A stretch of DNA of 42,040 nucleotides from a virus, in IMG/VR virus record IMGVR_UViG_3300046028_003285, positions 1 to 42,040 of that record. The stretch is one strand, 5' to 3'. The number at the start of each line of letters is the position of its first letter. The first letter of the stretch is position 1. Below are positions 1-42,040 of this stretch, one piece after another. Position numbers and translations under genes: made by a program. Under the pieces are notes generated by a model. That model saw only the letters and a program-made list of their open reading frames with translations, did not search any database and was not told where the DNA came from.

Positions 1-2626
1 GAGAAATAACAGTGCCTTCTTTTGCCGATTCTTCGGTTACCGAATCAACAGACCAGTATTGCTCTGGATCAGACTGTTTGGTTTCTTGTAAGTCAGCAAT
101 GTACTGAGCTACTTCTTCTTGGGCTTGACCTTCTTCGGTAACGACTTCAGGTTCTGCTTGGGGTTCTCCTTGCGCCACTTCTCCGCTAACTGCGGCTCCT
201 GGCTGTACAGGTACTTCACTTGTTGTTTGCTCTTGAACGGCATTTGATATGTTTTTTAGTTCTTGGTCAATCGCGGTTATACGCGTTTTTTGTTTATCTA
301 CTAATGAAGGGTCTTTGCCTTCAATTTGTTTTGTAAGTTTGCGCTTCTCTGCAATTAAGTCAAACGCTTTTCTTTGGTTGTCTTCGCTAAGGTCTTGAGG
401 CAACTCCATCGCTATAGCACGGGCCTCGTTAAAATTGTTAATGGTATTTACAGCTTGCTCCTTAGAGAGCTTTCCGTCCATTATCTGAGCCTTTAGCGTG
501 GCAATTAAAGACTTTGACGTAGTTTCGTCTGCAAGGATTTGCTTTACAAGCCTAAACGTTTCGTTTGTATTAGACTTTCCAGTGACATAGTTTGATGTTT
601 GCTGTGCAATATTCACAGCTCCCGCCATCCACATACCACCAAGCCCCTCAAGCATTGCGTCTTCTAACAGCGCCTTTCCAAAATCTTTATCTCCAAATCC
701 TGGCTGCTTAAACAGATCTTTTCCCTTTGCTATTTCGTATGCATCTCTAAACGCAGTATCTGAAATATTTTGAAGAGCACCTGTTTCAAACTCGCTTATC
801 ATTGCACCAGCTGTGTTAGCTGCACCTCTTAAAGCCAAGTTGCTTATCTCCGCATTGATGATTTTGTTAAGTCCTTTTACACCAGCTTTCGGAGCAACTT
901 TTGAAAGTGCACTAACAAATATTGAAGACGCCAACCCCTTGTTAGCACCAAGCCATTGAGTTAAACCAAAGTTCTCGAGCTTCGCCTCCACCAATGCTGG
1001 CCCAGCAGCCATAAAGAACTTTTCTTCTTCTGGAAGATTCTTTGTCTCTGGATTACTGTTCATCTCCTCAAATCGTCTGCCAATACCCTGAGTAGTCATT
1101 GCTGTTACCCTAGCTGCAGCCCCCCCAGGAACTAGTAAAGATGGAATAAATTCTGGAACAGAGAACAATGCCTTCCATGCCATATTCCCCTCGGTTGCAT
1201 ACTCTTTTGAAACACCCTCTGCTTTTAGGTTGTCATATATTTCGTTAAGTAGCTTTGCTGAGTTTTCTTTGGCTTGTGCCTTATCTCCGTAAAAACTTTC
1301 AGAAGCACCCAACGTAGCGATATCAGCCACCTCTGGAAGCGCCGCCATTGCTCCGCCAACCAAATCCTTAGCCCCCTTCAACAGAGAATTGTACAATGCG
1401 CTAGGAATGTTTCCGTTGTATGACAAAAGACGAGTGTTCTCTCCCACCGCTTTCTTAACTCCCTCATCGGCCAAAGCACCTATGCTCTTGGCGTACTTAA
1501 CTCTTTCGTCAGCTCGCGCTTGCAAGTCTTGATATCTTTGAGTAATTGAGTTGTACGTTTCCTCAATGTCTGGAGTGACGCCACTTACCGCAACTATCTC
1601 AGAAATCTTTTTGGCTTCTTCGTTTAATTGGGCGACCTCTTTATTGATATCGTCTACAGCCTTCTTTGTGTTGTTTAATTCGTCATTTGCAAACTTAATA
1701 GAATTGTCAACCATCTCTTGGCTGTACACTCTTTTAAACTTACCCTCTTCTTGTGGAGAAATACCATCTCTTGACATCATCAAGAATTCCATTGGCGTAA
1801 TAGGTTTCTTTTCTACACCAGCAGACTTGCCCATTAAGAATGACTGAAGCTTGTCAGCTTCTTGCTTTGCCATTCTCTCGTTGTCTGTAGTCTGTATGGT
1901 GATAGAAGACCCATCGTCCGCGATAGCTCTAATATCTCCAAGACCTAATGCCTTTTGTGTTTTACTAGGCTCAATCTCAAACCTAACACCAAGATTCCCA
2001 TACTTTTTTGTGAGGTCAGATAAAATAGTCTCTCTGGTTCCTCTATTTAAATCAAGATCTTCTGGGGCAACCTTAGACTTTCCAAACAACGCCTTGTCGG
2101 CCTCTTCTTTGGGGACGGGCTTGAATCCCGGCTTAGATGCAGCAGTAAGTGCACCAGCTGCTAGATTTACTTCTGATTGAAGTTTCTCCTGCATTGTTGG
2201 CTGTTGATCAACTACGACAGTCTCTTGGACGGCGCCTCTGAAAGGCATCATCATCTCAAGATCCTTTTCGGTCAATTGTGCAGCAGGTGCTGCAGGGGCT
2301 ACAGGCTGAGCAGGTTTACCCTTGACGTCATACCTTTTTCTTGCAGAAGGCGCCGGCGCCCCATCTGGGCCCATCGCTCCAGTAGCCGATGAAGTAGCTT
2401 GCTGACCTTGTTGAGAAGGAGAAGCCGATTCTTTTTTTTTTACTTGTGTAAAGTACTTGCCCTTAAAGTCGTTAAAAGATTTTGTGTACAAACCTTGGTC
2501 ATACACGACTTGATACAACTTAGACATATTTTGCTCGTCAGAATATTTACTAACGAATTCATCGTATGATTTTGTGTAAAGACCATTGTCTTTAACTACT
2601 GAATAAAGGTTTTCTATTTCTGGCAT
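1..2626 (-). CDS. large virion (internal/ejection-type) protein, partial
   Basis: The open frame runs from ATG at 2626 off the left window edge, at least 875 codons. Residues 7-20 and 37-50 are a duplicated motif, LYxVVxDxGLYTKS, of a kind found at the N-terminus of very large Bacteroidota phage proteins. A Pro/Ala/Gln-rich linker follows, then long helical regions and an Ala/Gly-rich, partly hydrophobic middle (around residues 400-650). It is the last visible member of the virion operon and starts 1 nt after the preceding stop. Position and composition suggest an internal or ejected cargo protein. No catalytic motif is visible in the part present. A run of ten A residues lies in the coding strand (2432-2441). 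Confidence 0.6.
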   Translation of the reverse strand, partial: MPEIENLYSVVKDNGLYTKSYDEFVSKYSDEQNMSKLYQVVYDQGLYTKSFNDFKGKYFTQVKKKESASPSQQGQQATSSATGAMGPDGAPAPSARKRYDVKGKPAQPVAPAAPAAQLTEKDLEMMMPFRGAVQETVVVDQQPTMQEKLQSEVNLAAGALTAASKPGFKPVPKEEADKALFGKSKVAPEDLDLNRGTRETILSDLTKKYGNLGVRFEIEPSKTQKALGLGDIRAIADDGSSITIQTTDNERMAKQEADKLQSFLMGKSAGVEKKPITPMEFLMMSRDGISPQEEGKFKRVYSQEMVDNSIKFANDELNNTKKAVDDINKEVAQLNEEAKKISEIVAVSGVTPDIEETYNSITQRYQDLQARADERVKYAKSIGALADEGVKKAVGENTRLLSYNGNIPSALYNSLLKGAKDLVGGAMAALPEVADIATLGASESFYGDKAQAKENSAKLLNEIYDNLKAEGVSKEYATEGNMAWKALFSVPEFIPSLLVPGGAAARVTAMTTQGIGRRFEEMNSNPETKNLPEEEKFFMAAGPALVEAKLENFGLTQWLGANKGLASSIFVSALSKVAPKAGVKGLNKIINAEISNLALRGAANTAGAMISEFETGALQNISDTAFRDAYEIAKGKDLFKQPGFGDKDFGKALLEDAMLEGLGGMWMAGAVNIAQQTSNYVTGKSNTNETFRLVKQILADETTSKSLIATLKAQIMDGKLSKEQAVNTINNFNEARAIAMELPQDLSEDNQRKAFDLIAEKRKLTKQIEGKDPSLVDKQKTRITAIDQELKNISNAVQEQTTSEVPVQPGAAVSGEVAQGEPQAEPEVVTEEGQAQEEVAQYIADLQETKQSDPEQYWSVDSVTEESAKEGTVIS

Positions 2627-2627
2627 A

Positions 2628-3995
2628 TTAGTCTAAGACCCCTCTTTTAGTGGTGTTTTGATTGTTAAAAAATGCTTGTTCATAGCTTATTGATTGCCCG
2701 GGAGTGAGAGTCGCATTAAGCAAATCGTTAATTAACCTTTTTGCATCGTCTCCAGAACGCGTCAATGGTTCCCTAATAGTTTTCGTCTTTCCTGTTTTAG
2801 GGTCAACAAAATCATATTCTACATCAACTTCAATTCCCTTTAGTGGATTTCTATTTTTGTCCGTACCTTCTAAAGGCTTAACAGATACAACTTGAACGTC
2901 TTTGTTGTTTATTTTTAATGGCTGGTTGAGTATATACGCCCTGTACGAGTCTGGATCATTATATATCATATTGACCAGCTCTTTTCTGTTGTTAACACCA
3001 CCGGCCCCGTCTCCGCCACCTTCCCCTGACTTACTAGTCTTTTCTACCGGTCTTGGCTGCTCTTTTTCTACGTCAACTCTTGAATCAACAAGCCTGTCTA
3101 ACACGGCTCTCGCCTCGTCCTCTTGAGCCTTTGTTAACTTAGGAGTAGCAATTCCATTTGGTCCTTGAACCAACTGTATAGCTTTACCACCAGCCGCTTC
3201 AATTTCTTTCTTTTGCTGTGGTGTCTCGTAGAACTCATATCCACCAACGTAGTCAGCCAATATACTTGCAGCGCCTCGTGGGCTTTGCATTAACGACTTG
3301 GTGAAGTTTGCCTTTGCCTTCTGATACTCAGCCTTTAGCTGTGGAGATGTAGTCCAATATCCACCCAAGTACTTCGATGTCTCGCCTAGTCCTTTGGTAA
3401 ATTTTTCTACTTCAGAAACGACGTCCAATCTTTCTGGGGTCTGGTTCTCTGGAATAAGCATTGACTTGAAGTCTACTACCATTCCAGTATCTGGATCTGT
3501 CATTACAACACCATTGGTGGTTGGGTCTACAACCAACTGCTTGTTAGCAACGTCGGCTAGCTTTGACTGTTTATCCAAAAAGAACTCACCAAGCTTTGAT
3601 GCCTTAGGATCGTTCAAGTACTCAATCTGCTTTGCAATAATATCGTTGTAAGACTTTGAGAATTCACCCAGATACTTCCAGTCTTCAGACATTCTACCGA
3701 CACGAGCCTTATACTCTGTTGGTGTAATCTGTCCGTTCATCAACTGTTTCTTCAAGTCCAACGTGGTGCTACGAACGCGATCGGCTCCGTTAAGGATCAA
3801 TTCGTTGAAACTACCAGATTGACCGGGCTTGTATTCTTTAGACGCAGTTACTAGATCGTCTGCTGATTTCTCGAGAGATTCTCTTTGTTTCTGTCTGTCT
3901 GTTTCAATGGCGTCAATATCCGTGATGGCACCCTGTGCGATCTTGAGCCAATTTACTGGTTCGGGCCTGCCTTGGTATCCTAAGTATTCTGCCAT
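2628..3995 (-). CDS. putative internal virion / cargo protein
   Basis: 455 aa, mostly helical and charged, without signal peptide or membrane segment. The N-terminal 130 residues look coiled-coil-like (many K/E/Q, periodic L/I). A Gly/Ser/Asp-rich linker at about residues 318-335 separates two parts. It lies between the Ala-rich protein at 3999 and the very large protein at 2626 with gaps of 1-3 nt, so the three are probably translated together. In Bacteroidota podoviruses this position after the stabilisation protein is usually held by capsid-internal proteins ejected with DNA. I do not recognise a specific family; the role is inferred from position. Confidence 0.55.
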   Translation of the reverse strand: MAEYLGYQGRPEPVNWLKIAQGAITDIDAIETDRQKQRESLEKSADDLVTASKEYKPGQSGSFNELILNGADRVRSTTLDLKKQLMNGQITPTEYKARVGRMSEDWKYLGEFSKSYNDIIAKQIEYLNDPKASKLGEFFLDKQSKLADVANKQLVVDPTTNGVVMTDPDTGMVVDFKSMLIPENQTPERLDVVSEVEKFTKGLGETSKYLGGYWTTSPQLKAEYQKAKANFTKSLMQSPRGAASILADYVGGYEFYETPQQKKEIEAAGGKAIQLVQGPNGIATPKLTKAQEDEARAVLDRLVDSRVDVEKEQPRPVEKTSKSGEGGGDGAGGVNNRKELVNMIYNDPDSYRAYILNQPLKINNKDVQVVSVKPLEGTDKNRNPLKGIEVDVEYDFVDPKTGKTKTIREPLTRSGDDAKRLINDLLNATLTPGQSISYEQAFFNNQNTTKRGVLD

Positions 3996-3998
3996 GTC

Positions 3999-4790
3999 TT
4001 ATTTAAATGGTGTTACTAATCCAGGAAAGTATCCATAAGGCGTATATCCAGGAGCGTAAGAAGAATCGCCAAATTGTCTAGTCCCGGCAGGCGCTAACGA
4101 CGGATTCATCATTGGTCCGTACTGCTGAGTTACAGTTGGTTGTGTCTTAAACGTGGATTGTGCTGATTTTAATGCGTCAGAGCTTTCTTTAAGCGATACT
4201 GCATTTGTATATGGAGTTGGCTTTGTGATGCTTTTGCTAGCATCGTACAATGGCTTAGCCTCTAAGTATTGACCATATCCAGCCTGAAGAGCGCCAAGTC
4301 CAGCTCCAATTGCTTGGTTGGCAATTTGTCTGTTCTCAGATGCTGCCAGCTGTGCTCCCTCTAGCTCTCCTGTTGCAATGCCAACTTCTCTACCAACTTT
4401 ACGTCCCTCGATTTGCTGACGAGTTTGTGCACGCATCAAGTCTCTTTGGTATTCTTGGTTCTGAAGATCTGCGCCTAATTCCAAGTTTGCTTGGTTTGAC
4501 TGTTGTGTAAGTGTCGGAAGACCGCCGATAACGCCAGCCGCCCCTGCTCCCTGCAAGGCCTCTACACCGGTAGCTACTTGTTGTTGTACGCCTTCTTGTG
4601 CTAGGTCGTATCCCATAGTTGGAACCTGTAGCCCAGCCGAATAATCTGTTTCTGAAATGTTACGAAGCTTAGCCGCTGCGTCTTTTGCGGCGAAATCTGC
4701 TTCTTTTCGACGCTTATTTGCGGCGATTGCCTGCCCAGCACTTGCTGCGGCGGAAGCTCCTGCAATTATCAATGATGTTGTTGCTGCCAT
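3999..4790 (-). CDS. Ala/Gln-rich internal virion protein
   Basis: 263 aa. It starts with a mildly hydrophobic small-residue helix (residues 5-25: I, A, G, S), then a long helical Q/A/E-rich segment (about 26-175) and a Pro/Tyr/Gly-rich C-terminus. The pattern of a small-residue helix followed by a coiled coil is typical of membrane-active internal proteins of short-tailed phages (analogous to T7 gp14). That comparison rests on composition and position, not homology. It ends 3 nt before the 455-aa gene and begins 1 nt after the acetyltransferase stop, so it belongs to the same cistron chain. Confidence 0.55.
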   Translation of the reverse strand: MAATTSLIIAGASAAASAGQAIAANKRRKEADFAAKDAAAKLRNISETDYSAGLQVPTMGYDLAQEGVQQQVATGVEALQGAGAAGVIGGLPTLTQQSNQANLELGADLQNQEYQRDLMRAQTRQQIEGRKVGREVGIATGELEGAQLAASENRQIANQAIGAGLGALQAGYGQYLEAKPLYDASKSITKPTPYTNAVSLKESSDALKSAQSTFKTQPTVTQQYGPMMNPSLAPAGTRQFGDSSYAPGYTPYGYFPGLVTPFK

Positions 4791-4791
4791 T

Positions 4792-5199
4792 TTATAATAC
4801 TTTAACTAGCTCTGTACACCCAATGCTACCCTTTTGAAAACCACACTCAACATACTTATTGATGAGCGCTTCGTTCCTTAGTGACACGTAGGCATACTTT
4901 GCACCGTTTTCTTTTCCGTATTCTGACAGAGTGTCTATCAAGAACTTAATCGCGTCTTTACGATCAATCTCCTTGTATTCAATGTTAGATACAATAAACT
5001 CTATCCAAACAGCTTTTGAGTTGGTAAAGTAAATGTACCCAGCACAGATGTCAACACCATCTTTTGAGACCATGATGCCACCTCGTCCGTCATTTGGCAA
5101 GAAGTCTCTACCCGGCGCTTCCCATCTCCACTGCTTCCACCACTTGGTCAAAGTGATGTCGTAGTCTTGATCGGTTAACGGCCTTGCGTCGAAACTCAT
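4792..5199 (-). CDS. GNAT-family N-acetyltransferase-like protein
   Basis: 135 aa with the order of elements of a GNAT fold. An N-terminal helix region is followed by a strand with a glycine-rich turn and an A-G-Y-I-Y-F strand (about residues 52-60). The hydrophobic strand VWIEFIVSN (about 66-74) follows, then a helix (KDAIKFLIDTLSEYGKEN) and the ending YVSLRNEALINKYVECGF (about 100-120), where GNATs have the last helix and acetyl-CoA contacts. Small GNATs occur among phage virion genes; the substrate is unknown. It has its own -7 box 7 nt upstream of ATG (5207-5214), so expression may be uncoupled from the upstream tail gene. Confidence 0.7.
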   Translation of the reverse strand: MSFDARPLTDQDYDITLTKWWKQWRWEAPGRDFLPNDGRGGIMVSKDGVDICAGYIYFTNSKAVWIEFIVSNIEYKEIDRKDAIKFLIDTLSEYGKENGAKYAYVSLRNEALINKYVECGFQKGSIGCTELVKVL

Positions 5200-5206
5200 T
5201 GCTACG

Positions 5207-5214
5207 CAAAGATA
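5207..5214 (-). promoter_or_regulatory. -7 promoter element TATCTTTG
   Basis: Match to the Bacteroidota consensus TAnnTTTG, 7 nt upstream of the ATG of the GNAT gene at 5199. No clear -33 TTG was found. Confidence 0.5.
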
Positions 5215-5220
5215 GCGAAG

Positions 5221-5985
5221 TTATGGGTAACTTTTGAATACCTGTGAAGAAATTGCAAATAATTCTACAGCAGTAGAGCTAGTATTCTCAAGCAGTACCG
5301 TCATAAAGTATCCGCGTGCACCATAAGACTCTGCAACTGCGTTTTTGACAAACACAATAAAGTTTCCAGCTACCGGCACAGTGCCACCAACTACCATGTT
5401 AATGGTAACAGATGTTGCGTTGTGTGCAGTTACGACACCAGATATAGTCAGACCTCCAACGGATCCAATGTATATGGTGTCTCCAATGCTTACAGTGGTT
5501 CCAATTCCAAACGCAAAGTCTATTCTGTAGTTTCCTGCGGATATAGGCGTAACGGCAGACGCAGACCCAATGCCCTGTGTAGACATGGCCTTCAAGTCCA
5601 CGGTGTCCGGGTTTCTACGGATGTATGTAAAGTAGTCCCCCTCCTTCAACTCAAAGTACGATGCCTCCATTACGCCAGAGTTTAGGTCTGTGGTAACGGT
5701 CGCCTTCCATGGAGAGTCGGTCTCACACGCAAGCGTCTTGAACATCTTAGACTCGCTAGGCGCATCGTTGAAAACCACAGTTACGGTAGATGGGTCTGGA
5801 TCGCTAGGGAGTAATGGATCTTTATACCAGTTGTTTCTACGTTGATTCGTGTTGTGCTTCCATAACTCCCCAGACTTGAACGTGTACAAAAAGTTGTTCA
5901 TGTTTGTCATCCACTCGGGATAGTAGGAGTGGAAAGATGTCCACCCATCGAGCATTGGTGAGTATGTAAGAGTATAGTTAGCCAT
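5221..5985 (-). CDS. conserved tail/structural protein
   Basis: 254 aa, beta-rich, aromatic N-terminus (LDGWTSFHSYYPEWM, about residues 13-27). It lies directly after the stabilisation-protein gene, and its own -7 box sits 4 nt before the ATG. The middle (about residues 155-225) is Val/Thr/Ile/Gly-rich, like a beta-sandwich. Proteins with this N-terminus commonly follow the large stabilisation protein in Bacteroidota phages; the exact structural role (collar or tail) cannot be told from sequence. No membrane segment or catalytic motif was seen. Confidence 0.6.
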   Translation of the reverse strand: MANYTLTYSPMLDGWTSFHSYYPEWMTNMNNFLYTFKSGELWKHNTNQRRNNWYKDPLLPSDPDPSTVTVVFNDAPSESKMFKTLACETDSPWKATVTTDLNSGVMEASYFELKEGDYFTYIRRNPDTVDLKAMSTQGIGSASAVTPISAGNYRIDFAFGIGTTVSIGDTIYIGSVGGLTISGVVTAHNATSVTINMVVGGTVPVAGNFIVFVKNAVAESYGARGYFMTVLLENTSSTAVELFAISSQVFKSYP

Positions 5986-5989
5986 TACA

Positions 5990-5997
5990 CAAAGTTA
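5990..5997 (-). promoter_or_regulatory. -7 promoter element TAACTTTG, leaderless-type
   Basis: TAnnTTTG match ending exactly 4 nt before the ATG at 5985, in the 17-nt gap after the stabilisation-protein stop. Confidence 0.55.
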
Positions 5998-6002
5998 CGA
6001 CA

Positions 6003-9000
6003 TTAGCAGGCTTGAGTTAGTATCCATGCCGTTCCGCTCCATTGGTGTGCGTTAAGCAGATCAGCTTGGTTCTTATAGAATCCAGCTGGTGCAACCGTAG
6101 TTCCAGATGAGTTCAAGTACAGTGTACCACTTACCCCGATAGTTCCATTGGTCCAGTATGAGTAGTAGTTGGTGTCTGCACAAACAACTGGCTTAGTACC
6201 TGCGTCTGTCAAGAACACCTCGGTCAATGGAGCAGCTTCGCCTGTACACAGAGCGCAGCTAGCAGATGTAACCAATGTGGTTGGAACGGTAAACGTAGCA
6301 GTCTGTGGAAGTAGGTCAGCAGTCTTAGTCCAGCAGTTCCCGTCGCTTGTCTTAAAGATGGTTCCGTTTGCAATCACACGAACTACCGCATCATAGAGAA
6401 CTGCACTGTACGTGCTGTTACACAACGTGGCTTGGTAGTATCCACCAGCAGGTGGTACTGGAGGTGTTGGAGGTGTAGATCCGCAGTTAAATACTGCCAA
6501 AACTACTCCATCATTAGAGATTTGGCAACTTTGATTGTTGTTGGTCTTATACCAAAGGCTTCCCCCAACAAACACATTACCGCCTCTAGACTGCAAGTAA
6601 ACGGTGTCTCCAACGATTGGATATGTGTAGTATCCGTTGTGGTACAGGTAGTCCCATCCAAGAACTAACAAACCACACGCAGATGCAGACGTAGCCTGTC
6701 CGTTAATAAACACTTCAAATGGTGTTGCAGGCGTATCATTCAATATTGAAGATATTATAACTTGTGTAGATGGTCCGGTACCAAAGCAGTTAGTTGCTGT
6801 GAATGTCGCTTGATACTCGCCAATGCCCTCTACAAGTCCATTTATTATTCCAGTCTCCATATCGAAAGAAAGACCAGGTGGCAATGAAAATCCAGAACAC
6901 CCGCCATTTGCAATAATAGTTGCATCGTCAGATCCAGATATTATAGACACTGTTCCTGATGAAAAACATCTTTCTACTGTTTCGGAAGTAGAAACTACAA
7001 CATTTTCGTAGTATCCAGTTTCACAGTTGGCTCCATAAAATACAGCTCCATTAGATCCGCCATAAAGAGTAAAAGAGGTGCACGAAGATACCAAGTTGTA
7101 GCTAGTTGGGCTGTTGGTGGCTGGAACTTTTAAGTTTACAGACTGACCAATAATAAACTCCATATCTGAAGCTGTAACAATTGGAGGAACTGTCTCAGAG
7201 CATACGCACGTAGCAATTTCTGTGACAACGCCACTTGATGTTACAAAGATTAAATTAGTTCCTGTTTTGTGATATGCATTTCCTCCATTGTACACAGTAG
7301 CGCCAGCAGCGTCGTTATATATCGTACAGCCAACAAGTACAGATCCACCGTCGGCGTTGTGGTACTTTGTGGTTGATGGAGTCTGTGAGCAAACGTTCGC
7401 AATGGTACCATTGGTAGTGTCAAGAGTAAATGAACTCAAGGCAGCACATGCGGTAGTAGCTGTCCAGCTATTTGATGATAGTGGAGAGTAAACAGTAAGC
7501 ACAGTTTCTTCCGTAGACGTTTTAACAAAGCTCAAAGTTCCTGTACTGTTGTTGACTAAGCCATTGTAAGGAGCCGATAAGTTAATATCTTCCTCTGCAA
7601 CACCGGCAGCAATCAACGCATTGTAGTTAGCCAAACTATTAAGACCAACATACCCACTGTCTGCAACTATATTTCCGCCGATGGTAACAACGAAACGATC
7701 AGGAGTAGACTGCGCATCATAAGTAAACGAAGCACGTCCGTTTCCGGCGCCCATGTTTACGATGGTAGGTGTAGTTGTAGCTTCTCCGCTGTAAGATATA
7801 GAAGATCCACATGCCACGGTATTTCTGTAGTCCCAAACCAAGTACAGGTACGACTCGTTAGAGGGAGCTGTATACACAAACGTTCCGCTGTACTCTGAAC
7901 CAACAAGCGACATGGTTACCGGTGTTCCAAGAGAGATAACAGTTGCGTAGTCTTCCTCAGTGTACTCTGTGTTAGACACTAAGTAGTATACCTTGTTTCC
8001 GGTTGACGGAATGAATGGATTCAATTCGGCGTTTAAGGTAGATGCGTTGTCCTTGTATGCGTAAACAGTAACAGTGTCTCCAGGAGCTGGAATTCCATTT
8101 GTTCCAGCCACATCTGAAGTGGTATCGAACAACGCTACATCGACTGGCTTGAATATGGTGTCGTTAAACTCGTATCCTAGCGTTCCAGATCCTGTGTAGT
8201 TGTATTTCTGGCTTCCTACCTTCCCGCTCTCTTTTGGATCGCCCACAACGAATGTAGAGCGACGCTTGATAACGGTAGCAGTCTGTGTGATCGTAAACGT
8301 TCTTACAAGTCCACAAGATGCAGTAATTGTAAGAGTGGCAGTACGAGAAACACCTGTGTTGTTGGCGGCGATATCTGCCTCTACGTCTTGGTTTCCAGTG
8401 CCGCTAGATGGAGCTACAGTCATCCATGCCGGTATGTTTGTGATAACCCATCCAGAATTGGACTGTATGTCAAAGATATTCTTGGTTTGGCCCGACTTGT
8501 CAACGGTCAAAGAAGAAGGCGTAACGGTCAATTCACAAGGAGACGCAGTGTCGTCGTTAGACGCGAGCACGTACATCTGATTGTATGGATCAAAAGTTCC
8601 GATCTTCTGTCTATTAATACCAGCGATGAACAGGTCCTTGAACCAGTCTCGCATGCCCTGCATAGATATTTCTTGGATACTATTTCCAGAAATTGATAAT
8701 GCAACACCACGGCGGGCGTCAGTAAAGAATAAGTTTTCACCCCACACAGCAAAGCTCTCTGGGTTTAAGCTTATTCCGTATTCTCCTGGAAATGAAATTT
8801 GCTTTCCTAAAACTTCCGGGATGCTAACGATAGATCCTCCACCAACAGAGTCGCTGATCAAGTTCTTTTCGTATAGAACAACAGACACTTTGTTTTCTTG
8901 GAATACTACCAAGTCGGTATCTCTGGCGTAAAGCTTTTGGATACTTCCAAAAAACCGGTCCACGTACTTAAAGTTTGCGGTAGACAAGTTGAACTCATTA

Positions 9001-11903
9001 AGTCTATTGGTGCCCGTGTCCTCGCGGAAAACGCCACTGTATGTCAATCCATTTGTTACCTGCTCTTGCTCGTAGTTCTCAATGGTAGACAACACACGTG
9101 GGCTGTACTGCATCAACGAGCCATTGAAGTCGTCTCTGATACGATCGCTTTCTACGCCGTTTCTAAAGCAAAATGCATTATATACATTATCCAATTGAAC
9201 CACGGCAGACTTCTTAGTAGATCCAGCCCCGGCACGTGTCTGTGTTGTTATGTTTCCTTCGTGAAGTCCATTACTAACGCCAAATGTTGCTACTTCATGG
9301 TAGATGTCAGCGTCACTAGAATTTGGAACCGTCTCAAGAACTACTGGTTCTTCAATCTGTGTAACCGTAAAATCTACAGTGATTGTGGATGGATCGCACT
9401 TGACGCCGTCTGTTGCAGGAGTGTTCCCGTATCCCAAAATATACATTCTAATAGCACCGTCTTTTGACTGTGTACTAGAGTTCATACCATCTTTTACGAA
9501 ATAGTCCTTGGACCTTCTAAAGAAAATGCTTTTGTATCCTTTATTTTGTCCATCCGCAAACATCACAAAATTAGAGTACGCATTATCCTCAATAAACCAC
9601 TCCTCAATGTTAGCATAGTTTGATGAAGATATGAATGTTTGTTTTGGTTGTTTAGAACCACCAACTACTTTTGATTCATCTATGCTGAATGTTATCACAG
9701 CTCCAGCTTTGATTTCTAAATCTTCATTGTTGTCTATAAACCCTGGAACTATAGCACATGATCCAATTGGGTCAGATCCTATTCCAGACGTGTTTGACGC
9801 AGCGCCTCCAGTGAAAATAGTTCTGTCTCCAAAATAATTTAAACCTCCAACAGATCGGCAATTTATTCTCCAAGAGTCATTAATAACATGACCAGACAAG
9901 TTTGAGAATCTAATCGCTACTACATTTGTATTTGTATCATCTTTTAAGTATTGAATACCTCCGGTAATAGCAACGTTTGATTCTATAACCTTAGACGATC
10001 CGAACATAGTATATTTATACGTGTTTTTACCGTCGATTGTCAATGTGAATCTTATATCTTTTCTACCGAAGTTATTTACCCAGTTTTTATTGTTCTCAAT
10101 ACCAAGATCATTTACGCCCCTTCCATAAAAAATGGGAGTCTCGATAGTTGCGAATCTAAATGTAAGTGGGTTTATGTTATTAAATACACAAGCAAAATTG
10201 CCAAATGCTCCAACTTTTTGAGGAACTCCAGTCTTTCCAGAAGCTGTAACCTTATATGTAAACAAGTTGTCATCGTTAAATGCAACGTTGTTATTTACCT
10301 TAATTTTAAGATATACCCCAGATAGGTTTGGCCTTGATGGGTTATTTAAGAAATCTTTTTCTTTAACTTCAACCTCAAGAACTTTATACTGCTCTGCACT
10401 ATAAGTAATTCCTAAAGGATCCGCCTTTATTACTATATAATCATTGGCCTTTACTTTATCTACGTCCGACTCGTTTATTAACATGTAAACGAAAGGTCCG
10501 TCTGTATAGAATATTGTTGGATATATATTGTAATATGCCCCCTTATTCTGCTTAATCATTACGCGATACTTCGTAGCAAACGCAGGAGCTTCGTTGTTTA
10601 TTGTAAGCAACAGCTTGTTTCCTGTGTCAGAGTTTTCTGGACCAATGTATACGGAGTTTTCTACAGACGTAAGCACCGTGCTCATGCGTCCATATCCGTC
10701 AACATAAGAGATACCAATCTCGTAGTCTCTGTCGCTTCGCATGGTCTTTACTGGCTCTCCAATAACATATTCTGTAGATAATTTGCTTTCTGGAACTACG
10801 TCAACGCCATAGTTCATGGTGATTGCTCCGCCAGCTATGTCTACAATATTGTAGAACTGTGTGTAGTTTCCATATACCAAACGACTTCCGATAAGCTCTT
10901 GAGCCTTCGCCTTCAACGGAACGTTATCGAACAAACGCGTTAGTTGGTTAGCAGGAAGAACGCTGTAGATTTTATTGTTTGAGAATGATCTAAATGTAGC
11001 TATGTTTCCAGAACGACTCACATAACTTATCTTGTTGTTCCAAATATCTTCTCTAGAAAAGCTATCAATAACATTTATGTTAAGTCCAGACGAGTCTCTG
11101 AATACAAGCTGTATCTCTTTTACAATGTCAGACCCGATGTCAAACGACACGTCAGCTGAGTTGTAGAAGTTAACCATAGACTTGTTTACGCCAGTCCCGT
11201 AGTCGTACTGAAAGTCTTTTGGAAAGAATGCAACCTCAGAGAATGGAGCCAACGAGCTATACTCGTTGTTCTGATACTTGTACCTGTAAGAGAAGTACAA
11301 GAACTTGTCGGTCATGTTGTTCGTGTCAGTCCCGTCAGTCTTCAACGCGATTGTAGGCGCTGTCAACGGTGGTTTTACGATAACATTGATCTCTTCTTCT
11401 GTAAAATTATTGTATGGGTAGTATGTTTTGGTATCAATTCTGCGTGGAGGATTGAGTCCGTCCGTCCAGAACAAAAGGTCACTGATGTAGTTTACACCGG
11501 TGATCAAGTACTGAGTGTTGAAGTTGAGAACATTCGCAGCACCGGCTCTTGCGTCCATCGCAATTATAGAGGTCAGTCCAGTTAGTTCGTTGTATGATGC
11601 AATAATGCTACCAGAGTTATACTTAACGAACCAAAAAATCAAGAACTCAGCGGGTACAGATATTGCACCAATAGTCTTTGCCCCGGTTAGAACTAGTGAG
11701 GAGTTACCAGAAAATGTCTTAGCAGCTGCGAGCAAGTCGCCCATCTTGGTGTTACCAAGTTCATTCGACAGAGCACCAACGTCTGACCCCTCGGACGTGC
11801 CGATGGTAACGTTCATTGCATCTCTGTACTGTCCATCTGGAACCAGGCGCTCGTCCAGGTCCTTGTTCATTATACCAGCTACTAGGCTTCTCTTTAACTC
11901 CAT
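6003..11903 (-). CDS. giant tail stabilisation protein with BACON domain
   Basis: 1966 aa. The N-terminus carries the signature MNKDLDERLVPDGQYRD (about residues 12-28) and SEGSDVGAL (about 35-43), typical of the stabilisation/tail-hub protein of crAss-like and other Bacteroidota short-tailed phages. Residues 1 to about 1110 are the conserved part. A BACON domain lies at about residues 1122-1208 (CELTVTPSSLTV, then NSGWVITNIPAWMTVAPSSG and TLTITASCG). After it come Ig-like beta segments and, from about residue 1540, repeated 55-70-aa modules. These contain paired Cys, a Gly-rich turn, Y-H/K-T and a final Val-rich strand; the last one ends at the C-terminal Cys. BACON folds are linked to carbohydrate or mucin binding. 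The ATG overlaps the stop of the connector gene at 11903. Confidence 0.85.
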   Translation of the reverse strand: MELKRSLVAGIMNKDLDERLVPDGQYRDAMNVTIGTSEGSDVGALSNELGNTKMGDLLAAAKTFSGNSSLVLTGAKTIGAISVPAEFLIFWFVKYNSGSIIASYNELTGLTSIIAMDARAGAANVLNFNTQYLITGVNYISDLLFWTDGLNPPRRIDTKTYYPYNNFTEEEINVIVKPPLTAPTIALKTDGTDTNNMTDKFLYFSYRYKYQNNEYSSLAPFSEVAFFPKDFQYDYGTGVNKSMVNFYNSADVSFDIGSDIVKEIQLVFRDSSGLNINVIDSFSREDIWNNKISYVSRSGNIATFRSFSNNKIYSVLPANQLTRLFDNVPLKAKAQELIGSRLVYGNYTQFYNIVDIAGGAITMNYGVDVVPESKLSTEYVIGEPVKTMRSDRDYEIGISYVDGYGRMSTVLTSVENSVYIGPENSDTGNKLLLTINNEAPAFATKYRVMIKQNKGAYYNIYPTIFYTDGPFVYMLINESDVDKVKANDYIVIKADPLGITYSAEQYKVLEVEVKEKDFLNNPSRPNLSGVYLKIKVNNNVAFNDDNLFTYKVTASGKTGVPQKVGAFGNFACVFNNINPLTFRFATIETPIFYGRGVNDLGIENNKNWVNNFGRKDIRFTLTIDGKNTYKYTMFGSSKVIESNVAITGGIQYLKDDTNTNVVAIRFSNLSGHVINDSWRINCRSVGGLNYFGDRTIFTGGAASNTSGIGSDPIGSCAIVPGFIDNNEDLEIKAGAVITFSIDESKVVGGSKQPKQTFISSSNYANIEEWFIEDNAYSNFVMFADGQNKGYKSIFFRRSKDYFVKDGMNSSTQSKDGAIRMYILGYGNTPATDGVKCDPSTITVDFTVTQIEEPVVLETVPNSSDADIYHEVATFGVSNGLHEGNITTQTRAGAGSTKKSAVVQLDNVYNAFCFRNGVESDRIRDDFNGSLMQYSPRVLSTIENYEQEQVTNGLTYSGVFREDTGTNRLNEFNLSTANFKYVDRFFGSIQKLYARDTDLVVFQENKVSVVLYEKNLISDSVGGGSIVSIPEVLGKQISFPGEYGISLNPESFAVWGENLFFTDARRGVALSISGNSIQEISMQGMRDWFKDLFIAGINRQKIGTFDPYNQMYVLASNDDTASPCELTVTPSSLTVDKSGQTKNIFDIQSNSGWVITNIPAWMTVAPSSGTGNQDVEADIAANNTGVSRTATLTITASCGLVRTFTITQTATVIKRRSTFVVGDPKESGKVGSQKYNYTGSGTLGYEFNDTIFKPVDVALFDTTSDVAGTNGIPAPGDTVTVYAYKDNASTLNAELNPFIPSTGNKVYYLVSNTEYTEEDYATVISLGTPVTMSLVGSEYSGTFVYTAPSNESYLYLVWDYRNTVACGSSISYSGEATTTPTIVNMGAGNGRASFTYDAQSTPDRFVVTIGGNIVADSGYVGLNSLANYNALIAAGVAEEDINLSAPYNGLVNNSTGTLSFVKTSTEETVLTVYSPLSSNSWTATTACAALSSFTLDTTNGTIANVCSQTPSTTKYHNADGGSVLVGCTIYNDAAGATVYNGGNAYHKTGTNLIFVTSSGVVTEIATCVCSETVPPIVTASDMEFIIGQSVNLKVPATNSPTSYNLVSSCTSFTLYGGSNGAVFYGANCETGYYENVVVSTSETVERCFSSGTVSIISGSDDATIIANGGCSGFSLPPGLSFDMETGIINGLVEGIGEYQATFTATNCFGTGPSTQVIISSILNDTPATPFEVFINGQATSASACGLLVLGWDYLYHNGYYTYPIVGDTVYLQSRGGNVFVGGSLWYKTNNNQSCQISNDGVVLAVFNCGSTPPTPPVPPAGGYYQATLCNSTYSAVLYDAVVRVIANGTIFKTSDGNCWTKTADLLPQTATFTVPTTLVTSASCALCTGEAAPLTEVFLTDAGTKPVVCADTNYYSYWTNGTIGVSGTLYLNSSGTTVAPAGFYKNQADLLNAHQWSGTAWILTQAC

Positions 11904-12802
11904 TACTTGATCCAGTTATCTTGGTTTCTCAATACCATTAAAATGCGTCCAGCGCTGATGTTGGACAATCGAATTTTAGCGTTTCTAAGCATCGCTGACT
12001 TCTCTTCTCTCGCACGTTTCACAACGTACTCTTGAACGCCAACCTTGTTGTTCAAAACAGCCCACTTGATGTAAGCGTAGATGAACTCCTCTGCAAGTTT
12101 GTTGACCTTCACGGCGTCATCGTCGCCATTCTCAAGACCATCAGAGATGTACTCAATAACGACCAATTTATTGCTCATGCCAGAACTGAAGTTGATAACT
12201 CCGGCAGACTTGTCAATTCTGAATGTTGGGTTGATGTTCGCAGCTTCTGCGTTTAGACCAAACCATCCGCCAAGGCTGTAGTTGAAGTACCAGTACCCAT
12301 CTACGTTCCATCCCCAACGTCCATTGGCCCAGCCCTCTCCGTAGAAGACGTCGTATGGGTACCCTTGGATGCGCTTGATGTCAAGCTCTGAGGTTCCTGT
12401 AATTACGTTTCCAGATTGGTCGTACAACACGTTGTCGTTAGAGTCCTTCAAGTATGCCTGTGCGTAGTTGACAGTCGCGTTCTCATGCAACGTGTACAAC
12501 ACGCCCTCGACCTCCATAGAGATCCTAGCGTAGTTCACGTAGTCTGGAGGCAACACCAATGTCAAGTCGGCTCCAACGTTTAGCTCTAGAACTTTTATGT
12601 TTCTAGCCGCGTCGTAGTTCAGCTCTTGGATTGCACGCTTTGCATGAAAGAGTGCATTGTATCTGTTCAGCGTTCCGATCAGCTTGTCGTCGCCAACGTA
12701 CATCAACATGAAGTTGTTGACGATGTCGGCCAAAGACACGTACTGATAGTCTCCGCTGTTATTTGGGTCAGAGTAGTATGCTTGGTTAGTTATGTATGCC
12801 AT
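11903..12802 (-). CDS. head-tail connector / ring-type protein
   Basis: 299 aa. The N-terminal half has a helical part with NRYNALFHAKRAIQELNYDA (about residues 44-63), then a beta part (VLPPDYVNYARISMEV). An aromatic Gly/Trp/Tyr-rich stretch (WANGRWGWNVDGYWYFNYS, about 156-174) follows. The C-terminus is a helical block (EEFIYAYIKWAVLNNKVG) and a basic RNAKIRLSNI motif of the type I associate with ring/connector proteins next to crAss-like stabilisation genes. Stop/start overlaps on both sides indicate translational coupling. The assignment is family pattern plus position. Confidence 0.7.
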   Translation of the reverse strand: MAYITNQAYYSDPNNSGDYQYVSLADIVNNFMLMYVGDDKLIGTLNRYNALFHAKRAIQELNYDAARNIKVLELNVGADLTLVLPPDYVNYARISMEVEGVLYTLHENATVNYAQAYLKDSNDNVLYDQSGNVITGTSELDIKRIQGYPYDVFYGEGWANGRWGWNVDGYWYFNYSLGGWFGLNAEAANINPTFRIDKSAGVINFSSGMSNKLVVIEYISDGLENGDDDAVKVNKLAEEFIYAYIKWAVLNNKVGVQEYVVKRAREEKSAMLRNAKIRLSNISAGRILMVLRNQDNWIK

Positions 12803-13494
12803 TAGCTTTGCTTAGTTTGTTCTGCGTTGTCTGATCCTGTGGCGAACTGCACTACTTCAGCTTCACGAATATTCACGCCTGCGTATGACAAGATCTTGAA
12901 AACTAAGTCGTTTTGTTCGCTTTGCGGAAGCTCAAAGTCTTGATAGTCAACAGCTGACTGGTTGAATATAGGCGAGCCTCCCACGACAGTATATGTCCAC
13001 TTAGGATCAAGAGGGTAGCGAACATACATCGCGCTGACGCTACTTGTGATCGATGCCGGGTAAACCTTAATATCATCTCCTTTTTGGTAATATGCTGGAT
13101 AGGCTGTGGTTGGTGCGGTGATGTTTGAACTCAGCAAGTTCATCACCTTGTTCTGGGCCACATATTCAATTTCTTTAGTGCCGAATAGTACAACATTAAC
13201 GTAATACCAGTCAGCAGGAAGGGCAAACGATTGAGAAGGAGCATCGTATACCAGAGTAGATGACGTAGAGAATTCATCAATTGTTTCTGCAATGTTTTTT
13301 TGAATGTTGGCGTAGCCATCATTTGCCAGTCTGGCGTTTCTTTTATTTACCCAGTTGGTGTAGTCGTAAAAGTACTGCTCAAAGATTTCAAGCTGTGCTT
13401 GCTTGGCAAATAAGTTGAACTCCTCCGGCGTAATATAACCGTTGTTATCCTTATTGAGGATAGCCATAACAGTATTTCTTACGGTGTTTATCAT
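12802..13494 (-). CDS. head completion / connector protein
   Basis: 230 aa from ATG at 13494. An in-frame ATG 30 nt further upstream lies behind the promoter and is unlikely to be used. Residues 1-35 (NTVMAILNKDNNGYITPEEFNLFAKQAQLEIFE) are the helical start commonly seen in phage connector proteins; the DNNGYITPEEF portion superficially resembles an EF-hand. A beta region with LPADWYYVNVVLFG and the strands DDIKVYPASIT and AMYVRYPLDPKW follows. It is the first gene of a new unit: terminator at 13512-13545, then a -7 box 7 nt before the ATG. Confidence 0.65.
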   Translation of the reverse strand: MINTVRNTVMAILNKDNNGYITPEEFNLFAKQAQLEIFEQYFYDYTNWVNKRNARLANDGYANIQKNIAETIDEFSTSSTLVYDAPSQSFALPADWYYVNVVLFGTKEIEYVAQNKVMNLLSSNITAPTTAYPAYYQKGDDIKVYPASITSSVSAMYVRYPLDPKWTYTVVGGSPIFNQSAVDYQDFELPQSEQNDLVFKILSYAGVNIREAEVVQFATGSDNAEQTKQS

Positions 13495-13501
13495 GTCCTC
13501 A

Positions 13502-13509
13502 CAAAGATA
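13502..13509 (-). promoter_or_regulatory. -7 promoter element TATCTTTG after terminator
   Basis: TAnnTTTG match, 7 nt before ATG 13494. It abuts the T-tract of the terminator at 13512-13545, forming a terminator-promoter junction. Confidence 0.6.
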
Positions 13510-13511
13510 AC

Positions 13512-13545
13512 AAAAAAAGGCCACCCCTTGCGAGATGGCCTTATT
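13512..13545 (-). terminator. intrinsic terminator after small capsid-associated gene
   Basis: Arms 13517-13527 and 13532-13542 form an 11-bp stem on the minus strand (with G-U pairs), closed by a GCAA tetraloop and followed by seven T residues. It lies just downstream of the stop of the 93-aa gene at 13563. Confidence 0.85.
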
Positions 13546-13562
13546 TCAAATAGTTTTAATGG

Positions 13563-13844
13563 TTACGCTACAGCAATTCCACTAACTGCGTATGGAAGGT
13601 TTGATACAGTGTACGCAACATTAGTCCAAGAAGTCTGCAAAGCAGCAACTACGGCGTTTTGAATTGCGTCACGCTCTGTTTCGTCTCCAGCGCCAGCAGT
13701 GGCATGTGTAAGTGTAACCACTTTGCCGCCACCATAAGTGACAGTAACGGTGGTTGTAGAGGCTTGTTCAATCAAAATGATTCCTGTAGCCTGAACTAGC
13801 TGATTTTGTTCGCTAGTAACTGGGATGCTTAAAAATTTCTCCAT
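13563..13844 (-). CDS. small beta-rich capsid-associated protein
   Basis: 93 aa. N-terminal strand MEKFLSIPVT, then a Thr/Val-rich beta region (TTTVTVTYGGGKVVTLTH), a short Asp/Glu helix (ETERDAIQNAVVAALQTSW) and a final hydrophobic strand. Similar small proteins sit next to capsid genes in Bacteroidota phages; a head decoration or fibre-anchor role is possible but not shown. The gene is an isolated unit, with its own -7 box exactly 4 nt before the ATG and a strong terminator behind it, which suggests high, separately tuned expression. Confidence 0.6.
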   Translation of the reverse strand: MEKFLSIPVTSEQNQLVQATGIILIEQASTTTVTVTYGGGKVVTLTHATAGAGDETERDAIQNAVVAALQTSWTNVAYTVSNLPYAVSGIAVA

Positions 13845-13848
13845 ACAA

Positions 13849-13856
13849 CAAATATA
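13849..13856 (-). promoter_or_regulatory. -7 promoter element TATATTTG, leaderless-type
   Basis: Ends exactly 4 nt before the ATG at 13844; the 19-nt gap to the upstream stop contains only this element. Confidence 0.6.
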
Positions 13857-13863
13857 CGAATAA

Positions 13864-14604
13864 TTACGATAATTTATTCTTCACAACTTCAGCAACTGGC
13901 AATCCCTCTTCGCTTTCAAAGTATACGGTCAACGCAGACACTGCGTCATCTCCTGGCTGTAAGTTCATTAACTTTCGCTTATTTCCAGGAATGTTAAACC
14001 AGATCTCTCTGTTGTTGTTACGCAATGTAAACATTCCCGCGTCCAAAGCTCTTGACGCCATGGCTGTGTCTTGCAAGTCTGGATCTGCTACCATCTCTAA
14101 GAACTCTTTTGGATACTGTCTAGCGTACAATAAGATGTCTCTCTTGATTTCTGGTGTGGTCATTGTGTCAATAACGCCACCATACAATAATTGAGCGATA
14201 GACAACATGGTTTCTAACTCCAAGTTTCTGGCGGCAATCTGTGCGTCCAACTCAATATTGAGTTCTTCGATGTCCTTAGCAGCCTCTTTCTCTGTGTTAA
14301 GCTCTCTAAATACGTCTCCATTCAATGGGTGTAAGTCCATGAATTTACTAAGCATTGGATTGTTTGATGATACAATTAATACACCATCTTCAAAGATGAT
14401 TGGTTCCAAAATCGCCTTGTCGTCCTGTTCATCCTCGAACACTGACTTTTGATTTCTAGAGTAACGAAGTGCTCGGTTTGCGGTTCCGTCAAAGTGCAAC
14501 AAAGAAAAACGCTTGGTGTTTCTCGAAGGCAACGTGTAGCTCAATGGAGCTTTGTCTTTTGTAAGGATGAATACTCGATCCTTTAGCTGATTTGATTGTT
14601 TCAT
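13864..14604 (-). CDS. capsid-region structural protein
   Basis: 246 aa from ATG at 14604. The frame is open further upstream, but that part runs through the terminator and promoter. The N-terminus SNQLKDRVFILTKDKAPLS, then LPSRNTKRFSLLHFD (about residues 28-42) and a Glu/Asp-rich helix (about 105-150), is a conserved family next to the capsid gene in Bacteroidota phages. I know no biochemical function. It follows the capsid terminator and has a -7 box at 14626-14633 with a 21-nt A-rich leader shared with the scaffold-like and GroEL genes, suggesting strong expression. Confidence 0.6.
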   Translation of the reverse strand: MKQSNQLKDRVFILTKDKAPLSYTLPSRNTKRFSLLHFDGTANRALRYSRNQKSVFEDEQDDKAILEPIIFEDGVLIVSSNNPMLSKFMDLHPLNGDVFRELNTEKEAAKDIEELNIELDAQIAARNLELETMLSIAQLLYGGVIDTMTTPEIKRDILLYARQYPKEFLEMVADPDLQDTAMASRALDAGMFTLRNNNREIWFNIPGNKRKLMNLQPGDDAVSALTVYFESEEGLPVAEVVKNKLS

Positions 14605-14625
14605 AATTTGATTTGATTTACGGTA

Positions 14626-14633
14626 CAAATATA
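14626..14633 (-). promoter_or_regulatory. -7 promoter element TATATTTG with A-rich leader
   Basis: TAnnTTTG match 21 nt upstream of ATG 14604. The leader contains TAAATCAAATCAAAT, nearly identical to the leaders at 17233 and 36474. It abuts the capsid terminator T-tract. Confidence 0.65.
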
Positions 14634-14635
14634 AA

Positions 14636-14666
14636 CAAAAAGGGTGAGTACATTGTACCCACCCTT
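14636..14666 (-). terminator. intrinsic terminator after capsid gene
   Basis: Arms 14640-14651 and 14655-14666 give a 12-bp stem (one G-U pair), a 3-nt loop and a T-rich tail on the minus strand, 22 nt downstream of the capsid stop. Confidence 0.85.
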
Positions 14667-14687
14667 CTGTGATAATCTTGGTTAAGA

Positions 14688-16088
14688 TTAAGCGGTCTTG
14701 AACAAGAAGAAGTTGTTCGCGCCCAATGTGCACAATGCACGCTCAGACAAGAAGTTAACTCTCATTGCATCCAAATCGCTAGTAGAAGCACCACCGGCAG
14801 AACCAGTAATCCAAGTCTTGTAGCGACGGTTCTCAGTTTCGCTAGCGCGGTAACGAACGTGCAAGAAAGGACGCTTAGCGTTCTTACCCAACACCATGTC
14901 GTAAACGCTAGTAGAACCAGCAGGAACCAACACACCATTAACTTCACCACCAACGATACCACCGCGCAAAGTTGCGTCGTTCAAGTATTTCCAGTCGGTT
15001 TTGTAGAAGTCATAGCCACGCTTGAAGCCTTTGAAGCCCAAGTTCAATGCCATGTTCTCGTCGTTGTTGAACACACCGTAGCTAGTTCCGTTAACGCCGT
15101 AGCTGTTTTGGGTAGACAACATATCATCGATGTCGAAACCGAAGTTACGGTTAACGAACAACATGTTCTCTTGGATAGAACCTTGCTTGTCCAAACGCTG
15201 AATGATTGCGTCGAAGTCAGCCAAGGTGCTTGGGTTACCACCACCCCAAACGTTTCCACGCTGTTCGATAGTGTAGAACAAACCGTCGGTACCCTTGTTT
15301 CCTACGTCACCGGTAGCTGCGATAGCGCCAGAAGCGGTTTCAGCAGGAACACCTTCGATCATAGCCATTTCCAAGTAGTCCTCGAAACGCAAACGAGTTT
15401 CGTGCTCAGACTTGATGTACCACAAGTAGCCAGTTGCACCATTCTCAGTAGTAACTTCTACCCATCCGATCTGAGCCATGTCAGAACCAGATACTTCGTA
15501 GTTGTCCTTAATGATGATAGGGCTGTTGTCAAAGATTGAATCTTCAGCCTCCAAAGAGCCAGCCATTCCATTGCTGCCCTTTTTAAACTCAGAACCGTAA
15601 ACAAATGCAGTAGAAGTAGTTGATACAGGAATAGTTTGACCACCAGCAGCGTAGTAAGCTACAGTGAAAGTCAATCCAGATACTGCGGTGATGATAGCTT
15701 TATCGCTTTGGGTACCACCAGCATTGCGAGACAAGAACACAGTCTGACCTACGCGGAAGTTACAGGCAGTAATGCCTGAGTCAGCAACTGTCCAAGTAGC
15801 GGTGTCAGAAGCAGCAGCAGCAGCAGAAGTACAGCTTACATACTTGGTATGCAAACGACCTTGCTCTGCCCACTTAATCAAGTCAGAGTTAGAAGGCATC
15901 TCAGCACCTACTTGGCGCAAGAAAGATGCGATAGAGCGATTACCGTAACGCTCGAATTCCTTCTCGTAAGTATCAGGAAGATACTGATTCAAGAAATCGA
16001 AGTTGGTAATGTAATTTGAAGGCAAAGTTGCCTTAACGGATGAGGGGGTTATAGCAAACCCGGGACTCACTTGAACTGATCCAGCCAT
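14688..16088 (-). CDS. major capsid protein
   Basis: 466 aa, the expected size for an HK97-fold capsid protein. It sits in the canonical place after portal and scaffold-like genes, is followed by a strong terminator and preceded by a very A-rich leader. Conserved-looking segments are the N-terminal LPDTYEKEFERYGNRSI (about residues 37-53), RFEDYLEMAMIEGVP (about 231-245), and the C-terminal DFYKTDWKYLNDATLRGG and FLHVRYRASETENRRYK. An Ala/Thr-rich beta insert at about residues 84-165 looks like an accessory surface domain. Codon choice is more uniform than in neighbours, consistent with high expression. The function is assigned from context plus pattern. Confidence 0.85.
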   Translation of the reverse strand: MAGSVQVSPGFAITPSSVKATLPSNYITNFDFLNQYLPDTYEKEFERYGNRSIASFLRQVGAEMPSNSDLIKWAEQGRLHTKYVSCTSAAAAASDTATWTVADSGITACNFRVGQTVFLSRNAGGTQSDKAIITAVSGLTFTVAYYAAGGQTIPVSTTSTAFVYGSEFKKGSNGMAGSLEAEDSIFDNSPIIIKDNYEVSGSDMAQIGWVEVTTENGATGYLWYIKSEHETRLRFEDYLEMAMIEGVPAETASGAIAATGDVGNKGTDGLFYTIEQRGNVWGGGNPSTLADFDAIIQRLDKQGSIQENMLFVNRNFGFDIDDMLSTQNSYGVNGTSYGVFNNDENMALNLGFKGFKRGYDFYKTDWKYLNDATLRGGIVGGEVNGVLVPAGSTSVYDMVLGKNAKRPFLHVRYRASETENRRYKTWITGSAGGASTSDLDAMRVNFLSERALCTLGANNFFLFKTA

Positions 16089-16111
16089 AGTTTTGTTTTT
16101 TTAGTTTTTTG

Positions 16112-17233
16112 TTATCTGTTACTCATTTTTATCTTGAGCCCACTTCCGTGGTCAGAGTCCAAAGCAACAACTTTGAAACCAGTTGTAGGCGTGAGCTGTG
16201 GTGCCGACCGAACGTCCATTTGGATATTCTTTGACTCCTTCGCTACACTGTCTACTGCTGCGGCTCTGCCTTGCTCATAAAAGTGCTTGGCAAAACTGTC
16301 TGGGTTCATCGCTACTGCGATAGCTCTGTGGTATGCAGCTGGGTCTTTAATGAATCCTTTCTCGTCTAAGAAAGAACCAATAAACTTGCTTACGTCAGAT
16401 TGAGCCTTCTTCAGTTGTTCTGGACTGCTAGGTTTAAACGAGAGAGACTTGTCGTCGATCTTAAATTCAAAACCTTTGAACTGATCGCTGAAAAGCTCGT
16501 CTGTCTTCTTAGCAAAGAACTCTGAGCGCTCTAACTGAGCCTTCTGCACTTCCTCGGATTCTTGAGCATATCTTTTGAAGTCCTCGTACATACTTTTCTC
16601 TTCGTCAGAAACTAAGCCACCCCTTGACTCAACGGGTACCTTGTACTGTTCCTTCAGTTTGTTGAAGTAGTCTTTGGCCTTTGCAAGATCTTTTTTCATT
16701 GCTAGCTTCTTCTTCTTAACGTCTTTTGGATCGTCAAGGTCTTCATCAAAGTCGTACCGAGTCTCGATTTCGTACTTTACGTCTTCGTCGTCATACTCTG
16801 GATTCTCCTGTTTGATGAATTCAGCTAGCAGTTGATTTGCAGGAACATCATCGTAGTTCTTATTCAACTGAATAAAATCTTCGATTCCTCGTCCGGTCTC
16901 TTTCTTGTATTTCAAGAACGCAGACACGTCTTCTGGTAGTTCCTCCGCCTCTTTTCTCGCCTCGAACAAATCGTCAACTGAGTTGATTTCTTTGTTGTAC
17001 CGATTCTTTAAATATGTAAGAACGTCTGTATCTTCTAGCTCCTTGGCTTGCGCCTCGGTACTTTCGATCTTTTCTGTTGTCCCGTCAGCTGCCACTACTG
17101 TGGTCTCTACCGGGGCTTCTTCAGAAGACAAGCCATGCTTCTCTTCGTGCTCTTTCAGAAGTTGTGCTTCGATTTCTTGAACAGATTTCTGTTCCTCGAA
17201 GGCTACTTCCTTTACTTTGAATTCATTTTCCAT
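16112..17233 (-). CDS. scaffolding-like acidic protein
   Basis: 373 aa, very rich in Glu, Asp and Lys, almost entirely helical with coiled-coil character (about residues 10-260), without hydrophobic core domains until a short C-terminal segment. This composition between portal and capsid genes is typical of capsid scaffolding proteins. The 23-nt gap to the capsid gene is A-rich and carries no terminator, so scaffold and capsid are probably co-transcribed. The -7 box at 17255-17262 gives a 21-nt leader with AAAATCAAAT. No protease motif was seen. Confidence 0.7.
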   Translation of the reverse strand: MENEFKVKEVAFEEQKSVQEIEAQLLKEHEEKHGLSSEEAPVETTVVAADGTTEKIESTEAQAKELEDTDVLTYLKNRYNKEINSVDDLFEARKEAEELPEDVSAFLKYKKETGRGIEDFIQLNKNYDDVPANQLLAEFIKQENPEYDDEDVKYEIETRYDFDEDLDDPKDVKKKKLAMKKDLAKAKDYFNKLKEQYKVPVESRGGLVSDEEKSMYEDFKRYAQESEEVQKAQLERSEFFAKKTDELFSDQFKGFEFKIDDKSLSFKPSSPEQLKKAQSDVSKFIGSFLDEKGFIKDPAAYHRAIAVAMNPDSFAKHFYEQGRAAAVDSVAKESKNIQMDVRSAPQLTPTTGFKVVALDSDHGSGLKIKMSNR

Positions 17234-17250
17234 ATAAGATTTGATTTTAC

Positions 17251-17276
17251 GTCACAAATTTACGAATAAATGTGAC
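17251..17276. promoter_or_regulatory. dyad overlapping scaffold/capsid promoter
   Basis: Inverted repeat GTCACA (17251-17256) and TGTGAC (17271-17276) with a 14-nt spacer flanks the -7 box TAAATTTG (17255-17262). It could be an operator for late control; no cognate regulator is identified. Confidence 0.4.
17255..17262 (-). promoter_or_regulatory. -7 promoter element TAAATTTG for scaffold-capsid unit
   Basis: TAnnTTTG match, 21 nt before ATG 17233, inside the dyad 17251-17276. It lies in the 46-nt gap after the portal stop. Confidence 0.6.
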
Positions 17277-17279
17277 ACG

Positions 17280-19709
17280 CTATTTTGGCTCAAATGACGC
17301 TAGGTCAAAGCCATCAAGGGTGTCCTCATTCGACTCGAAATCGACCGGTGGCAAGTTGTTTTTTCTTTGCTCGATCAATTTTGATTGCTGTGTATTCTGA
17401 ATAGAAATCCGCTTGTCTTTAGCTTCTTCTTTCATTTTTTCTTTGTCGTTAATCATACTAGCGTCAACGCCCTTCAACTGCATGTTCATCTGGAACTCTT
17501 GCTGCATTAATTGCAACTTAATTTGAGCTTCCTGTTGCATTGTCTGAACTGAGAACATAGACTCTGCCTCCTTGATTCGGATCTTAGACTGTGTCTCTGC
17601 TTCGATCTGTGCCATCTTGGCCTCGGCTGCTGCCTGTGTAGCTGCGATGTTAGACTGAGACTGGAACTGAGACATCATCTGTTGTTTCTCCATGTCCTTC
17701 TTCTCCTTGTCCTTGCGCTTAACCTTCAACAACTGATTGGCAACCTTCAAGTTCTTGATCTCACGGATGTCGATCGCGTCCTCGAGGGCTATCTGGTCAC
17801 GGCTCAATGCCATCTGGATGTTAGCCTCAAGCTGTTGCTTCTCCTCCTCGTCAGGTGAAACCTCGATGAAGATACCAAAGTCGTGCAGATAGAGGTCCTT
17901 GATGCTGTCTAGGATCTGGATGTTATACTTACCGATCTGGTTGGCAAACTCCTCTCGGAACTCAGCGTACTCCAAGATGTCAGACACGCGGCAAGACAAA
18001 GCTTCAGACAACCTGCGTGTGATGAAGATACCACCGTCAAGAATGTGACGAGTTGCAGTATTTGAGTTAGCGGCTGCCAGCTTCTGTACGCCCACCAAAG
18101 CATCGGCGCTAGGCATAGACCCGTCGCGTGCTTCGTTAAGCCCTGTAACGTCGCGTAGCATTCCCATGTACTGGTTGTATGCTGCGATCAGGCTAGAGAT
18201 TTTACCCTGTGCTGCACTGTGGTTCAGCTCCTGGATTGGAACACGTGCGTTGTTGAACTCACCGTCCTGTGTATAGCTACGTCCGATTACGCTACCCGTT
18301 TGGAAGTACATGCGTAGTGCGTCCTCTGGATTGTAAGCGGCTCCGTTACCAAGGTCAACCTCGTTCAGTCCGTCGGCGTCAATAAACACACCGTCTGGTA
18401 CCATCTTGGTCAACACCTGTTGCAACTTAAGGTGAGTCATCTGGATCAAGTCAGCGAATGCTGTCATCCTGCGGCCCAAAGACTCGATGGCTCCCTTGTA
18501 CATACGAGGGGCAACCATCACGTAGTTTGAGTACGCATACTGTGACGCAGACTTGGGGCGTGCCATGTTCTTGGACAGCTCCCACTTGATCAACTTGTTT
18601 GAGCCAAGTATCAAGATACCCTCGTACCAAACGTCAATACGCTTTTCGATACGCTCGAATCTTTCCTCTTGGTCTGTTGGAGGGTTGAAGCTCTCGTCCT
18701 TACGGATGATACGCTCTCCACCGCTCTCCAAGAACTTCTTCTTGTATACGAAGGTCTTGTCAGTTTTGTAGTTAAAGTACAACAGGGTTACAACGTCCTT
18801 GTCGAACAAGTCGTTCCTGTATGTACGCATGATGCCATAGTAGTCCCACCAAGCAGATCCAAGCTGTGAGGCTTCTTCTAGCTCTGCCTTTGTGATGTCT
18901 GGCTTGATCTTGATCAGCTCAGTGATCGGAACCTGCTTTACCTCTCCCCAGTAGAATACGTCGTCGAAATAGGGTGACTCGGTGTAACTGTATACCAAGT
19001 TGGCGGGGTCGACATATTCAACCTTAACTCCGGCGCCAGGTAGAAATGAGTGCTTCGCACCACCGATACCCAAAGTGGCAAGGTCGTAATCGATACGTTT
19101 TTTAGTGTCTGCATAGTTGTTCTGTTCAAGTAGGGTATTGATTGCTTGCTCTTCTGCAATCTCGATGCTTGGCTTATACTTCAACTGCATGTAAAGCTGC
19201 AACTCCTCATCGTTTGATGGAAGCTCCTCTACATTTGTGTTGAACGCGTCTACGCCAAACTGTTCCTTTGTCTGTAGCAAGAAATCCTTAGCGACCATGT
19301 CGCCTTCGATCATGTCTTGGAACTGGTTACGCTGATCTGCCGCTAGTGCATCTTGCGCTACGGCCTTTACTGAAAAGTTTCTATCAGCCATTCCATTAAC
19401 AACAATGTCAATGAACTTAGGCATGATAGGTACCGGTGTCCAAGAAAGGTTTAAATACGATAGGTCTCCATCGAATGACATCTCCTTTTTGTACTTCTCA
19501 ACGGACTGCTCTCCGCGTGCATACAGGCGCAAACGGTGGAACTCCACCCACTGGTTATAGAACCTGCACGAGCCTGCATCTTTTCGGAACCACTCCGACT
19601 GCACCGCTAAACCAACCTGTAGACCGAACTCTTTAGACGCCTTCTCAGCGTCCGTGGCCAACTGGCTTGGGAAGGTAGTTGCATTGATTATTATTTTTGG
19701 ATCTGTCAT
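17280..19709 (-). CDS. portal protein
   Basis: 809 aa, immediately after the terminase (ATG overlaps its stop) and before the scaffold-like gene. Portal-like features are an N-terminal domain with WTPVPIMPKFIDIVVNGM (about residues 91-108), a central region with LTWxx-like KLQQVLTKMVPDGVFID, and helical segments GKISSLIAAYNQYMGMLRDVTGLNEARDG (read in two parts around residue 510). The last 170 residues are an unusually long Gln/Glu/Met-rich coiled coil, making this longer than many portals. The coiled coil may be the portal barrel or an interaction platform for internal proteins. Function from context and pattern. Confidence 0.8.
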   Translation of the reverse strand: MTDPKIIINATTFPSQLATDAEKASKEFGLQVGLAVQSEWFRKDAGSCRFYNQWVEFHRLRLYARGEQSVEKYKKEMSFDGDLSYLNLSWTPVPIMPKFIDIVVNGMADRNFSVKAVAQDALAADQRNQFQDMIEGDMVAKDFLLQTKEQFGVDAFNTNVEELPSNDEELQLYMQLKYKPSIEIAEEQAINTLLEQNNYADTKKRIDYDLATLGIGGAKHSFLPGAGVKVEYVDPANLVYSYTESPYFDDVFYWGEVKQVPITELIKIKPDITKAELEEASQLGSAWWDYYGIMRTYRNDLFDKDVVTLLYFNYKTDKTFVYKKKFLESGGERIIRKDESFNPPTDQEERFERIEKRIDVWYEGILILGSNKLIKWELSKNMARPKSASQYAYSNYVMVAPRMYKGAIESLGRRMTAFADLIQMTHLKLQQVLTKMVPDGVFIDADGLNEVDLGNGAAYNPEDALRMYFQTGSVIGRSYTQDGEFNNARVPIQELNHSAAQGKISSLIAAYNQYMGMLRDVTGLNEARDGSMPSADALVGVQKLAAANSNTATRHILDGGIFITRRLSEALSCRVSDILEYAEFREEFANQIGKYNIQILDSIKDLYLHDFGIFIEVSPDEEEKQQLEANIQMALSRDQIALEDAIDIREIKNLKVANQLLKVKRKDKEKKDMEKQQMMSQFQSQSNIAATQAAAEAKMAQIEAETQSKIRIKEAESMFSVQTMQQEAQIKLQLMQQEFQMNMQLKGVDASMINDKEKMKEEAKDKRISIQNTQQSKLIEQRKNNLPPVDFESNEDTLDGFDLASFEPK

Positions 19710-21919
19710 TATTTTCTTAACTCGCTGTGAAAGCCTTTGTTATCGTATTGTGCAAATTTAAGGCTTATTTTTGACTTCTTTACCTCGGGTACATATAAAT
19801 GTCGCTGCGTTGCCATAATGGCAAGGCCAGAGCTGATAGATGCGTCATGCTTTGTACGATTGTTGATGTCAAACCGTGCCCAGTCCTCTAAAGTTCTCGT
19901 GAACGGCATGGTGCCTATCTCGTCTGTCGGCCTGTACGTGCCCTCCATGTCGATGCCAACGTGCTGCTCGATGTACGTCTCGATCGCAGCCGCGTGGGCC
20001 TGCTTTACGTCCTCTGATGAGTTCGGTATTCCACCAAGCTCAAGCTCGGTCTTTGACAATTTGGCGATTGCCTTGTCTGGCCTATTCATCGCAAATGAAC
20101 GATATCCCCTGTTCTTGAAGTGATACAGCAGTCGTGGCTTGTTGTTCTCCACAAGAATCGGCATGCCATAAAAGAAGCAGGCCATCAGTACGTCCTCAAA
20201 GAATATCTCCGCCGTCTGTGGACGCGCGATATACTCAAGGAAGAACTCGTTTACCGGCCCCTCGTCCATGTGGAACTTGGTCAGCCCGTGTAGCGATCCG
20301 TTAGAACCACCACCGCCAACGGCACCAGAGATGTCGTATGGGTCACACCCGAAGCAGCCCATGTGCTCGTTGCCCGGCTTGAACCTACCACCTGTCTTTA
20401 ATACCTTGTTACGCTTGTTGTGCTCCGGCATCCATGACACCAAGAAGCGCCCCTTTCGGTCTGGAGTCCACACCACCTCAGAGTCTTTGATCCCATCTTT
20501 CCAGTGGAACGATCCGCGTGTGATGGACTGAATCTGCACCATCGTGTCGTTGTAGTCGATCTGCTGATAGATCTTGGTCAGGTTGAACAGAGAAGACTTG
20601 CTCTCGTCACGGAACGCGTGCGACTCCGTGCGTGGGAACTGACGATAGAATTCGTTCAGTGCGTCCGCGTCGCTCTTCAGCGCTGCAACTTCGTTCTCCC
20701 AGTACTCAACAACGCTCTGCGTGATCCAGCTGCCGTCGATACTCTTAACCGGATTCTCTGGCTTCTCAAGGACCGGCCAGCCATGCTCGTCGATAAATCC
20801 TTCAAAGTTCCACTCCATCGGAATGAACAGCGAGTACAGGCCGCTCTTGGTCTGTCCGTTACTGCTTCGCTTTCTTGGGTCTGAGTCGTAGTAGATGTCC
20901 TTGAACCCCGATCCACCCTTGTCGAGTGCGTTCGAGGTAGAGCCCATCATACACTTTCCGATGATCCGCGAACCAAGACGTAGACATGTCTTTGTTACAC
21001 GCCAGTTGTTCTCAATGTTATTTGGTGCAAGCCATTTACCGCTCTCGTCATGAACTAGTAGCTTCAACTTCTCACCATCATAGCTGTTGTCAGCCGTGTT
21101 CTTCCAGTCAATAGAAGTGTCAAGTCCCTCGATCTCCTCCTCATTCTTGTCCATGTTCTTCCGCGTGATCTTAGACGCAGGCACACGGTATCCAAGCTCA
21201 GTCTTTGGCTTGTCCATACCGTCCTGCACCGGCTTGAAGAAGAACGGGTAGTTGTTGGAGATGGGCACAACCTTGTCCGTGAACATGATCTTGGCATCGT
21301 TACCGGTCTTTGACAGGATACCAAGACGTGCGTTCTTGTTGATCGTCGCCGTATTTACCAGCTCAGACGAGCTCATAAACGAGAATCCAGAACGACGGTT
21401 CTTGAGGTAGCACATGCCAAAGCATCGCGTGTCTGCCTTGCACGCCTCCCAGAAGATGAAAAAAATCCGGTTAGACTCACGGAACTCTGGAAGACCAATG
21501 TCAATCTTGGTCCACTGCAAGTACATGTAGTGGGTTCCGGTGATGTAGGTCTTCTGCTTGTTGTTCATGAACCAGAACCCGTTGTCCCTTCTGTCGAACT
21601 CGGTCTCGATGTAGTCGATCCACTTGGTCTTAAACTCGTTGTCGTACTTGTTCCAGTCGAAGATGGTCTTGATCTTTGCAAGGTCCTTTGGATACTCCTG
21701 CGGCTGCCACTTGGCGCCACGGTTCTGTATGTCCTTCGGCATCGGTAGTGCGATACGAAGTCCGTTGATCTCGTATACCGGCCCGATGGTTCCGTCTTTC
21801 GAGATGACCACAAAGTCGTGCTTCGGGTCCCACCCGTATTCCCAAGACTTATCCTTGTTCTTCTTGATGAGAACCTCTGGCCTTACAACGTCCTTGAGGA
21901 CTTGGTACAGCTTGGTCAT
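19709..21919 (-). CDS. terL: terminase large subunit
   Basis: 736 aa. It has an N-terminal adaptor-like region, then a degenerate Walker A-like loop KNRRSGFSFMSS (about residues 173-184) and a Walker B-like strand LKLLVHDE (about 285-292). A coupling-type GSTSN follows (about 326-330). The C-terminal nuclease part begins with the Asp-containing FGCDPYD (about residues 523-529), with further acidic residues around EFFLEY and EDVLMA. It powers DNA packaging through the portal. Its start overlaps the stop of the small upstream gene, and the portal start overlaps its stop, giving a compact packaging operon. The replacement-type Walker A loop is seen in other large terminases. Confidence 0.85.
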   Translation of the reverse strand: MTKLYQVLKDVVRPEVLIKKNKDKSWEYGWDPKHDFVVISKDGTIGPVYEINGLRIALPMPKDIQNRGAKWQPQEYPKDLAKIKTIFDWNKYDNEFKTKWIDYIETEFDRRDNGFWFMNNKQKTYITGTHYMYLQWTKIDIGLPEFRESNRIFFIFWEACKADTRCFGMCYLKNRRSGFSFMSSSELVNTATINKNARLGILSKTGNDAKIMFTDKVVPISNNYPFFFKPVQDGMDKPKTELGYRVPASKITRKNMDKNEEEIEGLDTSIDWKNTADNSYDGEKLKLLVHDESGKWLAPNNIENNWRVTKTCLRLGSRIIGKCMMGSTSNALDKGGSGFKDIYYDSDPRKRSSNGQTKSGLYSLFIPMEWNFEGFIDEHGWPVLEKPENPVKSIDGSWITQSVVEYWENEVAALKSDADALNEFYRQFPRTESHAFRDESKSSLFNLTKIYQQIDYNDTMVQIQSITRGSFHWKDGIKDSEVVWTPDRKGRFLVSWMPEHNKRNKVLKTGGRFKPGNEHMGCFGCDPYDISGAVGGGGSNGSLHGLTKFHMDEGPVNEFFLEYIARPQTAEIFFEDVLMACFFYGMPILVENNKPRLLYHFKNRGYRSFAMNRPDKAIAKLSKTELELGGIPNSSEDVKQAHAAAIETYIEQHVGIDMEGTYRPTDEIGTMPFTRTLEDWARFDINNRTKHDASISSGLAIMATQRHLYVPEVKKSKISLKFAQYDNKGFHSELRK

Positions 21920-22206
21920 TTAGAGAACCTTTCCGCAAAGCCCTTCTTAGTCTCAACAGCGTCGGGAGTCTTTTTGGCCTCCGGTGCGTCGAGCATGTTC
22001 CTCTCCTCCTGGATCCGCTTGAGGATGTCAAACGCGTCCATAATGGCAAGCTTCTTTGTCGCCGCAGCGTTCTTTAACTTGTCGGCAGACAGGTCTGTCT
22101 CTGCTCCACCGTTAAGGATCGGCTCTTTAGCCACCAGTATCAGCTCTACGATGGCCTTCTCCGCGGCAGCGATGATCTTCTCTTTGAACTCTCTCTCGGT
22201 CGTCAT
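21916..22206 (-). CDS. small helical protein upstream of terL
   Basis: 96 aa, all helical, charged (KEKIIAAAEKAIVELILVAKE; LSADKLKNAAATKKLAIMDAFDILKRIQEER), with a Lys/Pro-rich tail. It overlaps terL by 4 nt (ATGA) and the upstream gene by 4 nt. Size and position fit a small terminase subunit or a terminase-associated factor. No clear helix-turn-helix could be recognised, so the call stays tentative. Confidence 0.4.
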   Translation of the reverse strand: MTTEREFKEKIIAAAEKAIVELILVAKEPILNGGAETDLSADKLKNAAATKKLAIMDAFDILKRIQEERNMLDAPEAKKTPDAVETKKGFAERFSK

Positions 22207-22760
22207 AACGCTACACAGATATTTTTGCTCATCATGCGGTACAGTTTCTCTCCGTCGACCTTGAACTCGTACTCGCTTTCGGGTTGAAAGCTGATCAAGT
22301 CGCCGTCTTTGAGGCCCTTTGAGTAAAGGTACTCATTTCCGTACTTAAGAATTCCTAACAATGGCTTCTCTAGGTCCGTAGACATGATTACGCCCTCGTC
22401 GTAGTTATCTACAGGCTTGACCATGCAGTACGGGTGCGGGGCTTTCCACTGTCCGTCGTGCTTGTACAAAAAGTACTGGTCGTCCTCTATTAAGAATGTT
22501 TTGTCTCTGAAGTGTGATGGCCCGTAGACTTCTTTCCCACGGATGTCGAAGTACTTTCTAAACACGTTGTGGTGTACCATCAGTGTGTCACCAGGGGTGA
22601 TCTCCCCGGTGTATAAAATTGGAGTGGCGATGACCGTAGCGAATCTGTTCGTTACTGTGTGGTCCTCCTTCGATGCGCTCAGTATGAGCCCGATTTCATT
22701 TGTGTTGTCGTAAAGCTTGTCGCCAACAGGCTCTACTACAAAGCAGAGCGGTGATTTCAT
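22203..22760 (-). CDS. tandem GroES-fold (Cpn10-like) protein
   Basis: 185 aa containing two copies of a co-chaperonin-like pattern. Copy 1 (about residues 5-100) reads F-VVEPVGDKL, a flexible stretch ending GLILSAS, then FATVIATP, ITPGDTLMVHHN and a final FLIEDDQYFLYK. Copy 2 (about 111-184) reads CMVKPVDNY, GVIMSTD, GILKYG, LKDGDLISFQP, DGEKLYRM. The order (N-terminal strand, mobile-loop GLI/GVI, small-residue turn, GD-hydrophobic strand, final strand) matches GroES. It is separate from the single-domain GroES gene at 34643. It might modify the phage or host chaperonin, or be an assembly factor; it sits next to terL. Fold assignment is by eye. Confidence 0.6.
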   Translation of the reverse strand: MKSPLCFVVEPVGDKLYDNTNEIGLILSASKEDHTVTNRFATVIATPILYTGEITPGDTLMVHHNVFRKYFDIRGKEVYGPSHFRDKTFLIEDDQYFLYKHDGQWKAPHPYCMVKPVDNYDEGVIMSTDLEKPLLGILKYGNEYLYSKGLKDGDLISFQPESEYEFKVDGEKLYRMMSKNICVAL

Positions 22761-22765
22761 TTTAT

Positions 22766-22984
22766 TTAAAAGTCTATGTCGTATTCGATTGACACCGGCA
22801 TGTTGCTATTGAACGACTTCCACAGCAACACGCCAGAGTTGTTCTTAATCCAAATCTCAATGAATCCTGTGTCACGCATGATAATCAAGTCGATGGTGTA
22901 CTCACCACGCAGCACGTCCTGTCCATGAAGGTAGTTCATGGCATTCTTGTAGTCTGCTCCAACCGATATCTTGCGTATAATCAT
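22766..22984 (-). CDS. conserved small hypothetical protein
   Basis: 72 aa. Short N-terminal basic strand (IIRKISVG), a DYKNAMNYLHGQDVL helix region, then three predicted beta strands (YTIDLIIM, FIEIWIK, GVLLWKSF). This arrangement is common near terminase and fibre genes of Bacteroidota phages. Function unknown. Overlaps the upstream fibre-fragment gene by 4 nt and ends 5 nt before the tandem GroES-like gene. Confidence 0.6.
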   Translation of the reverse strand: MIIRKISVGADYKNAMNYLHGQDVLRGEYTIDLIIMRDTGFIEIWIKNNSGVLLWKSFNSNMPVSIEYDIDF

Positions 22985-23244
22985 AATGCAACCCAGCCAG
23001 TAGACTTGTACTGGTACGTGCCCTCGGTTGCGTCTGTTTGGTAAACCAACTGACCCAATACTGGTGACACAATAGCAAGTCTCTGTGCTTGTGTAACTTT
23101 AGGAGCTCCGGCCCCAAAAGTATAAACAGCAACTGCGTCAACAGTTGTGTTATTTGTCGCACCGCCGGCAGGGGTGTTAGACATCAACAGCTTCTCGGTT
23201 CCCACCAAGGCTGTGTCGAGTGTGTAGTTATTTATGTTAGGCAT
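22981..23244 (-). CDS. small virion/fibre-like protein
   Basis: 87 aa. Starts NNYTLDTALVGTEKLLMSN, has an Ala/Gly/Thr-rich middle and ends in LGQLVYQTDATEGTYQYKST followed by GW. The latter is a beta motif seen repeatedly at the ends of phage fibre and spike subunits. Probably a small structural protein; alternatively a fragment of a fibre. Overlapping starts and stops on both sides show coupling. Confidence 0.55.
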   Translation of the reverse strand: MPNINNYTLDTALVGTEKLLMSNTPAGGATNNTTVDAVAVYTFGAGAPKVTQAQRLAIVSPVLGQLVYQTDATEGTYQYKSTGWVAL

Positions 23245-23479
23245 TTTTTATTTCTCCTGTGCTTAGGTCGATCGTCACGTTACCGTACTTCTCGAACAGC
23301 TCTGCTTGGAACTTTGAAAGCTCCTCAGCGGCTATTTCGATCTCGAACAGTGAGCTCTGTTTCTTGGTTTTTAGTCTTGACAAAGATACTTCAATGTCAG
23401 AAATTTCTTCTTTGATGTTCTTAAGCTTGATGCTGAGAGACTTCAAGTTTTCCAATTCGTTTAATTCTAGTGTATTCAT
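23237..23479 (-). CDS. short coiled-coil protein
   Basis: 80 aa, strongly heptad-patterned (LENLKSLSIKLKNIKEEISDIEVSLSRL and following, residues 9-60), acidic and basic residues alternating, with a short beta tail (NVTIDLSTGEI). No signal peptide. It overlaps the spanin gene by 4 nt and the fibre-like gene by 8 nt. Function unknown; could be a chaperone or structural adaptor. Confidence 0.6.
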   Translation of the reverse strand: MNTLELNELENLKSLSIKLKNIKEEISDIEVSLSRLKTKKQSSLFEIEIAAEELSKFQAELFEKYGNVTIDLSTGEIKNA

Positions 23480-23886
23480 TTGCTTACAAATCTAATGATA
23501 ATAATTAATAAAAGCAATACCAGCGCTGCCCAAATTGCAGTCTGCACATCTGTCATACCAGCCTTTACAACTTTTGGTGGCAGCTGGAAAGGAATTTTTG
23601 TAGTGATACGCACAGTGTCTGACTTGCACTTGGTGTAAACTTTGATTACGTTGTCCTTGCGAATAACCTGTGTGTAAACAAAGCTGTCCTCAATGGTAAC
23701 CGTGTCGTAGCAGGTTGTCACAAAGCTGTCGTAAAGAACTCGCTCCTTTGTGGTGATTACGGTGTCATGGACTAAGACAGTGTCCCTACTCAAGAGTAGG
23801 GATGGGTCTTTTTTGATTGCACGCTTGATGTGCCAGTTCGCACTGCAAGATGTGAGTAACAATATGGCAACAGCGTACTTGAACAT
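23476..23886 (-). CDS. unimolecular spanin (u-spanin), lysis
   Basis: 136 aa. Residues 1-14 are a lipoprotein signal with lipobox LTSC (acylated Cys at 14), and residues 115-134 are a C-terminal transmembrane helix of Leu/Ile. The middle is beta-rich with repeated DTV motifs. Outer-membrane lipidation at one end and an inner-membrane anchor at the other is the defining topology of u-spanins, which fuse the two membranes in the last step of lysis. Fits its place beside the holin-like gene at 24314. The combination of both signals makes this call strong. Confidence 0.8.
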   Translation of the reverse strand: MFKYAVAILLLTSCSANWHIKRAIKKDPSLLLSRDTVLVHDTVITTKERVLYDSFVTTCYDTVTIEDSFVYTQVIRKDNVIKVYTKCKSDTVRITTKIPFQLPPKVVKAGMTDVQTAIWAALVLLLLIIIIRFVSK

Positions 23887-24032
23887 TACTTTTTCATTTT
23901 GGCGTACATCATCTTCTCTTTGGCCTCAACTTTTTTGCCTTCTTTTTTTTCGTGCTTCATTTCGGCCTTCTTAGAGGTGTACTTTTCCATTCCGCCGTAT
24001 TCAGATACGGTCTTTTTTATAGGTTTTTTCAT
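23886..24032 (-). CDS. 48-aa lysine-rich protein
   Basis: 48 aa from ATG at 24032; roughly one third Lys plus several Met and Glu (SEYGGMEKYTSKKAEMKHEK, KKVEAKEKMMYAKMKK). No fold recognised. Its stop overlaps the u-spanin ATG. One of several small basic proteins in this phage that could be nucleic-acid binding or packaged; no direct evidence. Confidence 0.6.
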   Translation of the reverse strand: MKKPIKKTVSEYGGMEKYTSKKAEMKHEKKEGKKVEAKEKMMYAKMKK

Positions 24033-24036
24033 AGTT

Positions 24037-24327
24037 TTAACATTTCCAGCGTCTACGTGCCTGTCTGAGGCGTGAATTTGGATCTGCAGCAGCCTTTGGA
24101 AAGTCTGCCATCTGCCCTGCACTGCGAGCACAGAATGACTTACGACGCTTTGCGTCAGCGCTTCCAGCCTTTACCTTGCCGGTTACCGCCGTCTTTAACT
24201 TAGATCCTGGATTGGCCTTGCGATATGCAGCGACCCCCTTCTCGGTCATGCCGGCGCCCTTCTTCGTTGGAAGATAGTTAGCACCCTTTCCGGTGGTCGT
24301 CTTTGGTATTGGCTTATCCTTCGGCAT
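24037..24327 (-). CDS. small basic phage protein (PIPKTTTGKGANY family)
   Basis: 96 aa from ATG at 24327; an alternative ATG at 24339 overlaps the holin gene more. The sequence KPIPKTTTGKGANYLPTKKG, GVAAYRKANPGSKLKTAVT and the ending RKSFCARSAGQM, DPNSRLRQARRRW-KC is a recognisable small basic family found across many unrelated tailed phages. Its role is unknown. Strong positive charge and conserved Cys/Arg-rich C-terminus suggest DNA contact or a virion component. Confidence 0.7.
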   Translation of the reverse strand: MPKDKPIPKTTTGKGANYLPTKKGAGMTEKGVAAYRKANPGSKLKTAVTGKVKAGSADAKRRKSFCARSAGQMADFPKAAADPNSRLRQARRRWKC

Positions 24328-24547
24328 TTCCCTTACCACTAAACTTATCGATAGACGTGAACCCGAGCGTGAGAATAGTCACCCACTCTACAGCGGCTAC
24401 CAGCTCAGCGCTTGGAGCGATGTCTTGTGGGCTCATTGAGTTGTGGGCCATTGTTCCGAACAATACGAAGGCACCGATAATGCCAACGAAACGCTTGCTA
24501 GAAAGTTGACCGTTGTCTCCCTTGAAAATCTCAAGTATCTTTTTCAT
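24314..24547 (-). CDS. holin-like protein (two transmembrane helices)
   Basis: 77 aa: a short basic N-terminus (MKKILEIFKGDNGQLSSKR), then hydrophobic helices at about residues 20-36 and 50-66, and a short charged tail. This matches a common Bacteroidota phage holin layout. Own -7 box exactly 4 nt before the ATG; the u-spanin lies two genes downstream. A second holin candidate is at 30055, and only experiment can tell which triggers lysis. Confidence 0.65.
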   Translation of the reverse strand: MKKILEIFKGDNGQLSSKRFVGIIGAFVLFGTMAHNSMSPQDIAPSAELVAAVEWVTILTLGFTSIDKFSGKGNAEG

Positions 24548-24551
24548 AACG

Positions 24552-24559
24552 CAAATTTA
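24552..24559 (-). promoter_or_regulatory. -7 promoter element TAAATTTG, leaderless-type
   Basis: Ends exactly 4 nt before the holin-like ATG at 24547, in the 13-nt gap after the fibre gene stop. Confidence 0.6.
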
Positions 24560-24560
24560 C

Positions 24561-25418
24561 TTAATTAATTTTAAAGGCATTGAAGAATGTCCAGTTACCC
24601 ATAGGCTCGCCAAATATAAACTCTCCACTTGTACTAGATGTAAATCCTGAAAACTCCAAATAGTCAATAGCTCCGTTCATGTATACAATTGCGTTTGTTG
24701 TTTGAGTAAGACCTGTATTGGTTGGCAATAGGTCTTGCGCAATCGCTACTGTGCTTGTGTTCTTTAGAATTTGAATATTTATCTGGTTACCCAATGTACC
24801 AATATCCCACTTTACCTGTAGTACAACATAGTAATATCCTGGTACTGTAGGTGTCCATCTTTTAGATGTAGAGTTCCACCATCCATTTGGATCTTCTTTA
24901 GCAGTAAATCCAATTATTTCAGTACCATTTGTTGATACGTTTGTTGAAACCGTCAACCCACAATTAGTAAGCGCTGTCCCTCCGCCTCCACCACTAGAAG
25001 CAGCAGTAATTCTACCCTTTGCATCTACTGTTATGTTAGCATTTGTGTAAGACCCAGGGGTTACAGCTGTATTTGCTAGTGTAGCAGTTATAGCAGTCGC
25101 TCCTGAACCCGTAACATCACCGCTTAATGTAATTGTTTGGTTTCCACTAGCTGGAGTGTATCCAAGAGCTGTAGTGACGTCAGAGCCACTCAAGGTAACA
25201 GCACCGGTCCTCGTATTGAAACTAGTAACTAAGTTTGATGTGCTTAGCCCTAAAGTAACATGACCAGTTCCAGAGTCTACACCAGTACTGCTAATAGTCA
25301 AAGGACTATTAGCAGATACTCTAGTGATTAAAGATTCTCCAGAGACAGTTGTATTTATGTCACTTCTAAATACCGTCGAGTTTTCAATAAGAGTACCGGT
25401 GATCTGTGTTCTTGCCAT
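24561..25418 (-). CDS. tail fibre with jelly-roll-like C-terminus
   Basis: 285 aa. Residues 1-150 carry fibre repeats (TLSGDVTGSG..., LANTAVTPGSYTNANITVDA, KGRI). After a Gly-rich hinge (about 146-150) comes a beta-rich C-terminal domain (about 150-285) with PNGWWNSTSKRWTP, GYYYVVLQVKWDIG and GNWTFFNAFKIN. That pattern resembles C1q/TNF-like receptor-binding heads. Probably a host-recognition fibre or its tip. The start overlaps the stop of the 666-aa fibre. Confidence 0.7.
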   Translation of the reverse strand: MARTQITGTLIENSTVFRSDINTTVSGESLITRVSANSPLTISSTGVDSGTGHVTLGLSTSNLVTSFNTRTGAVTLSGSDVTTALGYTPASGNQTITLSGDVTGSGATAITATLANTAVTPGSYTNANITVDAKGRITAASSGGGGGTALTNCGLTVSTNVSTNGTEIIGFTAKEDPNGWWNSTSKRWTPTVPGYYYVVLQVKWDIGTLGNQINIQILKNTSTVAIAQDLLPTNTGLTQTTNAIVYMNGAIDYLEFSGFTSSTSGEFIFGEPMGNWTFFNAFKIN

Positions 25419-27418
25419 TATGGTTTGATATAAGAGATTCTAATTTTGTCTGTAGAAGTTGGTACAAATAGGAAGTTAATTGTAAATGGGCTAGCCAAAG
25501 TTACAATATAATCATTTCCCGCTCCTGGCTCCATCAACAATCCATTAAAATAAACTTGCTCAGTTCCGGGTATACATGCTCCAGTTACAGAGAATGTTGT
25601 GTTTACACCGTTTGGCAATGGCAATGGAGTTTCTCTTGTTACAATATTTGCGATATTTATTGTTCCAGAAGGAAGATCAGCAGTAGTCAAACTTGCTCCA
25701 ACAGTAGCTCTACCCTTAGCGTCTACAGTGATCTTGGTATAAGTACCGGCAGTAACACCACTATTTGCCAATGTAAGAGCCAGAGATGTAGTTCCTGATC
25801 CTGTAGCGTCGCCACTTACAGTAATTGTTTGGTTACCAGTGATGAAGTTTGGAGTCCAGTTTACCCACTTGTTCGTTCCACCACCACTGTAACGTAGCAA
25901 TTGTCCATCGGCAGGAGAAGAAAGAGTAACATCACTCAATCCGCTCAAAGAACTAATCAAGTTAATTGCTGTGTTTGTCACACCAGTTACACGACCCTTA
26001 GCGTCTACGGTAAATGCAGGAACTTGTGTTGCACTACCATATGTACCCGCTGTTACACCAGAGTTAGCAAGTGTTACTGAAATACCAGTAGCACCACTAC
26101 CTGTAACGTCACCACTCAACGTAATGTTTTGGTTACCGGTCAAGTATGTACTAGTGTCAAGAGACCAAGTGTTTGCGGCATTTTTCTTTAAGAAACCGGA
26201 TGTTCCACTCAAGGCAGCAATCGCGCCTAAGTCAGGGTCGTATGCTTGAACGTCTGTTCCGATTACAACGCCCAATACAGACCTACCAGCCGTTGAGTCA
26301 GCAGCTCCCATCACTCCTCTACCAAAGGCAGTCAATGGAGCAATCTGTGCTGTGTCTACACCAGTGAAATAGATCATGGTGTCGGCAGCGGTGATTGTAG
26401 ATGCCACTGCTGTTAGCGTAGCGTCTAGTGGCTGCTTTGTGTTTAACTGAGTTTGAATAGACGATGTAACTCCGCTCAAGTGTCCAACCTCAGTAGCGGT
26501 TACCGCACTTACAGTTACCTTACCACTTGCATCTGATAACAAGGCTCTGCTTGCTGTCAAGTTTGAGCTTACAATAGATGATGCACCACCAGAGATAGCA
26601 GCTTGAGCACGAGCATTGGTAAAGAATAGGTTTGTAGTACCTTCTACCAAGTTATCTGTTGTACCAGCCGTCGCAGTTGTGATACGACCATAGTTGTCTA
26701 CGGTGAATCTGTTGTATGTTCCAGCTACTACGCCAGTAGTTGCTAAGTCGATGTCGTCTGCGTTTACAACAATACGAGAAGCTGATGCAGTTCCTACGTT
26801 AAAGGTAAGTCCAGACTTAGTCAAACCATTACCAGCTTGGTAATCGGCTGCACCTGAGAACTGGTTGAATACAATTGCTGTTGTACCAATTGTAATTGGG
26901 CCAGGTGTACTCTGAGTCCAACCTGTAGCCTGCAAAGTTGATCCAAGTGTTACAAAGTAAAATGCGTTAACAAGTTCAACTCCAGTGTCTGAGTCTGAAG
27001 ACCTAGACCAAGCCCCTGCTGACACATCGTACACACCGTTCTCTGTTGTGTTTGTCTGGTTTTTAACCAGTACACGATTTCCTGCGCTCAAAGAAACACC
27101 GTCAATGGTCTGTATACCACTCAATGTTATGTTTGCAGTTGTCGCCACTTGTACAGCAGTCTTAACGCTCAAACCTTGAGCGATAGAGTCTACATATTGT
27201 TTATTTGCAGCATCTGTAGCCGATACAGGATCAGCGACGTTTGTTGCTTTATTTCCACCGAAAGACTGGTTAGCAGTAAAGGATACTGATCCATCTTTCT
27301 TTACAAAATTTGCACCATCGGCAAGCTTTGAGCTAGCGATGGCAGCAGATGCGTCGATATCGGCATTGACAATGTCGAGGGAGTCGATCTGGGATTTTTT
27401 TATCTTAGTTATAGCCAT
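25418..27418 (-). CDS. long tail fibre protein
   Basis: 666 aa. N-terminus KIKKSQIDSLDIVNADIDAS and DAANKQYVDSIAQGL, followed by an AGNRVLVKNQTNTTENGVY module (about residues 85-150). These are typical of phage tail-fibre shafts. It then carries several copies of the module LSGDVTGSGAT, LANSGVTAGTY, FTVDAKGRVTG. The last 70 residues (VYFNGLLMEPG, GNDYIV, TDKIRISYIKP) form a domain also found at the end of the 379-aa fibre. The short tandem repeats in DNA make it prone to recombination. Confidence 0.8.
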   Translation of the reverse strand: MAITKIKKSQIDSLDIVNADIDASAAIASSKLADGANFVKKDGSVSFTANQSFGGNKATNVADPVSATDAANKQYVDSIAQGLSVKTAVQVATTANITLSGIQTIDGVSLSAGNRVLVKNQTNTTENGVYDVSAGAWSRSSDSDTGVELVNAFYFVTLGSTLQATGWTQSTPGPITIGTTAIVFNQFSGAADYQAGNGLTKSGLTFNVGTASASRIVVNADDIDLATTGVVAGTYNRFTVDNYGRITTATAGTTDNLVEGTTNLFFTNARAQAAISGGASSIVSSNLTASRALLSDASGKVTVSAVTATEVGHLSGVTSSIQTQLNTKQPLDATLTAVASTITAADTMIYFTGVDTAQIAPLTAFGRGVMGAADSTAGRSVLGVVIGTDVQAYDPDLGAIAALSGTSGFLKKNAANTWSLDTSTYLTGNQNITLSGDVTGSGATGISVTLANSGVTAGTYGSATQVPAFTVDAKGRVTGVTNTAINLISSLSGLSDVTLSSPADGQLLRYSGGGTNKWVNWTPNFITGNQTITVSGDATGSGTTSLALTLANSGVTAGTYTKITVDAKGRATVGASLTTADLPSGTINIANIVTRETPLPLPNGVNTTFSVTGACIPGTEQVYFNGLLMEPGAGNDYIVTLASPFTINFLFVPTSTDKIRISYIKP

Positions 27419-27420
27419 GG

Positions 27421-28560
27421 TTATGTTTGGTACTCTATTATCAACTGATCAGTTGGCGCGGGAGGAAGTGACATACTTACTTGAACTGTACCCGCCTCAA
27501 CGTAATCGTATCCTACACCCCTTGTCAAACGCTGTCCATTTAAGTATACTCTAGTTGTATTTGGCAAGAAGGATTGACTTGTGTTATAGTTTGTGTTTGA
27601 GTTATTTTTTATTCCTACAATATTGTAGTCGTAGTCTATTTTAAATACAGACCCAATACTTGACGCTGGTACGCTTACCCATTTAGACGTAGCTGAATTC
27701 CACTGTAAAAGATCTCCGTTATTAGGAGCTGGAGCGTCAACGTCATGTAGTTCGTTTAGCTCATCCACTCCATCGTCTATCTTTACAAATATCTTACCAT
27801 TGTTTATGTGTGAATACGTCACGTATCCAATCTGGATTGGATGTGTTGTTGGTTGTATATTCGTTAACCGTCCGGCGGTAGTCTCTGACAGCCATAAAGT
27901 ATCACCATCTGACCAAGACTCTCCCTGTAGCGATCCGGTAGTATTGATGTCTCTAACAATACCAAATGCAGTAATAAACCCGTCTTGGTTGTTGTTTATA
28001 TTCTCAGTTACAAGACCTAAAATTCCAGTATGGTTGAACTTCGTGTTTGCCTGTGCTAGTTTTACTGCGAGTCTCTGTCCCTGTGCTCCACCCTCGCTTA
28101 TGTTTCGGACCCTAACAACATTGTATTGAGACTCGAGTAGATTAGCCCCTGTCTTGTTAACTACACGTACTACCTCTTCTTGTCCAATCTGAAGTGTAAC
28201 GTTGTTTCCTTTTAGTCTTAAGTCAGACGTACCATCAGCATCGTTCCATGCAAACATCCCAGTCGTTAATACTGGCGTTGCGGACGTGTCAAGCAATAAG
28301 TAGTCTGACGTGACACCACCTACGTTTATCGTATTGGTGGTTGTATTACCAGCTGTAGTTACTTGATCCAGCGTCCCAACACTACTACCACCCGTTGCGT
28401 TTACTGTAACGGTACCCGTTCCGTCTACTGGTGAGATAGTAATGTTTGTTCCGGCGACTATTTTATTTACTGTTGCTGCATTTACACGCCTTAGTATATA
28501 ATCTATCGACTTTCTTACGTCTTGTAAATATTCAGAGTATTTGGTTGGCGGCCTAAACAT
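27421..28560 (-). CDS. tail fibre / adhesin protein
   Basis: 379 aa. N-terminal helix (YLQDVRKSIDYILRRV), then a beta shaft (GTNITISPVDGTGTVTVNA), and a middle with WSDGDTLWLSETTAGRLT and GYVTYSHINNGKIFVKID. It ends in a 70-aa domain (TTRVYLNGQRLTRGVGYDYV and TDQLIIEYQT) shared with the 666-aa fibre. Own -7 box 5 nt before the ATG. Likely part of the same adhesion complex. Confidence 0.75.
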   Translation of the reverse strand: MFRPPTKYSEYLQDVRKSIDYILRRVNAATVNKIVAGTNITISPVDGTGTVTVNATGGSSVGTLDQVTTAGNTTTNTINVGGVTSDYLLLDTSATPVLTTGMFAWNDADGTSDLRLKGNNVTLQIGQEEVVRVVNKTGANLLESQYNVVRVRNISEGGAQGQRLAVKLAQANTKFNHTGILGLVTENINNNQDGFITAFGIVRDINTTGSLQGESWSDGDTLWLSETTAGRLTNIQPTTHPIQIGYVTYSHINNGKIFVKIDDGVDELNELHDVDAPAPNNGDLLQWNSATSKWVSVPASSIGSVFKIDYDYNIVGIKNNSNTNYNTSQSFLPNTTRVYLNGQRLTRGVGYDYVEAGTVQVSMSLPPAPTDQLIIEYQT

Positions 28561-28565
28561 TAGTA

Positions 28566-28573
28566 CAAAGATA
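28566..28573 (-). promoter_or_regulatory. -7 promoter element TATCTTTG before fibre gene
   Basis: Ends 5 nt before ATG 28560. A 7-bp inverted repeat (28575-28581 with 28584-28590) lies directly upstream of it. Confidence 0.6.
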
Positions 28574-28574
28574 G

Positions 28575-28590
28575 CTAACCTTTAGGTTAG
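28575..28590. promoter_or_regulatory. short hairpin/palindrome abutting promoter
   Basis: CTAACCT and AGGTTAG separated by 2 nt, between the stop of the gene at 28592 and the promoter at 28566. No T-tract follows, so it is a weak terminator or an operator. Confidence 0.35.
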
Positions 28591-28591
28591 T

Positions 28592-28855
28592 TCATTTCTT
28601 CGTCGACTTTCCGTTGCTGCCCTGTCTCGCTCTGTTCTTAGACTTGTGCTCAAGGACCATCTTGCCGTCCTTTGTGTGGCTGAGGTCCATGGACTTACGC
28701 TTGCCGTAGATGCCACGCTCACGAGCTTCAGCATTAAGCTCAGCGCGATACTTATTGCGTGCTGGGGTAGACTGGTACGCCTTCTCCTTGGAGTAGTCCC
28801 TTCCGGTAGCCTTGTTGCTGCCCGGTCTAGTGTTTTTTCCTGTAATCTTTGCCAT
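28592..28855 (-). CDS. small basic protein (SH...NRARQG type)
   Basis: 87 aa, very basic and hydrophilic. The C-terminal part MDLSHTKDGKMVLEHKSKN followed by RARQGSNGKSTKK is a pattern found in small proteins of many phages, sometimes likened to HNH-type sequences; a full HNH motif is not present here. No signal or membrane segment. It is followed by a hairpin and the fibre promoter. Confidence 0.6.
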   Translation of the reverse strand: MAKITGKNTRPGSNKATGRDYSKEKAYQSTPARNKYRAELNAEARERGIYGKRKSMDLSHTKDGKMVLEHKSKNRARQGSNGKSTKK

Positions 28856-28934
28856 CTAAGTACTCTCCTATAACGTATGAAATGCCTATTGTAAAGGTAA
28901 CGAACAACGTCCCAAACAAGAAGCCCTCCATCAT
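28827..28934 (-). CDS. 35-aa single-span membrane peptide
   Basis: A 35-codon gene from ATG at 28934 to TAG at 28827-28829. Residues 3-24 (EGFLFGTLFVTFTIGISYVI) form a hydrophobic helix, then a charged tail (GEYLDGKDYRKKH). Its ATG overlaps the stop of the 114-aa gene in an ATGA, supporting translation, and its 3' end overlaps the next start by 29 nt. Possibly a lysis accessory or unknown membrane peptide. Confidence 0.55.
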   Translation of the reverse strand: MMEGFLFGTLFVTFTIGISYVIGEYLDGKDYRKKH

Positions 28935-29275
28935 TTCTTTTTTACACTAGAGACGCGTGACCCCATCCCCACTCTTGACTTTTCAGCCTTCTTTTCCGAC
29001 AGCTTCGAGCTGCTCATCTCTGACTTTGTGACCGGTGTTTTTGACGACACGCGCTTTGACGGGCGGCAGTACTCGTTCTTTCCGCCTGCACCACAAGCTT
29101 TACCGCTCTTGGTGTCTACCCACTTCTCCGCTCCCCAACGCTTTAGGTCTGATCCGGCCTTCGTCTTCTTGACATTGCCAGATGCCTTTCTACACTTAGC
29201 AATGGCCTGTGACGCCCTCGCTGAAGGGAACACGTCGTACTGTGCCTTTACCTTGGTGTAGCAAGCGTCTTTCAT
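28931..29275 (-). CDS. basic Cys-containing phage protein (DUF5872-like)
   Basis: 114 aa. N-terminal CYTKVKAQYDVFPSARASQ, AIAKCRK, then a WVDTKSGKACGAGGKNEYCR motif continuing PSKRVSSKTPVT, and a Ser/Lys-rich tail. Both motifs belong to a small basic family seen in phages and large DNA viruses. The spaced Cys residues could bind metal. Function unknown. ATGA overlaps on both sides tie it to the neighbouring small genes. Confidence 0.65.
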   Translation of the reverse strand: MKDACYTKVKAQYDVFPSARASQAIAKCRKASGNVKKTKAGSDLKRWGAEKWVDTKSGKACGAGGKNEYCRPSKRVSSKTPVTKSEMSSSKLSEKKAEKSRVGMGSRVSSVKKK

Positions 29276-29415
29276 CGTCCTTGACCCTTGTATTTCTTGA
29301 CGTAGTTCTTTGAGGTCTTCATTGAAGAGCTCTTCTTCTTAGATACAACGCCGGGGCGCTTAATCGATGCCTTTGGCTTCCACTTGGTAGCCTCTGATTT
29401 TATTTTTGCTGCCAT
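29272..29415 (-). CDS. 47-aa lysine-rich protein
   Basis: 47 aa from ATG at 29415; Lys/Ser-rich (ATKWKPKASIKRPG, SKKKSSSMKTSKNYVKKYK). Its stop overlaps the next ATG (ATGA) and its start lies inside the 3' end of the 134-aa gene. No family recognised beyond resemblance in composition to the other small basic proteins here. Confidence 0.6.
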   Translation of the reverse strand: MAAKIKSEATKWKPKASIKRPGVVSKKKSSSMKTSKNYVKKYKGQGR

Positions 29416-29804
29416 AGGTACATTCTAAAATAGTCAAAGTCATCTTTGCCGCCCTCTTCAATATAGTTGAGGTAAGCGTCATATGCTGGACCGGTCATCG
29501 GAACTTCTACGGTTGTCGTGTCTATACCGTTAGCGATCATCTTAGCCGCAAACATCTCAGATTTTTGCTCAGCTGCAACTACGGCCTCCTTCAGATCTGC
29601 CTTTTCCTGCTGCTTTTGTGCAACAAGTGCTGCACTTTTAGACTGTGCCATCTGTGTAACTTGAGATGCCATCTGCAGGTTGCTCTTGATCTTGGCCATC
29701 ATCATCTCGATTTCGTCTACTGGCGGCATTGAAAGAGCTCTTACGGGGAATGCTATTTCTATAGAAATAACAATCGCAAATAAGGCGATTAGAACGTACT
29801 TCAT
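29400..29804 (-). CDS. exported coiled-coil protein, possible lysis partner
   Basis: 134 aa with an N-terminal signal peptide or anchor (KYVLIALFAIVISIEIAFPV, residues 2-21). A helical Gln/Met/Ala-rich coiled coil follows (about 32-95), then an acidic, aromatic C-terminus. No lipobox Cys was seen. Directly downstream of a membrane-anchored coiled-coil gene and a small holin-like gene, it may act in lysis. As a u-spanin already exists at 23476, an alternative is an envelope-acting virion or superinfection factor. Confidence 0.5.
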   Translation of the reverse strand: MKYVLIALFAIVISIEIAFPVRALSMPPVDEIEMMMAKIKSNLQMASQVTQMAQSKSAALVAQKQQEKADLKEAVVAAEQKSEMFAAKMIANGIDTTTVEVPMTGPAYDAYLNYIEEGGKDDFDYFRMYLWQQK

Positions 29805-30058
29805 AGCTTTTTGACGGTATTTATAATCCTAAGCTCTGTTATTGCAGCAGAGAGCGCAGAATCGCTTCTCTTGAGGGCATACGCCATCTTGTCGATCTTC
29901 ACTTCCATGGCGTCGATCTTTTTGTTGGCCTTCTCGATCTGCTCGGTATATCCTGAGCGAAGGTCCACGTACAAGTAACCAACAACAAGCAGCATGCAGA
30001 ACGCTACAGCTGCGACTGGATTTTTCTGAAATTCGGCAAAACTTACTGGGAGTTTCAT
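29801..30058 (-). CDS. membrane-anchored coiled-coil protein (i-spanin-like)
   Basis: 85 aa: short cytoplasmic N-terminus, one transmembrane helix at about residues 14-31, then a periplasmic coiled coil (about 34-80; IEKANKKIDAMEVKIDKM). This is the topology of an inner-membrane spanin subunit. It overlaps the holin-like gene by 4 nt and the next exported coiled-coil gene by 4 nt, giving a compact holin, membrane coiled coil, exported coiled coil cassette. Confidence 0.55.
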   Translation of the reverse strand: MKLPVSFAEFQKNPVAAVAFCMLLVVGYLYVDLRSGYTEQIEKANKKIDAMEVKIDKMAYALKRSDSALSAAITELRIINTVKKL

Positions 30059-30231
30059 TTTTTAACTATTCCTTTCACGTAGTAGATGCAGGCGAGGACC
30101 CCGGAGATGCAACCTATAATACCGACGACCATTGAGATGATGGGCTGCCAGGCAGTGGCGAATGAGGCAACGGCAGCCGCGCCCGTGATTGTTGTGAGTG
30201 TATTAGCCGCTGAGTCCGTCTGCTGTATCAT
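30055..30231 (-). CDS. 58-aa small membrane protein, holin candidate
   Basis: 58 codons from ATG at 30231 to TGA at 30055-30057. A weakly hydrophobic Ala-rich helix (about residues 15-28) and a strong one (about 31-53, PIISMVVGIIGCISGVLACI) end in a basic tail (KGIVKK). Size and two-helix layout fit a holin. A -7 box lies 6 nt before the ATG; the stop overlaps the i-spanin-like gene in an ATGA. Confidence 0.6.
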   Translation of the reverse strand: MIQQTDSAANTLTTITGAAAVASFATAWQPIISMVVGIIGCISGVLACIYYVKGIVKK

Positions 30232-30237
30232 TTATCA

Positions 30238-30245
30238 CAAAGATA
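30238..30245 (-). promoter_or_regulatory. -7 promoter element TATCTTTG before small lysis cassette
   Basis: TAnnTTTG match ending 6 nt before ATG 30231; it would drive 30231 down through the small basic genes. Confidence 0.55.
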
Positions 30246-30246
30246 A

Positions 30247-30507
30247 CTAATTTGTCGGAGGGAATGGTGGTGCTGGTGGCAATTGGATTTCATCATACGG
30301 GACACACTTGGTCAAGTCTACCAGAGTACTCACTTCGGGATTGACGGTAAACCAATACGCCCCAAATTTATCAATGATGGGATTGCAATAATCCGATGCC
30401 CCCGCATTTGGGAAATTCAATAACTCACACGCTTGGGTGTCTAAACTCTCAAACTCCGCTTGGTTTGTGCAAGGATAAAAGCAAGGGTATAATTGTGACT
30501 CTTCCAT
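30247..30507 (-). CDS. small Cys/Pro-rich tail-module protein
   Basis: 86 aa with five Cys (YPCFYPCT, ACELLNF, DYCNP, TKCVP) and a Pro-rich C-terminus (QLPPAPPFPPTN). No signal peptide. Its ATG overlaps the stop of the adhesin at 30507. Such small proteins accompany LamG-type fibres in phages of freshwater Bacteroidota; function unknown. The Cys pairs may bind metal or form disulfides once in the virion. Confidence 0.55.
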   Translation of the reverse strand: MEESQLYPCFYPCTNQAEFESLDTQACELLNFPNAGASDYCNPIIDKFGAYWFTVNPEVSTLVDLTKCVPYDEIQLPPAPPFPPTN

Positions 30508-31961
30508 TAGAATGCGTTGTTGTTAATTGAACGGATGTAATTGTACATTTCGGTTCTTTGTGTAGGTGTATCAATTGTTAAACCAGATATAACTGTACTT
30601 ATAATGCAATTACCAAAAGGACCTGATGAATTATTAGACATTAAGCAACATTTAGTAGTAATTCTTGTGCCTGTTGAACCACTTACATTATTTGCATTAT
30701 TTAAGTAAATATTAGAACTTACATTATTAAAATCTGCTTGTAAGTATTGTAATTTATATTCTAAATCTCCTATAAAATTTAAATCTGCACCATTAAATGC
30801 TATAAATCCATCTACATTTCCATATATAAGACCATTTGCACCGCCTCCATCAACATAATACGAGCCTCCTCCACTTGGTATATTAAAAGGATTTATAACT
30901 GCGTGTTGGCTGAAATATTGTTTACTTGTTAATGTACCACTTAAAATAGTATCATCCACCCCATCACCTTGAACTATCGTTCTATCAACCAAAACTCCCT
31001 TGTAACCCGTTGACGCAGTTCCCGTGTTAATTGTCCATACCTCGCCCGTTGTACTTGTCCATTGTGTTTGGCTTGTACTTGCGTTGTATGTTGCTGGGTT
31101 GAAATCTACTACGGGTGTGCCGCCTATTGAGTTGGCAATTGTTGCACGATAGATTTTGCCTTGAAAAGCACCGTTTGCGCCTAAGTTATCCCTTGCCCCA
31201 ATTCTAACAACATCATTAGAAGCATTCATATTACCAGCTGTGCTTGTTTGTGTTGTGCCTAATTGAGTATAGGTAATTCCATCAGTTGAAGTATAAAAAT
31301 TAACATCCCCAGTTGTAGCCGTTCTTGTGGCTCTTACCCAATGAATTGTCCCGTCTGCAGTTGGGTCTGTTGTGCTTGATTGAGCAAATATACCTGGATT
31401 ACATACAAAAACTAAGCTACCGTTATTAAATCCAAGGTAGTAGCCGCCTGTTGCATCCCATTTAGACACTAAGTTTGATACTGCTGGGTTTGTACTTCTG
31501 TTTGTTTGGGCTCTTATATCAATATCGCCAGTAATCTGATTGGCTGCTGCATTTGGTGTACTTAAATAATTACCTTCAACCCCACTACCCCACCAATAGT
31601 TATCACTACTTGCTCCATTGTGAGCCAATAACAATGGTTGACTTGCTGCGGTTGTTTGAACTACATCACCCGAAGAACCCGCACAACTATACAATTTTTG
31701 CACGGCTTGTCCTAAGGTTGCACCCGCACCCGCTCCAAGTTTATACCCCAAGTAGTGAGCATCCACACCAACGCTTACTGCGGTTGTTATGTCGGAAGTC
31801 CCATAAATAGTTTTGACTGCATTGAAAAACGCATTCGTACCACTTACACCCGCTGGAACAACTCCACCGTCTGCAATCACTCGATTGTAGTGTGCTTGTG
31901 CTTGTGCGTCTATACTGACACGCCCTGCACCAATGGTATTGGATATCGAGATTGACAGCAT
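30507..31961 (-). CDS. adhesin/fibre with LamG-like domains
   Basis: 484 aa. The N-terminal attachment region (AHYNRVIADGGVVPAG, HYLGYKLGAGAGATLG) is typical of Bacteroidota phage fibres. A concanavalin/LamG-like beta-sandwich follows (about residues 135-280; WHVRAT-like IHWVRATRTATTGDVNFYTS, then GKIYRATIANSIGG). The second half is beta-rich (GVLVDRTIVQGDGVDD) and ends YNYIRSINNNAF. LamG folds bind sugars, so a role in host glycan recognition is likely. Several stretches are clearly AT-richer than the capsid genes, suggesting a swapped module. Confidence 0.7.
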   Translation of the reverse strand: MLSISISNTIGAGRVSIDAQAQAHYNRVIADGGVVPAGVSGTNAFFNAVKTIYGTSDITTAVSVGVDAHYLGYKLGAGAGATLGQAVQKLYSCAGSSGDVVQTTAASQPLLLAHNGASSDNYWWGSGVEGNYLSTPNAAANQITGDIDIRAQTNRSTNPAVSNLVSKWDATGGYYLGFNNGSLVFVCNPGIFAQSSTTDPTADGTIHWVRATRTATTGDVNFYTSTDGITYTQLGTTQTSTAGNMNASNDVVRIGARDNLGANGAFQGKIYRATIANSIGGTPVVDFNPATYNASTSQTQWTSTTGEVWTINTGTASTGYKGVLVDRTIVQGDGVDDTILSGTLTSKQYFSQHAVINPFNIPSGGGSYYVDGGGANGLIYGNVDGFIAFNGADLNFIGDLEYKLQYLQADFNNVSSNIYLNNANNVSGSTGTRITTKCCLMSNNSSGPFGNCIISTVISGLTIDTPTQRTEMYNYIRSINNNAF

Positions 31962-31962
31962 C

Positions 31963-32220
31963 TTACCAGAGCGCTACGATGTTCGTTGCGGTTGTACCTA
32001 TCGAGTAAACACGTGTTACGTTTACCGGAAAGAATGTACCGCCAAAAACGCCATTAAATGTAACGGTGTCACCACCAATTGTATCGACCTTTAGATTCCC
32101 AGATCCTCCAATGTACAAAACACAACCATTGTTGCTAGTTCCACCAGTAACAACCGGAATGTCTGTAGTGTCTGACGGCGTAACCGCAGAGGCACGACCA
32201 ACCTGTAATTTAAAATTCAT
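31963..32220 (-). CDS. small virion-associated protein, paralogue of 33631 gene
   Basis: 85 aa from ATG at 32220; an in-frame upstream ATG would read through the promoter and terminator. The segment VLYIGGSGNLKVDTIGGDTV followed by TFNG and FPVNVTRVYSIGTTATNIVA parallels the gene at 33631. This short beta protein is common in aquatic phages and may be a small spike or decoration subunit. -7 box exactly 4 nt before the ATG. Confidence 0.65.
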   Translation of the reverse strand: MNFKLQVGRASAVTPSDTTDIPVVTGGTSNNGCVLYIGGSGNLKVDTIGGDTVTFNGVFGGTFFPVNVTRVYSIGTTATNIVALW

Positions 32221-32224
32221 ATTA

Positions 32225-32232
32225 CAAAGATA
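32225..32232 (-). promoter_or_regulatory. -7 promoter element TATCTTTG after terminator
   Basis: Ends exactly 4 nt before ATG 32220 and lies just past the T-tract of the terminator at 32236-32264. Confidence 0.65.
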
Positions 32233-32235
32233 AAC

Positions 32236-32264
32236 AAAAATACCAGTCCTTGCGGTACTGGTAT
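32236..32264 (-). terminator. intrinsic terminator
   Basis: Arms 32240-32249 and 32254-32264 pair on the minus strand (10 bp, one bulge) around a GCAA tetraloop, followed by five T residues. It ends the transcript from 32734. Confidence 0.85.
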
Positions 32265-32288
32265 CTTGTTGAATTTTTGATGATACGC

Positions 32289-32413
32289 TTACTGTTCTTG
32301 TACTTCTACTAGTCCGTAGCAACCCTTTGCGATTGCGATGTGTAACGCCTCGGCGATTACTTGTTTAGCTGTATTTGTTGTTGAAACGATTAGATGGTTA
32401 TTTGTTCCACATT
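32289..32413 (-). pseudogene. orphan coding frame without start (remnant or frameshift extension)
   Basis: Downstream of the 114-aa gene a -1 frame reads HLIVSTTNTAKQVIAEALHI and continues AIAKGCYGLVEVQEQ to a TAA at 32289-32291. It has coding-like composition but no ATG, GTG or TTG after the in-frame stop upstream (limits approximate). It overlaps the end of the upstream gene by about 24 nt and lies before the terminator at 32236. It may be a C-terminal extension reached by frameshift, a gene decayed at its start, or an indel. Confidence 0.4.
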
Positions 32414-32734
32414 GTCCGCATCATAGATGGCCACCAACGCATCGTAAACGGCGTTAACCAATAACGATTCTGCTGGGATGGTTTCGTAGGCCACAACCGA
32501 CAATTCCAAGTTGGAAAATGTGGTGTTAAAATCTTCAATGCCTTGAATCGGGGCTTTGCCTTGTGCCAATGCTTCAACACTTGCAAAAACAAATGTTGCG
32601 ATTTGGGCGGGGATTACTCCGTCTTTTTGGCTTTTGACATCGGCATAACCTTCAGCGATTACACATACTGAACCCGAAGGGATTGACAAGCCACTTGTTA
32701 GATTTACGCTTGTATTAATTTGTATTGCTTTCAT
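32390..32734 (-). CDS. small hypothetical tail-module protein
   Basis: 114 aa, acidic, mixed alpha/beta. N-terminal beta part (AIQINTSVNLTSGLSIPSGS, VCVIAEGYADV), then a helix-rich second half (ALAQGKAPIQGIEDF, NAVYDALVAIYDADN). -7 box exactly 4 nt before ATG. Found among fibre genes; probably virion-associated or a fibre chaperone. The last codons overlap the orphan frame described at 32289. Confidence 0.55.
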   Translation of the reverse strand: MKAIQINTSVNLTSGLSIPSGSVCVIAEGYADVKSQKDGVIPAQIATFVFASVEALAQGKAPIQGIEDFNTTFSNLELSVVAYETIPAESLLVNAVYDALVAIYDADNVEQITI

Positions 32735-32738
32735 ATTT

Positions 32739-32746
32739 CAAATATA
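32739..32746 (-). promoter_or_regulatory. -7 promoter element TATATTTG, leaderless-type
   Basis: Ends exactly 4 nt before ATG 32734; it overlaps nothing but the 13-nt gap after the fibre gene. Confidence 0.6.
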
Positions 32747-32747
32747 A

Positions 32748-33614
32748 TTAAATTGATGTTATAGTTTCCCAAGCGGTTGTATAAACGCACAGTTTGTTTA
32801 GTGTAGTATCGTAAACCATAAGACCTGCGGCAGGTGTTGCTATTGCGTTCTTTTGCGTTGTGGTCATTCGGGGTGGGAGGAAGCCTTTGGTCGTTGAATC
32901 AACTTGTAACAACGCACTTGCTTGTGCCGTATATGTTCCCGTGTTGTTGATGTTCATTTGTCGACCTGGAATCATGTGCAAATCCGCAGTTGCACTATTC
33001 ACCGCCGCAAATACTATTGAACTTGATTGATTGTTAATGTAAGTATTGCCGTTCCCAAATTGCAAAGTTCCAAACAATGTCGTGTTCAAATTATCTTGAA
33101 CTTGCAACGCACTATTCCCCGCACTATTCTGCACCAAAAGCGATGTAGTGGCGGATGTTGCGCCACTGCCTTGAATCTGTAGTCGAGCGGTGGGGGCTGA
33201 TTGTGCTCCAATAAAAATACCGTCGGGATAAATTCTACCTCCACCACTTCCGTTATAGTCAGCAAACTGCATTGTGTATGTTGATGCTCCTGAACCGCCA
33301 TATAACAATATTCCAAATCCCGCTGCATTTGTATTTTGTAATTTTGCAAATAAATTTCCGCTTACATTTTGCGTAACTTCAAATGGTAGGGTAGGTGCAT
33401 TCGTACCAATCCCCAACCTTTTATTGGTATCATCCCAAGTTGCACCAGTCGTTCCGCCTATCTGCAAGGAGTTAGTTGACAATGCAAGTACACTATCGTT
33501 GCCTAAACCATCGCTTAATGTTTTTAGCGTTGCAGACAGCGGAAGGTTATCCGCGAGCTTGATCAAGCTCGGGTACGTGTTCTGAGGGGTAGTATTAAAT
33601 AGAGTTGATCCCAT
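32748..33614 (-). CDS. tail fibre protein
   Basis: 288 aa from ATG at 33614 (an upstream in-frame ATG would pass through the promoter). Typical fibre features: TWDDTNKRLGIGTNAPTLPF (about residues 78-97) and ATSLLVQNSAGNSALQVQDN-type repeats. The C-terminal cap is LLQVDSTTKGFLPPRMTTTQ, GLMVYDTTLNKLCVYT-W. This C-terminal module occurs in many phage fibres. -7 box exactly 4 nt before ATG. Confidence 0.75.
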   Translation of the reverse strand: MGSTLFNTTPQNTYPSLIKLADNLPLSATLKTLSDGLGNDSVLALSTNSLQIGGTTGATWDDTNKRLGIGTNAPTLPFEVTQNVSGNLFAKLQNTNAAGFGILLYGGSGASTYTMQFADYNGSGGGRIYPDGIFIGAQSAPTARLQIQGSGATSATTSLLVQNSAGNSALQVQDNLNTTLFGTLQFGNGNTYINNQSSSIVFAAVNSATADLHMIPGRQMNINNTGTYTAQASALLQVDSTTKGFLPPRMTTTQKNAIATPAAGLMVYDTTLNKLCVYTTAWETITSI

Positions 33615-33618
33615 ATTG

Positions 33619-33626
33619 CAAAGATA
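33619..33626 (-). promoter_or_regulatory. -7 promoter element TATCTTTG, leaderless-type
   Basis: Ends exactly 4 nt before the fibre ATG at 33614. Confidence 0.6.
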
Positions 33627-33630
33627 GTTA

Positions 33631-33990
33631 TTAGTTATTACAGTTGTTCCAGAAAGTGTCCCAGTTCTCCCAAAGTATGTCAATGTTCTGCCACAGCTCT
33701 GTAGAGTAACAGATGGAAGCTTCTGATTGTCCCATGTCTACGGCCAATATATTAGAGGCAGTTGTGCCAGTAGCGAACACCTTGATTACCCACACTGGCA
33801 TGAAAGACCCAGAGGGAACGCCCGCAAATGTCACGTCATCGCCACCAACGGTCAACACACGCACGTCGCCGCCAACGCCAACGTACAGGCACGTTGCCCT
33901 GTTGCTGGTGTTTAGGTTTTGCTGTAGTGTCTCCGTGTCTGACGGGTATACCAGCCTGCCGTGTGCATGCTGCTGCTGTAATATAGCCAT
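33631..33990 (-). CDS. virion-associated protein, paralogue of 31963 gene
   Basis: 119 aa. Residues 35-84 (CLYVGVGGDVRVLTVGGDDV, TFAG, MPVWVIKVFATGTTASNILA) parallel the 85-aa protein at 31963. The C-terminal 30 residues are extra and aromatic (LWQNIDILWENWDTFWNN). Probably a small beta-sandwich structural protein. -7 box exactly 4 nt before ATG, with a 22-bp palindrome immediately upstream of the box. Confidence 0.65.
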   Translation of the reverse strand: MAILQQQHAHGRLVYPSDTETLQQNLNTSNRATCLYVGVGGDVRVLTVGGDDVTFAGVPSGSFMPVWVIKVFATGTTASNILAVDMGQSEASICYSTELWQNIDILWENWDTFWNNCNN

Positions 33991-33994
33991 AATG

Positions 33995-34002
33995 CAAAGA
34001 TA
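33995..34002 (-). promoter_or_regulatory. -7 promoter element TATCTTTG, leaderless-type
   Basis: Ends exactly 4 nt before ATG 33990; the palindrome 34008-34029 begins 5 nt upstream, where the -33 region would be. Confidence 0.6.
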
Positions 34003-34007
34003 AGGAT

Positions 34008-34029
34008 ATCACACGACATGTCGTGTGAT
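34008..34029. promoter_or_regulatory. perfect 22-bp palindrome (operator or terminator-like)
   Basis: ATCACACGACA joined directly to its reverse complement. It lies between the stop of the gene at 34030 and the -7 box at 33995-34002. No T-tract follows on either strand, and the centre leaves almost no loop, so a dimeric-protein operator is more likely than a terminator. Confidence 0.55.
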
Positions 34030-34200
34030 CTACTCGTTCTCTTCTTTCTCCTTCTTCCCGTATGGTAACAGCTCATTGAGCTTCTCCTGCCTTGCGTCGC
34101 AGCCGCAATTCTCGCCGAAAAGGCTTTTTACTAACGCATGTATGCCCGTGGCCTGCGTGATCGCAGCAACCGTGTCTCCAAGTCCCTTGTGCTTGTTCAT
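34030..34200 (-). CDS. small conserved phage protein (GLGDTVAxITxATGI type)
   Basis: 56 aa from ATG at 34200 to TAG at 34030-34032. GLGDTVAAITQATGIHALVK followed by FGENCGCDARQEKLNELLPY is a pattern I know from many Bacteroidota phages, including the paired Cys in CGC; function unknown. It diverges from the winged-helix gene at 34240 across a 39-bp gap containing two -7 boxes. Confidence 0.7.
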   Translation of the reverse strand: MNKHKGLGDTVAAITQATGIHALVKSLFGENCGCDARQEKLNELLPYGKKEKEENE

Positions 34201-34204
34201 GTAA

Positions 34205-34212
34205 CAAAATTA
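34205..34212 (-). promoter_or_regulatory. -7 promoter element TAATTTTG, leaderless-type
   Basis: Ends exactly 4 nt before ATG 34200. Confidence 0.5.
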
Positions 34213-34216
34213 GTTT

Positions 34217-34224
34217 AAATTTGT
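34217..34224 (+). promoter_or_regulatory. -7 promoter element TAAATTTG for winged-helix gene
   Basis: 15 nt before ATG 34240; the leader contains AAATCAAAC, close to the leaders of the scaffold-like and GroEL genes. Confidence 0.55.
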
Positions 34225-34239
34225 TACAAATCAAACTAA

Positions 34240-34707
34240 ATGGACAACAAAGAACTAGCACAGAAGCTAGCGTACATGCCGATCATATCGAAGTATGTAC
34301 AACGTAAGTACGAAATTACAGCGGCGCAGATGAGCGTGCTGCTTTTCATCTACCACAAGCGGCTGTTCCCGCTACGCCAGTACTTCAACTACAAGTGCAT
34401 GTTCAAGTGGGAGGCCAAGGCGTTCCACGAGATGCAGCGCCGTGGTTTTATGAAGATTGCAAAGGAGTCGTCCAAGAAACTGGGCGTTATCTACGCATCG
34501 ACCCGCAAGACCGACAAGATCGTTGAGGAGTTCTTTGAGATGCTACGCGACGATGTCTACATCTCCACTGACCCGGAAGTGAACCCGCTATTTAAGCGGG
34601 AAGACTTCCAAGACAAAGTTTTTTCTAATTTTATGAAGGCAATCAATCGAGAACGAGAACGACGTCCCGCTCCTGGATTATATGATACGGACGATTCTGA
34701 ATTCTAA
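34240..34707 (+). CDS. winged-helix DNA-binding protein, candidate regulator
   Basis: 155 aa. Residues 23-85 follow a winged-helix pattern: a first helix ITAAQMSVLLFIYHKRLF, a helix-turn-helix-like KCMFKWEAKAFHEMQRRGF, then a basic wing (MKIAKESSKKLGVIYAST) and a following helix (IVEEFFEML). This resembles MarR/PadR-like regulators. It is the only plus-strand gene in the left 38 kb, and it lies opposite a dyad-rich divergent promoter, so autoregulation and control of late genes are plausible. Its 3' end overlaps the GroES gene tail to tail by 65 nt. DNA binding is inferred. Confidence 0.6.
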   Translation: MDNKELAQKLAYMPIISKYVQRKYEITAAQMSVLLFIYHKRLFPLRQYFNYKCMFKWEAKAFHEMQRRGFMKIAKESSKKLGVIYASTRKTDKIVEEFFEMLRDDVYISTDPEVNPLFKREDFQDKVFSNFMKAINRERERRPAPGLYDTDDSEF

Positions 34708-34906
34708 CGCCGTGACCGGCCCTACGGTCATAGTATATGACCGTAGCTTCGGTAATCGCTGCTATTACATCCTCACCAACATGAACACATGTGGCCTTCC
34801 CGTACCGCAGGTCGTTCTCGTCTGTTGATGTCATGATGAGCCCAGAGGAGGCTTTTGTCTCCTCTTTGATTGGCTCGATTACTATGTATTTTCCGATGGC
34901 TCTCAT
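34643..34906 (-). CDS. groES: GroES-like co-chaperonin
   Basis: 87 aa, slightly shorter than bacterial GroES (about 97). It has the N-terminal strand YIVIEPIKEE, the mobile loop KASSGLIMTS (about residues 17-26), a YGKATCVHVG strand and a final ERDVVLVL strand. It would cap the phage GroEL encoded just upstream; the ATG overlaps the groEL stop (ATGA). The order is groEL then groES, opposite to the usual bacterial groES-groEL. The 3' end overlaps the convergent regulator gene. Confidence 0.85.
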   Translation of the reverse strand: MRAIGKYIVIEPIKEETKASSGLIMTSTDENDLRYGKATCVHVGEDVIAAITEATVIYYDRRAGHGVRIQNRPYHIIQERDVVLVLD

Positions 34907-36474
34907 TTGGCTCTTGCGTTAGTGATGATACAGTTGGTGCTCATGATGGTCGTGGCGACGCTTACGGCGTTCTCTAAGGCACTCTTGGTGACCTTTAGAG
35001 GGTCTATGATACCCATCTCGATCATGTTGCCTACACGGGCCTCTTTTACGTCGTAGCCGTAGCCGAACTGTCCTTGATATCCCAAGGCGATGTCGCCCTT
35101 GATCTCGTTCGCGTCGTAGCCGCCGTTGGCCAAGATGGTATTGAACGGCTGCTGCATGGCATGCTTGAGGATGTTCTTTGCTGTCGAGCAGCCACACATC
35201 TCGCCCGCGATGTTCAGCAATGCCACACCGCCACCGGGCAGAATGCCTCCCTCCATGGCGGCCTTGGTCGCGTACACCGCGTCCTCGACCCTGTCCTTCT
35301 TCTCTTTCATCTCCACGTCGCTCTGTGCGCCGACGTAGATAACACCAACACCACCTGCAAGGTTCGCCAAACGCTCCTCTAGGTGCTTTTTCACGTACTC
35401 GTTGGTCGCTTCCTCCAATTTGGTGCGAATGGAGTCGACGCGTGTCGCTGTGTGTTGAGCAAAGCTATCGTCGGTGACGATAACAGTGCTGTCCTTAGCT
35501 ACCACCACCTTGTTGGCGTGTCCTAGGTCAGCGAACGAGATAGTGAACAGGTTGTCGCCCGTCTCGTCAGAGATGTACTTGGCGCCGGTTGCTGCTGCAA
35601 TGTCCTCCATGATCTCCGAGCGGTTGGCACCGAAGCTTGGTGGAACGATGGCGCAGACCTTGATCACGCCCTTCATCTTGTTTAAGTTTAGGCTGTTCAA
35701 TGCGTTCTCCGCCAGCTCAGCGATGATCAGTATGCTCTTGCCCTGCTGCACGATCGGCGCAAGCAGGTGCTCGATGTTGTTCAGAGACGATATCTCCTGG
35801 TCAGAAACCAGTATGTAGCAGTCCTCGAGGATCGCTTCGTTCTTTTTCTGGTCCGTGATGAAGTATTTCGACATGTAGCCCCTGTTGAGCTTCATGCCAG
35901 ACACCACCTCTGAATAAGTCGTCGCGTTATTAGACGCCTCAACCGTTACCACGCCGTCTTTTGACACCATGGTGTACGCGTCAGCGATGATCTGCCCCAG
36001 CTCTGGGTCGTTATTTGCCGAGATGGTGGCCACAGACGCAAGCGACTCGTCGGTTACCGGTATCGCCATCGCGTCCAGCGCCTGTCCAACGGCAACTGCA
36101 AGGTCTTTCACCTCTCTGAGAACCTTTGTTGGGTTGTCCTCGGGCTTGATGAACTGCTGGTATCCATGGATCAGGGCCTGCGTTAGCACTACAGACGTGG
36201 TTGTACCGTCACCGGCGGCTGTTGCGGTCCTCTCAGATGCCTCACGGACCATCTGCACGGCAAGATTCTGCGTCGGATCGTCCAACACGATGGACCTCGC
36301 GACGGTTACACCGTCTTTTGAAATGGCTAGGCCATGTGTGTGTTGGTCAGACTCGATCAATACGGTCTGGCCACGGGCTCCGAGGGTGGATTTTACGGCA
36401 TCGGCGATGATATCAATGCCAGACACCAGCTTTGCACGGGCGTCAGCCCCAAATTCTACATTTTTTACAATCAT
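34903..36474 (-). CDS. groEL: phage GroEL chaperonin
   Basis: 523 aa from ATG at 36474 (an open extension upstream runs through the promoter and terminator). Group I chaperonin landmarks: TLGARG (30-35), KDGVTVAR (53-60), the ATP-site GDGTTT (88-93), SANNDPELG, DGVVTVEAS and GGGVALL. The C-terminus stops at NARAK and lacks the Gly-Gly-Met tail. It probably folds phage proteins, perhaps the very large stabilisation protein or capsid, or adjusts cavity properties for them. The promoter leader contains TAAATCAAAT; terminator 36503-36527 insulates it. Confidence 0.93.
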   Translation of the reverse strand: MIVKNVEFGADARAKLVSGIDIIADAVKSTLGARGQTVLIESDQHTHGLAISKDGVTVARSIVLDDPTQNLAVQMVREASERTATAAGDGTTTSVVLTQALIHGYQQFIKPEDNPTKVLREVKDLAVAVGQALDAMAIPVTDESLASVATISANNDPELGQIIADAYTMVSKDGVVTVEASNNATTYSEVVSGMKLNRGYMSKYFITDQKKNEAILEDCYILVSDQEISSLNNIEHLLAPIVQQGKSILIIAELAENALNSLNLNKMKGVIKVCAIVPPSFGANRSEIMEDIAAATGAKYISDETGDNLFTISFADLGHANKVVVAKDSTVIVTDDSFAQHTATRVDSIRTKLEEATNEYVKKHLEERLANLAGGVGVIYVGAQSDVEMKEKKDRVEDAVYATKAAMEGGILPGGGVALLNIAGEMCGCSTAKNILKHAMQQPFNTILANGGYDANEIKGDIALGYQGQFGYGYDVKEARVGNMIEMGIIDPLKVTKSALENAVSVATTIMSTNCIITNARAK

Positions 36475-36492
36475 ATTTGATTTAATTTGATG

Positions 36493-36500
36493 CAAATATA
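36493..36500 (-). promoter_or_regulatory. -7 promoter element TATATTTG for groEL-groES
   Basis: 18 nt before ATG 36474, 2 nt beyond the T-tract of the terminator at 36503-36527. The leader has CATCAAATTAAATCAAAT. Confidence 0.65.
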
Positions 36501-36502
36501 AC

Positions 36503-36527
36503 AAAAAAAGGGCCGTTAAGCCCTTTT
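36503..36527 (-). terminator. intrinsic terminator upstream of groEL
   Basis: Arms 36506-36513 and 36520-36527 form an 8-bp stem with a 6-nt loop, and a run of seven T follows on the minus strand. It ends the transcript of the 59-aa gene at 36548. Confidence 0.88.
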
Positions 36528-36547
36528 CTGTCACATTGTCGTGAAAA

Positions 36548-36727
36548 TTATTTCTTCTTGACCTTGATGCTGCTGGTAGGAACGGCCTTTACGAAGCTCT
36601 TGTTCTTGCCCTTTGGCTTCAAGTTCGGATCGCGTGTTACGTTATACGCAGCAACGCTGTCTTGGTACGACTTGGTGGGGGCAGTGGCCCTGTACACGTT
36701 CGTCATTGGCTTCTTTGGATTTTTCAT
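36548..36727 (-). CDS. 59-aa basic hypothetical protein
   Basis: 59 aa from ATG at 36727 to TAA at 36548-36550. Lys/Pro/Ser-rich (NPKKPMTNVYRATAPTKSY, LKPKGKNKSFVKAVP, SSIKVKKK). An independent unit with a -7 box 4 nt upstream and a strong terminator downstream. No family recognised; another of the small basic proteins. Confidence 0.6.
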   Translation of the reverse strand: MKNPKKPMTNVYRATAPTKSYQDSVAAYNVTRDPNLKPKGKNKSFVKAVPTSSIKVKKK

Positions 36728-36731
36728 TATG

Positions 36732-36739
36732 CAAATGTA
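36732..36739 (-). promoter_or_regulatory. -7 promoter element TACATTTG, leaderless-type
   Basis: Ends exactly 4 nt before ATG 36727. Confidence 0.6.
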
Positions 36740-36740
36740 C

Positions 36741-37319
36741 TTATAAATCCCTACTCTCGATCAGCGTGTAGGTCCACTTCTCTCCCTTGTCCAACTGCAC
36801 AATCTTCATAAACTCATCGAAGTCCTTGATCCGCTTAAACACTTGACATCCCTCAGACCAGTTCTCTACCACCGCCGAGTCGGCGCCCGCGTGGTGGATG
36901 TTGATGCCAAAGATTCCGGTGTCAACCTTGGTCTCATCGAAGACCATGTCCTTGTTCGCGTCCCTGTATACCTTCACCGGCCCGCATTGCTTCAATGCCT
37001 TGTACTTGCCCTGATGCAAACCAACAAAGTGTGATCCTGGGTACTGCCCCGGTACAACGCGTGCAACGCCACCCGCATTGTGGAACTGCTTCACAGCTTT
37101 CGCCCCCGGATCAGTAGTACACGCCCACTTGTGGAAACACCACAGGCCCTTGTCGTTCTTGTAGGATAAAGTCATCCAGTCGTCAAAGACGTTCGTTACT
37201 TTCTTGCCGGGACTGGAGTTCCGCACACCAATCACATTCATGTTGTACTCTCCATTGTCGAAGTACTTGTAACCAAGCTTGGCACAAGCAGCCATTACGT
37301 TTTCTCTAGTAATATCCAT
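36741..37319 (-). CDS. putative cell-wall enzyme (YkuD-like Cys motif)
   Basis: 192 aa from ATG at 37319, the ATG placed 4 nt after its -7 box. N-terminus DITRENVMAACAKLGYKYF, then VTNVFDDWMTLSYKN and a C-terminal GINIHHAG plus WSEGCQVF. The spaced His (142) and Ser-x-Gly-Cys (155-158) resemble the L,D-transpeptidase (YkuD) active site, though spacing and flanks are not canonical. Such proteins are frequent in Bacteroidota phages without other endolysin genes, so a lysis or wall-remodelling role is plausible. No signal peptide. Confidence 0.6.
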   Translation of the reverse strand: MDITRENVMAACAKLGYKYFDNGEYNMNVIGVRNSSPGKKVTNVFDDWMTLSYKNDKGLWCFHKWACTTDPGAKAVKQFHNAGGVARVVPGQYPGSHFVGLHQGKYKALKQCGPVKVYRDANKDMVFDETKVDTGIFGINIHHAGADSAVVENWSEGCQVFKRIKDFDEFMKIVQLDKGEKWTYTLIESRDL

Positions 37320-37323
37320 TGTG

Positions 37324-37331
37324 CAAATATA
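37324..37331 (-). promoter_or_regulatory. -7 promoter TATATTTG with -33 TTTTG
   Basis: Ends exactly 4 nt before ATG 37319. TTTTG on the minus strand (37351-37355) lies 19 nt upstream, the usual spacing of the Bacteroidota -33 element. Confidence 0.65.
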
Positions 37332-37394
37332 AGCCATGTGCACGAAAGAGCAAAATGACCTAAAGTTCATTTGTGTCGATTTTACTACCTCCTA

Positions 37395-37436
37395 CTAGTA
37401 ATATATATAAATATATATATTTATATTTTTTTTAAA
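37395..37436. other. AT-only tract (possible unwinding element)
   Basis: A run of A and T (TA repeats followed by a poly-T stretch) between the inverted CGACAC sites; limits are approximate to a few bases. Confidence 0.5.
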
Positions 37437-37532
37437 TCCTTAATCAACAAGAAAAAAACGACACAAATAGAATAATATATTAGAAATCAATGAGTTAGAC
37501 CATGTCGCCTCCAGTGTCACTTTAAGTAGAAT

Positions 37533-37579
37533 CGACACCTGTCCACGCAAAACCGACACTTATCCACAAAAAGCGACAC
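37533..37579 (+). repeat. CGACAC iterons with DnaA box
   Basis: CGACAC at 37533, 37554 and 37574 (21 and 20 bp period). The first two units share CGACACnTnTCCAC followed by an A-rich end. The second contains TTATCCACA, the first TGTCCACGC. Two further sites, 37459 (same strand) and 37373 (inverted), lie outside. Confidence 0.65.
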
Positions 37580-37655
37580 ATAATCAAGCCTCTTTTTGAC
37601 TTATTTCGTAGCAGGTCTGTAAGAGCTGCGCTGACATTTGGCATGTAAAACAGAA

Positions 37656-37677
37656 AAGGCCCCGATGTCGGAGCCTT
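37656..37677 (-). terminator. intrinsic terminator after 59-aa gene
   Basis: Arms 37656-37665 and 37668-37677 pair on the minus-strand RNA (one G-U that would be a mismatch on the plus strand), followed by a T-rich tail. It lies 20 nt beyond the stop of the gene at 37697. Confidence 0.7.
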
Positions 37678-37696
37678 CTGTTGGGACCAGGTGGAC

Positions 37697-37876
37697 TTAC
37701 TTGCAGCTGCCTTTCACCTTCATGGTGAGTGGCATGTCTGTCATTTTCTTCGCCATTGACATGGCTTCCGCCATCATCATGGTCTTCTTTGCCTGCTTCA
37801 TCATGGCTTTTTGCTCCGCCATTTTGGCGATGCCTGATGTCTGTGGAGGCATCGGATTGTTAAGTGGTTTCTTCAT
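37697..37876 (-). CDS. 59-aa Met/Lys-rich small protein
   Basis: 59 aa from ATG at 37876 to TAA at 37697-37699: KKPLNNPMPPQTSGIAKMAE, then KAMMKQAKKTMMMAEAMSMA and KKMTDMPLTMKVKGSCK. An amphipathic Met/Lys/Ala helix is likely in the middle. No family recognised. A weaker -7-like box lies 4 nt upstream and a terminator downstream. It is the gene nearest the origin. Confidence 0.55.
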   Translation of the reverse strand: MKKPLNNPMPPQTSGIAKMAEQKAMMKQAKKTMMMAEAMSMAKKMTDMPLTMKVKGSCK

Positions 37877-37880
37877 AATG

Positions 37881-37888
37881 CGAAGTTA
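37881..37888 (-). promoter_or_regulatory. -7-like element TAACTTCG
   Basis: One mismatch to TAnnTTTG, exactly 4 nt before ATG 37876; it overlaps the stop of the 44-aa gene. Confidence 0.4.
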
Positions 37889-38020
37889 CCAAATAAATGT
37901 TATGCGGAATAAACCCAAGTTGATGTCCAGTTCCTGGTGCTCGCCAGGATAGTTGGACTGAAAGTACTCGACGCCGAATAGAAAGGCGGAGGGAAATAAT
38001 AAGGAGATCTCGATACCCAT
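37886..38020 (-). CDS. 44-aa hydrophobic small protein
   Basis: 44 aa from ATG at 38020 to TAA at 37886-37888: GIEISLLFPSAFLFGVEYFQ, SNYPGEHQELDINLGLF, RITFIW. Hydrophobic N-terminal third, no clear membrane helix in the second half. -7 box TACATTTG exactly 4 nt upstream supports expression. It is the first leftward gene beside the operator palindromes. Function unknown. Confidence 0.5.
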   Translation of the reverse strand: MGIEISLLFPSAFLFGVEYFQSNYPGEHQELDINLGLFRITFIW

Positions 38021-38024
38021 GTAG

Positions 38025-38032
38025 CAAATGTA
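38025..38032 (-). promoter_or_regulatory. -7 promoter element TACATTTG, leaderless-type
   Basis: Ends exactly 4 nt before ATG 38020; palindromes at 38048-38115 lie directly upstream. Confidence 0.55.
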
Positions 38033-38047
38033 AGTATAAGTCGCCAG

Positions 38048-38115
38048 ACTTATAAGTGCCAATTATAAACCTATAGGCTTATAATCGACCATATAGTTTA
38101 TACCTGTAGGTATAA
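38048..38115. promoter_or_regulatory. cluster of three palindromes (operators)
   Basis: ACTTATAAGT (38048-38057) is perfect. A 24-bp palindrome (38062-38085) centred on CCTATAGG has one mismatch. TTATACCTGTAGGTATAA (38098-38115) is perfect apart from its GT centre. The last two share the CCT(A/G)TAGG core and TATA flanks, suggesting two sites for one dimeric regulator. Confidence 0.55.
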
Positions 38116-38457
38116 TACCGGGGAGTACTAGATGTGTAGAGATTCTGGGTAACCCCCCCACAGCGCGCAGCGGGCCCCCGATCGGAAAGTGATCTTTTTC
38201 GACCCACCCCCCTCGGTTTTGCTCCGCCCGTCCCGTTTTTTTGGCGTTTTTGCTCCGCCCGTCCGCCCCGTGCTAGCGCTCCCGTTTTGGGCAGTCAGCA
38301 CCCCGTCAACCCGCGGAAACGTTGGGAACGAGCAGAGTTTCCGTTAGACCTCGCCCGCACATCGCATTTGAAACAATACTAACGCATCACGATAGTATTC
38401 ACGTAGTTATGCGAATTGTCATGGAAATGTAAGAAAATCAGAATCTACGAAAATAAA
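38116..38457. other. GC-rich non-coding segment with direct repeat
   Basis: Part of the 731-nt gene-free gap 38021-38751. It is C-rich (seven C around 38154-38160) and has a 17-nt direct repeat TTTTGCTCCGCCCGTCC at 38217-38233 and 38248-38264. It also has inverted repeats CGGAAAC (38314-38320) with GTTTCCG (38337-38343), and AATACTA (38375-38381) with TAGTATT (38393-38399). No convincing gene is seen. It could belong to the origin or packaging region, or be regulatory. Confidence 0.4.
38217..38264 (+). repeat. 17-bp direct repeat pair
   Basis: TTTTGCTCCGCCCGTCC occurs at 38217-38233 and 38248-38264, 31 bp apart start to start, in GC-rich non-coding DNA. Confidence 0.7.
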
Positions 38458-38483
38458 TGTTGACATGTTTTGTGATGTCAACA
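38458..38483. promoter_or_regulatory. operator dyad at the early promoter
   Basis: TGTTGACAT (38458-38466) and ATGTCAACA (38475-38483), perfect 9-bp arms with an 8-nt spacer. The probable -33 TTG (38470-38472) lies in the spacer, so a bound repressor would block rightward transcription. Confidence 0.6.
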
Positions 38484-38491
38484 ATCGGTTG

Positions 38492-38499
38492 TATAATTG
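38492..38499 (+). promoter_or_regulatory. rightward (early) promoter -7 element TATAATTG
   Basis: One mismatch to TAnnTTTG, with TTG at 38470-38472 placed 19 nt upstream, near-consensus spacing. A transcript from here would run through the hairpin leader into the plus-strand operon beginning at 38752. Confidence 0.55.
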
Positions 38500-38519
38500 C
38501 ATTCGAGTTCTGATTCATA

Positions 38520-38730
38520 CTATGGTTTTCTGCCCCGAGGGGCTCGCCATAGCCAAGCCATTTCTTGACCCGACATTGCGCTCGGTTCTGCTTGGGAGTT
38601 CTTTGACATGATGAAACTAAATACGGGTTCGCTGATGGTCGGTCAGCGGTAAAGGTCTAGCGGTCTAGACTCACCAACATACATTGCATCCAAGTCAGCC
38701 TTCACGCCACGTCGATTCGAGGGGATGCAA
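38520..38730 (+). ncRNA. structured leader RNA of the early operon (candidate)
   Basis: Five consecutive stems. CTATGG (38520-38525) pairs with CCATAG (38547-38552), with an inner CCCC/GGGG. CCAAGC (38553-38558) pairs with GCTTGG (38590-38595), enclosing a second helix (38567-38573 with 38582-38588). CGCTGA (38630-38635) pairs with TCAGCG (38643-38648). GTCTAG (38655-38660) pairs with CTAGAC (38665-38670). TTGCATCC (38684-38691) pairs with GGATGCAA (38723-38730). It could be a regulatory leader or a stable small RNA; no known family is recognised. Confidence 0.5.
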
Positions 38731-38751
38731 CCAACCTTAATACATAAAGAC

Positions 38752-39018
38752 ATGATAAACTACAACAAATTGATGAGCCACAACCCTACCTCCTACGGGG
38801 TAATGATGAACGACAAAGGACAGCAGATTGAGTTCTTCGAGCACCCAATATTGGGAGACGAGAGCGACATCATCTGCGCTTGCCATGAACTACAACTTGC
38901 CGACTACACGGGCTTCTACGAAACCGACGACATGATGGCTGAGCATGGAGAGTACCAACCATGGTTCAACGAGGACGGCCAGTTGCAGATGGGTGAACTT
39001 GGAAGCCCGAACGAATAA
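38752..39018 (+). CDS. conserved small early protein
   Basis: 88 aa from ATG at 38752, chosen because it follows the AAAGAC element shared by the next starts; an in-frame ATG lies 27 nt upstream inside the last leader stem. Acidic, with SHNPTSYGVMMNDKGQQIEF, FFEHPILGDES, a CHELQLADYTGFYETDD part and an EYQPWFNEDG C-terminus. Similar short proteins occur in Bacteroidota phage early regions; function unknown. First gene of the plus operon; its stop is followed at once by hammerhead 1. Confidence 0.65.
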   Translation: MINYNKLMSHNPTSYGVMMNDKGQQIEFFEHPILGDESDIICACHELQLADYTGFYETDDMMAEHGEYQPWFNEDGQLQMGELGSPNE

Positions 39019-39072
39019 GGTTAACTGACGAGGATTCAATATCCGAAACGGGGCTCACGCCCCGTCTTAACC
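39019..39072 (+). ncRNA. hammerhead ribozyme 1 (type I)
   Basis: Stem I GGTTAA (39019-39024) pairs with TTAACC (39067-39072). Core CTGACGA is 39025-39031. Stem II GGAT/ATCC (39032-39035, 39041-39044) has loop TCAAT. GAAA is 39045-39048. Stem III CGGGGC/GCCCCG (39049-39054, 39059-39064) has loop TCAC. Cleavage-site UC is 39065-39066. All invariant core bases are present. Cleavage after 39066 leaves a 20-nt leader before ATG 39087. Confidence 0.95.
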
Positions 39073-39086
39073 AACAACACAAAGAC

Positions 39087-39419
39087 ATGGAAACTGCAAC
39101 ACAATTTATCAAAGCCATCTCCAACATCGCATGGAGCGAGTACAACCGCAACACCGAGAGCAACGGAACTCTCAAATCGGAAGACGGGTTCAGCCTATCA
39201 TTCACGAGCAAGTTCAACTTGGACGATAGAATGCCGAGCGTTCAAATCATCGCTCAAGTTCGGTACAAGGACGCATATGTGATGACATGGGGATTCACGG
39301 ACGATGCGAGCCAAAGGGAGTTCATCACCTTGCTCAACCGAGCCAAGACTAGAATCTCGGAGAGACAAGAACGGGAGGACAATTGGAACGGGAAGATAGG
39401 ACGCGAACTATTCAAATAG
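39087..39419 (+). CDS. early hypothetical protein
   Basis: 110 aa, mixed alpha/beta. Helix ATQFIKAISNIAWSEYNRN, beta region FSLSFTSKFNLDDRMPSVQ, IIAQVRYKDAYVMTWGF, then a basic C-terminal helix (FITLLNRAKTRISERQERED). No family recognised. The start follows the ribozyme-1 leader (AAAGAC then ATG); the stop TAG overlaps the first base of hammerhead 2. The basic C-terminal helix could contact nucleic acid, but this is a guess. Confidence 0.6.
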   Translation: METATQFIKAISNIAWSEYNRNTESNGTLKSEDGFSLSFTSKFNLDDRMPSVQIIAQVRYKDAYVMTWGFTDDASQREFITLLNRAKTRISERQEREDNWNGKIGRELFK

Positions 39420-39488
39420 GTTAACTGACGAGTCTTCAGTAGACGAAACGGCTTTGAGCGGAGCGAAATGCCCAAAGCCGTATTAACC
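39419..39488 (+). ncRNA. hammerhead ribozyme 2 (type I)
   Basis: Stem I GGTTAA (39419-39424) with TTAACC (39483-39488). Core CTGACGA 39425-39431. Stem II GTCT/AGAC (39432-39435, 39441-39444), loop TCAGT. GAAA 39445-39448. Stem III CGGCTTTG/CAAAGCCG (39449-39456, 39473-39480) with a 16-nt loop. Cleavage-site UA 39481-39482. Predicted cleavage after 39482 leaves 20 nt before ATG 39503. The first base is the last base of the upstream stop codon. Confidence 0.95.
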
Positions 39489-39502
39489 AAAACAACAAAG
39501 AC

Positions 39503-39766
39503 ATGAGCATTGAAACCGATTTGAAACAATTCATGGACATGAGCCATCACGCACTGAACCGCATCAAAGAACTAGAACACCGCTTGGCGATGGTCAAAGA
39601 AGACAGCGCTGAACTGCAGAGATTTATCACCGACAACGGCATGGGCGAGAGGTTTGAAAGACCAACCGACATGTGCGACGAGGCATGGTCACACTTCGCC
39701 AACATCGACATCGCATGCAACTTGAAAAGTAATGAATCATTGGATTGGAAACCATTTAACAAATAA
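39503..39766 (+). CDS. early helical hypothetical protein
   Basis: 87 aa. The first 55 residues are helical and coiled-coil-like (LKQFMDMSHHALNRIKELE, HRLAMVKEDSAELQRFITD); the second half has MCDEAWSHFANIDIACNL. No family recognised. It starts exactly 20 nt after the predicted ribozyme-2 cut. Four nt separate its stop from the next ATG, without a ribozyme, so this pair would remain one bicistronic RNA. Confidence 0.6.
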   Translation: MSIETDLKQFMDMSHHALNRIKELEHRLAMVKEDSAELQRFITDNGMGERFERPTDMCDEAWSHFANIDIACNLKSNESLDWKPFNK

Positions 39767-39770
39767 CGAC

Positions 39771-40049
39771 ATGAAGCAAATCAAAATTACACCGCAAATG
39801 TCCGATGATTTCAAGTCAAAGTACGAGTCATCCGACGAGCCAATTTTTAAAATCTCACAAAATGGAGAGGTAACTCACGGATGCCGTGCTATTGCAATGA
39901 CGGATAAAGCGGTATTTATTTATGTATCCTCCTTCTTGTGTTGCTTTGGTTTTTGGATGCCAATTGATACATACAAAACCATGCATAACGGATACATCAA
40001 GCCAACAAAACGCCCGATTAATTTCAACAACACATTGTACACATATTAA
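39771..40049 (+). CDS. early hypothetical protein with hydrophobic segment
   Basis: 92 aa from ATG at 39771, chosen over an upstream in-frame ATG at 39732 because the junction TTAAC...GAC-ATG matches the other starts. A polar N-terminal half (FKSKYESSDEPIFKISQNGE) is followed by a hydrophobic stretch VFIYVSSFLCCFGFWMPI (about residues 48-65) that may be a single membrane helix, then a basic tail. Base use is AT-richer than its neighbours. No family recognised. Confidence 0.55.
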   Translation: MKQIKITPQMSDDFKSKYESSDEPIFKISQNGEVTHGCRAIAMTDKAVFIYVSSFLCCFGFWMPIDTYKTMHNGYIKPTKRPINFNNTLYTY

Positions 40050-40063
40050 CTAAAAACATAGAC

Positions 40064-40462
40064 ATGAAACAACTTATCAAAATGCCCGAATTAAGGTACG
40101 CTTACATCATCTCAAGCGAAGACGACAGCATGTACGCTGTAGTAGAACACAACGAGACCCTCGCCCACATCGTCGAGACCATTGACGGCACACGGCAGAC
40201 ATTGTACTTTCCCGACGGAAGCGAGATGCACTTCCAAGATACTGACCTACACCAAGTGATGAGCCACGTGCCAAGCAGAACCAACTACGACATGGCATGG
40301 ATGTGGTTTCATGAGAACGAGTTCTCGTTCTTGCATGACCGAGGAAATGGGAGCATATCGGTCTACGTGGAGAACCCCAACAAGACTCAGCAATGCTACA
40401 TGCAGATATCGGACGAGGAGATTGACTATCGTGCTCAACTTTGGAGAGAGTCAAGAGGTTAA
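40064..40462 (+). CDS. early hypothetical protein
   Basis: 132 aa, acidic, beta-rich: YAYIISSEDDSMYAVVEHNE, TLAHIVETIDGTRQTLYFPD, then MWFHENEFSFLHDRGNGSI and a C-terminal EEIDYRAQLWRESRG. No family recognised. The upstream junction TTAACTAAAAACATAGAC resembles the post-cleavage leader of the ribozymes but lacks the ribozyme itself. Its stop codon TAA is inside stem I of hammerhead 3. Confidence 0.6.
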   Translation: MKQLIKMPELRYAYIISSEDDSMYAVVEHNETLAHIVETIDGTRQTLYFPDGSEMHFQDTDLHQVMSHVPSRTNYDMAWMWFHENEFSFLHDRGNGSISVYVENPNKTQQCYMQISDEEIDYRAQLWRESRG

Positions 40463-40512
40463 CTGATGAGTCCTAGGTGGACGAAAGGGCTGGCTTTCCA
40501 GCCCTCTTAACC
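40457..40512 (+). ncRNA. hammerhead ribozyme 3 (type I)
   Basis: Stem I GGTTAA (40457-40462) with TTAACC (40507-40512). Core CTGATGA 40463-40469. Stem II GTCC/GGAC (40470-40473, 40479-40482), loop TAGGT. GAAA 40483-40486. Stem III GGGCTGG/CCAGCCC (40487-40493, 40498-40504), loop CTTT. Cleavage-site UC 40505-40506. Cleavage after 40506 leaves 20 nt before ATG 40527. The stop codon of the upstream gene is part of stem I. Confidence 0.95.
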
Positions 40513-40526
40513 AAAACAACAACGAG

Positions 40527-40757
40527 ATGATAAACGAAATGACCAAACTACTCACCGAGTATTCCGACGCAAAAAATTACATCCTCAAAATTACTGACGA
40601 GTATTATGACGCAATGTCATACGACATCGAGGGATGGTGGAACTTAATTGAGGACGACGAGGCTGACGAGAACGACCTTAAAGAACTTCGCCTTCAAGTA
40701 CATGCAGTAAAGTCTTTGCACATGGCTTTGTCTTGCCTTAAGTACAAGTTCTCCTAA
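40527..40757 (+). CDS. early acidic helical protein
   Basis: 76 aa, strongly acidic (WNLIEDDEADENDLKELRLQ), helical throughout (MTKLLTEYSDAKNYILKITD; VHAVKSLHMALSCLKYKFS). It starts 20 nt after the predicted ribozyme-3 cut. Small acidic helical early proteins sometimes mimic DNA or bind host enzymes, but nothing in this sequence proves that. A new promoter box lies just after its stop. Confidence 0.6.
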   Translation: MINEMTKLLTEYSDAKNYILKITDEYYDAMSYDIEGWWNLIEDDEADENDLKELRLQVHAVKSLHMALSCLKYKFS

Positions 40758-40759
40758 AA

Positions 40760-40767
40760 TAAATTTG
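40760..40767 (+). promoter_or_regulatory. -7 promoter element TAAATTTG
   Basis: TAnnTTTG match 21 nt before ATG 40789, starting 3 nt after the stop of the 76-aa gene. It suggests the next genes also have their own promoter; no clear -33 partner. Confidence 0.5.
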
Positions 40768-40788
40768 CATAATACAAAACTAAACAAC

Positions 40789-41727
40789 ATGAATACACCA
40801 CAAAATTTGTTGGCACACTTGCGGAACGCAGAAACCAACCACATCGGATTCTCTTACAACATCAACAATGGCGACTCAAACCCCGAGACGGGATACATGG
40901 TGAGCCAAAAGGGTTACGAGCAGACCGCTCCCCAAGGCTGTGACCTTGTTGCCTACGGACGCAACTACTTCTTGCTCCATGCCGAGCAGTTGGCAGACCC
41001 AACAGCCTACATGGGGTGTTGGTACAACGCTGGCCAGTTCGTCTTCGACATCTCTCACAACATCGAGACCAAGGACAACGCCATCGAGATGGGCATGACC
41101 AACGAGCAAGACGCAATATGGGACTGCGCGAGCGGATCCGAGTATAGGCTGATGAGAGAGGGCGACAACCCCTCTCATTTGGTGACCATCTACTACAACG
41201 ACGTGTTCGTCAGCGAAGAGCCAAACGAAATCTATGCGAACTGCCCATACGTGAACATGCCAATTGCCGAGGCAACAAGGTATGCAGACCGAATGATTGA
41301 GAACGGAGATTGGGACGCATACTGCATCCCCGAGTTGTGCAACCACGAAGTAAAATTCACCGAGGTTTTATTTCAAAGAGATGGCGATGCAGAAAAAATC
41401 TACACTAAAGATGAACTTTATGCAATCATGCGTTCATTTGTCGAAGACACTCGAGGCGACAAGCCATGGGTCGACGCAGATGACGAGTGGTTTGAGCAAT
41501 TCACCAAAACAAATACCGAGGTTTTGTTCCAAAGGGATGGCGACGAGGACAGCCTAGGTGCATACAAAACCGAGGACTACCAAGCCATGCTAGAGACATT
41601 GGACGTGGCAATGGATGAGTTCTCTCAAATCTACAACCACTCAGCATCGAACGAATTTCGTGAGTATTACGAAATGCACATGAACCAATTGGACAACATT
41701 ATCAACCTAATTAACAAACTGAAATGA
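40789..41727 (+). CDS. acidic hypothetical protein with duplicated motif
   Basis: 312 aa from ATG at 40789. Begins NTPQNLLAHLRNAETNHIGF, then a central beta/aromatic part (LVAYGRNYFLLHAEQLADPT, MGCWYNAGQFVFDISHNIET). A Tyr/Asp-rich segment and an acidic helical C-terminus follow (DYQAMLETLDVAMDEFSQIY). TEVLFQRDGD occurs twice (coding 41359-41388 and 41515-41544), each followed by acidic residues and a KTxD/KDE-type helix, suggesting an internal repeat of about 50 residues. No family recognised; the next gene overlaps by 4 nt. Confidence 0.6.
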   Translation: MNTPQNLLAHLRNAETNHIGFSYNINNGDSNPETGYMVSQKGYEQTAPQGCDLVAYGRNYFLLHAEQLADPTAYMGCWYNAGQFVFDISHNIETKDNAIEMGMTNEQDAIWDCASGSEYRLMREGDNPSHLVTIYYNDVFVSEEPNEIYANCPYVNMPIAEATRYADRMIENGDWDAYCIPELCNHEVKFTEVLFQRDGDAEKIYTKDELYAIMRSFVEDTRGDKPWVDADDEWFEQFTKTNTEVLFQRDGDEDSLGAYKTEDYQAMLETLDVAMDEFSQIYNHSASNEFREYYEMHMNQLDNIINLINKLK

Positions 41728-41987
41728 GCACCGAACAAAAATTCACCATCGACGAGTTCTTAAAATTATCGGAAAGGTACTTCTATGAGGAGTACCATAG
41801 GGTAACCGAGAGCGTGTTCAAGGACATCAACCCGTCGATGTTCATCGAGCAAGAGTTGTACTTGTACGGAGGTAACCAAATCAAGACGAACTACAAGTGG
41901 AACAACGGCACATGGATATTAGTAGACAAGGTCTACATGAGAACAAACAGCGAATTCAAACAATACATAAAGGAGAACTTAAAATGA
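41724..41987 (+). CDS. hypothetical protein
   Basis: 87 aa: TIDEFLKLSERYFYEEYHRV, TESVFKDINPSMFIEQELYL, YGGNQIKTNYKWNNGTWILV. Helical first half, beta second half. ATGA overlaps at both ends couple it to its neighbours. Function unknown. Confidence 0.6.
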   Translation: MSTEQKFTIDEFLKLSERYFYEEYHRVTESVFKDINPSMFIEQELYLYGGNQIKTNYKWNNGTWILVDKVYMRTNSEFKQYIKENLK

Positions 41988-42040
41988 AATACAAATTGAC
42001 AACCACACGCACCTACGTCACGGAGATGATAGTGGTAGCC
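41984..42040 (+). CDS. hypothetical protein, partial at window end
   Basis: Frame from ATG at 41984 (overlapping the previous stop in ATGA) reads MKYKLTTTRTYVTEMIVVA and leaves the window. AAGGAG at 41970-41975, 8 nt upstream of the ATG, is the one Shine-Dalgarno-like sequence that stands out in the region. Too short to assign. Confidence 0.5.
   Translation, partial: MKYKLTTTRTYVTEMIVVA

Follow-up and report, generated by a model that had tools for sequence, protein, structure and literature searches.

Does a phage cut its own polycistronic RNA into separate messages with hammerhead ribozymes (HHs)? This question is raised by three short elements that lie among successive plus-strand genes of the window, by which we mean the whole 42,040-base IMG/VR virus record analysed here, a Bacteroidetes-phage genome fragment. 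The terminase, portal and GroEL of the window match PHROG families 6681, 6547 and 5725, respectively. Judged by terminase, the nearest named relatives are MW202828 (70.6% identical) and the Flavobacterium Elemoviruses (43%), along with Cellulophaga, Maribacter and Tenacibaculum phages. The phage-encoded GroEL gene (phrog_5725; 34903-36534, minus strand) also occurs in MW202828 and Elemovirus. Structural genes occupy the minus strand, and the plus-strand gene set, which starts after a promoter-like site, is the replication side as judged by synteny with MW202828 and Elemovirus. A preliminary description of this DNA had spoken of an early operon; the word "early" rests on this synteny and on the promoter-like site at 38470-38497. 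The features relevant to the question are as follows.

38470-38497, plus strand: promoter-like site TTGTGA-16-TATAAT upstream of the operon, a consensus match only
38752-39018, plus strand: g1, 88 aa, phrog_11770 family; its stop TAA directly abuts HH1
39019-39072, plus strand: HH1; stem I 39019-39024/39067-39072 (GGTTAA/TTAACC), core CTGACGA 39025-39031, stem-loop II 39032-39044, GAAA 39045-39048, stem-loop III 39048-39065, C17 39066; predicted cut 39066/39067; fold -19.5 kcal/mol, z -3.6
39067-39086, plus strand: leader after cut 1, TTAACCAACAACACAAAGAC, 20 nt, then ATG at 39087
39087-39419, plus strand: g2, 110 aa; stop TAG, whose last base is the first G of HH2
39419-39488, plus strand: HH2; stem I 39419-39424/39483-39488, core 39425-39431, stem-loop II 39432-39444, GAAA 39445-39448, long stem III, A17 39482; predicted cut 39482/39483
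39483-39502, plus strand: leader after cut 2, TTAACCAAAACAACAAAGAC, 20 nt, then ATG at 39503
39503-39766, plus strand: g3, 87 aa, preceded by the HH2 leader
39771-40049, plus strand: g4, about 92 aa, without HH; TTTAAC-type leader before its start
40064-40462, plus strand: g5, 132 aa; no HH precedes it, and a TTAACT leader stands at the same spacing; stop TAA inside stem I of HH3 (GGT-TAA)
40457-40512, plus strand: HH3; stem I 40457-40462/40507-40512, core CTGATGA 40463-40469, stem-loop II 40470-40482, GAAA 40483-40486 followed by stem III, C17 40506; predicted cut 40506/40507
40507-40526, plus strand: leader after cut 3, TTAACCAAAACAACAACGAG, 20 nt, then ATG at 40527
40527-40757, plus strand: g6, 76 aa, downstream of HH3

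About 250 nt (38500-38751) separate g1 from the promoter-like site; this region contains several strong hairpins, e.g. at about 38520-38552 and 38655-38671, and is possibly a structured operon leader; it gave no Rfam match. A long, structured-looking non-coding leader likewise precedes the g1 of contig L066 (700-988). PHROG and Pfam assigned no function to the genes flanking the hammerheads.

We examined whether the three elements have the anatomy of a hammerhead. A re-check of the sequence confirmed the preliminary description in its coordinates and strand, in core and stems, and in the predicted 5' ends (39067, 39483 and 40507), and its claim of three type I hammerheads stands well beyond chance (3 matches against 0.00 expected from 100 shuffles). 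Every copy in the window follows the layout A-GGTTAA-CTGANGA-(4 bp, 5-nt loop)-GAAA-(stem III)-UH-TTAACC-A, and all three have the type I core (C3U4G5A6N7G8A9 / G12A13A14, A15.1-U16.1, and H17 other than G). Folding and pairing analysis placed three helices round this core with stem I open, as in type I. Folded alone, HH1 and HH3 have the hammerhead as their free-energy minimum; for HH2 an alternative fold of -24.0 kcal/mol is 0.8 kcal/mol better than the hammerhead fold of -23.2 kcal/mol. Competing folds gave in silico stem I probabilities of 0.12-0.35 for HH2 and 0.08-0.65 for HH3, depending on the flanks. Stems II and III had both been said to differ in length between copies, which is true of stem III, while stem II is 4 bp with a 5-nt loop in all three. 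The statement that the ribozymes lie in intergenic gaps also needs adjustment, since HH3 holds the stop of gene 40064-40462, and the first G of HH2 also belongs to gene 39087-39419. After each of the three predicted cuts, a leader of exactly 20 nt would remain before the next ATG.

Stem III hairpins might serve by themselves as intrinsic terminators or mRNA-stabilising hairpins, the hammerhead-like core being incidental, and many copies indeed have a GC-rich stem III with a small loop. However, there is no T-run, a scan of the three HH gaps found no promoter-like site and called 0 of 3 as terminator-like, and hairpins of this kind would give no reason for the core and stem I to be kept. We regard this explanation as barely credible.

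At gathering score, Rfam calls none of the three window hammerheads. HH2 reached 17 bits with Hammerhead_1 (RF00163), below the gathering score of 34, although topology and core are alike. The best score of the window was 37.7 bits, for HH3 with RAGATH-1 (RF03152), below its gathering score of 56.3, with relatives at 28-29 bits; RAGATH-1 shares the type I order and core, but its model assumes a hairpin upstream and a stem II unlike that seen here. In 28 sampled loci, too, Rfam 15 called no copy at gathering scores. The silence of Rfam was considered as evidence of absence and rejected; its thresholds miss the class. A covariance search had been suggested as a check in the preliminary description: Rfam called nothing at gathering score, and a covariance model brought up additional copies in contigs already matched, some of them with an altered stem I and pairing intact (GATTAA/TTAATC, GGTCTA/TAGATC, GGTGAA/TTCACC and GGTTAC/GTAACC).

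The class was delineated by pattern searches of IMG/VR. The pattern with GGTTAA stem I matched at least 120 contigs, compared with 4 for a scrambled-core control, and a stem-I-free pattern (core and stem II fixed) matched at least 120 contigs, compared with 1 for its scrambled control. A pairing-aware finder applied to the loci of the listed matches gave 135 hits with the true core and 0 with three altered cores, and 128 of the 131 distinct matches listed for the stem-I-free pattern fit a type I hammerhead. Matches in 22 bacterial genome contigs were mostly chance or coding; the real ones were mostly in MAGs, several of them on short contigs resembling phage. Altogether, type I hammerheads with the shape of this class occur in hundreds of phage sequences, among them those of cultured phages of Flavobacterium and Pelagibacter.

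Positions that the patterns did not impose were strongly conserved. Among the matches listed, 144 distinct copies had U16.1 in 98%, and at H17 had C in 72%, A in 27% and never G; the two bases flanking stem I, likewise unimposed, were A in 95% and 97%. The stem-I-free pattern yielded, among the matches listed, 93 complete new copies with 50 stem I sequences, all of them paired. Stem I was exactly 6 bp in 93 of 94 of the copies listed for this pattern, with an outer G-C pair in 97%, and was preceded by A (-1) in 99% and followed by A (+7) in 100% (93/93). The shape of the class is therefore a six-pair stem I with A on both flanks, a loop II reading U-N-A-N-U, and a stem III free to vary; the outer U's of loop II were fixed by the stem-I-free pattern, and prevail also in the copies from the GGTTAA pattern. 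On the basis of the six pairs and the A flanks, the window ribozymes belong to this fixed-geometry class. A catalytic requirement for GGTTAA in stem I was considered and rejected on account of the 50 other sequences. Stem I, described earlier as unchanging, is thus constant within the window, and varies elsewhere with perfect compensation.

An alignment of 137 copies had 98.4% of its pair cells standard, two-sided changes at 13 of 16 pairs, and 462 pair cells with both sides changed, compared with 120 in shuffles; controls slid out of register were 24-41% paired. These counts lean towards structure, because the alignment was fitted to it. Structure, the conserved requirements of cleavage and placement are in this way directly visible from comparison of the sequences. 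One may ask whether the elements are mere remnants of selfish ribozyme elements, decayed or inert, with no function for the phage. Copies are optional between relatives, and a few cores have changed: CCGANGA (U4C), with the rest intact, in L012:643-700, L035:7277-7334, L139:344-405 and L144:4225-4287, and TTGATAA in L108. However, the core is intact in 132 of the 137 model matches, including 14 of the 19 that were not recruited by the exact pattern, pairing and ATG spacing are held across very diverse phages, and compensated changes occur among cultured isolates. We find a relic origin very improbable.

Such isolates are at hand. All 68 matched Elemovirus records (Flavobacterium sp. BAL314) carry the element. 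Between ElemoA_7-9A and elemoA_1-5B the ribozyme differs by two compensated stem II pairs and by the free core base N7, and the 220 bases compared contain one further difference, which lies just outside the ribozyme. An annotated ORF, KNV12_gp65, runs antisense across the Elemovirus hammerhead (NC_055854.1 16289-16396, plus strand) and is probably a spurious gene call. Pelagibacter phages HTVC019P, HTVC022P, HTVC131P, HTVC304P and Jormungand have copies of the same class, whose stem I switches between GCAAAA/TTTTGC and GTTGTA/TACAAC while stem III is conserved. These are located in the region before marR and integrase (e.g. MH598798.1 2297-2359), with no annotated start codon adjoining; the next annotated gene lies some 400 nt further on, so that the class has uses beyond releasing a short leader. 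An infection RNA-seq series has been published for the carrier phage HTVC022P (PRJNA1253180; PMC12753301).

We then considered how the ribozymes are placed relative to genes. Among the matches listed, a downstream ORF beginning with ATG was found for 130 of the 140 copies with enough flank, compared with 26 of 140 in an antisense control. The ATG of these 140 copies lies mostly 12-18 nt past the ribozyme, which corresponds to a leader of 18-24 nt after the predicted cut. Shine-Dalgarno-like words are present in 45 of the 93 leaders of the listed copies from the stem-I-free pattern, i.e. in about half, which makes it likely that the hosts of the class extend beyond Bacteroidetes. On the upstream side, the ORF ends between -6 and +10 of the ribozyme start in 118 of the 127 ORFs found, often inside GGTTAA or CTGA.

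This position of the stops could also mean that cutting is gated by translation: a ribosome finishing the upstream gene would cover stem I and the core, so that the cut would await translation or be blocked by it. The stops of the window, which lie just before, at and inside stem I across the three copies, would fit such a switch, as would the competing folds of HH2 and HH3. Compactness of phage genomes alone, however, would push stops against the ribozyme, and no comparison made here separates the two. We consider the switch unlikely, at least as the primary account of these elements.

Scans of the whole records of 48 contigs found 106 copies, which are clustered, up to 10 per contig, and confined to one strand in each contig. 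A terminase of the window's family is present in 33 of these 48. The ten-copy operon (G013, L160 2804-7578) has seven stem I sequences, all perfectly complementary when G-U is counted. The preliminary description had pictured a tandem set between successive cistrons, which in the window applies to 3 of 7 operon junctions only and is borne out more fully by this relative. The ribozyme-free junctions (g3/g4, g4/g5, g6/g7 and g7/g8) are tight or overlapping. MW202828, the closest named relative, has no HH; together with the 3 of 7 junctions, this indicates that processing is not essential for such a phage.

Modularity was most evident behind g1, whose protein homologues are 32-72% identical. A hammerhead stands flush behind g1 in the window, L055, L066 and L113, with four different next genes; the g1 stop precedes the ribozyme in the window, overlaps its first G in L055, falls within stem I in L066 and lies within the core in L113. 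Contig L063, with the 72% identical g1, is without HH and has an A-rich leader only. Such exchange could suggest mobile gene cassettes, in which the conserved GGTTAACTGA...TTAACC ends would act as homology or insertion points for swapping small early genes, RNA cutting being secondary; the identical stem I sequence in many Bacteroidetes phages points the same way. Selection for DNA homology, however, would not keep a stem I that differs within one operon and across 50 sequences with perfect compensation, and the constraints on U16.1 and H17 are catalytic. The cassette explanation appears quite improbable to us.

The recurrence of GGTTAA may have another origin. The motif TTAACCAA is enriched at -25 to -16 of HH-less gene starts in the HH-bearing viral contigs L001-L120 (TTAACC, 76 versus 15; AACCAA, 138 versus 16); the enrichment was not clear in other phages or bacteria. 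The frequent use of GGTTAA in stem I may thus reflect that its 3' strand coincides with a favoured, shared leader motif, and TTAACCAA is a candidate leader or translation signal in its own right. Some ribozyme-less leaders before gene starts read GGTGTC^TTAACC (L102 (2869-4239), L039, L037 and L075), with the variants CCGTGTC in L001/L092 and GGATGTC in L066 (988). Over 12-13 nt, each of these sites is complementary to the enzyme strand of a complete hammerhead carried by its own contig. Five or more pairs were counted at 12 sites, where about 3 were expected; three lineages account for all of them, and the majority resemble copies of a 3' half. They are possible trans substrates or copied 3' halves.

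Two further observations concern individual contigs. At L084:7269-7507, a pair of hammerheads separated by about 120 nt that contain no ORF lies upstream of phage tRNA genes and could release a small RNA. At L091:250-282 (minus strand), a contig with four hammerheads, Rfam identified the DUF805b cis-regulatory RNA at 38.9 bits, above gathering.

The reading we prefer, with a probability of roughly 0.7, is that the three elements are type I hammerheads with an intact active site, which would cut the polycistronic RNA of the phage co-transcriptionally into mRNAs of one to three genes. Their position between stop and start, on the gene strand, with a fixed leader, no promoter- or terminator-like site in the gaps and conserved requirements of cleavage, strongly supports intercistronic cleavage that would give mRNAs with a defined 5' end and a hairpin-capped upstream 3' end. 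The transcript would start near 38500 and run through g1 and the following genes. Each ribozyme would fold on leaving the polymerase and cut once after H17. The upstream mRNA would retain its stop codon and finish with the stem III hairpin, bearing a 2',3'-cyclic phosphate, and the downstream mRNA would begin with a 5'-hydroxyl, followed by the 20-nt A-rich, unstructured leader UUAACCAAAACAACAAAGAC and AUG. The operon would in this way be split into g1, g2, g3-g4-g5 and g6-g7-g8, whose translation and stability could be set separately; the 5'-hydroxyl end would lack the 5'-monophosphate preferred by 5'-sensing RNases. From the anatomy we infer cleavage itself and its effects on translation and decay, as well as a contact made by A+7.

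The short six-pair stem I would suffice because the A at +7 could touch one of the U's in loop II. A contact between +7 and loop II with a 6-nt arm was described by O'Rourke, Estell and Scott 2015, as cited in PMC9217987, and a single tertiary contact of this kind is reported to restore full activity to minimal hammerheads. As cited there, the engineered molecules share with the class the arm, and with our proposal the contact, but carry a U at +7 together with an A in the loop; in the window class, which is natural, the contact would be formed by the A at +7 and a loop U.

The proposal that phage polycistronic RNA is cut by hammerheads is not new. Perreault et al. 2011 (PMC3088659) found tandem HHs flanking single genes in prophages, proposed that they process phage transcripts, and showed for three clusters that they cleave in vitro and in E. 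coli. The mRNA-processing reading of the preliminary description, likewise not original, is partly supported, in that it agrees with the anatomy (stop and start position, strand, fixed leader and conserved cleavage requirements). The prophage HHs of Clostridium scindens, Azorhizobium and Agrobacterium resemble those of the window in that several lie in a polycistronic region, where they bracket single genes or small groups of genes, near genes without assigned function. Unlike those clusters, which are of types I, II or III with pseudoknots common, the class described here is uniformly type I, with a fixed 6-bp stem I, A flanks, a fixed distance to the start codon, the stop in the ribozyme and up to ten copies per operon, mainly in relatives of Bacteroidetes phages. 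The HHphage of haloviruses HF1/HF2 (PMC3088659) similarly places a hammerhead 13 nt before the start codon of helicase, an early gene, but it is a hammerhead variant, present once per virus, in archaeal viruses. The class was not previously described in the open-licence full texts on hammerheads in crAss-like, Bacteroidetes or Pelagibacter phages. The features that seem to be new are the geometry of the class and how abundant it is, the layout of stop, cut, leader and start, the covariation within one operon, and the availability of testable cultured systems.

A more far-reaching possibility is that a large part of the phages that infect Bacteroidetes or other aquatic bacteria use a standard stop-hammerhead-leader-start module for operon-wide maturation with translation-gated cuts, and that some lineages may also cut ribozyme-less leaders in trans; we offer this tentatively and rather doubt it in so broad a form. 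What hammerheads do in prokaryotes has been described as an open question (PMC6155905). The uniform class reported here, which Rfam thresholds miss, occupies a precise position in phage operons, with up to ten copies per transcript, and the question of ribozyme-made phage mRNA becomes directly testable with existing strains and partly with existing data.
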